From positions 1 to 64,000 of the forward strand of contig JAKSYS010000289.1 in the NCBI GenBank assembly GCA_022925895.1: a stretch of 64,000 bases of DNA, given 5' to 3'. The stretch is from Fragilaria crotonensis (lineage: Eukaryota > Bacillariophyta > Fragilariophyceae > Fragilariales > Fragilariaceae). Positions 1 through 64,000 of this stretch are shown piece by piece; positions within the stretch are counted from its first letter, which is position 1; the number at the start of each line of letters is the position of its first letter. The notes beneath the pieces were generated by a model, which had not been told where the DNA came from, made no database searches, and worked only from the letters and a program-made list of their open reading frames with translations. The translations under genes were made by a program, and so were the position numbers.

Positions 1-2460
1 TGCTCAATGGGTATCATCTGAAGCAGTACATGAAAGAACAAAGACATTGGGACAAATATACCTGCATCCTTGTGATCCACTTTGGTCGTCTTTGTTCAAT
101 GCACATGTTCACTGTCCCTTTCCCAATAGGTGTTGAATATTACAATGGTTCTTCACAATGGATTACCCCTTCTTGGTATTCAACATCACCAATTATCAAC
201 CGGTAAAGATGAAGCTTTGAAGATATGCACTTGATGCAGCACACCACGAGTTGAGAATAGTTGACACTTTTGGCGAATCGGGAAAAATACCTACTCAAGA
301 AGGTCAGGAATGGATAACTTCCAACAATCAGACCAACTCAAGAAGTTTCTGGTGGCACTCCCTTATGACGTCTCGTCCTGTTGGCTGGCATTCAACATTT
401 GATGGTGACTGGAAATTCTAGTTTCGAGTTGACATTTATGACTACCCATGATCCCAAATACATGATGCACTCTGCAAATATTGTTTGAGTGATAATGCAT
501 TGGCTGGGATAATGCTCTCCACAGTTTGTTGATTGAGGCACATCTAAGGCCCCAAAATCATGTTCCACAAATGTTTGAATTTGTACAATTCATCTCATAA
601 TTGGTTGCTAAAAGTACATAATCCATACACCTGAATTCTAAAATACTTGTACGTACTAGTATGCGTTAGTAAAAAATAGTTATCCTCTGTGATTTTCAAC
701 AAACTTACTACTTCTTTGGTACATAATTATGTCTAAGAATTTGGATCAACATTTTTATAGGTGTTTTAGGGTCAGTAAGGACAATAGATGAGGTTAAACT
801 ATAGAGGTGTGTGCTCCAACAAGTCTTACTTGTTTGCCAGTTTCTAATAATCTTCCATGTTTGTATGTTTCCTTCTTGGTTGGCTACTTCACAAGGTGAT
901 TGGTATTTGCTGGTAGCCAGGTGTTGGTTGACACATGCACTACTATACGAATGTACATTTTTACCTGCATAGGAACAACACTGCTTATTCCTCACAACTA
1001 CAAGTCATGTCAAATTGAACAACACCCACATCTTGGCTGTGTTTGTATGCTACAACCTACATTGTATGAGCTGTTGCAAATCCTTTGCTACAGAAAATTC
1101 ATTCACATGCAATGCATTTCAGCAATCTTGTTCTCCGTGTTTGGAGTATGTCCATCGAGAACGGACAAACCCGCCTACCCTATCGGTCAAAATTGTACCG
1201 ACGCAGCTTTTTATTGACACTGGCAGTCTCTACCAGTACAAAGCGGCCCATATCATTGCAGTGCAAAATTGTTAACGACATGTTGCATTGTGCTGCTGCT
1301 GCACCATTGCAGCCCTGCCTAATCATGACATTCAAATTCTTGTGAAAGACACTAACAATGGTCTTTCATGTCCTTCACAACATGATACAATTGCTGTGTT
1401 GCCATCATTTATGTTCTCTACAGATAAAAAATGGACATTTCTTTGTTTTAGAAATTGCGCCTAATTGTGCAGCATTTGAATTGACTGGTCCTTAAATGGG
1501 CGTGGAATGCCCAGGCTGATGGGTACTCATTTTATTCTGATGGTGGGCAATCTCGAATGAAAAATATCAATGTACTGTTCAAGTTGCTTATTAATGCACA
1601 CGGACTGTTGCTCTCTGTGCTGCCTGTTACTGTTCCACATTGTCCTCATCTGTGATTGCTTATTGATTTGCCCCTCAACTCCTTAACTTGTTACAAAATC
1701 CATGAGTGTTGACAGCTAAAAACTCATGATTAATTTGCATACTAACTCATTAAAGCCATATCAAAGCCCGGATGGAAGGCTTGGTGATGCATTATCAGGA
1801 AGTGTTTATTGTGCTACGTATGACCGCATGATCACTGATCCAGCCAACACGACAGTTCCTCTTACTCAACAATGGATTGACCGCACTCACGTTACAGAAA
1901 CAAGCAATGCTGCACAATTTTTATTAAAGCCTTACATGTTTTCACTGCCATTTTGAAAGAAAAGTTTTGTCGCAAAAACAGGCCAGGGGATACAACGGGT
2001 TTCTCCAAAACCAAAACAATCATTAGCACAAAATCAAACAAGCATGAAACAGGGTGATGATGTTTGCAATTACCACGCCCAGCCAGTTGTATGCAGTGCT
2101 GCTTCCCATGTGTATTGCTGGTCCACACTTGACAAATGTGTTATTGCCAATTGGTCCTCATGGCAGGAGCATGCAAGTGGATGTGATAACGCTTGTATCC
2201 TATTGTAATCCAGCACATGCAATAAGGCAATATGTTGTGTGGCCAATTTGGTTCTTGCTGTGGAAACGGCATCCAGCAACAACACTGTTGTGCTTGTGAT
2301 GTAAATCATGAGCAGTTGGACAATCCATATGTTCAATGTACTTTGTTGAATGCTCATGAAACTCCTGACATTGCTTAAATCCAAATTTGCAAATGGTATT
2401 TGCAACATCAATTCATGTGTGTTGATCATGTCCCCATGGCTGACCCAATGCGTGGTATCT
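1..2460. other. Anonymous AT-rich, CpG-poor stretch
   Basis: No convincing gene. The stretch is rich in TG and CA and contains few CG dinucleotides compared with the gene regions further right. Only short open stretches occur, such as a 76-codon one on the plus strand at 1726-1956, and none shows a motif I recognise. The composition suggests old repeat sequence decayed by deamination of methylated CpG, but I could not name a family. The same style resumes at 5117-5500 on the other side of the copia insertion, so the young element landed inside it. Confidence 0.5.
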
Positions 2461-2843
2461 TGTTAAATAATCCTTGATACAGTATAACACTAGCCAGTAC
2501 GATATTACAACCGTATTGAATTTCCTTTATCTGTATTGTGAGCTTTACTGTTAGTCTCTATTTCTAGACTCCAATCCCATCAGCTGCAATTGCATTCCCA
2601 TTCACCACCTTGTGAATCCCATTCACACCAATAATAGACTCTTCAGTCTTCCTTCTGTGTGGAGCTTCTTTAGTCTTCTTTGCTTTAGCCTTGGCCTGGA
2701 TTACAGTCCAACCATCAACACTGCCGTGATCACCGGAACAGATACTAGATACTGGTGTACTGTCGTTGTTCGAGTAGTGTCCGGATGACACAGTATTACT
2801 CGACACATCTTGAGCAGCACTTGTAGCACAGTACATCTTGACA
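2461..2843 (-). repeat. LTR (3' copy) of the reduced copia element
   Basis: A 383-bp direct repeat nearly identical to 4734-5116. It has TG...CA ends and is preceded by GTATCT, which recurs just after 5116. Confidence 0.9.
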
Positions 2844-4733
2844 TCCTCCGTGTTCTGGGGATCATACAAAATGTCGAAATTCCTTCCGGCATGGTCATTC
2901 CTCCCGATATTCCAGTCTTGAGCTTCGTGACCCACCATTTCTCGTGTCCAGTAAAAACAGCAATGCAGTCATCGCAGCACGCAACCACGATTGCCTGTAA
3001 ATTTCCGTACCTGTCAAATAGGTAGAAAAGGCATGGATCGGTCTTGCATTGGCGAATAAGCCCAAGTGACTTCAGAATTTTAGAAAATGACTCCATCGTT
3101 GCGACCAACGGTGCAACACCAGTAACAGCCATAGTAGCAGGGACATCCTCCGCGATCTCAACAAGTCCAGGCATTTCCAATGTCAACTTGTCATCCGGTA
3201 GGTCCTTCAACATGGTTTCTGGAACTTCGCCACCATTTCCGATAGTGACGTCACGATTCGAATCCGTCAAATCTGTCGTATGTTTGTTGTCGTATGCGAC
3301 GCCACCAGTAGCGCCGCCATCATCAAGTAGCCATTCCTCCGCAAGTCCTAGCGTAACTGCTGATCCGACACAAGCGCTTGGCATGACAATGACTTTATCA
3401 TTTTTGTCCGTAGTTTCATTGGTAGCCATGATAGGGGTGTTCATGTCAGTTGCAAGAACGTCCAAGTCACATTTGGATTCCTGTTCTTCAACCAACTCAA
3501 CCTCAATGGCAACTGGTTCAGTCTCCGCCGCAGTGTCCTCAATGCGTGCAGTTTTAGTATCGTTCTTAGTACAAGTACCACCGGCCAGGATCAAATGACC
3601 AAACAAAGTGTCATCAACCTCGCCAAAAGCCACTGAATCGGACATGTTGTCGAAGAAGCTGTCTCCCACATCCGCACAATAGTCATAGCCCTTGTAGACG
3701 GGCATAGTATCCACGCATGACGCTCCGACAAACATTGCCATATCAGCTGTAGGGTCAGACTTGAAGTTCTTTGCGCTCGCACACTCGTTCGCATAATGCC
3801 CCTTCCCTTGACAATTATAGCATGTCACATTTGACTTATCGACGTCGTCGGCAGTACTGGCTTCCTTCGTTGCGCCATCCGTAGATTCGACCTTGGCCGA
3901 CCTGCACTCATGTGCCTTATGGCCAATCTTGCCGCAATTCCTGCATGTTCCCTTAAATGGGTTACTGGCACTAGAACAGATTCGAGCCCTTTCACTACCA
4001 TCCTTGACAAGGGTCTTGAATTGGAGTACCACTTCCTTGCGCAACTTTGCAAGGCGTCTCGCTGGTCACCGGAACTTGACGATGACGCTTTCATAGTCCT
4101 TCGACATAGCCGTCATCATGTGACTTTTCATTTGCAGATCGTCCTTCTCATACTTCAAGCTGATTCTCGCAAGCCTCATGTTCAAGTGGTCCAAGTCATT
4201 GAACCAGAGTTCGGATCCTTCTTCGTGCCATCAAGCTTGCAATCGCTGAACGCTCTATCCAGTTCAGGGTAATTCTCTTCCGCGTCAGTGGCACAGTACT
4301 TCTCCTGAAGTATGGCCATGCCTTAAACGGATCACCTTGCACCTCTCAATTAGAGCGTAGGCTGTACCGGTGCAACTTGCAACCAAATATGTCAAGCTGT
4401 AGCCTTCGCGAGGTACTTGCGGTTCTCCGCAGCTGTCGTTGGACGTGTCGTTGCAGCGGTAGCCGCGCCACCAGTGGCATCCATACCAGGCACCTCAACC
4501 TCGCCGTACTCATACTCTTCCACAGTAAGTACCCTCCCGGTAGCTGCTTTAGTTAGTGCAAGTAGAAAACCCCTCGACCCGGCAAGCGCAAGCGTCTTCC
4601 CTTCCCAGGAACGGTACTTGGCTTCGTCGCCATCAAACGCAAACGCACGAACAGTAGTACCATACCCGGACTCAGACTGTTCGTCGACCATGTTGCTTGA
4701 GACTTCAAAATATAAACTGACCGTTTATAAACG

Positions 4734-5116
4734 TGTTAAATAATCCTTGATACAGTATAACACTAGCCAGTACGATATTACAACCGTATTGAATTTCCTT
4801 TATCTGTATTGTGAGCTTTACTGTTAGTCTCTATTTCTAGACTCCAATCCCATCAGCTGCAATTGCATTCCCATTCACCACCTTGTGAATCCCATTCACA
4901 CCAATAATAGACTCTTCAGTCTTCCTTCTGTGTGGAGCTTCTTTAGTCTTCTTTGCTTTGGCCTTGGCCTGGATTACAGTCCAACCATCAACACTGCCGT
5001 GATCACCGGAACAGATACTAGATACTGGTGTACTGTCGTTGTTCGAGTAGTGTCCGGATGACACAGTATTACTCGACACATCTTGAGCAGCACTTGTAGC
5101 ACAGTACATCTTGACA
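4734..5116 (-). repeat. LTR (5' copy) of the reduced copia element
   Basis: A 383-bp direct repeat nearly identical to 2461-2843 and followed by the target duplication GTATCT. As the element lies on the minus strand, this is the upstream LTR. Confidence 0.9.
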
Positions 5117-5989
5117 GTATCTATCTGTCAACACCAGTGGAAACTATGCACATCTTTTGAAAAGGCATGATTAAAGTGGTAACATTTTTGGTTCTTAAGA
5201 ACGTTCCACAAAGCAAATTAGCAGTGTTAGATGCTCTTGCAATCCGGGTTTCACAGGACACATCGCCACACGATTCGCTGCACGTTTCCCGCAACTGATT
5301 TTAGCCAAGGGGTAGCCAATTTGACCAAAATATCAGGGGTGAAATGGGTGGGCTTGGTCTTTTTGTTTTTCATTCTTGAGCAATATGATGAAGGATGGCA
5401 GATTATTTAATCCACATTCAAAGCACAGGGCTCCAAGGCTGAGCTTATTTTCTACGGAGCGAATGGTAAACTAAGTTGAATTTTGTCAATGCTTTGATTG
5501 GTGTATGACAATTAACAAGTCTGCTTCACCTTCTCCGGTCCCAGACGCTCCCTTTGCTGCAGAGAGATGAGTTCAACTGATTGAAAACCGATTGAATTAC
5601 TCAGTTTTCTCTAGCTAGCAACATAGAATATCAACTGCATACTACCAGTGTCTAGTCTCCCGGGCCATTTGCCTTAGTTTACCCCATCACCTGCCTTATT
5701 TAACATTTAACCCCACCATAGATCCCATGTACAAAAAATACTGTCATGATAAAGATGTTGACATTCATGAAGGTACATTTTGAGGCTAGGATAATGTTAA
5801 CAATCCAGATCTCACTCACAACGGTTGCCTGCACTGACCACATCTAGTGGCGATCATCACTATTTCAATCATCACCACATAATGAGGAAGTACGCATCAG
5901 AAATGAAAAAAGGGTCCCGAGTCATTCGATGAATCTTCGTCTGAATACTAGGCTGGCCTTGTAGGTCATCTTCGCCCGCTTTCTTGAAG
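5117..5989. other. Intergenic, no gene seen
   Basis: The left part (to about 5500) has the CpG-poor character of 1-2460 and continues the sequence split by the copia insertion. The right part leads to the 3' end of the minus-strand channel gene and should hold its 3' UTR. No open frame of note and no repeat was found. Confidence 0.5.
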
Positions 5990-8900
5990 CTATAAGAGAT
6001 TCATTCTGTGATCACCCAGCACGGCAGTTTCTAGCCTCTCCGCGAGGTTCAATTCATGGGCCTTCAGATTACTTTCAGCAGCTTTGATGCGAAGTTCCAC
6101 CTGTCGGTCAGATTCAGAGATTGCTGCCAAAATGGTACTCTCCAACTGACCGATGTGTTTGGTCCACTCATTCCTTTCGTCGTTGTCCACACCATCAGTG
6201 ACAGACAAATTGCCGAACAGTACGCTTCTTATCAAATTTACCAATCTTCGCATCACAACATCTATGTGCCCAATGATGTACGCAACGCCTGACATACAAG
6301 ACAAAGACGACAGCACGCTGGAAAACAGGAAGTGGAAAACTGTCCACAAAGCAACGGTAAGAATAGTACTCATGGAAATAAGAAGTGTCAACAGTATGAT
6401 ACTGGCATTGTCTTCCAATAGAGCGCTGACAGCCTGCCGAACGAGGAAAACTTCGGCGAAGAGAACAGTCGTTAGCATCCCCAACAGAACCACCCATCGA
6501 AGCACCCGGCTAACAATGGTCGCACATCGGTGCGGATCCAGAATGCTACCATCCACATGCAGAGATGCCAGTGGATTTTGCCCAGGCTGCAAGAATCGCT
6601 CAAGGGCAAGATGCTCCGCCAAAAACCCGATGCGAGCCTTTCCGAAGAGAGCTTTCGCGCCAACCTTCGAGCTCTCGTATGAATCACTAACAATAGCGAT
6701 CAAGACATTCAGAAGGATGATGACTCCCAAGACAGTGAAAGCTAGAAACACAGCTGTTGTAGCGTTGTTACCACGATAGTCATTGACTTCGAAATCTCCA
6801 AGGAGCACACCATCTGAGGGAACAAAAATTTGATGAGCGCGCGAGACAAAGTATGAGTCCAGAGGAACACTACGTACACATGCGAAGGTATGAGTCAACC
6901 AGCTGTCCCGAGCAGAAGTCACTTTGAGCGTCGGAATCTCCTGGACAGAGGGGCTGGCCACTCTGCTCGTCGTTCGTGGTGGTAAACAAGATGATCATGA
7001 TACTGCATAAAGGGAAAGAAACGATAGTGCATCGTTGTGAGCCACATCGATTCAAAGTCGTTTGAATCGGCGATCGCACGTTTGTACTCACTCTCCGAAC
7101 ATCATGATCACGACAACTAAAACGACGAGGAACGACCGGATGTCAAGTACAATCCGCACCAATGATAAGATGAAGGTCGCCATTTGCATGTTGACAGCCC
7201 TGAGAAACGACAATACTTTGAGCCAGAGCAACCCCAGGACAAATGCATTGAGGCTTGGGTTGGAGCTAAGGCGAATTGAAAAGGCGTGAGCTTCGATACC
7301 GAGAATGATCGGACTTTGAATGGTCTGTTTCTACTTACAACCCCGCACCGCGGTTAACACTGTTAATAGAAAGGACAAGAGCGATAGAAAGAAGATCAAA
7401 AAGGTTCCAAAAGTCAAGAATATGAGCCTTGAATACAGAACGCGAGATGCTCCACAACGCCATCCCCACGCTGACCTTTCGAGCCACGAAGAACGTCGTT
7501 ATCGCTGCGACAAGACAATCTTAGTCACAAAATACATCCGCGAACGCTGCTTTAGCAAGATATTTCTCACCTGTTACCACTGCCGACGGGATTGCTGACA
7601 AACCCCCGAGGTCCCCAGACACCATGACGTCTGATCGGAACGACAACATAAGAGTAATGTGAAGGACGAAATCAATAAATACGATGCCAATGACAAAGGG
7701 ACGCATCAATCCCTGATGCAGAATGTACCACAGTGCGCTCCCAGACGTCGCCCGACACAATTCCTTATCGTCTACCACCGCCAGTGAAAGGATCAACTCT
7801 CCGCCCATGTCACCAAGGGCCTTGAAGACTTGAGATTGACTCTTTCGAAACGCCTTTCCTAGCTCTGTCATTTCATCACTATCATCTAACTCAACGATTA
7901 CATTACCGCCAGGATAAAAATGATCGATAGAACAATCACTTAGGAGCAGAAGATAATCAACAGCTCGTCGTCGACTGACCAATCCGTTGTGTCGCACCAT
8001 GGAAACCAACCAAGGTCCTGTGACCAAGGGTTCCAACAAGAGGCGACGTATCAATGGCAAATTGAAGATGCGGTGCCGCTCCTGTTCGGGTTCCAGTAGC
8101 AGTAGTCTGGGCAACAGATGAGGGACGTGCGTCGCAATGTTGACACATATTTTCTGTTGCAAAACGACAGACTCTGTATCAGGTATCTCATCCGCTAGCG
8201 TGATGGACGTGATTGCAAGGGACAGGACATTGAGGGCACTTTCGAAGGACAGTGTAAGGCGCGAGGGAGCAAAGTTGCGAAGCTTTCTACCTGATCTTCC
8301 CCTTGTTGTATCGATTGACGACAACGGCAAAAAGGATTTTTTGGATGCAGCCAATGAGATCACTGTGCCCATTCCGCGTCGTACAAAATTAGAGAGAGGA
8401 ACCTTTGGAATCCTTTTCTCGGTCAAGCTCCTGTTGATCTACCCACTGCTGGATCAGTGATTGACAAGGCCAGCCATCTTGAGAATCAACAGACGCAGCG
8501 GCAGCCGGATTGATGCCAACCAGTTCCAACGCAAACACGTGAGCATCAACTCGACGTTCCCTGGCATGGTAACTGTTCCAGAGAAGGTGATTTTCCGAAA
8601 GGATGTGCAGTGGAGTTTGGCCTCTATCATCGCGCACGAACGGTGAATCTGGATTGTGCGAAAGGCAGGCGCGGAGTTCTGACAAATTCGTTCGAGGAGC
8701 GGCACAAAGGAGGTGGAGGCGAGCCTGGTCCCAACTCTCCGATTGCATCGGAACCATCGACCTCCCGACTTCCATCTCAGAGGCGACCATGTTTTGCATC
8801 TCTGTTACCATAGAGGGTATTCCTTTCCTCTGAAATCCTACTATTCATGCTTTCATCGAGATTTCCAGTCAACGAACTCGATTCGGTGGCAGGAAAAATT

Positions 8901-9391
8901 GTCCATTGTGGTTGGCCCAGGCCCGGCACATTTGCGTCTTCTTGTTCGGGGTCTTCCCTGACAGGAGTAGAACCTGTCGAAGACCGTGTAACCATGGATC
9001 GAAGCGTTGGAGATAAGATTGACTTCTGGGCATCTGGTCTGCCCGTGTTTGTGATTGTATGTTCGTGATCATTCGCAATCCCTTTGGTCCGCAGCGTAAT
9101 AATGAGACGACCTGAAAAGTTGGTGAGCTCCAGCTCTTCGATGAGCGGATGCAGACCTTGTAGGCATACCTCTGTTGTATCATGTGTACTACCGTTATCA
9201 TCCTCTCCTCGCCTTTGCGTCAGACGTACTTCATTGAACCCATTGGAACGCCTGTCTGCGTTTGATGTTGGCTGAAACGTTAACTCTAACTCGGTACCTG
9301 AACTATTGCCGTCCAAGATGATGAAGACTTGCTGTCCTGGTACTGCCACGGGCAATAGTCCTTTAGAAAGTGAGGAGGCAGAGGAATCCAT
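5990..9391 (-). CDS. TRP/polycystin-like ion channel with ankyrin-like segment, multi-exon
   Basis: A predicted plasma- or organelle-membrane cation channel. The last exon (6813-5990) begins just before GVLLGDFE, a pore-like motif, and continues into a long hydrophobic helix with VIILLNVLIAIVSDSYE, typical of S6 in TRP and polycystin channels. Exons visible upstream are 7002-6878 (MIILF..., acceptor TTTATGCAG, donor GTACGT), about 7290-7092 (WLKVLSFLRAVN... to MMFG, donor GTGAGTA), 7504-7339 (FWNLFDLLSIALVLS, an S2-S3-like motif, donor GTAAGT) and about 8420-7571 (donor GTGAGA). Reading phase is kept at 7571/7504, 7092/7002 and 6878/6813; I could not settle the exact acceptor near 7290. An upstream block at 8811-8390 carries an ankyrin-like motif (DRGQTPLHILSEN). 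The first block starts at ATG 9391 (MDSSASSLSKG). The joins near 8810 and 8430 are unresolved, so 9391-8810 could be a separate gene. Channel identity is fairly sure; ion selectivity is unknown. Confidence 0.65.
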
Positions 9392-11526
9392 AGTTGTGCA
9401 TTGTTGTTCAAACGTAAAGTTGTGATAGAATGGTATGATCTCGCACTGTACGCCACTCCGGCAGTACGCACACTGCACAGAGGGCTTCATTTCTTGATAC
9501 TCGGAGTCGGGATTCGGGAGACGGTCGTATTTTGCTCCGCAACACGTACGCCGTATTTTGTGAGTATGCGCACGCGTTGGGTATATTTCTTGGGAATGTA
9601 TATAAGCGCATGTGACTAAGTCAGTATTGGGACTCTTCCACGAATTCATACTATCATCTATCATCCATATATATGCATGCTTGATATTTCGCCATTCTTC
9701 ATTCTTCCAGAAGCCCCTATCATGTGACATTCACGTATGTACGAATACGATCAAGAATGTATCTATGAACATATGATATGAGAGTAACATATATGTGTAG
9801 TACAAGTACTCGTACAAGAGAAAATGTCAGATCTGTCAGATGCAGTGTGCAGTGTACCAGGGTACGTACTGTACCGTACATTGCCTCGAAACAATGGAAA
9901 GCGATGAATACATTCATAGGATTTTAATTGATAAATGACGAAGGTGTGCCAAATAGTCTACTTTTACTCCTCTATCAATTGCGTGTCAATTGCTGCTACA
10001 ACAGTACTAGTACTACCGGTAGTACCTGGTGCTAGTTGGACGTTGTACGTTGTCCGGAGCATATGAAAAAGATGTAACACGCTCAATAACGTCCCGCGTC
10101 CAGCACCCTATTAAATTCAAAATGAACCTAGAAGAACACAATCCAATATCCAAAATGGCTGCTCACCAAGCTGGGGAGCTTGATGCACCTTACAGAAACA
10201 CACAAATGATAACTTTTGTGTATGTCTATGATGTGTTGAGGGATCACAACTGCAATGTCAACAGTCAATTCCTGCTGGGTATGATCTGCAGCTACTACTA
10301 ATGATTCAATGAAGAGTGTGGTCTGTTACAAAGTTGAAACTCTTGATGGTAGCACATATCCACATCTTGCGTCCTGTTGGAATTGTTTTATCTCTTTGCA
10401 TGATGATTATGGCAACAACAATACCAAAACTGAAATCATTTTCCCAACTTGGCTTCTTTTTTCTGATAGAATCCTTGGCTCTGCATCACCACTGACTAGT
10501 CCTCAGCCAATTAGTACCTGCTTTGAAATCACATAGTTCTGTTGCCGGCATCGTTGATAACTGGTGATTAACATCACCAATACATCTCAACAAACAGAGG
10601 ATGCAACCATCTAGAAACATTGCTAGTAGTACTCCAAGTACTTGCTCATAACTTCATTGTTTATCTTGTAACAATCATCAACCAGCTGCATTAAAAACCT
10701 CAAGAAATCTGTTTCCATGCCGCCTTGTGCATTGGTGTGGTACTATCATCAGCATTGTTCCACTAACAATGTCCTACAACAGCTAAGCTAGTAAACTCTC
10801 CTTTGGTGTTTTCCTTGTCGTGAGATCACATCCCTCAACATCTACTCCATGAGAATAAAACACAGAAACCAATGGGATTCTTTCCAATTTGATTCTACTA
10901 CTGATGTCTTCAAAATCATTGTTAGCTTTAGTAGGTGTGAAATGAGGCACCCGCCTATTATGAGAGTGGAGTAAAGTAGTAGAGGACCAACTGTGTCCTC
11001 GTCTGCCACATGAGATCATGAGATCGCATGCCTCCATCATGACTCCAGCTCTCTTCAGGTATATCGATCTTCATTGAAAACGTTCCATCTGTGCATGGTG
11101 CAACTGTACCACTGGAGCACAGGCGTTTACGCACCAGATAGTTACAGTACTTGCATGACAATACGTTTCTACTAGAGTGCTACTACATCGGTACAGTAGG
11201 TATCATTTGGAAGGTCCAGGAACTCAGAGATATTTAGCTATCTTCATTTGGAAGTCTGTTCGCAATCCATTCCAAGTCGTATGCATAGGTGGCAGGTTTG
11301 ACGACTGGAGACTGGAGAGCCACTTTGCCAGCGCCGACCACAAGCAAATAGAGTCTTTCCATCTCTCTTGAGCGCACATTGTACTTGAGGCTTGAGGTGT
11401 CTACCGGCAAACGAGTTCATCTCGGTTCCAGCCGCAGCATCATTGTTATTATCATCAACTAGAACTACAATTACAAGAACGAAATATAAGCACGCACACT
11501 CAGACATTGCAAAACATTTGGTAGCC
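9392..11526. other. Intergenic region between two divergent genes
   Basis: The stretch lies between the start of the minus-strand channel gene and the plus-strand ZNF598-like gene, so it should hold both promoters. The part 9730-10030 has several short palindromes built on AGTAC/GTACT. The part 10100-10800 is CpG-poor and resembles 1-2460 in composition, probably decayed repeat. Short open frames here (for example 10309-10536 plus, 10783-11040 minus) have no recognisable domain and I do not call them genes. Confidence 0.45.
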
Positions 11527-14134
11527 ATGGATGGGCACGTACCACAATGCATCGTCTGTTACACGGACTTGACACATCCGTGTGTGACTCCCTGTGCTCA
11601 CAATGAGGTTTGTGGAACGTGTCATTTGCGACTACGCTATTTGCATTCCGATAAGAAATGTCCCATTTGCAAGCAGGAGAATCAACAAATCATTGTTGAT
11701 CGCTTCGAAAACGTCAAGTTGTTTGAAGAATATCCACTTTGGGGTGATGAGCTTGGTGCCGATTATATCTTTCGGGATGATGTGGGAATGTTCTTTCCCA
11801 AGGAATACTACGACGCTCACATCCTTTCGTTGTTTGGTAACCACTGTGGAGTATGCAATAATTATGATGGGGTTAATGTTAGTGCTGACGGCAACGCTAA
11901 TAGTAATCAAGATCCATCCGACAAGCGGAACAACCACAATCAACAACAGCAAGGCAAGAAAGGAAATAGGGCAGCGATCACACCGGTCAAGAGCCTATTA
12001 GATCACTTGAGAAACAAGCATCGCCTGACTCTTTGTGAATTCTGTATTGACCACAAGAGAGACTTTGTGGCTCTCTTGCCTCGCTTTACACCGTCACAAC
12101 TGAGATCGCACATGGCGTCAGGAGACAGCATCGAGACGGGCTTTCGAGGACACCCCCTGTGCGAATTTTGCCGCCCAAAGCGCTTTTATGACTTGACGCA
12201 CCTGCACATGCACTTGCAACAAGATCACTACAAATGTCACGTATGTGAAACACAAGGACTGGCGAATCAGTACTTTCGAGATTACGCGGCTCTGGAAAAA
12301 CACTTTGATCGGCAGCACTTTCTTTGCAAGGACCCGCAGTGTGTTGCAGCACGTTTCATGGTCTTTGAGAACGAAATTGATTTGCGCGCGCATGAATTGT
12401 CAGTTCACGGAGGTACATCGACGGGATCGACCAAGATACAGTTGCAGTTTAGAGTCCGACGAGAAGGATACTCTGGTGCGGGTTATGAGAGTCAAACAGT
12501 GCCGTCTGATGATGACTTTCAATACGGAATCGACGGCGAAGCCTTCGTCCCAGAAGGTCTCCCGCAACAAGAGCGGGGGCCTAACGAGGAGACGAGCCAT
12601 CCACTACACTTTCAGCGAACTGAAGAGTTCAGAACACTGGCCGCAGGAATTCGAGCAGCGCAGCAAGTCGGGACTGCAGAGGAAGCCTTTCCATCGCTTG
12701 GTGAGGCGGCTGGCCAGTCTGAGGGTATTCGAATGGGATGGACAGCTGCAGGTAACCTGCAGCGATTTACGAGACCTGGAGTAGTCACTAATTCTGTGGA
12801 ACAGTTTCCTTCCCTCACGTCTGCATCGGCATCAGCTGGAAACTCCAACACTTCTGTAGCCGCAAAGCTCAGAGCTGGTGGTGTTTCCGGCAGTCGGCAA
12901 TTTTCAGCCATGCGCAATGCCGCTATGGGGAATATCCCGGCTCCTGCCTCAAATGACTGGGCGTCACAAGCGGCGCGTCCCGCAAGTGGCAGAACACAAG
13001 CTCCGTCCTTCGCCCATTCGAGTGCCGGTTCAAGCGTGAACCGTCAATCTGATTTGGGCCAAGATAACTTCCCATCCCTGGGAGGAGCAAGTCATACCAG
13101 AGCAAGCTATCCTTCGTTTCCTTCCAACAGCGCCAGCAGAAGTAGTACGACAACACAAAACGTTCCTTCCATAACAGCAAGCGACTTTCCGTCATTAGGA
13201 GCCGCAAGCAAAACACGTGCGACCTACCCCGTCAATGCGAATGTTGGTAATCGAATCGAAGCGCGAGCTCCACCGCTGAACAACTCAGTGCACTTTCCGC
13301 CGCCGCCGAAGGTTTCCTCCAAGAAGAACTCGGTGAGAGAGAAATTACTCGGAGATCGGAAACCAGCTCCCGTTAACAACTTAACAAACTTTCCACCTCC
13401 CCAAAGCAATCAATCGTTGAAACAAGGAATGGCCACTGTTGAAGAAATGAAAGCATCGCTGGGACTAACGAACTACAAAGAGTTGAAGAATCTGACAAAA
13501 CAATTTGCTGCTGACGAGATAGCACCCGAAGCTTACGTGGACCGCGCCGCGGCATTGTTTGATAGCGGCTACGGAGATTCTGACTTTTGGCACTTCCTTC
13601 CTGCACTGCTTATTTCTTGTCCGAACCAGACATCGGCTGGACAAGCTCTGCGCTATGTCGACGACTTGAGGTCGGCACATCAGGCGAGTACGGCTCCATC
13701 TCCGACAACGAGCTGGACGGCACCTCCGCCACTGTCTGCATCGTCCGGAAATTTGTCGACTAATCCTGCTTCTGCGTATCAAAGATCTTCGGTACCACCG
13801 CCTCCGCGGTGCAATTCGACCCGTTGGCATGGCAATTCAACCGATAACATCGTTGCCAGTCCCCAACGGCGCCCAGAACAACAGCAAAGGTGCTTGGGAA
13901 ATACGGGAGCATCGTCAGTTGTGCGAGCAAAGCATCACCAGTCAGCGTCGCAGTAGCCGCTGCAGACCAAAACCCTCAGAACGGAACTGCTACTACCTAC
14001 ATGGCCAAAGAATCAAGATTGCAAAGTCAGCGCAATCATGCCACAAAGCCAAGTCCAGGAATTCCTGGGGAGGACAGAACAAGAAGAAAAAGAAACAGAG
14101 CGCCGAACTACGCTCCTTGGCGTTCGGCAAGTAG
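11527..14134 (+). CDS. ZNF598/Hel2-type RING E3 ubiquitin ligase
   Basis: ZNF598/Hel2 proteins ubiquitinate small-subunit proteins of collided ribosomes and start ribosome-associated quality control in the cytosol. The start ATG at 11527 sits in a good context (GCCATGG), and a C3HC4 RING begins at residue 8 (CIVC ... CAHNEVCGTCH ... CPICK). The family's run of C2H2-type fingers follows at about residues 155-300: HRLTLCEFC, HPLCEFCRPKRFYD, HYKCHVCE, HFDRQHFLCKDPQC and FENEIDLRAHELSVHG match the conserved order of the family. The C-terminal half is low-complexity with at least four FPSL motifs, also a family trait. The main frame is open to 13956; a better family-like end (NKKKKKQSAELRSLAFGK) lies in another frame ending at 14134, so one or more short 3' introns between about 13800 and 14060 are likely. 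The frame also extends upstream to 11392, but 11527 fits the RING position. Confidence 0.85.
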
Positions 14135-14849
14135 ATAAGTCACAAGCATTTCGTTTGCCGAACACTTTTTGTCGGTGAAACGACCGGAGGGAGATGCAAT
14201 CATACCGAGAGTAACGTATTTAACGAGGCTGTGCAGTTTCATATGTCCCGATTAGATTACCACGGACACTCGGTAATGCAGAACACATTCTTTGTCAATG
14301 TGCATTTACTATAAGGGCCCTAAGATACAAAAAACGATACAGCCCGAACACTAATAAGGTTCAGACTTTAGACATCGGGACTAAAAACTCAGGCATACAG
14401 CATACAAGCATACAGCATACAGCATACTGTGCATACATGATGCTGTCTGCGCGATGACTATGCCTGAGCACACAAAATTCGGGGGAGTGTGATGGGAGGG
14501 CAGAATGCAAGTTCACAGTTCGATTCCCTTGATAACACACATCTCGCTTCTCGAAGGTCATCGAGTTGAAATAGTACGACGTAAGGTGAGTCCAAGGTTG
14601 GAATCAACGTAGATGACTCTTCGCACATACCTACCGTAGGGACCGTAGGTTTAGCCGATGCATCGATGCATCCAACGCCTTCCGAGCCGATCCAAAGACC
14701 GCAGGAGACCACCAGCGAAATAAACTGGTAGTGGGTGGGAGGAGCTCTTTCAACGGCGAAGGGCTAGGAAAGAATTTCTGCGTAACAATATCGCCGTCTG
14801 AAGATGTAGCAGCATGAAGCACTGCACGACTTCTTCATTTCTCTTTCAG
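14135..14849. other. Intergenic with short CATACAG tandem repeat
   Basis: This follows the ZNF598-like gene. At about 14390-14440 there is an irregular tandem of CATACAG/CATACTG units. A strong donor-like AAG/GTGAGT lies at about 14586 on the plus strand, which may belong to the small gene proposed next. Nothing else was recognised. Confidence 0.4.
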
Positions 14850-14971
14850 ACGAGATCGAGGTGCGCAAGAAGGTCATGAAGTCCAGAATGACGGAGCTCC
14901 TCATTCTGAACGTTGAAACTGATAAGCTACGCCAAGTTCAGCGAATTGTTACGGCCCTGCCGCAATTCTAA
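14850..14971 (+). CDS. Possible last exon of a small unknown gene
   Basis: A perfect-looking 3' splice site (pyrimidine-rich TTTCTCTTTCAG ending at 14849) is followed by an open, protein-like stretch: EIEVRKKVMKSRMTELLILN, then about 20 more residues ending TALPQF and a TAA at 14969-14971. The sequence is charged and helical and looks like the end of a small coiled-coil protein. The upstream exon is not settled: an in-frame candidate near 14500-14586 ends at AAG/GTGAGT, but its phase does not match cleanly. Function unknown. It may also be chance. Confidence 0.25.
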
Positions 14972-15953
14972 ACTAGTTTGCGATAATGTTGCCTTATGCT
15001 TTCATATCAAATAAGCATTAAACCCTCGTTAATCCCACGTGCTCGATCGCCTCCCCTGGGTCTTGATCTTACACCCTCAATGAAGGATTAAGCGGAGACC
15101 AAATCTTAAAGAAACGGACAACACAATTGTATACTGGAAAACATATCATCGGTTCCCCTTCCAAATGGAGGAATATCTCATTTTCCTCTACCTGAACATT
15201 CGCACTACGCAGGTACATCTTTCTCGCTGTGGTGGCTCGGATCCAGTTCTACCAGAAACAGGTGGAAGACTCTTCTGAAGACCACGGAGCACAAAACACG
15301 GTGAGGTGAGTATAGTTTCGATTGCCCAGTCTTGTAAAAGCCCAACAAGAATGCAACTGAATGACGTCAGATCTTCGGTTGGTTGTGGCAATTTTTATAC
15401 GACTTAACTCTTTAAAACAGCGACATCCGGAAACGCACATTTGAAACGACAAAGATTCGCTCCGGAGGGCATAGTTCCCTTGCTATTATTTAAGTACTTA
15501 ACTTTCTGCGTCCTGGGTCGATCAACAATGTCGTATCCTCAGAAACCTCCGGCTCGATTGTAATGTACCCGGTACAAGACTGTTAATAAATCCTGGGAAA
15601 ACAGAACAACGTTTGACAAACGAAAAAGTAAGTTCGCCGTGATACCCATTAAAAAATCGGACAAAGTGTCGACAGTAACGGAAACGGTACTCTAGGAAAA
15701 ACGAAGAACACATGCTCTCGAGATTTAACGTTGTTGTGTCGCAACTCCTTCTTGCCGTAATCGTAGAATTGCGGTAAAATGCCTTACGCAAATAACGGGT
15801 CATCCTACATACGTAGGTCACGAATTTCTCTGTCACAAATTTGGTGTTCTGTTGGAGACAGCATCACAAAAACGTTCGCACAACTTCTGACGAAGTCATT
15901 TTGTGCGCACGAAGATATACAAGTTCTCGAAGGTTTGAAGCAGACATCCAACG
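14972..15953. other. Intergenic upstream of the bZIP gene
   Basis: No convincing gene. Short open frames on both strands have no recognisable motif. The right end should contain the promoter and leader of the bZIP gene; the plus-strand frame starting at 15779 (74 codons) may be a 5' exon of it, but no clear splice pair was found. Confidence 0.4.
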
Positions 15954-16223
15954 ATGATCATGACCGAACTCCAGAAACTGCCGTCGTCCCCTCCCATTGA
16001 ACGTCATTAGGTCGGCCTCCGTCATTGCTGGAAATGTTGTTGAAGACTACAGAGAAGCCATCGGAAACCGTGAGGCTGCTAACATTGAAGACGACAGCGC
16101 ACCATCTTCGAATTCTGCGTCGAAATTGAATCGTTCCGCTGGCGATGAAGATGAAGACACATCTGTCGATGGCTCGGCCGATGGCGACAATGCTCGAAAG
16201 AGAACAAGAGAAAGCGAAATGTC
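15954..16223 (+). pseudogene. bZIP gene, 5' part, cut by a copia insertion
   Basis: The open frame reads an acidic, serine-rich region (SAGDEDEDTSVDGSADGDNA) followed by basic RKRTRESEMS and stops being host sequence at 16223. There the retroelement begins, flanked by ATGTC (16219-16223), which recurs at 21965-21969. When the element and one ATGTC are left out, the host frame continues directly into the bZIP domain at 21965. An acidic region before the basic region is usual for activators. The true start is unsettled: ATG 15954 lies in a different frame from the acidic stretch, so a small 5' intron near 15990 is likely, and an exon at 15779 is possible. Confidence 0.7.
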
Positions 16224-16551
16224 TGTTGAAACCACAATATCAACACACAGTACCTACGTGCCAATCAGACAACGATACAGTACTGCAGTCAACACTGGGA
16301 GATTAAATCGCTTGTAAATCGGAAAATTAAATTAGAATGAGACTATCACTCGTTTCCCAAGCTGGTCCGTTTACAATTGACCTTTTCGTTCACACGTGAT
16401 ACGTTCTCAGTCTTGCCGGCACTCAATCGTGACAGCTTCCGTTTCTCCTTAATGCCTTGTTTAGACTCCACGGTTCTCCATCCGGTATCCGTTTCGTCTC
16501 CGTTCGTCCTCTCACTATGTCCGGTCATTCCGACAGTAATATTATTCAACA
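16224..16551 (-). repeat. LTR (3' copy) of the bZIP-gene copia element
   Basis: 328 bp, TG...CA ends with the short inverted ends TGTTG/CAACA. It appears identical to 21637-21964 and is preceded by ATGTC. Confidence 0.93.
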
Positions 16552-18349
16552 CACTCCTGCAATCCTGCGATCCATCATCGTAGGTCGTAGGATTGACGTT
16601 CATGATCTCGTCACGGAACTTCATAAATTGCATCCCTTGCAAAGGTTTCGTAAAGAAGTCACCAACCATTTCGTTGGTAGGACAATGCTCAATTTTGACC
16701 TCTCCAGAGGCCACTCGATCCTTGATAAAGAAATAACGGATGTTGATATGTCGAGTTCGCTTTCCACTTGACGCCTTCCCGTTTTCGGCCAGTAGGATCG
16801 TACTTTATTGTCCTGATAGACAATGGATTCGTTAACTGCGTATCCCTGGGCCTCCAAGAAATATCGGGTCCATAAGGCTTGTGGAAGAATGTCGTTTACC
16901 CCAACCAGTTCGGCCTCAGTTGAACTTTTCGTATTAATCTTTTGGCGAGTGGAAGTGCCGTAGATTGCCCCTTGCCAAGCATCATCACGCCACCTGTATG
17001 ACTTCGCATATCAGGGTGCACCGCAAACGAAGCGTCAACCCACCATTTAACGATGTTACATTCGTCAGCCTCCAAAGTCAAGGGCATTTTAACCGTGCCT
17101 CGCAGGTACATCATAGTCCTGCCCAATTTTTGTAGTCGTCGACGTCCGGTTCTTTACGCGAGTACATAGAAATGCCACTGCTGTCTGTATGTCCGGCCGT
17201 GCGCGCATAGAAACAGAAGCTTGGCCACGTTGTGATGGAAAAAATCGGACAACTCGGTGTTCAGCTTTTCTGCATCATCGTTCACATCGAATAGATGCGA
17301 TGATGCCGGTGACCTGACTGTTCCTGACATGTCGGCCGGCAATTCCGTTATCATGTTCTCGATGTAGTCGATCATCGTGAACTTAACCTTGCCCTTCACG
17401 CTGAAGTCGATCGTCATTCCAAGGTATTCGTGCACCTTTCCTCTTGAGATCGTGAGCGGGCCTCCTTCCCAAATTCAGACTTCAGCAGCTCGATCACGTC
17501 ATCAACGACCTTCGGGTCAACATGGGAGATTTTAAGGTCATCCACATGCCACAAAATGGTACACTGTTTACCATTGACAATTTTGTTGGCGACACAGCTG
17601 TCATATGGGTTCAGAACAAATCCCCATTTGATTAGTTGCTTGCTTAGCTTTTTCCAAAACAGAAATGCGCCAGTCAGCGTGCCGTACAGCGCCTTCTCCA
17701 GTTCCACATAGAGTACCATTCGCCCGTTTTCCATCTGAATGTACTTCCGATACATTTTGGGATCAATTCGGACCATGAGCTCTGCCATCTTCCCTTCCAA
17801 TTTCATGTGGACTGTTCTTTCACCTTTCATCCCGACCTGCATGAATGCAGCTGGGAGGTCAACCACCCCATCTCTTTCTTCTTTGGCGTCAATTGTGCAC
17901 GATAGCATGACGGACTCAGTTGCGACTGTTGGTGAACTCGCCTCTTCCTTGGTTGTGTATGGTCGCTGTTTTCTGCCGTCCGCACAGCCTCTTCCTTTAC
18001 CGTGCCATCTCGTTTCTGCTTCAAAAACATCAGGTATTGTAGTGCCGCCTCGCGCTCTTCATCGGTCATCTCGTCCTTGCCCCTTGGCCTTATGACCTCA
18101 CGGTCATACAGTTGCGTTAGTTCTTTAAGCACGGCGTCAACGCCGGCCTCGCCAAAAATTCGGGCCCTTTTCGGACGCTGTGCTGTGTCATGGCGATGGA
18201 CTCGAGCGTAGCGTGTAGGTGGCCATAATCCCGCGGCTTGCGGGCCCGAAGATTATATTTCCCAGTCTTCTTCCGTATCGCACGTCCATGAGTTCGTCAA
18301 CTTGCATTGCAGGTCGCGCAGCCTCGACTTGTATTGTTGGCGCGACTGG

Positions 18350-18870
18350 AGCGATCTCGCCCTCTCTCGCGACTTCGTTCGCGTCCTCGTTCGCGTCTCT
18401 CGCAACTTCGTTTGCTTCTTCGTTCGCGTCTCTCGCGACTTCGTTCCTTCGCCGTTCGCTTCGCTTCGTTCGCTTCTTCGTTCTTCTTCGTTAGCTTCGT
18501 CGTCTCTCGCGACTTCGTTCGCTTCTTCGTTCGCGTCTTCGTTTGTTTCTTCGTTAGCTTCGTCGTGGGCGTTTCTCGCGACCTCGTTCGCTTCTTCTTC
18601 ACCAGCTTCACCAGCCTCTTCTATCGCGACATCCGGGATGTCTTCGTCGTTTGCATCCTCTTCTATCGCGACACCCGGGATGTCTTCAGCGTTCTCTTCA
18701 ACGTTCTCTTCAACAATCTCAACAATCTCATCATCCACTCCTGCGATCTGACCGTCGATCCAGTCATCATCATCGTCGTCGTCATTAGCTGGGTCGTCGT
18801 TCGGATCGAAATCATCATCATCATCATCGTCATCATCATTCGCATCGTCGTCATCATCGGGGATTAGCAC
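18350..18870. repeat. Low-complexity tandem repeat inside the copia pol region
   Basis: Degenerate repeats of TTCGTTCGCG / TCTCGCGACTTCG (plus strand) and runs of CATCAT/CGTCGT. On the coding (minus) strand they encode Asp-, Glu/Ala/Asn- and then Arg/Thr-rich tracts between the integrase and reverse transcriptase regions. They also create long open frames on the plus strand, which I regard as chance. Confidence 0.7.
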
Positions 18871-21636
18871 TCCTGCCCGATCGGAAAACTCAAGGGGAGT
18901 TAATTCGAGATCGCGACGCGATAGTTTGTGCACTCGATCAATAACGTCTGCGGGGATTGGGAGCTCCGTCCATTGTGTGCGGTGCAAGCGCTTACCAGTT
19001 GTAAGGCTGTAGAAATAGTGTCCCCCTTGTGCGTTACCCGTTGGGCGGAGCGCAATGGCACCCGTCGTACGCGGTAGCATAGAGTTATCGTGGGGTTCAT
19101 GGGTCTGGACGTAGGCGCCGAACTCGATCTTGCAATGAGTGGCGTAGTCAATCGTCGACCCCACCACGAGCTCGAGGGCTCAACACATCGGAAATGCCTC
19201 TTTGGACAGGGAAACTGTTGAGCCAGAACACGACGTAGTGTATGAGCTCGATGACGATCCTTGCGGGCAACTGTTTGAACGGCAGCATGCCGACCACACT
19301 CTGGATCTTTCTTTGATGGTCCGGATGTGGCGCTCTATTTCAGGCACATGTTCCTCGGCGGCCACACAATTAATGCTGATTCCCAGCTCCGCAACGTCAC
19401 CGACGAGACCGTCCTTGTCGAATTCGCCGTCCATCAATATCACCTCAATGTGAAACCCACGTTTTGCATACGTCTGGTGCACATGTGAGTGATGGCCTTA
19501 AAGATTGTGTCGGATTTTCGGTTGGTTAGAAACTCAGATGTTGAAAACCGGATATTCCTCGAAATCGTAACGAAAAATGGAAGCTTGTTTACGAACATGA
19601 TATCACCGGCCAGAGTTACCTTCCGGTACCGAGACATTATGGTAGCTGGTATATTGGTGTATGTAGCCTGCACTGCTTTTGGCGTCTTTCGGACTGTTTT
19701 GCCCATGAGCGATCCGACCTCTGGGCCAAATATACGCTCCGCTGCAATAATGTCCTCACGCTTGACAGGACAATTTTGGAACAGGTTCTTGTCCACAATG
19801 CCCAGGAATGTCTTAGTGCTTGGTCTTCCAATAATTTTTTGTACCTTTCGGGCCAGTACCGCCTTCGAGTAGTCGCGTTCGGAGTACTTAGTACGGTTAT
19901 CCTCTACCGTATTGATCAGGTTCACGTCATAGTGTCCTGTGTCTTCATGGTCCTGCTCCTTGGTATCGATGTAATACAGCCCCTTCGGGGATTGCTTGAA
20001 AACACGCACCGTGCCGTCATGCTTGGTTAGGTGAAAGGCATTTCCTTCCTCGGTATCAAATGTCACGCGGTACCCACGTTCCTTCGCCTTCGCGAGAGAC
20101 AATATGTTCGCAATGCCTGTAGGGTTGTACCATACAGTTCCGTACCCACGGAGCTCGCCGATCAATTTAGTACTGGCAATGCCTGCGTTGCAGTGAATGT
20201 CCATCGAGTTTGAATGCTCGCGAATGTTCGATAGCAGCTTTTTGTTGCAAAACACATCAACTGTAGACTGGTTATCAAGGAGGATCCAGTCTCGCGGAAG
20301 CCTGCCGTCGTGCTCGATTTGCATGACAACCCCGTGGTCGGAACCGGCAGCGCCGACGTTAACGAAGGCATAGTTGGCGACCTCATCTTGGTCATCAAGG
20401 AAGTCGATGTCGTACATGCCACTCGTAAGTAGCGTCGTTCCTGACTGTTTCTTGACTGGTTCAGCTGCTGGCTTCTTCTCATCACCCTCCGCCACACGTT
20501 CACCATCGCACTCGTTTGCGTAGTGTCCTTTCTTCTTGCAGCGGTGACACGTAATGTGTTCTTTACTTCTGGGCTTGGCCTTTTTGTCCCCTTTCTCGTT
20601 GTCGGCGTTTACGAAAGCAATCTCCCCTTCACCTCCCACCTCGCGCTGTCCAAGTCGAGGATTGTTCTGGTAGTTGGAGAGGCGATGAAACGCATCGGCC
20701 CTGCTGCTGGGATAGCGAGCGTTACCCTCGTTATAATCGTTGTTGATCCCTTCGATGTACTTGCCGAAACGAGCACGGTCGCATGTCAACATGAACGCAA
20801 CTCCAAGGATCCTGTCTCTGATTTCGGCCTTCAAGGTACCGAGCTCTGCAGGGGTCATTGTGGCCTTGTCTCTCCCCGTTTAGGACGTATCGTTCCATTC
20901 CGATGTCATCATCGATGTTGCCGCCAGTATGTTCGAGCACATCAACGAGATTGTTGAAAACGGTGAGATGCTCCTTCAGAGTAGTGCTTCCGTTTTGCAT
21001 CAAGTTGAAGTATCGCTTCTTTGCTTCATGAATGGCCCTTCCTGGATAGTTCTGGCTTTGGAACGCGTATGCAATGTTCTTGATCAGGATGAGCAGTTTC
21101 AAGCCGTCGCCGCTTCGCCAGATCTCGTCCCAGCCAGTGCTCGATTCCAGCTTCTGCTGCATCATGTCGGTGCATTGGCCCCATACGAGGGCGTATAACT
21201 TCTTGACGTTTTCGTTGAAGCCTGCCATCTGCTTTCCGACCATTGTGACTGCGTCTCCCCACAGCTTCTGCTGACCAGCAGTTGCCGTTGGCGGTAGGTC
21301 ATCTGGTAGAAAAAACGTTGGTGCTTCGAGAGTGTCGATAGCGAGGCGAATGTCGCCGCCATGCTTGAAAGTCCTACCGCAATAAGCGGATAACTCCTTC
21401 TTGGTTCTGACGAACGTGTCGGCCATTTTCGATTCAGAACAATCAAAGATAGCTCCGTTCAGCTCGTCACATTTTCCTTCAAACTTCTTCGATGCGACAC
21501 GATGACCCTTGTTGAAGTTGTAGCCTCTCTTCTTGGCTTCGCCTTCTTCCTTGTCCTTCTGTCCTGCATCACTGTTGCGCTCGGTCCTTTCCTTGGCCTC
21601 TGCCATGATTAGGTCTTGAGCTTTCTAATTTAATTT

Positions 21637-21964
21637 TGTTGAAACCACAATATCAACACACAGTACCTACGTGCCAATCAGACAACGATACAGTACTGCA
21701 GTCAACACTGGGAGATTAAATCGCTTGTAAATCGGAAAATTAAATTAGAATGAGACTATCACTCGTTTCCCAAGCTGGTCCGTTTACAATTGACCTTTTC
21801 GTTCACACGTGATACGTTCTCAGTCTTGCCGGCACTCAATCGTGACAGCTTCCGTTTCTCCTTAATGCCTTGTTTAGACTCCACGGTTCTCCATCCGGTA
21901 TCCGTTTCGTCTCCGTTCGTCCTCTCACTATGTCCGGTCATTCCGACAGTAATATTATTCAACA
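21637..21964 (-). repeat. LTR (5' copy) of the bZIP-gene copia element
   Basis: 328 bp, apparently identical to 16224-16551 and followed by the target duplication ATGTC at 21965-21969, which also supplies the ATG of the downstream bZIP frame. Confidence 0.93.
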
Positions 21965-22477
21965 ATGTCCCCAGCCGAACTACTCGAAGAGCGAAGGTCC
22001 AAGAATCGTCGGTCGGCACATCAGTCTCGCCTCAGAAAGAGACGTCAGCTCGTGTATTTTGAGCAGCAGGTTCATCTCCTTATGGACGAGAACCAGAAGC
22101 TTGTCACCGCCAACGAAGCTATGACTAAAGAACTCGCAGCCATTCGAACTGAAAACGCGGAATTGCGGGTGATGCATCAAGAAGCCGTTCAAATTGCACA
22201 TACTCTTCGCCTAACTCAAGGAGGAGGGGGCCAAGATGCTGCCAGAATCACACAAGCTCTTCGGTTAGCTCAGCATGGAGGTGGGGGGCCAGAAGCTGCG
22301 AGAATCGCACAAGCGTTTCGGTTGGCTCAGCACGGAGCTGGGAACCAAGAAGCCGTGAGAATCGCACAAGCTCTTCGGTTCTCTCAGCAAGACAGTGACG
22401 ACGAAGCCGCGAGAATTGCGCGTGCTCTTCGCTTATCTCAAGGTGGTGGAAACCCTTCGATGTTCCGTCGCTTCTAG
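21965..22477 (+). CDS. bZIP transcription factor, 3' part with complete bZIP domain
   Basis: The frame encodes a full basic region, with the N-x7-R signature in SKNRRSAHQSRLRKRRQ, followed by a leucine-zipper-like heptad stretch (LVYFEQQVHLLMDENQKLV and onwards to about residue 70). Such proteins bind DNA as dimers in the nucleus. After the zipper come five tandem repeats of about 19-20 residues (EAARIAQALRLAQHGGG and variants), then FRRF and the stop at 22477. The ATG at 21965 comes from the target duplication and lies in the host frame, so this half could still be made as a 170-residue protein lacking the acidic N-terminal part, if something transcribes it. The gene's own promoter is now 5.7 kb away. 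The repeats have no known role that I recognise. Confidence 0.8.
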   Translation: MSPAELLEERRSKNRRSAHQSRLRKRRQLVYFEQQVHLLMDENQKLVTANEAMTKELAAIRTENAELRVMHQEAVQIAHTLRLTQGGGGQDAARITQALRLAQHGGGGPEAARIAQAFRLAQHGAGNQEAVRIAQALRFSQQDSDDEAARIARALRLSQGGGNPSMFRRF

Positions 22478-23629
22478 AATGAGCAAACGATCAATATGCG
22501 GGGGTGGTTGACGGTTTAAGGCTGGACTCACCGTGAACTCGAGTAGGTAAATGCACATTAATTGATTAGAACGAACGAATCTTATGTTCATTGGTTCTCG
22601 CCGTAGACAGCGGAGGAACTTCTCGATCCTGCTAGGGTGCAAAGCACAAGACGGGAAGTTGGAGGGTGAGTTAAAAAGTCAAGAACGTCAATGTTTCGTT
22701 TGCGACTAACGTGTTGTGAACGTGTCGCAAAGGCGACACTGAATGCTGGTTTACGACCAGCGCAGTCATGCTGGAGTTCGGGAGTTCTGGTGGTCAAGAT
22801 GTCGGACTTCTAAAACCCGAAACATCCATATCTCATTTCGAACGTCGGGGTTCGGATGACACATTCAGCAGTCTGTTATGGGATATGGAACATTGGGACA
22901 ATGGATAAACCCTTCTTGAGCGCTGGTACTGGACATACGTAACAGCTTCGTGGTCACAATGTCACATCGCAAACTGCCGGAACCAACCCACCAGAGTTGG
23001 AAACAATGGAACACATGCAGTACAAGTAACACGTAACAACCTGACAGCAAATTTCCTGCCCTCACGACACTGGCTCAAAAATTCGTCTCCATCCAGAATT
23101 GACGTACACATCACGCCACAATGTAGGTTCATAAATCCTGTTCTAATTTTCCAAGTTGGACTGCACTCATCCCCAAGAAAGTTTTTGGATATAGTTGACT
23201 TTGTTGTCAAGCAGTTTGGAAAAGAAACATGGATATCATGAAGGCAATGAAACAAAGCCGGTGGCGTATCATCAATCCTTCCAAATGACATTGAGCTGGA
23301 CACTTATGCTTGCACTCATACCATACCTACACAGCATACTGAGGTGGCTACATGTAGTCATCAGATGCTCCAAGTGGCGACAAACCGCACGCCATCTATC
23401 CTCCTAGTGGTTAAAACCGCCACAGAGAGGAGAAGGTGAAGTGAAACTGAATTATACATAGACGTACAGTAGCTGGCGAATGGCAGTTCATCATTGTTCA
23501 TTGATTCCGCCGTGTGAACAGTATGATCGTGCCAATTCCTTTTGTGACTATGCAATTGAGGGAACCTTTTCCTTAATCTCCACCGGGTTTCGTTCTGCGA
23601 AATCGTTGCCTCGTGAAACAAAAAGTGAC
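22478..23629. other. Intergenic, no gene seen
   Basis: The stretch lies between the bZIP gene and the convergent minus-strand gene ending at 23630. The part about 22900-23350 is mildly CpG-poor. Short minus-strand open frames (for example 23303-22962) have no recognised motif. Confidence 0.4.
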
Positions 23630-25681
23630 TTACGTCTTTCGTGCCGCTGCACCGGAGCCCTTCTTTTCCATAACACTTGCCATGCAAATCAAACTGCAAA
23701 GATTATGTTGAGAATAATCATTGCGTAAATCCGTAGTCAATACTGAGCTGTGAAAACCACCCAGAATGCGCTGCGGGTTCCGCATATACATTGCTTCTTC
23801 TGGTTGATATTGAGTTTGAAGTTGGTAGCGGATAGACAGGGATGATGTATCATACGCGAGTTTCCAGTCCTCACCCTTCTTCTCCAACAAGTCGATAACG
23901 GCACAGAGACCTTCTGATTTTGTTGCTGTGGCAGTAGAACTCAAGTCGTCGTAGAATATTCCTAGCCGATCAACATCATCAAAATCTTTCGTAACATCGG
24001 GTACGCCATTTTGGTACTTGCTGACCACCTTGACACTTCGCACAACATGTTTGATAAATTGAGCTGGAAGCTCATGACCGACGGCATCCATTTCGGCGAT
24101 CGCATAAAGAAGCCAATGATCAAAGGTGAATTCAGAATCATCAGCTTCTTTCATGTCCATCGTGACCATGTAGGAAACAACAGCTTCCGCTGTCTTCATC
24201 CAACTCTTTCTCTGGTTATACAGAGTAGTCCATTTATTTTCCTGAGCCAAAAACGTCATTCTCGACAAGGCAAAGGCGACTTGACCGTGAAAGTATCGAA
24301 CAAAGAACTTCGTATCGATTTCCAAAAGCTTGTTGTCGTTCGAAAGATGAACCTTCTGAACCAGGCTTCCCGCATGCTCTCCATCTGGATGCATGGACCC
24401 CTCGAGGTATTCAGCAATTTGAGAAGCGAGCACTAACAACTCGGATGAATCTATCGGCTTGACGGCATCCACGTACTCGACAATGGCCAAGACAGTGAGA
24501 GCATTAACACCAAGATTTGCCATCTTGACCTTATCTTCTGTTTCAAAGTCAACCGAACACTTGGCTTTCTTGTCTGGAGAGAGCGGAATAGGGCAATCTT
24601 GAATCGACTGCTTGAGATAACCCAGGGTACGCTCCATGGCTTTACTGAGATTCGAATCTTGCCACAATCGAAAGATTCGCGCCATGGCATACAACGTGCC
24701 AGCGTGTCTGGAAAGGTTGTAGCCAAAGGGTTCATAATCAGATCGTGGATTGTATCGATAGACTTGTCGACCAGTATCCTTGACCATCTGCGCCAAGTAC
24801 GCCCCAGTGTCCTTGGCACGGCTCAGTAGGAGTTTCGAAGTCAAAGTATCGTACACTCGGTGCCCGTGAAACAGTTTATACTGCGCCTTTGCACTCATGT
24901 CGATAAAGACGGATTCTGTGTGGAAAATATCTACTTGATCGATCGATGTAGCATCATCCCCATAATCCGGCAGGGCCAGTGCTCCGTCGATGCGCCCCGT
25001 TCGTGCAGCATAGAGAGCCAAGCGCTCCCAACGAATGAACCGATGCTTGTCAACAAGAGCATTGTTGTGCACTTCTTCCGCAGTGAATATCCAATCCGTG
25101 TCCCAATTAAAGGCCAGTCCGAACCAACGAGAGGGTATCTGCTTAAACTCTTCGTAGTAGTTGTAATCTTCGAATCGCTTCACACCAGTAACAATATCAA
25201 TCTTGACATAGGGAAACTGGTTCGTCTTGTGAGGCAGTTTCGACTGCGCAATCTTCAATGCTGCTTCGGGAGAGATTAGTGATTTCCCAAAGCCCACATG
25301 AGTTTCATCCTTTTGTAAATTCGACACGGTGCAAAAGACAACGTATTGATTGTCGACGGCGCCCTTGGTCACGGCACTAAACAACGACGCCACAATTGGT
25401 TCCTCTTCGTACTTTTGAGAATTGCCCAAAACACGATTCTTGATATTCACCACCTTGTGACGGACGCGATCATTCGTATCGAAGCGAAGGATGAGTACCA
25501 GGATAACGATAAGGACAAATATGGCGTAGCTCAAGTACTTGGCGTAGGTTGCCAATGCCTTTATCCGTTGACGACTCTTGGGTTTGTACGGTTTGACTTC
25601 GACACCATTGCGAGCTTCCTTGCGTACAAGAGGAAGCGTATCGCTGTTGTTGTCACCGCCGCGACGGTGCTTTATAGCCAT
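23630..25681 (-). CDS. Single-pass membrane protein with predicted toroid-like domain, paralogue A
   Basis: 683 residues in one open frame. The N-terminus is short and basic, with one membrane helix at about residues 47-66 (LSYAIFVLIVILVLILRF), so a type II topology with a large lumenal or extracellular domain is likely. The rest looks like a helical toroid of the six-hairpin glycosidase type. Motifs shared with the neighbour at 26592-28574 are YNLSRHAGTLYAMAR, LGVNALTVLAIVEY, FVRYFHGQVAFALSRM, FDHWLLYAIAEM, STATATKSEGLCAV and RNDYSQHNLCS. A C5-epimerase- or glycosidase-like role on glycans would fit such a fold, but I cannot name a family, and function is unknown. The two genes are tandem, same strand, 0.9 kb apart, so they arose by duplication. 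Confidence 0.8.
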   Translation of the reverse strand: MAIKHRRGGDNNSDTLPLVRKEARNGVEVKPYKPKSRQRIKALATYAKYLSYAIFVLIVILVLILRFDTNDRVRHKVVNIKNRVLGNSQKYEEEPIVASLFSAVTKGAVDNQYVVFCTVSNLQKDETHVGFGKSLISPEAALKIAQSKLPHKTNQFPYVKIDIVTGVKRFEDYNYYEEFKQIPSRWFGLAFNWDTDWIFTAEEVHNNALVDKHRFIRWERLALYAARTGRIDGALALPDYGDDATSIDQVDIFHTESVFIDMSAKAQYKLFHGHRVYDTLTSKLLLSRAKDTGAYLAQMVKDTGRQVYRYNPRSDYEPFGYNLSRHAGTLYAMARIFRLWQDSNLSKAMERTLGYLKQSIQDCPIPLSPDKKAKCSVDFETEDKVKMANLGVNALTVLAIVEYVDAVKPIDSSELLVLASQIAEYLEGSMHPDGEHAGSLVQKVHLSNDNKLLEIDTKFFVRYFHGQVAFALSRMTFLAQENKWTTLYNQRKSWMKTAEAVVSYMVTMDMKEADDSEFTFDHWLLYAIAEMDAVGHELPAQFIKHVVRSVKVVSKYQNGVPDVTKDFDDVDRLGIFYDDLSSTATATKSEGLCAVIDLLEKKGEDWKLAYDTSSLSIRYQLQTQYQPEEAMYMRNPQRILGGFHSSVLTTDLRNDYSQHNLCSLICMASVMEKKGSGAAARKT

Positions 25682-26591
25682 GGTTCAAGAGTGATGAGAG
25701 AATGCAAGGTCACGAAGTGTAGACAGTAACGTGCAGCGTCGTGGATCTCAATCGCGGTACATCGTCCGTCCAGCAAACTCGAAAGCTATCCATACATTCA
25801 TATTATATGTATACTCGTAGTATATTATATGCTTCACTCGACGACTTCCCACTCCGAGACTCCCAGTACCTGGTTCCTGGCACTGGTACACCTTGTAGCT
25901 ACTAGTGCTTGTATCTCCAACGCCGGTCTCCTCGCTCGTCCTCTGACGGATCGTACAGTATTAACAAATAAGACGTTGCAGCCGGACACTCTATGATATG
26001 AAATTCGTATCTATGCTGTATGCTGAGAGCAACGTACGAGTATAGTACAAGTACTCCAACACACGATTGTCCCTACATGCTGGTGCCATCTTGACAGTGC
26101 CGAAAAAAAATGCACATGGCACGTATGCATAGTCATCAGAAATTACATGTTACTGGTCCACAAGGTAGGCCTTCATGTTTCATGCTTCATGATGTTACTG
26201 AGGCATGAGAAGAAAGCGACGCCTGGAGTAGAAAGCGACGCCTAGAGTAGAAAGCGACGACAATACATGAGGCAAAAAGCCTGAAAAATTGGCTGTAGAA
26301 CGCTCATAATTTGTTGAATTAAACTACCAGCTGTCCGCATTGATTACTCATAGGAAACGTCCAGGTGCTTTACTGAATGCTGCATGTTCTCGTTAACGCA
26401 TCGACCATCCTGGAAGGGATAATGAATGAATGTTTTCAATCGCTATGCTATGCATTTACTTACAGCATACATCCAACTTGTTTTCTTTACACATGCGAGG
26501 GCATCTCTCACTGACCCTACCTAGATATTAGAAAGCAGATGTGCGGAGTTCTGCGGTCAACGAAGAAACCTCAGCCTCGTCATCCATCATT
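25682..26591. other. Intergenic between the tandem paralogues
   Basis: This holds the promoter of paralogue A and the 3' end of paralogue B. It includes TATAT-rich sequence at 25800-25830, a GCTGTATGCTGAG motif near 26015 and the short tandem repeat listed separately. No further gene was seen. Confidence 0.45.
26211..26261 (+). repeat. Short 19-bp tandem repeat
   Basis: AGAAAGCGACGCCTGGAGT is followed by a second unit with one change and a third partial unit (AGAAAGCGAC). Non-coding. Possibly a minisatellite or binding-site cluster; no function is evident. Confidence 0.6.
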
Positions 26592-28574
26592 TCACTGCGC
26601 AGCCGAGACAACTCCGTCAGCTTCCAAAACTCGAGCCAAACACAAGAAGGAGCAGAGGTTGTGCTGTGAATAATCGTTCCGCGTTTCCGTGTCCTGTATA
26701 TTCTTGGACAAGGCACCCATACTTCTCCACGGCTTCTTCATGTAGATACTTTGCTCCGGTCGCATTTGCGTGCCGAGTTGATAACGAATACCCCACTTGG
26801 CAGAGTCGAGAATCATCTTGGCAGATTCTGGTGCGTGCTGCTGAATGACAGGGTAAACAGCACAAAGTCCCTCTGACTTTGTTGCCGTTGCGCAGCTGCT
26901 CAGGGACTGCGTGTCTTCGCGCTCAACACCAGGACGAAGGTATATTCCGTCACGATCTTGATCCGTCTCATCTTCATGATGACGAATTTGACGCTCCTTG
27001 GCCAACTTGCCCGTTCGCACTGCAAAGTGCAGCATATCCTCAGTCCAGTGCCAGGGCGCCATTTCCGCCAAGGCGTACATCATCCAGTGGTCATTGGCGA
27101 ATTTATCATCACTCACATCGGACTCGCGCGTCACAATGTAATCCATGGCTTTGGATGCTACATCCTTCCAGGAATCTTGGGCCTTGACTTTCATGGCAGT
27201 TGCCGTGTTGTAAAGGCGTGCCATGGCAAACGCTGCTTCTCCTGGAAAGTAGCGAACGTACGACTCTTCATCCAAATGGTTGGTTTCAATATCTTGATCC
27301 TGGACAAATGAACCATTCTCACGTTGAGTACCAGCAATCCACTTGGCGAGTTCTTGCGATGCCTGCCAGTAGCGAACCGTGTCCTTGGCCGCCTCCATGT
27401 ACTCTGCCATGGCTAACAGCGCCAACGCATTGACACCAAGTTGCGTCCACTTATGACCATGGTATACTTCATTGATAATGCATTTGGCAGTCTCCCCTTC
27501 CTCATATGCCAGAGGGCAGTCTGTCATTTGTTTGTCCACAAGATAATCCAACGAATCTTGGGTGGCTTGCAGTAACTTGGGATCTGGATACGTCTTATAC
27601 AAGAGAGCCATGGAATACGCCGTTCCAGCATGTCTCGTGAGACTGTATCCTTCATCCGTGGGGACCGTGTCCGACCGGGGACGGTAGATGTACACCATGG
27701 TTCCATCTGGGTGAACTTGTCGTGTCAGGTAATCGCCAGCCATTTCTGCACTCTCCCGCAAATACTGAGGGGTCATGTCGTGCAAGGTGAGGACTCGTTT
27801 TCCCTTGAGCAGATTGTATGATATTTCTCCATCGAAGAACACTGCCTGCGTTCGAATAAAATCAATCGGAACTGTCGTATCTTCATAGTTGATAGTGTCC
27901 GGCCACTTCTTCCTTCCTGGTAAAGTGCTGGCCCAAACTTTCCCAATGTGATCCCATCGCAAGTAACCGTTGGGATCGAGTAACGCGTGACCTGTAACCT
28001 GTTCGTGAATAAATACCAGGGAACTCCAATCACCCACAGCAAAACCAGCATCGGAAGGAACTTTATCTTCAACATAGTTAAAGTTGGCGATAGATTCCAC
28101 ACTCATGACAGCATCGACCTTGATAAAGTAGTTTGGGTCGTCAGTATTACTTCGAATCTTACTGTACGCACGTTGCATGGCATGCATTGCCGATTTTTCG
28201 CATTGGCCATAGACAACGGTCGTATCAATACCATTGGAATAAGTGACGAATACCGTGTATCGATTGTCTTTAGTCTTGGGTGTCTTGGCAAGAAGTGCTA
28301 CAAGCAGAGGATCTTCCATCCACAACGTCTTTGAAGGACTACTGAAATGAGCAAGCAACACAATGAATGTGATCAGAATGAAGGCAAAGCCAAGGATGTA
28401 ATCAACAAGGACATTGTGCTTCTTTTTCGCTTCGTCATTGGCACTGTCAATGCCTTTTTCAGTGTCCAAGAGTAGTTCCGACAGTGGCAACGGTTTGAGT
28501 GCGTCCAAGATTGCAGATGCTTTCGAAACGCTCGCCTTTGGACCAGGTGGCGCCGTTCGTTGTCTTGTAGCCAT
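26592..28574 (-). CDS. Single-pass membrane protein with predicted toroid-like domain, paralogue B
   Basis: 660 residues from ATG 28574 (MATRQRTAPPGPKASV); the frame stays open upstream to 28727, which would add 51 residues, but the internal ATG follows a GCC context and gives the same short cytosolic tail layout as paralogue A. A membrane helix (YILGFAFILITFIVLLAHF) lies at about residues 58-76. The large C-terminal part shares with paralogue A the motifs YSLTRHAGTAYSMALLYK, LGVNALALLAMAEYMEA, YVRYFPGEAAFAMARL, NDHWMMYALAEM, CATATKSEGLCAV and RNDYSQHNLCSFLC. These conserved His, Arg and Asp positions suggest an active site in a helical toroid, but I cannot name the reaction. The protein probably works in the secretory pathway or at the cell surface. 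Confidence 0.8.
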   Translation of the reverse strand: MATRQRTAPPGPKASVSKASAILDALKPLPLSELLLDTEKGIDSANDEAKKKHNVLVDYILGFAFILITFIVLLAHFSSPSKTLWMEDPLLVALLAKTPKTKDNRYTVFVTYSNGIDTTVVYGQCEKSAMHAMQRAYSKIRSNTDDPNYFIKVDAVMSVESIANFNYVEDKVPSDAGFAVGDWSSLVFIHEQVTGHALLDPNGYLRWDHIGKVWASTLPGRKKWPDTINYEDTTVPIDFIRTQAVFFDGEISYNLLKGKRVLTLHDMTPQYLRESAEMAGDYLTRQVHPDGTMVYIYRPRSDTVPTDEGYSLTRHAGTAYSMALLYKTYPDPKLLQATQDSLDYLVDKQMTDCPLAYEEGETAKCIINEVYHGHKWTQLGVNALALLAMAEYMEAAKDTVRYWQASQELAKWIAGTQRENGSFVQDQDIETNHLDEESYVRYFPGEAAFAMARLYNTATAMKVKAQDSWKDVASKAMDYIVTRESDVSDDKFANDHWMMYALAEMAPWHWTEDMLHFAVRTGKLAKERQIRHHEDETDQDRDGIYLRPGVEREDTQSLSSCATATKSEGLCAVYPVIQQHAPESAKMILDSAKWGIRYQLGTQMRPEQSIYMKKPWRSMGALSKNIQDTETRNDYSQHNLCSFLCLARVLEADGVVSAAQ

Positions 28575-29341
28575 CCCACCGTTTAAAGATTGTGCTCCTT
28601 GTGATCTCGTGTAGTGTGTAGAGGATGAAACGACGTCCCAATTGCGATGCAAAGGGCTGCCGGAACAGGAACGTAGATAGTGTGACTTTTCCTTTTCAAG
28701 TACAACCAGTAGCCTCTGTGTTGTCATTGTAGGATCATCATGCCTTGCCCTATCTTGGGAATTGGCAGTACACAGTACATAGTAGATACAGTATGCTGTA
28801 TGCTACAGCATACAGTCAGCATACGGAGTACTGTCCGAATGGATCGTCCGCTCTTTTTGTTGGGTATGGCGTATGGCGGTATGGCTAACAGACGTATGAC
28901 ATACAACACGGAACACGTAACTACGAAGATATAGAGTGTTTATTTTATAGTATGCATAGTACAGGATACAGCGCACGTTTGGCAAATACTTCCCTCTGGC
29001 AATCTCGCAAGTCGTTTACAGTACGAGATAGTTTAGAGATGCTTGCATCGATATCGTTACCCTCTACTCCATCTTTACGTAATATGTATCATTAACTTCA
29101 TATATATAAGTGGTAATAACAATATATTTTCTATGATGCCTACTCCGCAAGATACGGCAAGCTGAACTAATTCATCAACACCATTGGCTTCGTCGTTGTC
29201 CTTGTTACCGAGGAGATCCTATCATGGATTGGCGAACCGTTACAGAGAAATTTGACCACGTTTTTCCACAGCAGCACCATGATAAGCCTTGCAGAATAGC
29301 AGTGGAGGGAATGCCAACTACTAGGCACGTTTCTTCCTTCA
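28575..29341. other. Intergenic, with CATACAG-type palindromic repeats
   Basis: At about 28790-28835 there is a palindromic cluster of TATGCTGTATGCT and ACAGCATACAG, like the one at 14390-14440. The rest is AT-rich. No gene was seen. It holds the promoter of paralogue B and the 3' end of the LRR gene. Confidence 0.5.
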
Positions 29342-31174
29342 TTAAAACCCCCCCCCCTCAAACAATGGAGGTGGGTATGACTGATTAGAGCAGCAGCTGC
29401 ATTCGATGTCACTGTTGCCGATAACGATATCGGTCAATGCTGAGAGTGAGCACATGGATGACGGAATGCTCCCAGTCAAATCATTGCCATACAATGTTAA
29501 ATACATGAGGCTGGTGAGGTTGGAAAAAGCATCTGGAATGGTCCCGTTCAACTTATTCATGGAGAAATCCAAGGTATGCAGGTTGGTGAGGCTTGATAAG
29601 GACGACGGAATTGTCCCCGTCAGTGCATTGTTGCTGAATGACAAATAGAAAATAGTACTGAAAGTGGAAAACGATGACGGAATGGACCCAGTCAAATGAT
29701 TATAACTGAAATCCAAATACGTCGGGGAGAGACTTGACAAGGAGGATGGAATGGTTCCTGTCAACGCATTGCCGACAAAAGCGAACTCCTGCACGTTCGT
29801 AAGCTTTGAAAAGGAATGCGGAATGCTGCCACTCAATGTATTGTTGATCAAATGCAATTTCCAGAGGGTTGATATGCTGGATAATTCTGATGGAATGCTG
29901 CCAGTCAATCTATTCTCGGATAGATAGCACTCCTGTAGGTGGGTGAGACTTGAAAAGGATGAAGCGATGCTTCCAGTCAATTCATTGTTGGCTAAATCCA
30001 AATATGACAGCTGCGTCAGCCTTGACAACGATGACGGAACACTTCCTGTCAATTCATTGTAGGATGCATCCAAATAAGTCAGCTTGTCGAGGCTCGACAA
30101 AGCCGACGGAATGCTCCCGGTCAAGTCATTCATAGAGAAGTCCAAATAAGTCAGTTGTACGAGGCTTGAAAGCGACGACGGAATGCTCCCAATAAACTGA
30201 TTACCATTGACAGCAAAACTTTTCAGCTGGGTGAGACTGGACAAGGACGGTGGAATGCTCCCCGTAAAATAATTCCCAGATAGAGCCAACACATCCAGCT
30301 GTGTGAGGCCTGACAAGACGGACGGAATGCTTCCATTCAATGTACTGTATCTGGCATCAATCGCAGTCAGCTGTGTGAGGCTTGACAACGAAGAAGGAAT
30401 GCTTCCAGTCAATGTAGTGAAGGCGAAACCAAGCACAAGCTGAGTGAGGCTTGAAATGGATGACGGAATTGTTCCATTCAATGCATTTTGGGATAAATCC
30501 AAATACGTTAGTTGAGTCAAGAGTCCGATCTCACTTGGAATGGTTGATCCATTAATGATGTCGCCATTGAACGAGTCAAATTTGGTTGTGGCTCGACATT
30601 CTGTCACGGATGGAATGGAAAGAAAGTTGCAGGCAATTTGTTCCGGTGCCAAAGCGGAGGAGGTTGGAGGAGAAGTTGGATCTGTAACAGATGGTTGATT
30701 GGGTGGCGTCGACACAGGTGGGTAGGTGACAGGGGCTAAACAGCTGGAAGCCGTCAGAGGCACATCACCATCTGCATTGTCACCTCCCTCTTTGCTCCGC
30801 CCCTTGCTGGATTTACCTTCGAATTCATGCTTCAGCTTCTTGCTTTCTGGTCGAATGTCATCACTACGACCGCCCCTCCTCTTCATATGAGCGTGACTGC
30901 CCATGAGGTATCTTCCGTTCATGCCCACCACAAGAGAGTTGTCATGGAGACTTTCTCCTTTGGAGAAATAGCCATGGATGTAATCACGAGTCCTGCCTTT
31001 GTTGTGCTTGTTGAGTCCTTCCGTAGTGTCGTAGTAGACATCTTGACGAAGACGAGACGCATCGCCTCTTACTATGCCTTGTAAATGTCGTTCACTCATC
31101 GTAGCACTGTGATGGGCGGCTCCAGGCGAGATGAAGAGAGCGATAAGGAGAAAATTCAGTGATAAGATCTTCAT
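29342..31174 (-). CDS. Secreted leucine-rich-repeat protein
   Basis: 610 residues with a signal peptide (KILSLNFLLIALFISPG, residues 2-18). A charged linker is followed by a Pro/Thr-rich stretch (PPVSTPPNQPSVTDPTSPPT, about 153-172) and a cap (EQIACNFLSIPSVTECRATTK). Then come about 14 plant-type LRRs of 24 residues with the pattern LTQLTYLDLSxNxLTGSIPSSLSS. A Cys-rich C-terminal cap (DIECSCCS) resembles that of the LRR proteins further right, so this is a third member of the same local family. No second membrane helix is seen, so a secreted or wall-associated ligand-binding role is likely. The last residues (FEGGGF) are read from a run of ten C at 29348-29357, so the very end of the frame is uncertain. 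Confidence 0.85.
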   Translation of the reverse strand: MKILSLNFLLIALFISPGAAHHSATMSERHLQGIVRGDASRLRQDVYYDTTEGLNKHNKGRTRDYIHGYFSKGESLHDNSLVVGMNGRYLMGSHAHMKRRGGRSDDIRPESKKLKHEFEGKSSKGRSKEGGDNADGDVPLTASSCLAPVTYPPVSTPPNQPSVTDPTSPPTSSALAPEQIACNFLSIPSVTECRATTKFDSFNGDIINGSTIPSEIGLLTQLTYLDLSQNALNGTIPSSISSLTQLVLGFAFTTLTGSIPSSLSSLTQLTAIDARYSTLNGSIPSVLSGLTQLDVLALSGNYFTGSIPPSLSSLTQLKSFAVNGNQFIGSIPSSLSSLVQLTYLDFSMNDLTGSIPSALSSLDKLTYLDASYNELTGSVPSSLSRLTQLSYLDLANNELTGSIASSFSSLTHLQECYLSENRLTGSIPSELSSISTLWKLHLINNTLSGSIPHSFSKLTNVQEFAFVGNALTGTIPSSLSSLSPTYLDFSYNHLTGSIPSSFSTFSTIFYLSFSNNALTGTIPSSLSSLTNLHTLDFSMNKLNGTIPDAFSNLTSLMYLTLYGNDLTGSIPSSMCSLSALTDIVIGNSDIECSCCSNQSYPPPLFEGGGF

Positions 31175-32876
31175 TGAGTATGTACTGGCGGTGTGAAATC
31201 AGAATGATTTTTTCATGGATCAGATTCGTGAAATGGGCGATTCATGGTAGGCTTACACAATCGTGCAAAATTTGACTTCTCAATTCACATAGCTTCGCAT
31301 TGTAACCAAGAAACAACTTGATGTAATTGACGCGTCTGCTCGTATCATCGTCCTTCGCTTCTCTCGATTTGGGATCGGTTCTCAAGGTGGCAATCGAATT
31401 CTGGTTCTTGCTGATGGTAAAACGCTTCTTGGGATTAGCATCAGATCAACAACGCACCGTGCACTGTTCTACTGTTTTACCGGCACTGGCGAAAGGTATC
31501 TTTGCTCACGAGCGTGTTTCAAAACCGATTTTTGTCCAAGAAAAAGCATGGCATCTCATTTCCCGACGCTTTCACACTTGCTGCTATGAACATACGCGTT
31601 CAAGATTGGGGCGTCAACCCTTGCATCGAGACCCATATTTCAGATGAGTCGCATGGACTGAAGATGATCAACACAAAGGTGATGATATTGTTGACTTGTT
31701 CAAGAAATGACAGAAGTCGTAAGCAGAACGCAACGAACCAATTGGCGCGATATCTTTGGTCTATCAATACGAGGCCAATATTCTGAGCAGTGTTTTGCAT
31801 TCTACGACAAGTATATCCATGTTTGGTAAGTGTGACCACGTTATACATTTCTCGATCTCGTGAAATTTGCAACACTAACAGGAATCTGCATGTAATAATT
31901 CCATCGTCATCATTCGGCTCGATTGGTCCTTTGTCTTTTCGTCAAATGTCAACCCGCCGGATAAGTGGGAATGCCTCCGTTTTTTGCAAATGTTCTGGAC
32001 AAGGCATACATAAAACGTATGAAACTTCGTCACTCCCACTCCCTTGATCTCATTCCATTTCAAATCATGTCACGAGTGTGGACGCTGAATTCGCCACACT
32101 AAAACAGGCATTATGGAACGATCGGGTGGTGTCAGCGAAACGTACGTGCAGCATGACAAATCAACATTGCAAAATGAATAAACATCCCTCAGAAGTCGGC
32201 AACATTCGACATGTAAACATTCTCGAAGACATATTTGTAGATAAGTTGTTGTTTGTTTCTTCCTCAATGGAATCATCAGTGCGTATTAAACTCTGACAGT
32301 ATGCACATACATACATATATTCGTATTCATTGTTGAGCGTCATGATCCTCCTTGATCATGCCTTTTTCACAACGTTGACGACGGCGAGAGAAACGTACCT
32401 TTTCTCTCAGGACGTGTTCGGGGAAGCAATAAATTTCGCAAAGAGACAACACCATACGGACGGCTAGCGAAGGCATCACCTGGGTGTAACTAATTTGGTT
32501 ACGCCTGTATAAAATGAAGCACAAAAAAAGAGGAAGAGCAATCAATGCGTTAGATTCTTTGCAAGAGATGAACAAATGTGGTATGTTTGGAGTTGAGCAC
32601 ACAGGTATATTTGTATCCTCCTTTCGTTTCGGGGGTTCCTCAGAAGGAAGTCAGCATTCGATTTCGACATGTAGACATTCGCGTTAGAAAAATGTAGATT
32701 GTTTGCATTGATCCTCACTGGAGCCTCGACCGAAGGTTGAGGACATATACCGGTATGTAGGTGTTGGTGCATTAGAACCATGCATGTTGGTCTAGTGGTA
32801 GGAACTGTATAGCAACATGGGGAGAGTTGAGTGTCCACGACAAGACCACCTACCTTTGTTCGTTGAGCATGGACAC
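31175..32876. other. Intergenic, no gene supported
   Basis: A long stretch with only short frames (for example 31327-31647 plus, 106 codons) that lack recognisable motifs. The left end holds the promoter of the secreted LRR gene. A tRNA-like GGTCTAGTGGTAGGAA at about 32789 does not fold into a full tRNA. Confidence 0.4.
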
Positions 32877-33796
32877 AACCATGTGATTGAGGCACAGAAT
32901 GGGGTGTGTGGGAGTTTGCGATAGCTGCGGCTCTTTCACATTATTTGAACTTTGAACCAAAAATCCACGTCATCAATTTATCTTGGGTGGTAAATAACGA
33001 CTCGAAAGTTCTGATCATGATGAAGAGTTCAGAAGTCATGGCGCCGTACATGAAGTGTCTCGGAGGCATCCCGGATCCGTACTTTGTATGATACCGTTCG
33101 AGTCGAATTAATTCATATATATGAATATATACACGCATACGCTATATAAGAATTCTTAAAAACGATTTGGTGCTTCCTTGTTGAATGTTGAATGGAAGCA
33201 TATGGACAAAATGCCATCGGATGGAACTGCCGATCGTCAAGAACACGTTTGATAAATCTTTGAAAAATACAGTACAAGTCTCTCGGCAAGAGAGCCAACA
33301 CACAACTTGTTCACAGTGGCATGACAGTCAGGACTCGATGGATAATACGACCACGGCTTGTAAACCAGACGAATGGCGTTGTCATACAATGATGAAACGA
33401 GCCAAATGCTCGTTTGCCTTGAAGGTGATCGTGATTTATGTGAATGTGTGCGTAGTTGTGATCGACAGATTTGGGCGCGTCTCATGAACAGGAAGGGATC
33501 AGTCTATGATTGATTGGCACAGAGACATAGCATCTTGCATGTAATGGAATGGAGGGAATCGCAGTTGTGTCCGAAGTCTTAAACACGTCCTTCTGGCAGT
33601 TCAAAGATTCGGGACGTCCAAAAAACCAAAAAACGCAAACGATGTGGTGCCAGGGATTGCATTAGCCCGAGTACCACTGCTATACTGGTATACCACCTCG
33701 CACAATACTGTAAATATGATACTACTGTACTACCGGCATGGTAGAAAGGTGAAAGAGCGGGTGCCACCTATCATATCCTAGTTAAGCATCTGAAAC

Positions 33797-35351
33797 TCAA
33801 CATGCTCCGTAATAATCATCATAGCAACAATCGCATACGATTTCGCCACAGTCAATCAGAAGTTTAAACTCAGTAAGACTTGAACCATCAGGGATGGGGC
33901 AGAGGGAAGGCAAAATGGTACCATTCAATGAATTTCCAAACAAATCCATACGCCACAAGTTTGTGAGATCGGAAAGTGAGGAGGGTACCTCCCCAGTCAA
34001 AGCGTTTGAGTTGAGACTCAAATACTGCAGCTGCGTGAGTCCTGAAAGGGAGGATGGAATCGAACCAGTCAACAAATTGTCGGACAAATCCAATTGCTGC
34101 AACTGCGAGTCTTGAAGAGAAGCAGGAATGGTGCCATCAATTTGTTTCTGTACATTGTCAATTGCGTCAGCATCGTGAGGTCTGACAAGGTCGACGGAAT
34201 TGTACCGTCAATTGAAAGGCAGTGAGAACCAATTCAGTGAGCTGGGTCAAGAGGCCGATCTCACTGGGAATTGTTCTCCCTCCATTAGGCACGTAGTTAT
34301 CAAAACCGCAACTCATATTAGGTGAATTCAAGTACTCAAGCCCGCAGTATGGAATTTTGGCAGTCGCTCGGCACTCGGTCAACGAGGTAAGTTGAAGAAA
34401 ATTGCAGGCGATTTCTTCTGGCGTCAAGGTTGGAGTGGGGGCAGAAGGAGACGGGGTGCTTGAAGGAGACCCGGATGGACATGCTCCATAGAAATCATCA
34501 TAGCAACAATCACATACAATTTCATCACAATCAATCTGAAGACGAAACGAAACGCTTGAGCAGAGGGAAGGGAATATGGTACCATTCAATAAATTGCCAG
34601 CCAAGTTTAAGGATTGCAATTTTGTGAGATTGGAAAGGGAGGATGGTATCGAACCAGATAATGAGTTAGTGTTCAAGTCCAAGTACTGCAGCTGCGTGAG
34701 TCTTGAAAGGGACGATGGAATCGAACCAGTCAAATGATTGTGGGACAAGTCCAATTGCTGCAACTGCGAGAGTCTTGAAAGAGAAGAAGGAATGGAACCG
34801 TACAATTTGCTTCCGGACACAGTCAATTGCGTCAGCATCGTGAGCTTTGCCAAGGTCGACGGAATTGTACCCGTCAATTGAAAGGCAGAGAGAACCAATT
34901 CAGTGAGCTGGGTCAAAAGTCCGATCTCACTGGGAATTGTTCTCGCTCCCCATGGCCTCTCATAATAACCAAAGCTGCAACTCATGTTAGGTGAATTCAA
35001 GTTCTCAAACCCACAAAATGGAATTTTTGCAGTCGCTCGGCACTCGACTAACGAGGTAAGTTGAAGAAAATTGCATGCAGTTTGTTCCGGCGTCAAGGCG
35101 GGAGTGGGAGAGTTGGAGCTTGTAGGAAACAAGGTTGGAGACAATGTAGGGCTGTTGCTAGACGCTTCATTTACAGCGTCACGTCGTGTCGAGAGGGCGA
35201 CAGGGACGGCAATGGCAGCAACAACAGCAAATGATAACAAGACAAGCAAGACCCAAACGTATGGGCGATGATACCACTTCGTCGTATCATCAGCACGTGG
35301 CACTTTCGTCTGGACGCCTTCCTCCAATTGTTCTCCTTCTTCGTTCGCCAT
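33797..35351 (-). pseudogene. Membrane LRR protein gene, copy 1, frameshifted
   Basis: Nearly identical to the open gene at 61924-63483 but 5 bases shorter overall. The first 394 codons (from ATG 35351, MANEEGEQLEEGVQTKVPRA) are open and cover the membrane helix, the first LRR module and the start of the second. The frame then breaks near 34200 (one C missing in GTACCCGTC), with further small deletions near 34137 (one C), 34112 (GA) and 34120 (one A), after which the last 101 codons are open again. Either the copy is decaying after duplication, or some of these are homopolymer-type sequencing errors. A truncated product with one complete LRR module could still be made. Confidence 0.8.
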
Positions 35352-35521
35352 GGTCAGCGTGTCTTATTTTGACGGTCGTTTGTAGTTTCAAGTGCGTTTA
35401 GAATTGTGTGAAGTTGAAAATGTGTCAAATTCTGCATTGTGGAGTGTGTGTCGTGCTTTCGTGGTATATCGCGCGCGATGGTTCTACGAATACGAATCAG
35501 ATTCGTAATGGTGCGAGGTCT

Positions 35522-35726
35522 TGAATAAATCTGGATGGAACGATATACTTACGATAGTAACAAAGGAACAAAGGATGCAACAGAGGATATAAAACAAGAA
35601 CACAAAAGTATTATAAGTGCGAGATTAGATAAGTCTGGAGAAATCCGAATCGTATCCTGACGCCGCGTTGACACCTCTTGCGAATCGTGATATAGTAACC
35701 AGTACAAAAGTAGTCAGTATTAAACA
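35522..35726 (-). repeat. LTR (3' copy) of the DSHADT copia element, copy 1 site
   Basis: About 205 bp, matching 41886-42089 with a few differences. Preceded by GTCT (35518-35521). Confidence 0.88.
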
Positions 35727-38700
35727 GACCCGCGATTCGGAGATCACATACACCTGCTTGTGTGCCCACGACTTTGAAGTCGCGCAGGAGGTACCTAAAC
35801 CATGAGATAATGGCCGGAAACCTGGGCATGGGTTCGTCGCCACCTAGAGATTGTATAAGATAGTTCCAAGTAACTCGCGTCGCCGGTCGGATGGTAAAAC
35901 CTTTGTCAATAAATCTGCCAACTTTGTCGCCGTGTCTTCCTTATGCACTTCCATGACACCAGCCGCTGCCGCTTCTCTTACCGCATGATAGTTCACCGCA
36001 TTATGCTTTTTCGTCAGAACGGACTCAGGAACACTGGCATTCTTCACAACACCTTGATTGTCACAGAAGACTTGTGCCGGTCCCTCTAAAGGCACTCCGA
36101 ACATCCTGAGCTTGTACCTCATAGCAATAATCATGTCCCGGGCAGTTCTTGACGCGACGAACTCACTCCCGAACGTTGAAGTCTCAACTGTATTCTGTCG
36201 TCTACTTAACCATAGGATGGGTGAGTTTTGAACAAATAAAAGAATGCCTGTATGGCTTCGGCGCGTCACAACATTTCCAGCATGATTTGCATCCACAAAG
36301 GTATAAATATTTACCGGGTGACCAAGCGGCTCTGGCATCTTTGGTGGCAACAGTTCCTCTGCGTCACTGTAGAAAGGAGTCCAGTCCGGCTTAGCGTTAG
36401 TGATGGTATGGGGTAAAGGGTCAGTGGGATCAAAGATGATACTCGATTTTTCGTGTTTGCTGAGATAAGCGAAGATATGATATACAGCTTCAAGATGCCC
36501 GACACGCGGCAAAGCCAAGTGTTGCAAAAGCAATGCAACCTCTGTATAGATGTCAATGCGACCCAGCTCCACTGCCCAACGCAGTACCCCAATGAGTTGA
36601 GAAAATCTTGCTGCTTCGTCGTCATCGCATTCATCGGACATGTCAATCTCAGGTCTGTATGAAGAGTTAGAAACGGAGACTTTGCTGTGGACTTTAACGC
36701 ACGACCTTCGTCTTTCAATAGTTGTTTCACGTTTCGAACAGCGTTCCTCTTCACGTATGTGTACGCAGAAAGGGACCAGTATTCACGTCCAGAAGTATCA
36801 CCAGGGCGCGTGAGTCGTCGCACGTCAGCTCCCAAGTATCTTGTAGGTGGTCCGATACTATCCGGGTTCAAGTCATAGCTCGCTTGTATTCGTTTCAAGT
36901 GTGAGTCGGTATCGTGTGATATAATCAAGACGTCATCAACATAGACAAGAATATACTCGTAATACTTAAAACCATCAGGCTTGGCGTTGGCACGACGTCG
37001 GTAAACATCAGGGTCTGCTATGGTTGGGGCAAAACCCATTTCCAATATGGTTGAGTTAAACATTGATCGCCAAGCAGCACCACTCGACTTTAAGCCGTAT
37101 AATGCTCTGACAACCTTAATGACCGTTCCCTGCCGTGATCCAAACTCAGGCCCCGCTACAAACCAGATCTTTTCTCTGCACGGTGCATTGAGGTAGGCGT
37201 TCCCGACGTCACAGGCCGTAATATCAAGATCATTCAATGCTGCGATGAGGAACGCAAGTCGAACGCTATCCCTGCTAACAACACACGAATAGGTAATACT
37301 CGGTGGTGGTTCAGTCATGTGTCCTCCGGCGACAAAACGTGCTTTTCTCGTAAGGTCCATCTTCACGTCGAATATCATGTGGCACTTGATCTCCTGAAAA
37401 CCCACATACTTATCCGGATCATTTCGTACTTGTTCGGGTGTTACCTGATCGTCATATTCAAACGCAACCATAACTTTCTTCATTTCTTTCTGTATTGCCT
37501 GCCACCAAAAATCAGTCCCTGTCTCCTTGTTGATTTGAAGCGCCTCTTGAACCGAATGTGGAAGGCGTATCCCATACTTGTAATTCGTCATCCAATACCT
37601 ACGTTTAACTTTTGCAATAATCCGATTCCGAGTTCTCAAAGTGTTTGAAACCCACCATTTGAAGGCTGGCTCCTCTTGCAAGCGATTAGCAACGGCATAT
37701 TCGGCAAGCTGTATTGGATTCGAATCTTTGAGGTGCTTCAACGCAACCCAATCGGATGTACCGTTGCGCCATTGACATGATAACTGCCAGCCTTTGGTTG
37801 TTGTCTTTGGAATTCTTCGTCCACGCTTGGTAGTCGTATATCCGTTAGTAATGTGAATAGCTGTCTTGTCACGCCTGTGATCCGTTATCTCTTGGAGGAC
37901 AGCCTGTCGTCGCCCTTCGTCGTCGCACTGGGCAAAAATTTCTCCGCTATCGCGTTGGCAGTGTAGCGATATACTGTACCATCTCCAAGTTCGCAATCAT
38001 ATGCTCGAGTATCCATTAAAGGGTTAGGATGTTGCTTACCGATGGGATTACCGTCGATGTCTCTCGCTCGTTTCACAACTTTTGCCGGAACTGTTTCACC
38101 ATTATCGGTGTCATCAGCTTCGAGCTTATCATTCTGCATCATGTCCCCGTATTCTGCATCTGGCGGAATAGAATGAGGATTACGGGGAGGGTCCCCGTCA
38201 TCGTCGTCTTGGAGGTAAAAGGCGTGATCGGGTGAGAAAACAGTGAAAGTATCGTCATTAAGGCGGTCAGCAAGGTTAGAATCAAAGGTTCGAACACGTG
38301 CTTGCATCTCGTCAGTCGCCATATCAGCAACCGTGATGTGCTGGACGGTTGAGCGAGCAATGACCTTGCCAGATTCGGTCAAAATCCAATAAGTCATGTC
38401 GCTTCCGAGGACGCAATGGGAACGACATGCCAGCCAGTGTCCTATACATGCCTGTTCATCGGTCATATCCATCTTACGTTGGTTCCAATACCAAACGCGC
38501 TCAAAGATATCAAAATCAAGCCAGTCGGAAATGTCGACGGTATGTCCAGTAACGCGCTCCAAACCTGGTCGGTGGTCTGCACCACGGGCGAGAAGGGATT
38601 GGATCTCAGCAATATAGACCAGTCCATAGTCCCACAGTCGAGATGGGATTTGGTTGGAACGCATACGAGCTTTCCATTTGGTTTTAACTTCGCGGATCTC

Positions 38701-41700
38701 GGCTTCCGCGCGATGATTCTGAGTGATGCCACGGCCCTTCTCGGCCATCCGTAATTTGATATGCATGCGGCGAATTAACTTCATTACTTCTGTATTCTTA
38801 CCGGTTTGCTCGGTTGCGAGGTCACATACGAGCGTATAAGGGATCCCAACGTCATCGATGAATTCGGTTAATGCAGCCGCAATATTCGCGCTCGCTTTCG
38901 TCTCCATAGGGTAAACGCGAGTGAAGGTGCCATTGGTGATTAATTGGGCACATGTATGTCCCGCGAGAGATTTTACCTTGGAAAAGAGGGTATCCATATA
39001 AAAGGTATCATTCAAGCGACGGCGGTTAAGATTTAGATGATCCACACGATACCTGCGGTTGAGAGGATGCATGGCCTGTCGAATGCCCCGCTGTGTGGTG
39101 GCCTTGAGGGTCTTCTGTGCCGTCTCGATTCCGCATCGAAACCGTTTAGCCACCGTTTCCGGATTGACACGTGAATGTCGGTCCTTTGAGCCGAGGAAAG
39201 AAAGAGTCACGCTATCGGGGTCACGGTGTGCAGTCGCAATACGTACCGCCCCTACCATTTTGGTAATCATCGTGGCATCGTGGAAGACTGACATATCGGA
39301 ATCGCAGCAATGGCAATGCTTACCGCTTGAGCATCGAGGAATATTCGCAAGTGCGCATACTTCACGTAGCGTTCTGTGCTCAAGGTCAGTGCTCTTGGCG
39401 ATGCGCACACCTCGAATATGCACCTCCGCAGGGTTCCACGGCGAATCCAAAGTCATCTCTACCACACGGCAGTTGTCTAACTCCCACCGTGTGGGCACAT
39501 GGGATGTGAAGAAAACCGTCGTTCCAACGATCTCAAAAGGTATCACGAAGTCGTCGCCAGTAATCCCAAAGACGCGGTTATAGTCAGTTGGGTCATCGGA
39601 GACTGCCAGCCCACCATGTCTCATCTGATTTGGGTTAATCAAACTCATGTGCATTTTCTTACCGTACCAAAGAACCTGATTAAACCGCAGAATTATCGTT
39701 TCCCCAGTGTGAGAATCTGTATAGGTAGTCGAGGCATTTACTATTGGGACATCCGTCATGGGCTTGTAGTCATTGGAATAAGGGGTGACATCGCAATACT
39801 CGCCAGTGAATTCGTCGATCATAAAGTTTGGTCCAGCAACACATGTGTCCGCATGTGAGTCGAGTTCACACCTTGCTGGGTCTCCTGGAATCACGTCGTT
39901 AGTATAACTTGAACCAATCGCATGGATAACTCTATGTCTGTTTGACGAAACGACAGTCGATACATTACCTGGCCCCAACACCTGGTGTGAATCCTCTGGT
40001 GTTGGGGTTACCAGTCAGTCGCTTCGTCGTGGACCAAAACGGCCACCAGATTGACCACCTCGAGTAGAAGCAGAAGCCTGCGAAGCAATTGTGGAGGTGG
40101 ATGTATCGAACTCAACTATCTCCGTCGTGTTGGTGTTGTTCGTAGCCGATACGTTTCGAGTGCTGGCTGAAGCAGCGTTGGTGGGTTGGTTAGAGTCGTT
40201 TCGACCTTGTGACCCGCGAGCTCCACGGCCACCACGCCCACCACTACGATTGTCGTTTTTGGCTCCATACCGTCCACTGAGGTATTCACGTCGTTGCGTG
40301 ACGTAAGTATGACCGCCACAAGCCCGAAGTTTTTCACATTCGTCTGAGGTGAAGTTTCGAGAAATATCAGTCACATCGACACCATTCATTATGACCCGCA
40401 TACTACGACCACCGTCTCGACCGCTACCACGGCCCCCTCTACCGCCACGACCGCGTGCACGACCACGGCCACTGCGGTTGCCAGCACGTGACTCCACTGC
40501 ACCAATACGTCGCTTCTGTCTGTTAGCCTCAACACTTGCAAAACGGGAGGAAATGGTGCGGGAGAGGGTCAAACATGCACCATCGAAGTCAGATAAGAAA
40601 CTATTTTGTACGATCCCAATCGTCGTCTGCACTTGAATATCATCATTCTGTATACCTTTAAGAAGATGGGTCACTTTCTGAGCTTCCCATAAGGCCTGTC
40701 CCGCATCCTCAAGCTCCTTGAAGGCTTCGTTGAGACGTGTCAAGTACTTCTCAAACGAGAAGGAAGCCTCACTCTTCCAAAAGAGTGACTCCAATTTTGC
40801 GTTTGCAGCCGCCGCCCTGCGCATATCGTGAGCCTCACCGACATAGTGTTCTCGGAGAAGTAAGTGAGCTGCCCGACCATCTCCATCCTTTACCTTTTCG
40901 AACCATGTTGCTCCCTCTGTTTTTGTTACCAAGTCCTTAAATAGGTGATAGACCTCGCGATTATCTTCGCGAAACTGCTGCGTTTCGAATGATGTTGCCC
41001 ACATTGCACGAGTATACTCATCAGGCGCTTCCGCCGGATCAACATTCGCCGGTCGGATTACGTAACTGAGGGAACACCTGACTTACCGATTCTCGAATCT
41101 AAATAATTCTCCACTTTCTTAATCCAGTTCTTGTAATCTGTTGCAGAAAAGGCCTCAGGATAATAAAGCTTGGAGTCTGAATCCTTCTGGCTTGCCTTGG
41201 CAATCATGTCTTGAATTAGTTCGGCAATTAAGGCCGGAGTTAGCTCTCGAACGTCACAGGGAGCACCTTCGCGAACATTCTTGCGGACCCAATGGCACAC
41301 GGCTTTCAAGTATTTGGTCCTTTTCAGGCCAAACTGAACACGTTGGTTGGCCGGGTTCCGCTTAGCATTTCGATCAGCCATTTGGTCGATCTCTCTATCA
41401 GTATAATTTGCTAAATCTTCCACCTCGTCGATGCCTTCGAAGTCGATAAGTCTGGTCTGTGCAGCAATCTCCGTCAAGCCACAAACGTGGAAGACGTAAC
41501 GGATAGCATGGTTCTCAACACCAGGGAACATGGCACTTAAGTCGATATCACCAACCTGTTCAGGCTCCATCTTACACGACAAAGGGGTGATAAGGAGAGG
41601 TATAAGGAACACTCCATGCTTTTATCTCCACCGACTATCACCACGGTGGGTGACTTCGACCATGGGCGTCGATGCCGGATGGTGAGTGATCAACTCCCAT

Positions 41701-41885
41701 ATCACATTTCGTCGCCTGTTGACATCAAAGCAGAGCGACATTGTGATGGGCAAGACAACCCCATGACGGTGGCCAGCCTTAATTGTCTTCTAGGTGCCAC
41801 ATCACACGCCCGGTCATCACACACGTTCTCTGGCCGGGCGGCAGCTTTACAGCCGTCTTTCATACTGCTAATTGGGTCTGATAAA

Positions 41886-42089
41886 CTGAATAAATCTGGA
41901 TGGAACGATATACTTATGATAGTAAAAGGAACAAAGGATGCAACAGAGGATATAAAACAAGAACACAAAAGTATTATAAGTGCGAGATTAGATACGTCTG
42001 GAGAAATCCGAATCGTATCCTGACGCCGCGTTGACACCTCTTGCGAATCGTGATATAGTAACCAGTACCACAGTAGTCAGTATTAAACA
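41886..42089 (-). repeat. LTR (5' copy) of the DSHADT copia element, copy 1 site
   Basis: About 204 bp, matching 35522-35726. Followed by GTCT (42090-42093). On the minus strand the primer-binding-like GTTTATCAGACCCAA starts directly after it. Confidence 0.88.
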
Positions 42090-42475
42090 GTCTAGAACAC
42101 TTGTGAATGTATTGTTGCTCCAGTCACCATGTGTCTCCTATCACTTTTCATCTTATCATTGATTGGCTCATTATAAACAGGCATATTTAATCTAATCGAT
42201 CCGGCTGACGTACCTTTCTGAAGCATTAATTACAGTGGTTAATAAATAATTCAGGACCGGCGTTTGTGTCGTGTACGCTACCTGTACATACTTGTAGGTG
42301 CGGGTTAGACTACCGGTAGTAAAAGAGACAACACAATAAAACCAAATCGGCGTGCATGACGTGTGTGACTGAGTGACACATGCTGTAGCACATGTTGAAC
42401 GTATGTACACCAGCATGCACCATTGAACCATGGACCATAGCAGCTTCGATTGCATCGACATACGTCGTACTCCTA

Positions 42476-42542
42476 TGGCTGGGTGCAAGAAAAAAGTGAT
42501 TATGGTAGCCACCGTAGCTCCCGTATAAAATAAATTTAGTTT
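42476..42542 (+). repeat. Left terminal inverted repeat of the DNA transposon
   Basis: Begins TGGCTGGGTGCAAGAAAAAA next to the target TA. Its reverse complement pairs with 46017-46083 with scattered mismatches. Confidence 0.85.
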
Positions 42543-42618
42543 ACAACAAATCAAAGGGTGTCATACATGAAATCTTGGAGATGCGTATCATAAAAATTCG
42601 ATGCCATCATCACAATCA

Positions 42619-44790
42619 TCATGTTGACATGACGACCTTGTAATCAAAGTCCAAAGCACAACGGTGAGTCTTGAATTCGTTGTTGATCAGCTTGTCCACT
42701 GCCACTGGACCATACATTGCGCAATCTCGAAGTGTCTGTTCATCCAGTTGCTTCGAATCATACACATGATATGCTGTTAGATATTGTCGTGCTCGCCGAC
42801 TGAATTTTCTAACTCTGACCCTTGTTATCACCTCATCTGACAGACAATATTGAACACTTGCCTTGAAGGTATCTTTCCCTTTCTTTTGATTGAGCGAGAG
42901 GCTTCTGTAGGTACCCTTTGCACGACCCCAGAGATATTCAATACCCTCGCCTGCAAGTTCCGCATGGCACTTTGGTGTCAACATGACTTTGACTCCGAGT
43001 CGATTTGCAATATGTTGCAACATCCCCTCCTCATTGAGAAAGTCACAACACATTCTCATGATGTGCTTCAAGCTGGTAGTAATGTCAAGCATTCCTAATT
43101 CATCTTTTTTCCCGGTAAGTGAATAATGCTTCAAATTTGTGCCATCGATCAATCCTCCCTCCCAAAGAACCTGTGCTAACCCTTTTGGCTTTCCCTCCCA
43201 GCCTTCTTTGATTCTCTCAACAACCTTGCTCGTTTCAATGTTGTGGTCCTTGCATAATCTGATGAGTTCCCTTTTGTTCCGGCCTCTGGTATTAATACCC
43301 CTTCCCCTTAGGTCAAGTTCCAACTCCGAACGATTCCGCTCGACTGTGTTTGCAACGGTTTTGAACTTTTGAATTCCACGCTGTCTACAGAGTTCCTTCA
43401 GTTGCCTTGCTGTCTTTCCCTCTGTGTTTGAAATTCCATTATCAATGAGTGTAAGTATCAACTCTGGTGTCTTCAGGTTGATGTCGGTCGCAGTTCCACA
43501 CCGTTTCTCATGTCGTGTTTCTTCTTTCTCTAGATCTGTCATCCAAAACGGACCCGAATCCGATTCGGTGAATACGAGTGATTGAGTGTCACCAGGTTCC
43601 AGAATTCGAGGGAACAAGGCTCCAAGGTATCCCTTTTCATGCTCTATGATTGTATTTTGCATTGATGCAGCGTTCTTCCCCCCAAAGAGTCGGTTCATTC
43701 GGTGTTCATTCAATCCATCCGGTCGTTGTTTTGAATGTCCAGAACTGTGGTCGAACAAGAACACGAAGTCAGCAGCTGGATGCATCACCTTGAGGACGTC
43801 AACGGCATCCTCAAACTGGAGGACCATATTGTTGTATGCCCAGTAGCCCTCGCGATTCTCACCGTATTCAAAGAATACCAGGAACGGAGACTTATCACGT
43901 GTGAGGGGGGCTTTGTTTGCACTTCCGAGAATCTCAATGGCAGCTTCTCTGTCAGCGTACTCTTTGCCTTGGCGTTGGAAATTGACTTCATCCAGCACCT
44001 GCTCACTAATTATTCTCATGAGGCCATGTTCACGGCAAATGAATGCTGATATCATGGTTCCAACTCCTTCATCCTTCGGGAGTAGTGGCCGTTCCCCATT
44101 TGGACCCACCCACATCTTCGAATGGAATAGAAACTGTTTAAAAATAGCCTCATCTTGTCCCACGAACATAACAACGTTAGTCCCAATAGGCTTTCTGACG
44201 CTCAGGTTGCCTCCGAATGGTAGCTGACATAGGTGCTCTTCAAAGAAAGCACAGATTGAAGTGTCAATGTGATACTCAACCATTGAAACACCGTCGTCTG
44301 TCACATAATTGTATCCACAATTGATTGCTAGATTTTTTGACGCCTCTAATTCTTTCGACTTCTCCAAAGTTATTTGAAGCCATCGATGTGCTCGAATCTC
44401 AAGGTCAAGGTATCTTTTCGTAAATACAGGGCGGTATGCCAATGTCTCTGGTCTTTGGTGACCATCGACAAAATAATGCTTTTCCCGTTTTTTGTATTTG
44501 AAGCCGCAAGCATGCATCCATCTTCCTACGGTTGTCATACATAGCTTTGATAGACCATACGACTGTAAAAATGCATCCCTAGTTGTAGGAGCTATTGCCT
44601 CAACGCCCATTATTGTTCCTTCTTCAACACCGTGATTGTTCATGCCGCCATCATCATCAAATAAAGAAGCATCCTCGTGACGACGCTTCTCCATGAGCCT
44701 TGGAATGAGATCGTTGTGAACGTATTCATACATCAGTTCAACGCTGAGATCCTTGAGGTTGGCGACACCGTGCTTCTTGAATGCCTCCAT
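42619..44790 (-). CDS. DDE transposase with SAP-like helical insert
   Basis: 723 residues in one open frame. It cuts and joins the transposon ends. Conserved blocks: first Asp at D213 (FVGQDEAIFKQFLF) followed by KDEGVGTMISAF; second Asp at D347 (FVFLFDHSSGHSK); and the Glu block at about E618 (PKCHAELAGEGIEYLWGRAK), which matches the PxxHxELNxIExxWG block of IS630-like transposases. Between D347 and E618 lies an insert of about 200 residues with two SAP/LEM-like helix-turn-helix units (LTLIDNGISNTEGKTARQLK, about 446-465, and LELDLRGRGINTRGRNKREL, about 490-509), which may bind DNA. The N-terminus may continue upstream: the same frame is open before ATG 44790 (YPPFFQDNPDAMEAF), back to an acceptor-like GCACAG, suggesting splicing to the 44887-45894 region. 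Confidence 0.85.
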   Translation of the reverse strand: MEAFKKHGVANLKDLSVELMYEYVHNDLIPRLMEKRRHEDASLFDDDGGMNNHGVEEGTIMGVEAIAPTTRDAFLQSYGLSKLCMTTVGRWMHACGFKYKKREKHYFVDGHQRPETLAYRPVFTKRYLDLEIRAHRWLQITLEKSKELEASKNLAINCGYNYVTDDGVSMVEYHIDTSICAFFEEHLCQLPFGGNLSVRKPIGTNVVMFVGQDEAIFKQFLFHSKMWVGPNGERPLLPKDEGVGTMISAFICREHGLMRIISEQVLDEVNFQRQGKEYADREAAIEILGSANKAPLTRDKSPFLVFFEYGENREGYWAYNNMVLQFEDAVDVLKVMHPAADFVFLFDHSSGHSKQRPDGLNEHRMNRLFGGKNAASMQNTIIEHEKGYLGALFPRILEPGDTQSLVFTESDSGPFWMTDLEKEETRHEKRCGTATDINLKTPELILTLIDNGISNTEGKTARQLKELCRQRGIQKFKTVANTVERNRSELELDLRGRGINTRGRNKRELIRLCKDHNIETSKVVERIKEGWEGKPKGLAQVLWEGGLIDGTNLKHYSLTGKKDELGMLDITTSLKHIMRMCCDFLNEEGMLQHIANRLGVKVMLTPKCHAELAGEGIEYLWGRAKGTYRSLSLNQKKGKDTFKASVQYCLSDEVITRVRVRKFSRRARQYLTAYHVYDSKQLDEQTLRDCAMYGPVAVDKLINNEFKTHRCALDFDYKVVMST

Positions 44791-44886
44791 GGCATCGGGA
44801 TTGTCTTGGAAGAAGGGGGGATATGAAGTCTTTGGATCTGGGGCACAGTAGAAAAAACATCGGTTTTGAGCTAACTTCCTGTGCCA

Positions 44887-45894
44887 TCAACGGGCAAGGG
44901 TTGCAAAATTGGAATAGATTTCAATTCCGACATCATTCATTGCCCAAATGGCATACATCAAGCACCGTTTCCAAGTCCATTGTGTTTGCATATCTCCAGT
45001 CACATTTGCCACAAATTGTTTCAGCGCAAGAGCCAAATACATACTCCGAAATCGCAACGAGAAAATATCGGCTTCGGAATAGCTTTCGAACCTTGAAGCA
45101 CGACGATCATGACATCTGGTATCAACAACAGTCTTCCAGTTTCGAGAGGCATGATTGACTGTTTCCAATAGCTCAATTCGTTTCATGACAACCTCTTTGA
45201 CATCGCAATTTGCCTCATACGACAGGTTGTCACATGGCGCAAACAAGCGCCTTGCGTCACCAGATTGCCACCAATCGACAGTTGCACCATTCCTGCTCTG
45301 CTGTTGCAGTGGAAATGTCTCCTCTGCTTCATCCTCAACATTATTGGTAGTAGTAGCTTCGCCTTGTCCAATGACTTCCTCCTCTTCAGCTTGTTCCAAC
45401 GATGCACTTTTCTGTCGCTTTGGATCTGGCTCCTCGAGCATCGGTCGAATCAAAGTAGTCGTGACACAACGTCGATCAGAAAGCAATCTAGTAAGAACAC
45501 GGTCCTCCTCCCATGCTTTAGCATTGCCAACAGAAGGTGTAGATGGGACAACTCCAACAGTTGAAGTCACCCAGAAAAAATACCTCCGCTTCCGAGTTTG
45601 AAAGGAATGTCGGAAAACATTGACATTCAGTCCATCACGAGTTTCAAATGTGTTTGGCGCCAAGCTTGCAAGAGGCATGGCTTTGTTCACTGCTCTCATC
45701 ATTGAGGCAAAGCTAAACTTGATATCATCTCCAACATTGCACTTCATGTGCATATATGAATGGAGTTGTTCCGCAGGCAACCATCTTCCGTGGATAGCCT
45801 TGTCACTGAAAACTGTCCTCATACACATGACGATAAAATTCGAGGGATTCAGTTTGCCGCGTGACTCAGGAGTGCGATCGCTTATGGCGCTCAT
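44887..45894 (-). CDS. Unknown protein of the DNA transposon, probable N-terminal exon
   Basis: An open frame of 335 codons inside the transposon, upstream of the transposase. The start (MSAISDRTPESRGKLNPSNF) is followed by a basic, mixed N-terminal domain, an acidic linker (LEQAEEEEVIGQGEATTT) and a helical C-terminal part with IELLETVNHASRNWKTVVDT and LRFRSMYLALALKQFVANVT. No known domain was recognised. The frame closes at 44887 only about 100 bases before the transposase ATG, and a short intron ending GCACAG there would fuse the two into a protein of about 1,070 residues. It may be the DNA-binding part that recognises the terminal repeats, or a separate accessory protein. Confidence 0.6.
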   Translation of the reverse strand: MSAISDRTPESRGKLNPSNFIVMCMRTVFSDKAIHGRWLPAEQLHSYMHMKCNVGDDIKFSFASMMRAVNKAMPLASLAPNTFETRDGLNVNVFRHSFQTRKRRYFFWVTSTVGVVPSTPSVGNAKAWEEDRVLTRLLSDRRCVTTTLIRPMLEEPDPKRQKSASLEQAEEEEVIGQGEATTTNNVEDEAEETFPLQQQSRNGATVDWWQSGDARRLFAPCDNLSYEANCDVKEVVMKRIELLETVNHASRNWKTVVDTRCHDRRASRFESYSEADIFSLRFRSMYLALALKQFVANVTGDMQTQWTWKRCLMYAIWAMNDVGIEIYSNFATLAR

Positions 45895-46016
45895 TGTTGT
45901 TGATTTGCGCTAATTAGACACGCGGGAGGTGCCGTTGATCACAAGATAATTGATGATGAAGGTCATCGCTGATGAAGCATGAGAGTCGACGGGATAGACG
46001 CATCGGCGGAGGGAGG

Positions 46017-46083
46017 AAACTAAATAAATATCATACCAGCTCTACCGAGGCTACCCTAATTTTCTTTTTTCTGCACCCAGCCA
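46017..46083 (-). repeat. Right terminal inverted repeat of the DNA transposon
   Basis: Ends CTGCACCCAGCCA followed by the target TA. The reverse complement matches 42476-42542. Confidence 0.85.
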
Positions 46084-46142
46084 TACAAATTGTAAGATGT
46101 TGTACTGTACTCCAGTATTCACTTGATACTCTACCGCTAGGA

Positions 46143-46230
46143 TGTAAGGCTCACCAGTCTACTACAGTACGCAAGGGTATAGTAGTAGTCTAGGAAGTGG
46201 CTACAGTACTACGGGGGCTGTAGCCTCTCA
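46143..46230 (-). repeat. 88-bp LTR (3' copy)
   Basis: TG...CA ends, matching 54147-54234 at all but about one position; preceded by TAGGA. It contains the imperfect inverted repeat GGCTACAG ... GGGGGCTGTAGCC. Confidence 0.92.
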
Positions 46231-46442
46231 CCCTCCCATGCTCTGTAGCATTGGTATAATCCGATGGATGGACAACATAAGAGCTGATTATGTGATGATG
46301 CAGAGCAGAGAAGGTTTCCAAGGTCACTGGGAGTGCCGAGAAGGTGTGAATTCGACACGTGCTGGGTAGGGAAAGTTCCGCATGATGATGGACATAGGAT
46401 GGCGGAGACCTACCCATGTAGATATCTGCATGCTGGTGGAAT

Positions 46443-49400
46443 TTAATGCGTCCAGTTGCCTTGGTAAGGGGAATCGCTGATATTCGCGTCCGTAGGGATT
46501 GCCTCTGCTTTAACCTGACCGGAATTGCTCCATTGTAATAGGGCAAAGTAGCGAATATCCACATGACGCGTGCGTTTGGTAGGCGCTTGGGCATCGATCA
46601 TAAACACTGCCCCTGTATTATCGATAAGGAGCTGTGTTGGGTTGTCCTGTGAGAAACCGAGGTCCGAGAGGATGGTACGCATATAGATCGCTGTTTTACC
46701 CGTGTCCGATGCGGCCACAAATTCTGCCTCCGTGCTGGAGAGTGCAACAGCTTTCTGGTATTTAGTGGAATACAAGACAGCGGCGCCAGAAAGTAATACA
46801 ATGGTACCTGTCACGGATCTTCGATGGGAAGCATCAGAACCCCAATCCGAATCTGAATATGCCAAGAGACGGGTAGGAGTAGTTATTGGTGTCGGTAGGC
46901 GGTCCTGTGGATTCGAGCGCGGGGTAGGGATGTCCGACAAGGGTAGATCATTCCGAGGCGTCTTCCGCCAGAAAATCAAACCATCTTCGCGAGTATTATT
47001 CAAGAATGCGAAGACGTTACGAACTGCCTGGTAGTGTATACTTGCTGGGCTTGCACTGTATTGCGACAGTTTGATGATAGCAAATGAGATATCTACTCTG
47101 GCAACGACGAGGGCATAAATCAGTTCTCCGATTGTCATACGGTAGGAGAAGCCGGCCTGATTCTGGACTTGTTGCTGGGCATGAGGGCTTTCTGGTCGTA
47201 TCGCCAGTTCCAGTTCACGTTGGTACTTTGAATCGTGTCGCATCGGTATCGGGAGGTTGGACGCTTTAAGGTCTTGCCAATTGTGATGCATGAGGATTTT
47301 CAGAATATAATCTTCGCAGGAAATCTTGATATACCAGCGGGTTTGTAAGACATTCACGCCGTTAAACTTCCGAATGATGCCAAGATCATTTAAGGGGACT
47401 TGAAGGTATGATCCAATGGTTGCAATTGTCTGTTGGCACTGGTCTTGGGAGTCCGCAGACACAGAGAAATCATCCACCTGACGAAGAATCATTTGGAGGT
47501 TGTCGCCATCTTGGTCTCGCTTGCTATACAAACATTTCTCGTGGGTGGTCGGTGTGAAGTGTAACTTGTCGACGATGATACCGTGTATGTGTGTCACCCA
47601 CAATCGCGAAGCCTCGGGGTGTCCCTGCAATGCATGATTAACAGGTAAGACGTAGCCTGGTGGAATCGCTTCATTACCGAGGTGTTCGACCCACCATTCC
47701 ATGTATTGATCGTCAATTTTCATGAAAAATGGTTCATCGGGGGGTGGGGCTTCTGCAAAAGCATTACCAGCATCAGCTCCCATTGCAAGGAGTCCTTCAC
47801 TAGCTGTCACTGCCCAGTATAATCGGCAAGCTGGTTGCTCGACGCAGGTAGCGTATGTTTCTGCGACAGTGACGGCCTTACCGTAGCGCTTCCCGCCGTT
47901 ACAAGTGCCCCGAGCTTTGCGTTTGGGAGCTCCAGTAATAGGATCTTCTTTAATGGAGTAGTTCCAGACGAATGGCAAAACGATAGCGTGTTCCGGACGT
48001 GGAATAGGTTTGCCGAACATGTTTTGTAGTGCAAATTTATTGTGTTGTTGCCATTCCGACTGGCGCCACTCATCGTAATCGGGACGTTTACGTAGCTGAG
48101 CGCGTGTATAATTAAGGAATGCATCGTTGATTTCGTTGGCAGGAGCACGTAGTGCGATATGCAGTTGGTTGAGGTGGCGGAGTTGATCAAAATGGAGTTG
48201 TGGGATTTCGTCGTCGTCAGTTGTGCGAACCGCGATCCTCGCAAAAATAAATGTGACGTGTGTGTGACCCTGTCTGCGGGATTTCTGTATCAGTTGCACC
48301 ATGTGAGTGCGAGATCGAACTCGAGTAGAATTGATCGAACGAACCACTGAGTTTCGTATCGTTGAACGCCATCTGGGGATGCGGGAACAGAATGTGCCAT
48401 CCTGGCAGCCTTTGACGAAGAGTTGTCCCGTAGTGGTATCCATGTGTAAAATGAAACCTAGGGTTGGGAGACGATTGATGGGGATCGTAAGTGTGATTGG
48501 TTGACCGTACATATCCGGCGACGTATCGAGATGCAAGATTGCCTGATTTTGCTGATCGGCCAGAAGTTGTGCTGCAACAGCGGTGGTGGGTTGGGCGTCG
48601 AGTGTTTCATGCATGGCGTCGATAGGGAGCGGGATGTCTGATTGGGGTACGAATTCGTCCATCGGCGTGTCGTCGTTATTATCCATGGGTGACGTGGGTG
48701 ATTTGCAATGTGGCAGTACCTGAGACAAGAGGTGTTGAGCACCGTGGGGACGGTCCGAAGGGAGGGAACCGTAATGAAATTCGTCCAACTTGCAGTGTCT
48801 GGCTGTCTTGTCTCGCTTGGTTACCGGATCATAATATATGATGTTGCGTTCAGTGGCACCAAAACGGAGAAAACGTCCGTTGTAATAATGCGGGTCCGTC
48901 TTCGTCGGTCTGTTCCCACTTCGTTTCACCGAAACGTGTGCACCAAAAACCCGAAGGTGTTTGACGTTCACGCGACGACCGGTCCATTGTGTGTACGGCA
49001 CCGCGTCGATTCCTGAGTTATAGAGTCGATTATTGATGTAACTGGCGTATACCAATGCATCCGCCCAGAAGGGGGTTGGTAACGATGAGGCATAAAGCAA
49101 ACATCGAACCATGGTCGCGAGAGTTTGATGGGGTCTCTCGGCAATGCCATTCTGTGAGGAAGAGTCGGTAGCAGTCTTCTCTAGTGTGTATCCCAGTTCC
49201 GCTACTAAGCTGCGAAACGCAGTGGATTCAGCCAAGGATCCTTCACCATCCGTGCGGATGCGGCGGTGCGTGGCCGTGGGATTACCGTGTGTCGTCAGGA
49301 ACGTACGAATGAGGGTCGGTGGGACTGATTTGGACTTCATTGGGAACGGCCATCCGTACCGGGTCTTACTATCAATGATGAGCAAATAACACACGTATCC

Positions 49401-50636
49401 TTGTCGACTTTCGATGACCTTTGGCTCTGCATCTTGTGTGCGAGCTAAGACTTCCGGGAGGTTCGCGGGACCTCGGATGAAACCAATATCCATGTGAAAG
49501 ACTTGGCCCTTTTCCAGATTGGGTAGATCGGTGGCCGCAGGGCCGCGAGGTGCCTTCCGAAGTTTAGCAACATCACAAGCACGGCACGCCACAATGTGGG
49601 GGATTGTAGCGTTATGAAATCTGGGGATACCGTCGACATGTTTTTGGGTTTGACGGAGACGCTTTTCAGAACAGTGCGCAAAACGTTGATGCCAAACTTC
49701 AAAGTTAAGTACGTCTTTTTCCATTTTTCCGAGGTTGCCTTCTGGTTCTTGGAGAATGGTGCTGGTAGACATGCGGTTGAGCAAGATGTGGTTCAGCGGA
49801 GGGGGGATGTAGTCGGTGCATATCGCAATGGTGGCTGTATCCAAGCATCGAAGCATAGACTGCGTGTGTTCCATAATGAGTGGCGGATCGTAATCCATGC
49901 AATCAATCGGTATGGACGGGTTCGCAATACGCACGGTTGTGTCATCAGGAGCCGTCTCCTCTGGGTGATGGGTAACCATAGATATGCTGCCTGTGTTTCC
50001 GGAGGTGTCTGTGGTCGTCGGGATGAAGGTCATATCTTGAATGTAATATAGTCCTTTGTCCAGAATGGTTGGGTAGCTCGAGACCGTGGCGCCATGAACA
50101 TCGTAGAAAGTCACCCATCCAGAGTTCTGACTCGGAGTGGCCTCCTGAACCCAGCGATGGATGGCTGCATGTGTGCGTGCATGGTGTTCTAAGGAAATAA
50201 TTGTACCGGTGATCGTTGGGACATACACGAAAAGCATAGGTTCCGTTTTTCCTGTTGTGGCCTGATATACGAGTGCAACACCTTGGCCAGCGGCTTTCGT
50301 GACTGCGCCATCGTAACCCATAATTTCGTATAAAGTATCTGCCGTAAACTGATGGAGGATGCTCAACAAACCAGTTGCACTTACGGATGCGCCTGTGTCC
50401 GCAAGGTCGCGGCGCGTATCAAGGCGTGGCGAAATCCGTGTGACGTTTAAGGGTTGTACAACAGTGTCTTTGAAGATGGGTTGACGGATATGATGGGTGG
50501 TATTGTCTTCCGCCGTGGGATTGATGTGCATTGCCCTTGGATCCGATAACTCCGAAATGTCTGGGTATGTAACCGGGTGGATTGTTCTGCGGATTTCTTC
50601 CGTTGTCAGCATCGGTAGTGATATATTGCCATCCAA
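46443..50636 (-). CDS. Pol polyprotein of the short-LTR copia-type element
   Basis: 1,397 codons. Protease motif LADTGASVSATG (about residues 76-87). Integrase zinc-binding region (HQRFAHCSEKRLRQ ... CRACDVAK) and catalytic core (MDIGFIRG; IIDSKTRYGWP; SQNGIAERPHQTLATMV). Reverse transcriptase with the core box RQVDDFSVSADS in place of the usual YVDD, so the first residue of the box is Gln. RNase H (LLAYSDSDWGSDASHRRSVT; ALSSTEAEFVAASD), ending with the usual copia tail region (KRTRHVDIRYFALLQW). It is probably made by frameshifting from Gag, judging from the overlap at 50606-50636. All main domains are present in one open frame. Confidence 0.9.
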   Translation of the reverse strand: MDGNISLPMLTTEEIRRTIHPVTYPDISELSDPRAMHINPTAEDNTTHHIRQPIFKDTVVQPLNVTRISPRLDTRRDLADTGASVSATGLLSILHQFTADTLYEIMGYDGAVTKAAGQGVALVYQATTGKTEPMLFVYVPTITGTIISLEHHARTHAAIHRWVQEATPSQNSGWVTFYDVHGATVSSYPTILDKGLYYIQDMTFIPTTTDTSGNTGSISMVTHHPEETAPDDTTVRIANPSIPIDCMDYDPPLIMEHTQSMLRCLDTATIAICTDYIPPPLNHILLNRMSTSTILQEPEGNLGKMEKDVLNFEVWHQRFAHCSEKRLRQTQKHVDGIPRFHNATIPHIVACRACDVAKLRKAPRGPAATDLPNLEKGQVFHMDIGFIRGPANLPEVLARTQDAEPKVIESRQGYVCYLLIIDSKTRYGWPFPMKSKSVPPTLIRTFLTTHGNPTATHRRIRTDGEGSLAESTAFRSLVAELGYTLEKTATDSSSQNGIAERPHQTLATMVRCLLYASSLPTPFWADALVYASYINNRLYNSGIDAVPYTQWTGRRVNVKHLRVFGAHVSVKRSGNRPTKTDPHYYNGRFLRFGATERNIIYYDPVTKRDKTARHCKLDEFHYGSLPSDRPHGAQHLLSQVLPHCKSPTSPMDNNDDTPMDEFVPQSDIPLPIDAMHETLDAQPTTAVAAQLLADQQNQAILHLDTSPDMYGQPITLTIPINRLPTLGFILHMDTTTGQLFVKGCQDGTFCSRIPRWRSTIRNSVVRSINSTRVRSRTHMVQLIQKSRRQGHTHVTFIFARIAVRTTDDDEIPQLHFDQLRHLNQLHIALRAPANEINDAFLNYTRAQLRKRPDYDEWRQSEWQQHNKFALQNMFGKPIPRPEHAIVLPFVWNYSIKEDPITGAPKRKARGTCNGGKRYGKAVTVAETYATCVEQPACRLYWAVTASEGLLAMGADAGNAFAEAPPPDEPFFMKIDDQYMEWWVEHLGNEAIPPGYVLPVNHALQGHPEASRLWVTHIHGIIVDKLHFTPTTHEKCLYSKRDQDGDNLQMILRQVDDFSVSADSQDQCQQTIATIGSYLQVPLNDLGIIRKFNGVNVLQTRWYIKISCEDYILKILMHHNWQDLKASNLPIPMRHDSKYQRELELAIRPESPHAQQQVQNQAGFSYRMTIGELIYALVVARVDISFAIIKLSQYSASPASIHYQAVRNVFAFLNNTREDGLIFWRKTPRNDLPLSDIPTPRSNPQDRLPTPITTPTRLLAYSDSDWGSDASHRRSVTGTIVLLSGAAVLYSTKYQKAVALSSTEAEFVAASDTGKTAIYMRTILSDLGFSQDNPTQLLIDNTGAVFMIDAQAPTKRTRHVDIRYFALLQWSNSGQVKAEAIPTDANISDSPYQGNWTH

Positions 50637-53600
50637 TGTGAATCTGGGAGGGTCTGCGGAGTTTCCGCTCGTAAGTGGAAAATTGGAGCTAAATAGTCAT
50701 CATCCGAATAGTCACCAGTTAATTGATCGACGATGGCCTCCATGCCCTCGTCATCTTCCAACGTGCCTTGTTGAAGTCGCGTCTGTAGGACATTAATGAT
50801 ACGGTCACGGGCCATGCGTCTATGTTCGGGGTGTTGGGTCCGACGGTACTGGCGCACCGTTGCATTGGACTCTGTAGGATGCGTGGTGATGTATTCTATA
50901 CATGCCGCGATCTTTGGGAGCTGGCGACAATCCATCGCAGTATGTCCATTGGTTGCACAGGCCGCACATTGGACGTCAGGGTTCCGAACCGTAGGACGAG
51001 GAATCGTGGTTGCCGAGGTGGGTCGTTGGGGTGTCGATCTTGCTGAGCGTCCTGCACTGGAGTCACGGCCCATGCTTGAGTCGCGTGGTGAGCGGCGGTC
51101 GTAACCTGGTCGTCGTTCGCGACTCCGATCGCGATCGTGTGGGTTGCGATCGTCGGTGGTACGGGCAGTTGAACGGGTGACATTAATAGTAGCTGATGTA
51201 CTTGAGTGGGAACGCATTGTCTCAGCCGAGGTGAGGAGAGTCAGGGGCAAATTGTTTGGAAATGCCAGGCGGAGTGGGAGAGGAATATCATCCGGGATCT
51301 GGTGCATATCGTGCAGAAGCTGAGTGGCAGCATGTGTAAATGGGGTAGCATGCTGCATTCCTTGGAGGAACATAGTAGCTTGTTCGCGCACCGTATAGGT
51401 TCTGTTATGCTGTAGTTGACATGCATAAAATTCTTTGAGCTGACACGCAAAATCGTATGGTGTTGTACCCTGTTGAACCGTCGGAGGGGTGCTCAGCTGG
51501 CCGATATTCTTTGAAGGGACCAGAAGGGTGGTAGCCAAAATATCTTGGAGGAGGCGGTATCCGTCCCGTTTGGAGTTATACATCTGGAGTAATCCTTGGT
51601 ACAGCTGGTCCGATGGGTCCAACACACCGTCCTCTTCCAATCGAGCATAAATCGCTGAGCTGTACCTGTCGTATAACGTTGGGTCTTCCAGAAGATCAGC
51701 GGGGTGCAAGCGTTCTTGAGTGACATCATCTAACTTGTCGATGCGAAGGTCATCCAAGATCTTGAATGGTACCCGATAAATCTTGTGAAAGTCAACGAAC
51801 GAATTGTAAAACACTGTAACTGATTTCCGGTCGCGTCCACGAAGATGAGTTGGCGTATTTGCTTTGCGGAGTCGGGAAATCTGTTGGTCCACATCCGAGT
51901 GCGGGGGTGCCGGAAAGGGTCGAGGGGTATCCGTGTGAAGTGGTGGAGGATGGGCGGAAGCCGTTGGAGGGCCAGTAGGTGCTTGTCGCGGAGGGAGTTG
52001 CTGTAACGTGTCGTAGTCTACGTCTTTCCAGCGTCGTGCTAGAAATGGTGTAGTCACGGTAGGGGTATCTCCAGGGGTGTCCGTCACGTTACCAGTTTGT
52101 TGTGTTGGCATTGCTTCATCGTCTTCGACCGTATCATCGTCAAGTGGGATCGCTGCATGCTGGTTCGTGTCCTGGTTCGCCATCTGAATATCGTGATATG
52201 TACGAGTAATATCACGACGAAGCCTGACCAACAAGTTTGCGTGAATGCCGGCGGCATGTCCAGAATAACTGTCAAGGTAACTCTCCAGGGCGGACATCTG
52301 TTCGGTGCAGAATTCCTCCGTATGTGCCTTGTGAGCCGTCTTGTAGATGTCCAAGTCGGTCTTTAGTTTCTCCAGGGTCACTTCGATCCAGGCTCGCATA
52401 GACCGCTTGGTCTGGTCCGCAAGGTCATTGCACCGGGTGGTGGCAGTTGAGATAGTTTGGTCAAAGTCCGCCATAGCTGTGTCCAATTCAATCCGTTTGC
52501 GGGTTACAGTAGCTTCCTGAGACATGACGTCGCCTTCCCAATGGTTCATTCGAGCGATGTAGATGTGTTGTCTCTGGTTGAAGCGTTGTTGTGCCGTCGC
52601 CAACTGTTGTTCCCTCTGTAGTAGCGCCTCTTTTCGGTGTGCGATGTCTGCCATGTGTTCCTCAATGGCCTGCATATGCTGGTGTTCCTTGCGGTCCATT
52701 TGAAGAAAAGCTTCCTGGAGGCGATCGTGTAGGATGTCGGTGAATGTTTCCATTGCCGGCTGTGAGGGTCCTGGTATCCCATCCATAGGTTGGACGTTTG
52801 TGACGTTGTGGAGGCTGGGAGCTGGCGTGGTCTCTGTTTGGCGAACCGAGCGGACGAGAAGGGGAGGTGACGGTGTCCGTGTTGGTCGTTGCCTTGCTGG
52901 GTTGCTTTGTTGTCGTTTTCCGTGTCGCGGGAGGACTGGTGTGAACCCATCGGGAGTTCCCGTATCGTCTTCCATGTCCACCAAGTCGTTGTCGTTTAGA
53001 TCGGCCAAGCGATTTCTCGCCAATGTAGCCGACAATGCCATGTCGTCCACAGAACTTGCTGGTTGTGTACGGACAGTGATGCGTTTTCCAGTGTACGGGT
53101 TGAAGACTGTTGTGGTAGGCTCCTGTACTTCGGCGTGCTTGGTGTGTTGCATGTTATCATGAGGTAGTGGTGTGGATGGAGGAAACTGGTGGTGCAAGGT
53201 CACGTTATCTAGCATTATATCAGGAGGTCTCATCCTGGTCGTGTCGTCCGCGAGATCTTCTTCTGTCGTCTTGGTTGTTGCATGAGGGGTCCCGTTGTCT
53301 GGTGGTTCTGTTTGGAGAATCTGTGTGACTGTCATCGGATCCATTTGGGTCGGTGGTGGTGTGACGTTATCTGGCAGGGCATTTTTAGTTGTCTCCCTGT
53401 TTGTTTCAAATGCGGACAAGGTGCCTTCATTGTCATCTCTACTAACAGATGTGACATGGGGATTTCTATCTAGTGCTTTGATGTTCGGTGTTGATTGCTC
53501 TTTATCCTCTCGTACTGGATATTGCATTGGTGTCATGTCCGCTGGTGCAGTATGGTATTCCAACATTCCGTCATCGGTGTAGTCGCGCCAATATGCCCAG

Positions 53601-54103
53601 TTACCTGGATCTTTTCCACGGTGAATGTAACGGACATTCATCGACAAGAGACGACGTTTCAACGTATCCATCGTGGTTTTGGTGTGAAGCGTATTTTCCA
53701 TGGTGGGCCATTCTTTATAGATGAATCGGAGGATTTCCAAATTGTCGTAGACTGTTGGATCATCATGGAGGTATCGGATCATGTTTTCAAGGTATCGTCG
53801 TTCATCCGCCTTGCGAGGGTTCATGGACCATCCGGGGGTGTCGGATGCGTCCGTCATATTCTCAAATGGTGGTGCCGATCCGGAAAAGGTGTCGATATGC
53901 TGGATACGACGTTGCGCGGCCGCTTGACGGGCACTGGCTCCTCTGGTCTTCATGGTCCGAAAAATTCCGTTTTGTAATTTACGTAGATTTCTACGACAAT
54001 TAGTAAACGGTGATCGAGTGAAACTCTCTTGTTCGTCGATCAAGGTGCAGGTCTCTTCTCGTCGATCGGAGAAGTTGCTGCTTCGCTCTTGCGCTTTATC
54101 CAC
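50606..54103 (-). CDS. Giant Gag protein of the short-LTR copia-type element
   Basis: 1,165 codons, two to four times the usual copia Gag. The N-terminal half (about residues 1-480) is polar, Thr/Pro/Asp-rich and has no known domain. A long coiled-coil-like stretch follows (EEHMADIAHRKEALLQREQQ and onwards, about 500-640). A Gag capsid-like region with alpha-helices occupies about 780-1,000, then an Arg/Ser-rich tract (DRDRSRERRPGYDRRSPRDS) and one CCHC knuckle (CAACATNGHTAMDC, CX2CX4HX4C) near 1,075. The knuckle and position identify it as Gag. The N-terminal half is what makes this element unusual; its job is unknown. Confidence 0.85.
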   Translation of the reverse strand: MDKAQERSSNFSDRREETCTLIDEQESFTRSPFTNCRRNLRKLQNGIFRTMKTRGASARQAAAQRRIQHIDTFSGSAPPFENMTDASDTPGWSMNPRKADERRYLENMIRYLHDDPTVYDNLEILRFIYKEWPTMENTLHTKTTMDTLKRRLLSMNVRYIHRGKDPGNWAYWRDYTDDGMLEYHTAPADMTPMQYPVREDKEQSTPNIKALDRNPHVTSVSRDDNEGTLSAFETNRETTKNALPDNVTPPPTQMDPMTVTQILQTEPPDNGTPHATTKTTEEDLADDTTRMRPPDIMLDNVTLHHQFPPSTPLPHDNMQHTKHAEVQEPTTTVFNPYTGKRITVRTQPASSVDDMALSATLARNRLADLNDNDLVDMEDDTGTPDGFTPVLPRHGKRQQSNPARQRPTRTPSPPLLVRSVRQTETTPAPSLHNVTNVQPMDGIPGPSQPAMETFTDILHDRLQEAFLQMDRKEHQHMQAIEEHMADIAHRKEALLQREQQLATAQQRFNQRQHIYIARMNHWEGDVMSQEATVTRKRIELDTAMADFDQTISTATTRCNDLADQTKRSMRAWIEVTLEKLKTDLDIYKTAHKAHTEEFCTEQMSALESYLDSYSGHAAGIHANLLVRLRRDITRTYHDIQMANQDTNQHAAIPLDDDTVEDDEAMPTQQTGNVTDTPGDTPTVTTPFLARRWKDVDYDTLQQLPPRQAPTGPPTASAHPPPLHTDTPRPFPAPPHSDVDQQISRLRKANTPTHLRGRDRKSVTVFYNSFVDFHKIYRVPFKILDDLRIDKLDDVTQERLHPADLLEDPTLYDRYSSAIYARLEEDGVLDPSDQLYQGLLQMYNSKRDGYRLLQDILATTLLVPSKNIGQLSTPPTVQQGTTPYDFACQLKEFYACQLQHNRTYTVREQATMFLQGMQHATPFTHAATQLLHDMHQIPDDIPLPLRLAFPNNLPLTLLTSAETMRSHSSTSATINVTRSTARTTDDRNPHDRDRSRERRPGYDRRSPRDSSMGRDSSAGRSARSTPQRPTSATTIPRPTVRNPDVQCAACATNGHTAMDCRQLPKIAACIEYITTHPTESNATVRQYRRTQHPEHRRMARDRIINVLQTRLQQGTLEDDEGMEAIVDQLTGDYSDDDYLAPIFHLRAETPQTLPDSHWMAIYHYRC

Positions 54104-54146
54104 CTTCGTGAGAAGTGTGAGGAAGCGTAAGTTGGGCTCGTTAACC

Positions 54147-54234
54147 TGTAAGGCTCACCAGTCTACTGCAGTACGCAAGGGTATAGTAGTAGTCTAGGAA
54201 GTGGCTACAGTACTACGGGGGCTGTAGCCTCTCA
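54147..54234 (-). repeat. 88-bp LTR (5' copy)
   Basis: Matches 46143-46230 and is followed by the target duplication TAGGA (54235-54239). Confidence 0.92.
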
Positions 54235-54511
54235 TAGGATGACGACATCCTACGATATGTACTCCTACAGTCTACAGTATATGCATACATACATAACACA
54301 TAGTCGGTGCAATATTGTACTGTAGAGAGTCTGACAGGTGATGAGCTACTGTACCGTAGAACAGCGTCGTCGTTTAGAAGTATACAAGTACCAGGTGGTA
54401 GTAATGAGTAATGAGTAAGGATCACATCCAGAATTCAGACAGCTTTCTTTCCGTTCGCTTACAGCCAACTCGTTGGTGGATTGATGACGACCAACGACAG
54501 TAACACCAACA
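54235..54511. other. Spacer between the short-LTR element and duplication copy 2
   Basis: Rich in TACAGTAC/GTACTGTA palindromic words and TATGCATACATACATA. No gene was seen. It continues the sequence at 46084-46142, from which it is separated by the retroelement. Confidence 0.5.
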
Positions 54512-55173
54512 ACCATGTGATGTGTGGGAGTTTGCGATAGCTGCGGCTCTCTCACATAATTTGAACTTTGAACCAAAAATCCACGTCATCAATTTATCTT
54601 GGGTGGTAAATAACGACTCGAAAGTTCTGATGATGATGAAGAGTTCAGAAGTCATGGCGCCGTACATGAAGTGTCTCGGAGGCATCCCGGACCCGTACTT
54701 TGTATGATACCGTTCGAGTCGAATTAATTCATATATATGAATATATACACGCATACGCTATATAAGAATTCTTAAAAACGATTTGGTGCTTCCTTGTTGA
54801 ATGTAAGCATATGGACAAAATGCCATCGGATGGAACTGGTGATCGTCAAGAACACGTTTGATAAATCTTTGAAAAATACAGTAAAGGTCTCTCGGCGAGA
54901 GAGCCAACACACAACTTGTTCACAGTGGCATGACAGTCAGGACTCGATGGATAATACGACCACGGCTTGTAAACCAGACGAATGGCGTTGTCATACAATG
55001 ATGAAACGAGCCAAATGCTCGTTTGCCTTGAAGGTGATCGTGATTTATGTGAATGTGTGCGTAGTTGTGATCGACAGATTTGGGCGCGTCTCATGAACAG
55101 GAAGGGATCAGTCTATGATTGATTGGCACAGAGACATAGCATCTTGCATGTAATGGAATGGAGGGAATCGCAG

Positions 55174-55359
55174 TGTTGATATAGCATGCATACAATATGA
55201 TGCATGCATAGTACTGGAAGACTACAGTACTGGAGGACGACAGTACGGACTACAGACTACAGAGAGAAGGCTTATATTTTCGTTGATCGACTAGATTTAA
55301 TGCATAGATGACCTTGACATGCTTTATCATTGAATCGATGCTGATCAATAGAGTTATGA
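55174..55359 (+). repeat. LTR (5' copy) of the DSHADT copia element, copy 2 site
   Basis: About 186 bp, matching 61491-61677 almost fully. Its end was set by the 4-bp duplication GCAG and by the primer-binding-like site that follows. Confidence 0.82.
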
Positions 55360-58300
55360 GTTTATCAGACCCAACGGCTCAATGATATGAATGGTACCAT
55401 CCGGTCGACGCAGAAGGAGAGAATCGACCGATCGTTTCATCATGGTCAAGGAGACCAAATTCATGTGATGGATACGATGTTGAGCAGACTCGTCGGGACT
55501 CGAGTCATTCGAATCACAAATATTCGATGAATACAGAATAGGGCATAACGGCATGAGCCGAAAATTATGCTATTTAGATGGGATAATTGCAGAACGTCCG
55601 TTGAACGAACTGCGACACCCTATATGTCATCCCCAACGAACTGGGATAGACGAATCTCCTAAATACAAATAGGCAAGTCACAACGGTAACTTGAGATGTG
55701 CCGTACAGTTCTTGTGAACTTTACATCCCAAACCACTCACTTCATGCTTGAGCTACATACATCAGAAAAAAGCACAACAACACCTCAACCATGAACCAAG
55801 CCCTCCAACGATGCGGTTTTAACCCCGCAACTGTCAACTACTTGATTGACCAAGGCTTTGCGTCGCCATCCGACTTGATGCTTGCCTCTGAGTCCGACCT
55901 CGACTCGATTGCGAGGACCGTCGGAATGAATCAAGCTCGCGGTGCGGCTGCCATGTGACGATGCCGTTCATAGCTCTTAAGAACTTGAAAGGCTTTCGTT
56001 TTGGGCAGACGAGCGCAAGCGTATCGGTTCCAACGCGGACCCAGAGCTTTTGTTGCCGCGTTGGTACCTGTGTTCACTGCTAAGTGCCAAGACTACCAGG
56101 AACAAAAAGAAGCGGCGAAGGACGAAGATGCATCCAAGCCTGACAGTTTGAAGAAGTTGGTTAATTGGGCTCTCTGGAATGAATCCTTTCATAACTACCT
56201 ACGTCAGATTATTAGCGCCGCCAAGATTCCCTTATCTACCTTGCTAGAGACGAAAGGGAGCCACCAGCAGCAGTCCTTGATCCTGCGGACTTCGAGAGTC
56301 CAACGGAGTACCTTATCGAAGCGACGGTCTTTGAAGGGCGGCATTACGAACTTGATAACCCTCGCTTTTATCGCGAATTGAAAACGTTCGTGGTAAACGG
56401 AGAAGGTTGGTCCTACATCAAGAAATTTGAGAGGTCCCAAGATGGGAGGAAGGCGTACCTGGCTTTGAAGACGCAGTGTGAGGGTACAGCATCGAAAATC
56501 ACACGTAAGAATAAGGCTTACGTCGGTTTCAAACGCAACCTACAGCGGATCACGTCGCCAGTACAAATTCCAGGACTATATTAATACCCATCAGACGGCC
56601 CATAACGAGATTCTTGATTGTGACCTGACCGAAGCCGTCCCGGAATCGAAGAAAGTCTCGGATTTCTTGAAGGGAATTACAGACCCCAAACTGGAATCGG
56701 CGGTGTCGGTAGTACTGGGTGATCCGAAAATGTTGAGTGATTTTCAGATGTGCCAACAGTATCTCTCGACAACGGTCGAGAACAGGGCTACCCTTGAGAA
56801 GAGTAAGGAACGGAACATCTCTGGTGTAAAAGCGGCGACAAGTCTGACAACAAAAGGTAAAAGGTGGCAAGTTGCCGAAGGGATTTAAACTAGAAAATAA
56901 ATGGTACCCGCCGAACATCTTCCGTCTCCTGAGCCAAGAGCAGAAAGATCAGCTCAAGGAATGGAGCGATAAGAAAGGCAAGAGGTCTGTTGCTGCGATG
57001 AAGAAGCAAATCAAAGATGAGCTGAAGAATGAGATGAAGACAAAAGGAGGAGACGACAAGGATAGCAACGATGAAGAGTCGAGTGCCGATGATGCCGCCG
57101 GAAAAGAGTTTGGCCGTGGCGCTCACAAGAAGAAACAGAAGAAGGGCTGACTAGCACACACGGTCGCTATGGTTTCGCAGGCCGTGTACTCTATAAATTA
57201 CGATGCAATGCGAGGAGATGGTCATCGCTCGGGTCGCTGTGAAATGGATTCTCACGCCGATACCTGCGTAGCCGGAAGCAATTGCGTTCTTTTGGAATAC
57301 ACTGGACGGACGGCAGACGTAGAGGCCTACTCTCCCGACTACCCTTCGAAGAAGATACCGATAGCGACGGTGGCGACGGCTTACGATTGCCCGACTTCGG
57401 GAGCTACGTTTGTGTTAATCATTAACGAAGCTCTTTATTTCGGAGACTCGCTTTCATTTTCGCTCCTTTCTCCCAACCAATTGAGAGATAACGATGTACA
57501 CGTTGATGAACGACATCGACAGCATGCACATGATTCACTTTTTGGCATCTACGTTCCCTCCGAACCTCTCAAAATACCATTCACTCTCGACGGCGTGGTC
57601 GCCGGATTCGACACACGACCCCCTACCCAAGATGAACTTGACGATGTTAACCTCCATGTTGAATTGACCTCTGATGTGGAATGGATTCCTAGCACCTTTG
57701 CCCTCTCACTCGCGGAGGAGGAAGTTGCAAATCCAGACGACGAACAGAGGATTTCAAACTTGCGAGCTCGGCGCGTGAAGGTTCTAGCTTCGAAAACAGC
57801 AAAACTACGAATCAAGAGTTGTTTACTGACCCTGGCTGCGACCCAGTATCCATTCGAGATCCAGATAGCTAACGAGGTCAATGCCCAAGATCATTCGGAC
57901 GATCCAGTCCTGAGAAGGATTGCGGCTCTGACGATAGCGAAAGAGGACTCGGAGGAGACGTCGACAGTAGCGGCAATTCGAACAGGCGACGTTACTTCAA
58001 GTCTGACCCCGGAGAACGTGGCACGCCACTGGATGGTTGGAATTGAAACTGCGAGAACGTCATTGAAAGTGACGACTCAAAGAGGCGTTAGATCAATTCC
58101 AAACCCAGCGACGCGACGCTTCAAAACTCAGATGGCGCACCTGCGTTACCCGAGATTAAAGGGGATGTTTTATGCTGACATCATGGAGCCCAAGATAAAA
58201 TCAGTCGATTCACAACGATACGCCCACATCATTGGAAACGGTCGCGGCTTTTCGAAGGCATATCCAATGGAGCGGAAGAACGAATCGATTTACGCACTAG

Positions 58301-61300
58301 ATGATTTTGTCAAGAAAGTGGGAATCCCTGAAACTTTGTTGTGTGACAACGACGCGACGATGGAAGGATGGGGAGAATGGAAGAAACGGGTTCGAAAGTA
58401 CTCGATCGATCCGAAGTATACCGAACCGTACTCACCATTTCAGAACAAGGCGGAGCTGGATATAAGAGAGCTCAAGAGAATGATTCGACGATTTCAAGAC
58501 AAGACGAGATCTCCTCGAAGACTTTGGAACTATTTGGTTAATCTTTGTGCCAATATAAGGTCTTTTATCGCGGGGACGCATCCAGATCTACACGGACGGA
58601 GTGCCTTCGAGCAAGTGCATGGATGGACACCGGACATTTCGCTCTACGTCATGCATGGTTGGTACGACGTTGTTGCCTTCCTCGATAATGACAACGAGCG
58701 AAAGTTGGCCTGTTGGCTGGGTCCAGCGGAGGACTACGGCGGCGGGGACGCAGTGTTCCTGCTACCGAAATCCGCAAGACCGATCGTCCGAAGCACAGTC
58801 TGGGCACTGACTCCAACCGAACGTGCTGATCGCAAGGATGAGATCGAAGACTTGTTAAAATCGATCGATGGTAAGATAGGTGACGATCGGACGAACGAGG
58901 AGGTGGCAGGAGAGCTCGGCAACGAACAGTTTCCGTTAATCGACATATTCGGGGACCTTAATGACGCGACGGAGGAGGATTCGAAGAGAATACACTCAGA
59001 AGATCCGACGCTGATGAATATACCCCAGAAGCATTCGATAAATACTTAACTGCCGAAATCGTTACCGACCGTGGAGGTGATATACTTCGCGGCACCGTGA
59101 AGAGCCGGAAAAGAGACAGTGACGGAAAGCCGATTGGATCGTCGAATCCGAATCCATTACTGGATACTCGTGAATACTTGGTGTGTTTCGAGGACGGAAC
59201 GGAGGAGACGTATACTGCGAACCTCATCGCTGAGTGCCTATACTCACAAATTGATGACGAGGGTCGCAGGCTACAGGTGATGAAAGAAATCACCGATCAT
59301 GAGAAGGGAAGAAATGCGCTCAGGGATGAAGACGCATATTATTCCACCAAGGCTGGACCGAGGCCCAAGCGGACTACGCGCGGATGGCGCCTCCTCGTCG
59401 AGTGGAACGATGGGTCCAGTTCTTGGGTCTCACTTGCAGACTTGAAGGATTCGTATCCAGTCCAAGTCGCCGACTATGCAGTCGTTAATAATTTGACACA
59501 AGAACCAGCCTTCCGATGGTGGGTTCCGTTTGTACTCAAGAAACGAGCAAGGATCTTGAAGAAGGTCAAATCCAAATATTGGTCAACTTCGCATAAGTAC
59601 GGATTGGAACTCCCGAAAAGCGTGGCAGAAGCATTGGCGATCGACAAGAGAACGGGGACGGACTTTTGGAGAAAGGCAATTGAAAAGGAAATTCGCAACG
59701 TGTTCCCTGCCTTCGAATTCATTGAAGACGACGCCGCTCAAGTTCCACCGGGGTATGGATTCGTTGACACTTACTTCGTTTTTGATATCAAGATGGACCT
59801 CACTCGTAAGGCCAGATTGGTGGCAAGGGGTAGTATGACTGAGGCAACGAAGGAGGAAACTTTTGCATCGGTCGTTAGCAGGGATACCGTGAGACTCTTC
59901 TTTCTCTTGGCCGCTCTCAATGACTTAGAACTCTTATCGTGTGACATCCAGAATGCATATCTTGCCGCGCCGAACAAGGAGAAAGTATGGACGAAGTTCA
60001 CCGATCAACTCGGTCCTGAGTACAACGGAAAGAGAGCAATAATCGCGAAGGCACTTTATGGTTTACGTTCAAGCGGAAGATCCTTTCGAGATTATTTAGC
60101 TTTGAATTTGAGAGAGATGGGTTTCGTATCGTCCAAGGCCGATCCAGACCTTTGGATGAGAAGCGCGCTCAAGCCAGACGGGGACAAGGTTTACGAATAC
60201 GTTATCTCGTATGTCGACGACCTTATATTCCAAGGGATCAACCCGAAAGAGTTCATGGGCTCGTTAGGACAGCGTTTTACCTTGAAACCTGGGAGCATCA
60301 AAGAACCTGATACGTACCTTGGAGTTGATGTGAAGAAATTCCGAATTCCGAACAGCGACGACCCCGACAAGGTGAGATGGTCATTCGAATCAACTTCGTA
60401 TGTCAAGAAAGCCATCACGGATTTGGAGCAGGAGCTTGGTGAAGCCGATCTCAGGTTGCTACCTAGTGCAAAGACACCTTTGTCGAGCGGATACCGACCT
60501 GAATTGGATTTATCGCCCGAGCTAGGCAGCAAGCAACTGAATTATTTTCAAGGGTTGATTGGGGTACTTCGATGGATATGTGAGATAGGGAGGATTGACA
60601 TCCTGATGCCCGTGTCGTTGATGTCTCGATACTTGGTCTCGGCAAGGCAAGGACACCTGGAACAAGTCTTCCACATTTTCGCATATTTGAAGCACCACCC
60701 GAGGTCCACAATGGTATTCGATGACACAATTCCGACGTTCCGCGGTGAGCGTTTCGTCAAGTGCGATTGGTCCGAGTTCTACCCCGAGGCAGCCGAAGCG
60801 TTACCGGAAAACATGCCAATCCCGAGAGGTAAAGAGGTCGTAATGACCTGTTTCGTGGACGCCGACCATGCCGGGTGTCGGGAGACGAGACGTTCGCACT
60901 CAGGAATATTGATATTTGTCAATCGCGCACCGATATTGTGGTACTCTAAGCGGCAGAATACGGTGGAAGCATCGACCTATGGATCGGAGTTACTGGCCAT
61001 GCGTTTATCGATCGAGATGATCGAGGGTTTACGGTATAAACTGCGGATGATGGGAGTGCCATTGTCCGAAGAGTGTGCAGTCTTTTGTGATAACTCAGCG
61101 GTTGTTACGAACGCGCGACCGGAATCGACTCTCAAGAAAAAGCATGCGGCCATTAACTTCCATCGTGTAAGAGAAGCCATTGCTGCGGGGACAATCAAAG
61201 TTGCGAAAGAGAATACGCAAACAAACCTGGCTGATATCTTGACTAAGTTGATGCCAGGATCAAAGATGAAGGAGTTACTCGAGAACATCTTGTGGTAACT

Positions 61301-61490
61301 GGGGACGTGACGCCCGGGGACGCGAAACGAAAGAAGGGGACCCAAACGAAACTGTCGAGAAACAGTAGATCGGTTACCAGGTTTTCAGTTAAGGTAATCA
61401 ATCGGGGCCTCTGTCGCAGGGAGTCAATTGTAAGGTCATCAATTGAAGAATCGCCTCTGTCTAACGATATTAGTCCAGAGTCGCGGGGAC

Positions 61491-61677
61491 TGTTGATATA
61501 GCATGCATACAATATGATGCATGCATAGTACTGGAAGACTACAGTACTGGAGGACGACAGTACGGACTACAGACTACAGAGAGAAGGCTTATATTTTCGT
61601 TGATCGACTAGATTTAATGCATAGATGACCTTGACATGCTTTATCATTGAATCGATGCTGATCACGTAGAGTTATGA
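61491..61677 (+). repeat. LTR (3' copy) of the DSHADT copia element, copy 2 site
   Basis: About 187 bp, matching 55174-55359. It is preceded by a purine-rich GTCGCGGGGAC (polypurine-tract-like) and followed by GCAG. Confidence 0.82.
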
Positions 61678-61923
61678 GCAGTTGTGTCCGAAGTCTTAAA
61701 CACGTCCTTCTGGCAGTTCAAAGATTCGGGACGTCCAAAAAACTAAAAAAACGCGTATGATGTGGTGCCAGGGATTGCATTAGCCCGAGTACCACTGCTA
61801 TCTACTGGTATACCACCTCGCACAATACTGTAAATATGATACTACTGTACTACCGGCATGGTAGAAAGGTGAAAGAGCGGGTGCCACCTATCATACCTCC
61901 TACCCTAGTTAAGCATCTGAAAC

Positions 61924-63483
61924 TCAACATGCTCCGTAATAATCATCATAGCAACAATCGCATACGATTTCGCCACAGTCAATCAGAAGTTTAAACTCAG
62001 TAAGACTTGAACCATCAGGGATGGGGCAGAGGGAAGGCAAAATGGTACCATTCAATGAATTTCCAAACAAATCCATACGCCACAAGTTTGTGAGATCGGA
62101 AAGTGAGGAGGGTACCTCCCCAGTCAAAGCGTTAGAGTTGAGACTCAAATACTGCAGCTGCGTGAGTCCTGAAAGGGAGGATGGAATCGAACCAGTCAAC
62201 AAATTGTCGGACAAATCCAATTGCTGCAACTGCGAGAGTCTTGAAAGAGAAGCAGGAATGGTGCCATCCAATTTGTTTCTGTACATTGTCAATTGCGTCA
62301 GCATCGTGAGGTCTGACAAGGTCGACGGAATTGTACCCGTCAATTGAAAGGCAGTGAGAACCAATTCAGTGAGCTGGGTCAAGAGTCCGATCTCACTGGG
62401 AATTGTTCTCCCTCCATTAGGCACGTAGTTATCAAAACCGCAACTCATATTAGGTGAATTCAAGTACTCAAGCCCGCAGTATGGAATTTTGGCAGTCGCT
62501 CGGCACTCGGTCAACGAGGTAAGTTGAAGAAAATTGCAGGCGATTTCTTCTGGCGTCAAGGTTGGAGTGGGGGCAGAAGGAGACGGGGTGCTTGAAGGAG
62601 ACCCGGATGGACATGCTCCATAGAAATCATCATAGCAACAATCACATACAATTTCATCACAATCAATCTGAAGACGAAACGCACCGCTTGAGCAGAGGGA
62701 AGGCGAAATGGTACCATTCAATGAATTTCCAGCCAAATTCAAGGATTGCAATTTTGTGAGATTGGAAAGGGAGGATGGTATCGAACCAGACAATGAGTTA
62801 GTGTCGAAGTCCATGTACTGCAGCTGCGTGAGTCTTGAAAGTGACGATGGAATCGAACCAGTCAAATGATTGTGGGACAAGTCCAATTGCTGCAACTGCG
62901 AGAGTCTTGAAAGAGAAGAAGGAATGGAACCGTACAATTTGCTTCCGGACACAGTCAATTGCGTCAGCATCGTGAGCTTTGCCAAGGTCGACGGAATTGT
63001 ACCCGTCAATTGAAAGGCAGAGAGAACCAATTCAGTGAGCTGGGTCAAAAGTCCGATCTCACTGGGAATTGTTCTCGCTCCCCATGGCCTCTCATAATAA
63101 CCAAAACTGCAACTCATGTTAGGTGAATTCAAGTTCTCAAACCCACAAAATGGAATTTTTGCAGTCGCTCGGCACTCGACTAACGAGGTAAGTTGAAGAA
63201 AATTGCATGCAGTTTGTTCCGGCGTCAAGGCGGGAGTGGGAGAGTTGGTGCTTGTAGGAAACAAGGTTGGAGACAATGTAGGGCTGTTGCTAGACGCTTC
63301 ATTTACAGCGTCACGTCGTGTCGAGAGGGCGACAGGGACGGCAATGGCAGCAACAACAGCAAATGATAACAAGACAAGCAAGACCCAAACGTATGGGCGA
63401 TGATACCACTTCGTCGTATCATCAGCACGTGGCACTTTCGTCTGGACGCCTTCCTCCAATTGTTCTCCTTCTTCGTTCGCCAT
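61924..63483 (-). CDS. Membrane LRR protein with two tandem modules, intact copy
   Basis: 519 residues. A short acidic cytosolic N-terminus (MANEEGEQLEEGVQTKVPRA) precedes one membrane helix at about residues 31-53 (VWVLLVLLSFAVVAAIAVPV) and a Ser/Pro/Thr-rich stalk (NSPTLSPTLFPTSTNSPTPA). Two similar modules of about 200 residues follow, each with a cap (CNFLQLTSLxECRATAKIP, GGRTIPSEIGLLTQLTELVL), four or five 24-residue LRRs (LSRLSQLQQLDLSHNHLTGS) and a Cys-rich end (CDEIVCDCCYDDFYGAC and CGEIVCDCCYDDYYGAC). The repeated modules show an internal duplication. Likely a type II surface protein with its LRRs outside the cell. It is the intact partner of the frameshifted copy at 33797-35351 and shares its cap with the secreted LRR protein at 29342-31174. 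Confidence 0.88.
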   Translation of the reverse strand: MANEEGEQLEEGVQTKVPRADDTTKWYHRPYVWVLLVLLSFAVVAAIAVPVALSTRRDAVNEASSNSPTLSPTLFPTSTNSPTPALTPEQTACNFLQLTSLVECRATAKIPFCGFENLNSPNMSCSFGYYERPWGARTIPSEIGLLTQLTELVLSAFQLTGTIPSTLAKLTMLTQLTVSGSKLYGSIPSSLSRLSQLQQLDLSHNHLTGSIPSSLSRLTQLQYMDFDTNSLSGSIPSSLSNLTKLQSLNLAGNSLNGTISPSLCSSGAFRLQIDCDEIVCDCCYDDFYGACPSGSPSSTPSPSAPTPTLTPEEIACNFLQLTSLTECRATAKIPYCGLEYLNSPNMSCGFDNYVPNGGRTIPSEIGLLTQLTELVLTAFQLTGTIPSTLSDLTMLTQLTMYRNKLDGTIPASLSRLSQLQQLDLSDNLLTGSIPSSLSGLTQLQYLSLNSNALTGEVPSSLSDLTNLWRMDLFGNSLNGTILPSLCPIPDGSSLTEFKLLIDCGEIVCDCCYDDYYGAC

Positions 63484-64000
63484 GGTCAGCGTGTCTTATT
63501 TTGACGGTCGTTTGTAGTTTCAAGTGCGTTTAGAATTGTGTGAAGTTGAAAATGTGTCAAATTATGCTTTGTGGCGTGTGTGTCGTGTTTCAGGGTATAT
63601 CGCGCGCGATGGTTGTACATGTACGAATCAGAATGGTAATTCTGCGAGGTCCGGGAACAATTGTGAAGGAGAGCACGGATTTTGGTTTGATTTTCTGAAT
63701 GATGTCTTGTTGCTCCAGTCACCATGTGTCTCCTATCACTTTTCATCTTATCATTGATTGGCTCATGAAAAACAGGCATGTAGATTCAATCTTATCGATC
63801 CGGCTGACGCACCTTTCTGAAGCATTAATCGCAGTTGTTATTTCAGCCCAGGCGTTTGTCGTTTGTGTCTTCTACCCTACCTGAAGGTACAGTACATGCT
63901 TCTAGGTGCAGGTTAGTAAATGAGACAACACGATAAACGATAAAACCAAATCAGCGTGCATGACGTGTTTGTGACTGAGTGACACATGTAGAACATGTTG
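63484..64000. other. Upstream region of the LRR gene, window end
   Basis: Promoter side of the minus-strand LRR gene, matching 35352-35521 and 42094-42400 of duplication copy 1. The GGTCC at 63648-63652 corresponds to the site where the other copia element entered copy 1. No further gene was seen. Confidence 0.6.

Follow-up and report, generated by a model that had tools for sequence, protein, structure and literature searches.

Does a retrotransposon split a bZIP transcription factor gene at this locus, does an uninterrupted version of the site exist, and what would the insertion do to the gene? We analyzed a window of 64,000 nucleotides (the whole stretch of DNA under study, C213:1-64000) within its assembly, which comprises 62.1 Mb in 881 contigs. 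The insertion and its borders are made up as follows:

16224-21964, sense strand minus: Ty1/copia-type LTR retrotransposon of 5,741 bp, borders exact to the base
16224-16551, minus strand: 3' LTR in the sense of the element, 328 bp
21637-21964, minus strand: 5' LTR in the sense of the element, 328 bp
16219-16223, no strand: left target-site duplication, ATGTC
21965-21969, no strand: right target-site duplication, ATGTC

The original prediction of a copia element at 16224-21964 with an exact ATGTC duplication was confirmed to the base, and the two LTRs, described there as apparently identical, matched at 328/328 bases. The termini of the element read TGTTGA...TCAACA, and these TG...CA-type ends, together with the short target duplication, are those of a copia element. 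The computed chance of a given 5-bp match is about 0.001, a figure that is moot here because the same assembly holds the empty site. The ATG within the right ATGTC copy is not a new codon: it is an internal Met codon native to the host gene, which the insertion duplicated.

The coding content of the element was examined with Pfam and included the following open frames:

17417-18058, minus strand: open frame with a match to RVT_2, the copia-type reverse transcriptase (37.2 bits against a cut-off of 31.6, Pfam)
19443-20879, minus strand: open frame with CCHC zinc knuckle matches under the curated cut-offs (best E 0.0006)
20731-21606, minus strand: open frame from ATG 21606, running leftwards, with a weak gag match under the cut-off (E 0.0033)

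RVT_2 was also matched in frames of two sibling copies of the element (35.6 and 53.8 bits, Pfam). Zinc-knuckle and gag matches in the window and sibling frames ranged from E 0.0006 to 0.009 and were all under the curated cut-offs. The coding region of the window element is split over several frames. Integrase was not matched in any of the frames scanned, which were 10 of the 15 minus-strand stop-to-stop frames of the window element (at least 90 codons) and 3 of the 8 sibling frames (at least 500 codons). Pfam matches of element frames to unrelated families, at E 0.06-0.62, were taken as chance.

The host gene lies on the plus strand, on both sides of the element:

15954-16223, plus strand: 5' part of the bZIP gene, an acidic, serine-rich N-terminal region; in comparison with contig C857, the frame opened by ATG 15954 is interrupted upstream of 15997
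21965-22477, plus strand: 3' part of the bZIP gene, with 170 open codons that include the basic region, the zipper and the C-terminal repeats
22217-22443, plus strand: four tandem units after the zipper, spaced by 57, 57 and 54 bp (about 19 amino acids)

Analysis of the 3' half, open over its 170 codons, revealed a match to bZIP_1 (PF00170) of 31 bits against a cut-off of 27.6 (Pfam), in line with the earlier claim that this half retains the whole basic region and zipper. Its basic region has the N-x7-R form and the heptad residues F, L, L, M, I and L follow from R+10. In these features it resembles other bZIP factors, and it differs from them in the four units of about 19 residues that stand after the zipper. 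These units matched no Pfam family at E 0.01, and the 170-residue half matched no PDB sequence at E 0.01. The N-terminal part, as encoded in C857, has 89 residues, of which 18 are acidic and 10 basic (14 and 7 in the last 50). A C2-domain match of the N-terminal piece, with 17 bits against a cut-off of 27, was taken as chance.

A search of the assembly with DNA matched each half of the bZIP gene at two places, C213 and C857. The corresponding protein search of this genome gave five rows, namely C213, three on C857 and a distant bZIP on C749 (35%). We also considered two unrelated genes that happen to abut the element; this was rejected because both halves match the same pair of contigs and adjoin each other on C857. 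When the window flanks were joined, one open frame ran from 15997 through the basic region and the zipper to the stop at 22477. The host frame had been predicted to be continuous across the empty site, and this held from 15997 to 22477, but the start proposed for it, ATG 15954, is out of frame with the zipper here. This is because of two C runs, near 15988 and 15993, whose lengths each differ from C857 by a single base; in the window, ATG 15954 opens 18 codons and then reaches a stop.

The uninterrupted site on C857 was examined along the whole contig. C857 (14,730 bp) is collinear from its first to its last base with C213:10955-23430, two insertion events apart. At the position of the window element it has no element and a single ATGTC, and one bZIP frame runs from its ATG 4985 across the empty site and through the basic region and zipper. 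Identity to C213 was 98.4% over 10955-16223, 96.5% over 21964-22983 and 97.4% over 22979-23430. The other insertion event is on C857, at a site that can be placed in the window:

22979-22983, no strand: site GGAAC, empty in the window, at which C857 carries an 8,008-bp LTR-type insertion

This insertion occupies C857:6271-14278 (L035:6271-10000 and L036:1-4278), 0.5 kb downstream of the bZIP gene. Its two terminal direct repeats measure 576 and 587 bp and are 97.1% identical, and it has a 5-bp duplication, GGAAC. We named it LTR-type from its structure alone because the one frame scanned (L036:2921-3547) gave no Pfam match at E 1. Its termini are unusual, reading AGTC...GACT and not TG...CA. 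Each contig holds an insertion that is missing from the other, and the pair thus looks as two haplotypes would. Judged from these sequences, the window insertion is most likely heterozygous, with C857 as the other haplotype. The earlier guess that the insertion might be polymorphic gained support in this form, the empty site being on another contig of the same assembly and not in another strain.

Instead of an allele, C857 could be a duplicate that arose recently from a stretch of 12 kb or more, in which case the element would break one of two gene copies. What speaks for a duplicate is a third contig, C574, which matches parts of the region (window 5100-10900, 10794-11091 and 14319-15555, with 11092-14318 outside the comparison) and also carries an older duplicate, at 86-89%, of window 5810-9405. 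The older duplicate lies at C574:17009-20568, about 11 kb before the 99% match there. The 1245-base tail of C574 showed 3 mismatches and 22 gap letters against C213, compared with 10 and 27 against C857, and 137 bases farther up were identical to C857. Since the tail is nearer to C213 while these 137 bases equal C857, the two-haplotype picture is not clean. However, C857 consists of a collinear block and one 8-kb LTR-type insertion, and nothing else. Pairs of closely similar contigs are not confined to this locus: among 26 bZIP matches, three further loci showed them, with identities of 94.6, 97.5 and 99.5%. Moreover, in Phaeodactylum tricornutum the assembler Canu is thought likely to have split loci with one-haplotype LTR insertions into two contigs, as reported in PMC8147415. 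We consider a duplicate unlikely. A point against the two-haplotype reading is that window 23431-26400 was single-copy in the assembly.

The explanation that we hold to be highly probable is that a Ty1/copia-type element, one copy of a multi-copy family, landed in antisense orientation within the bZIP coding frame of one haplotype and duplicated ATGTC, and that C857 represents the other haplotype, on which the site stays uninterrupted. The interrupted allele would be inactivated because the insertion separates its acidic N-terminal part from the part that binds DNA and forms the zipper, and the uninterrupted allele would then supply the bZIP function. The left bZIP frame continues into the LTR and stops at 16317, and the DNA-binding part would be severed from its promoter; the effect of the insertion is therefore most likely to be loss of function of one allele, as far as the sequence can indicate.

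A truncated dominant regulator, as suggested in the original prediction, would be a different outcome and found no support here. A transcript that starts in or near the right LTR, if translated from ATG 21965, would give a 170-residue basic-zipper protein that lacks the acidic N-terminal part and would dimerise with, and poison, the full protein. Such a product would be compatible with a 3' half that is open for 170 codons with the entire basic region and zipper, and with the end of the LTR, which supplies the A at position -3 of ATG 21965 (CAACA-ATG). In P. tricornutum, the 163-bp LTR of the element Blackbeard is reported to suffice for activation of a reporter under nitrate starvation (PMC2806351). 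The element is antisense, however, and its own promoter would be expected to point away from the zipper half. Because the sense of the element runs in that direction, rightward transcription would depend on promoter activity in the antisense direction. Three ATGs lie on the plus strand of the right LTR (21750, 21865 and 21930), and those at 21865 and 21930 open out-of-frame ORFs that overlap 21965. A truncated regulator of this kind is very improbable, and we give slightly less credence still to its extension, in which insertion would have turned one bZIP allele into an LTR-driven, perhaps stress-responsive truncated factor that acts dominantly alongside the full-length product of the other haplotype. 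Loss of function of the interrupted allele is the effect that we favour.

To place the insertion within its family, we compared LTR-like places across the assembly, of which there are at least 40. Those listed comprise 24 at 93-100% over the whole LTR (20 forming ten pairs, and 4 single) and 16 partial ones at 75-88%. The family is thus multi-copy, with at least ten copies that have paired LTRs. Among the ten copies listed, five LTR pairs had no difference, one had a single 1-bp gap and the rest had 1 to 4 mismatches; matching 5-bp flanks were found for 7/10. The copies on C149, C12 and C231 (L067, L071 and L072) had unmatched 5-bp flanks, as expected after inter-copy recombination. Identity to the window copy was 98.4-99.0% for five siblings and 88.5-88.9% for four, among the copies listed. 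Two of the single LTRs, at C768:18563-18895 and C428:9033-9365 (L075 and L076), each had CTGTT on both sides and are perhaps one solo LTR on two haplotype contigs. The flanks of the other two, on C377 and C551, were unmatched.

Joined flanks of three of the nine siblings (C875, C350 and C315) were searched against the assembly, and a near-identical empty site was not found for them. The joined flanks of C875 matched themselves alone, those of C350 had joined-site relatives at 78-81%, and those of C315 partially matched two places on C34, at 85 and 91%. The window insertion was the only one among four family insertions examined for which a near-identical empty site was present.

The insertion had been described as very recent. 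The absence of any difference between its LTRs (0/328) agrees with this, but the bound on age that follows is loose: below about 9.6 million generations (95%), if the P. tricornutum rate given in PMC6604790 is applicable here. LTR identity was accordingly rejected as proof of extreme youth, since 0/328 permits about ten million generations. Because C857 is without the element, the C213 and C857 sequences had probably already split when the insertion took place; nothing more about the age of the insertion follows from C857.

We also examined whether the breaks in the host frame are real. The window breaks the frame in the 5' part through the two single-base differences described above, and in C857 several indels shift the frame after the zipper and before the repeats. 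One reading of these breaks is that decay of the gene set in before the element arrived, with the breaks in the 5' part of the window and the 3' part of C857 both genuine. In agreement with decay, indels are not in excess of substitutions in the 3' parts of the alignment between the two contigs (11 vs 15 right of the element, and 3 vs 7 beyond the second insertion). Against it, the global alignment of C213 and C857 contained 54 indel events vs 46 substitutions in 6775 aligned columns (40 vs 24 left of the element), with 31/54 indels in a short-run context, whereas the indel-to-substitution ratio measured in a diatom is 0.033, as stated in PMC6604790. BLAST, which aligned the same contig pair differently, counted 54 mismatches and 79 gap letters. 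In addition, for each bZIP half one of the two contigs has an open frame, and the repeat units of C213 stay multiples of three. We find prior decay of the gene doubtful.

Consensus errors would instead account for many of the breaks seen in the bZIP frame and, perhaps, of those in the element. This is indicated by a share of indels far above the 0.033 ratio, although standing variation need not follow that ratio. Private indels and substitutions in six copies of the element numbered 9/8 in the window copy, 5/0 in C875, 4/0 in C350, 5/2 in C315, 3/0 in C149 and 8/29 in C110.

Further features were noted in the window and elsewhere in the assembly. Window 2461-2760 and 4734-5033 form a pair of direct repeats, identical over at least 300 bp, whose starts are 2,273 bp apart; they are perhaps a short LTR element. 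The assembly gave 19 silicon-transporter matches, 18 of them over the family cut-off, and none was over the cut-off in 14 control genomes. These matches suggest that the DNA is most likely from a diatom, although they would also be compatible with other eukaryotes that form silica. Two of the open frames encode fused multi-domain transporters: C97:29749-33762, with 1456 codons and three tandem silicon-transporter domains, and C771:21664-24330, with 1008 codons and two.

Taken together, these data describe a base-exact copia insertion in a transcription-factor frame. The assembly also contains the uninterrupted site, on a contig that has a different LTR-type insertion half a kilobase downstream of the gene. 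The locus could be used to study whether expression differs between alleles near a young insertion. It also gives a warning that frame breaks in such an assembly may be consensus errors.

The window case is a further example of a type of event that has been documented in diatoms. Blackbeard and Surcouf, two CoDi elements of P. tricornutum, are described as copia insertions on one haplotype, with the other haplotype apparently intact (Maumus et al. 2009, PMC2806351). The window element is like both in being a copia-type element, most likely of a diatom and on one haplotype, with a target duplication. It differs in that element and locus are others, and in that Blackbeard and Surcouf were checked by PCR in several accessions, whereas here the comparison is between contigs of one assembly. 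The duplication reported for Blackbeard is TTCC (4 bp), compared with 5 bp here. Insertion inside a bZIP coding frame is a feature of the window element, unlike Blackbeard and Surcouf as they are presented in that report. Long reads of P. tricornutum are further reported to show that LTR insertions often lie in a single haplotype, with 33 novel copia-type insertions genome-wide (PMC8147415). The split-contig pattern thought likely in that work, a genome-wide survey, is the pattern that C213 and C857 display at this single locus.
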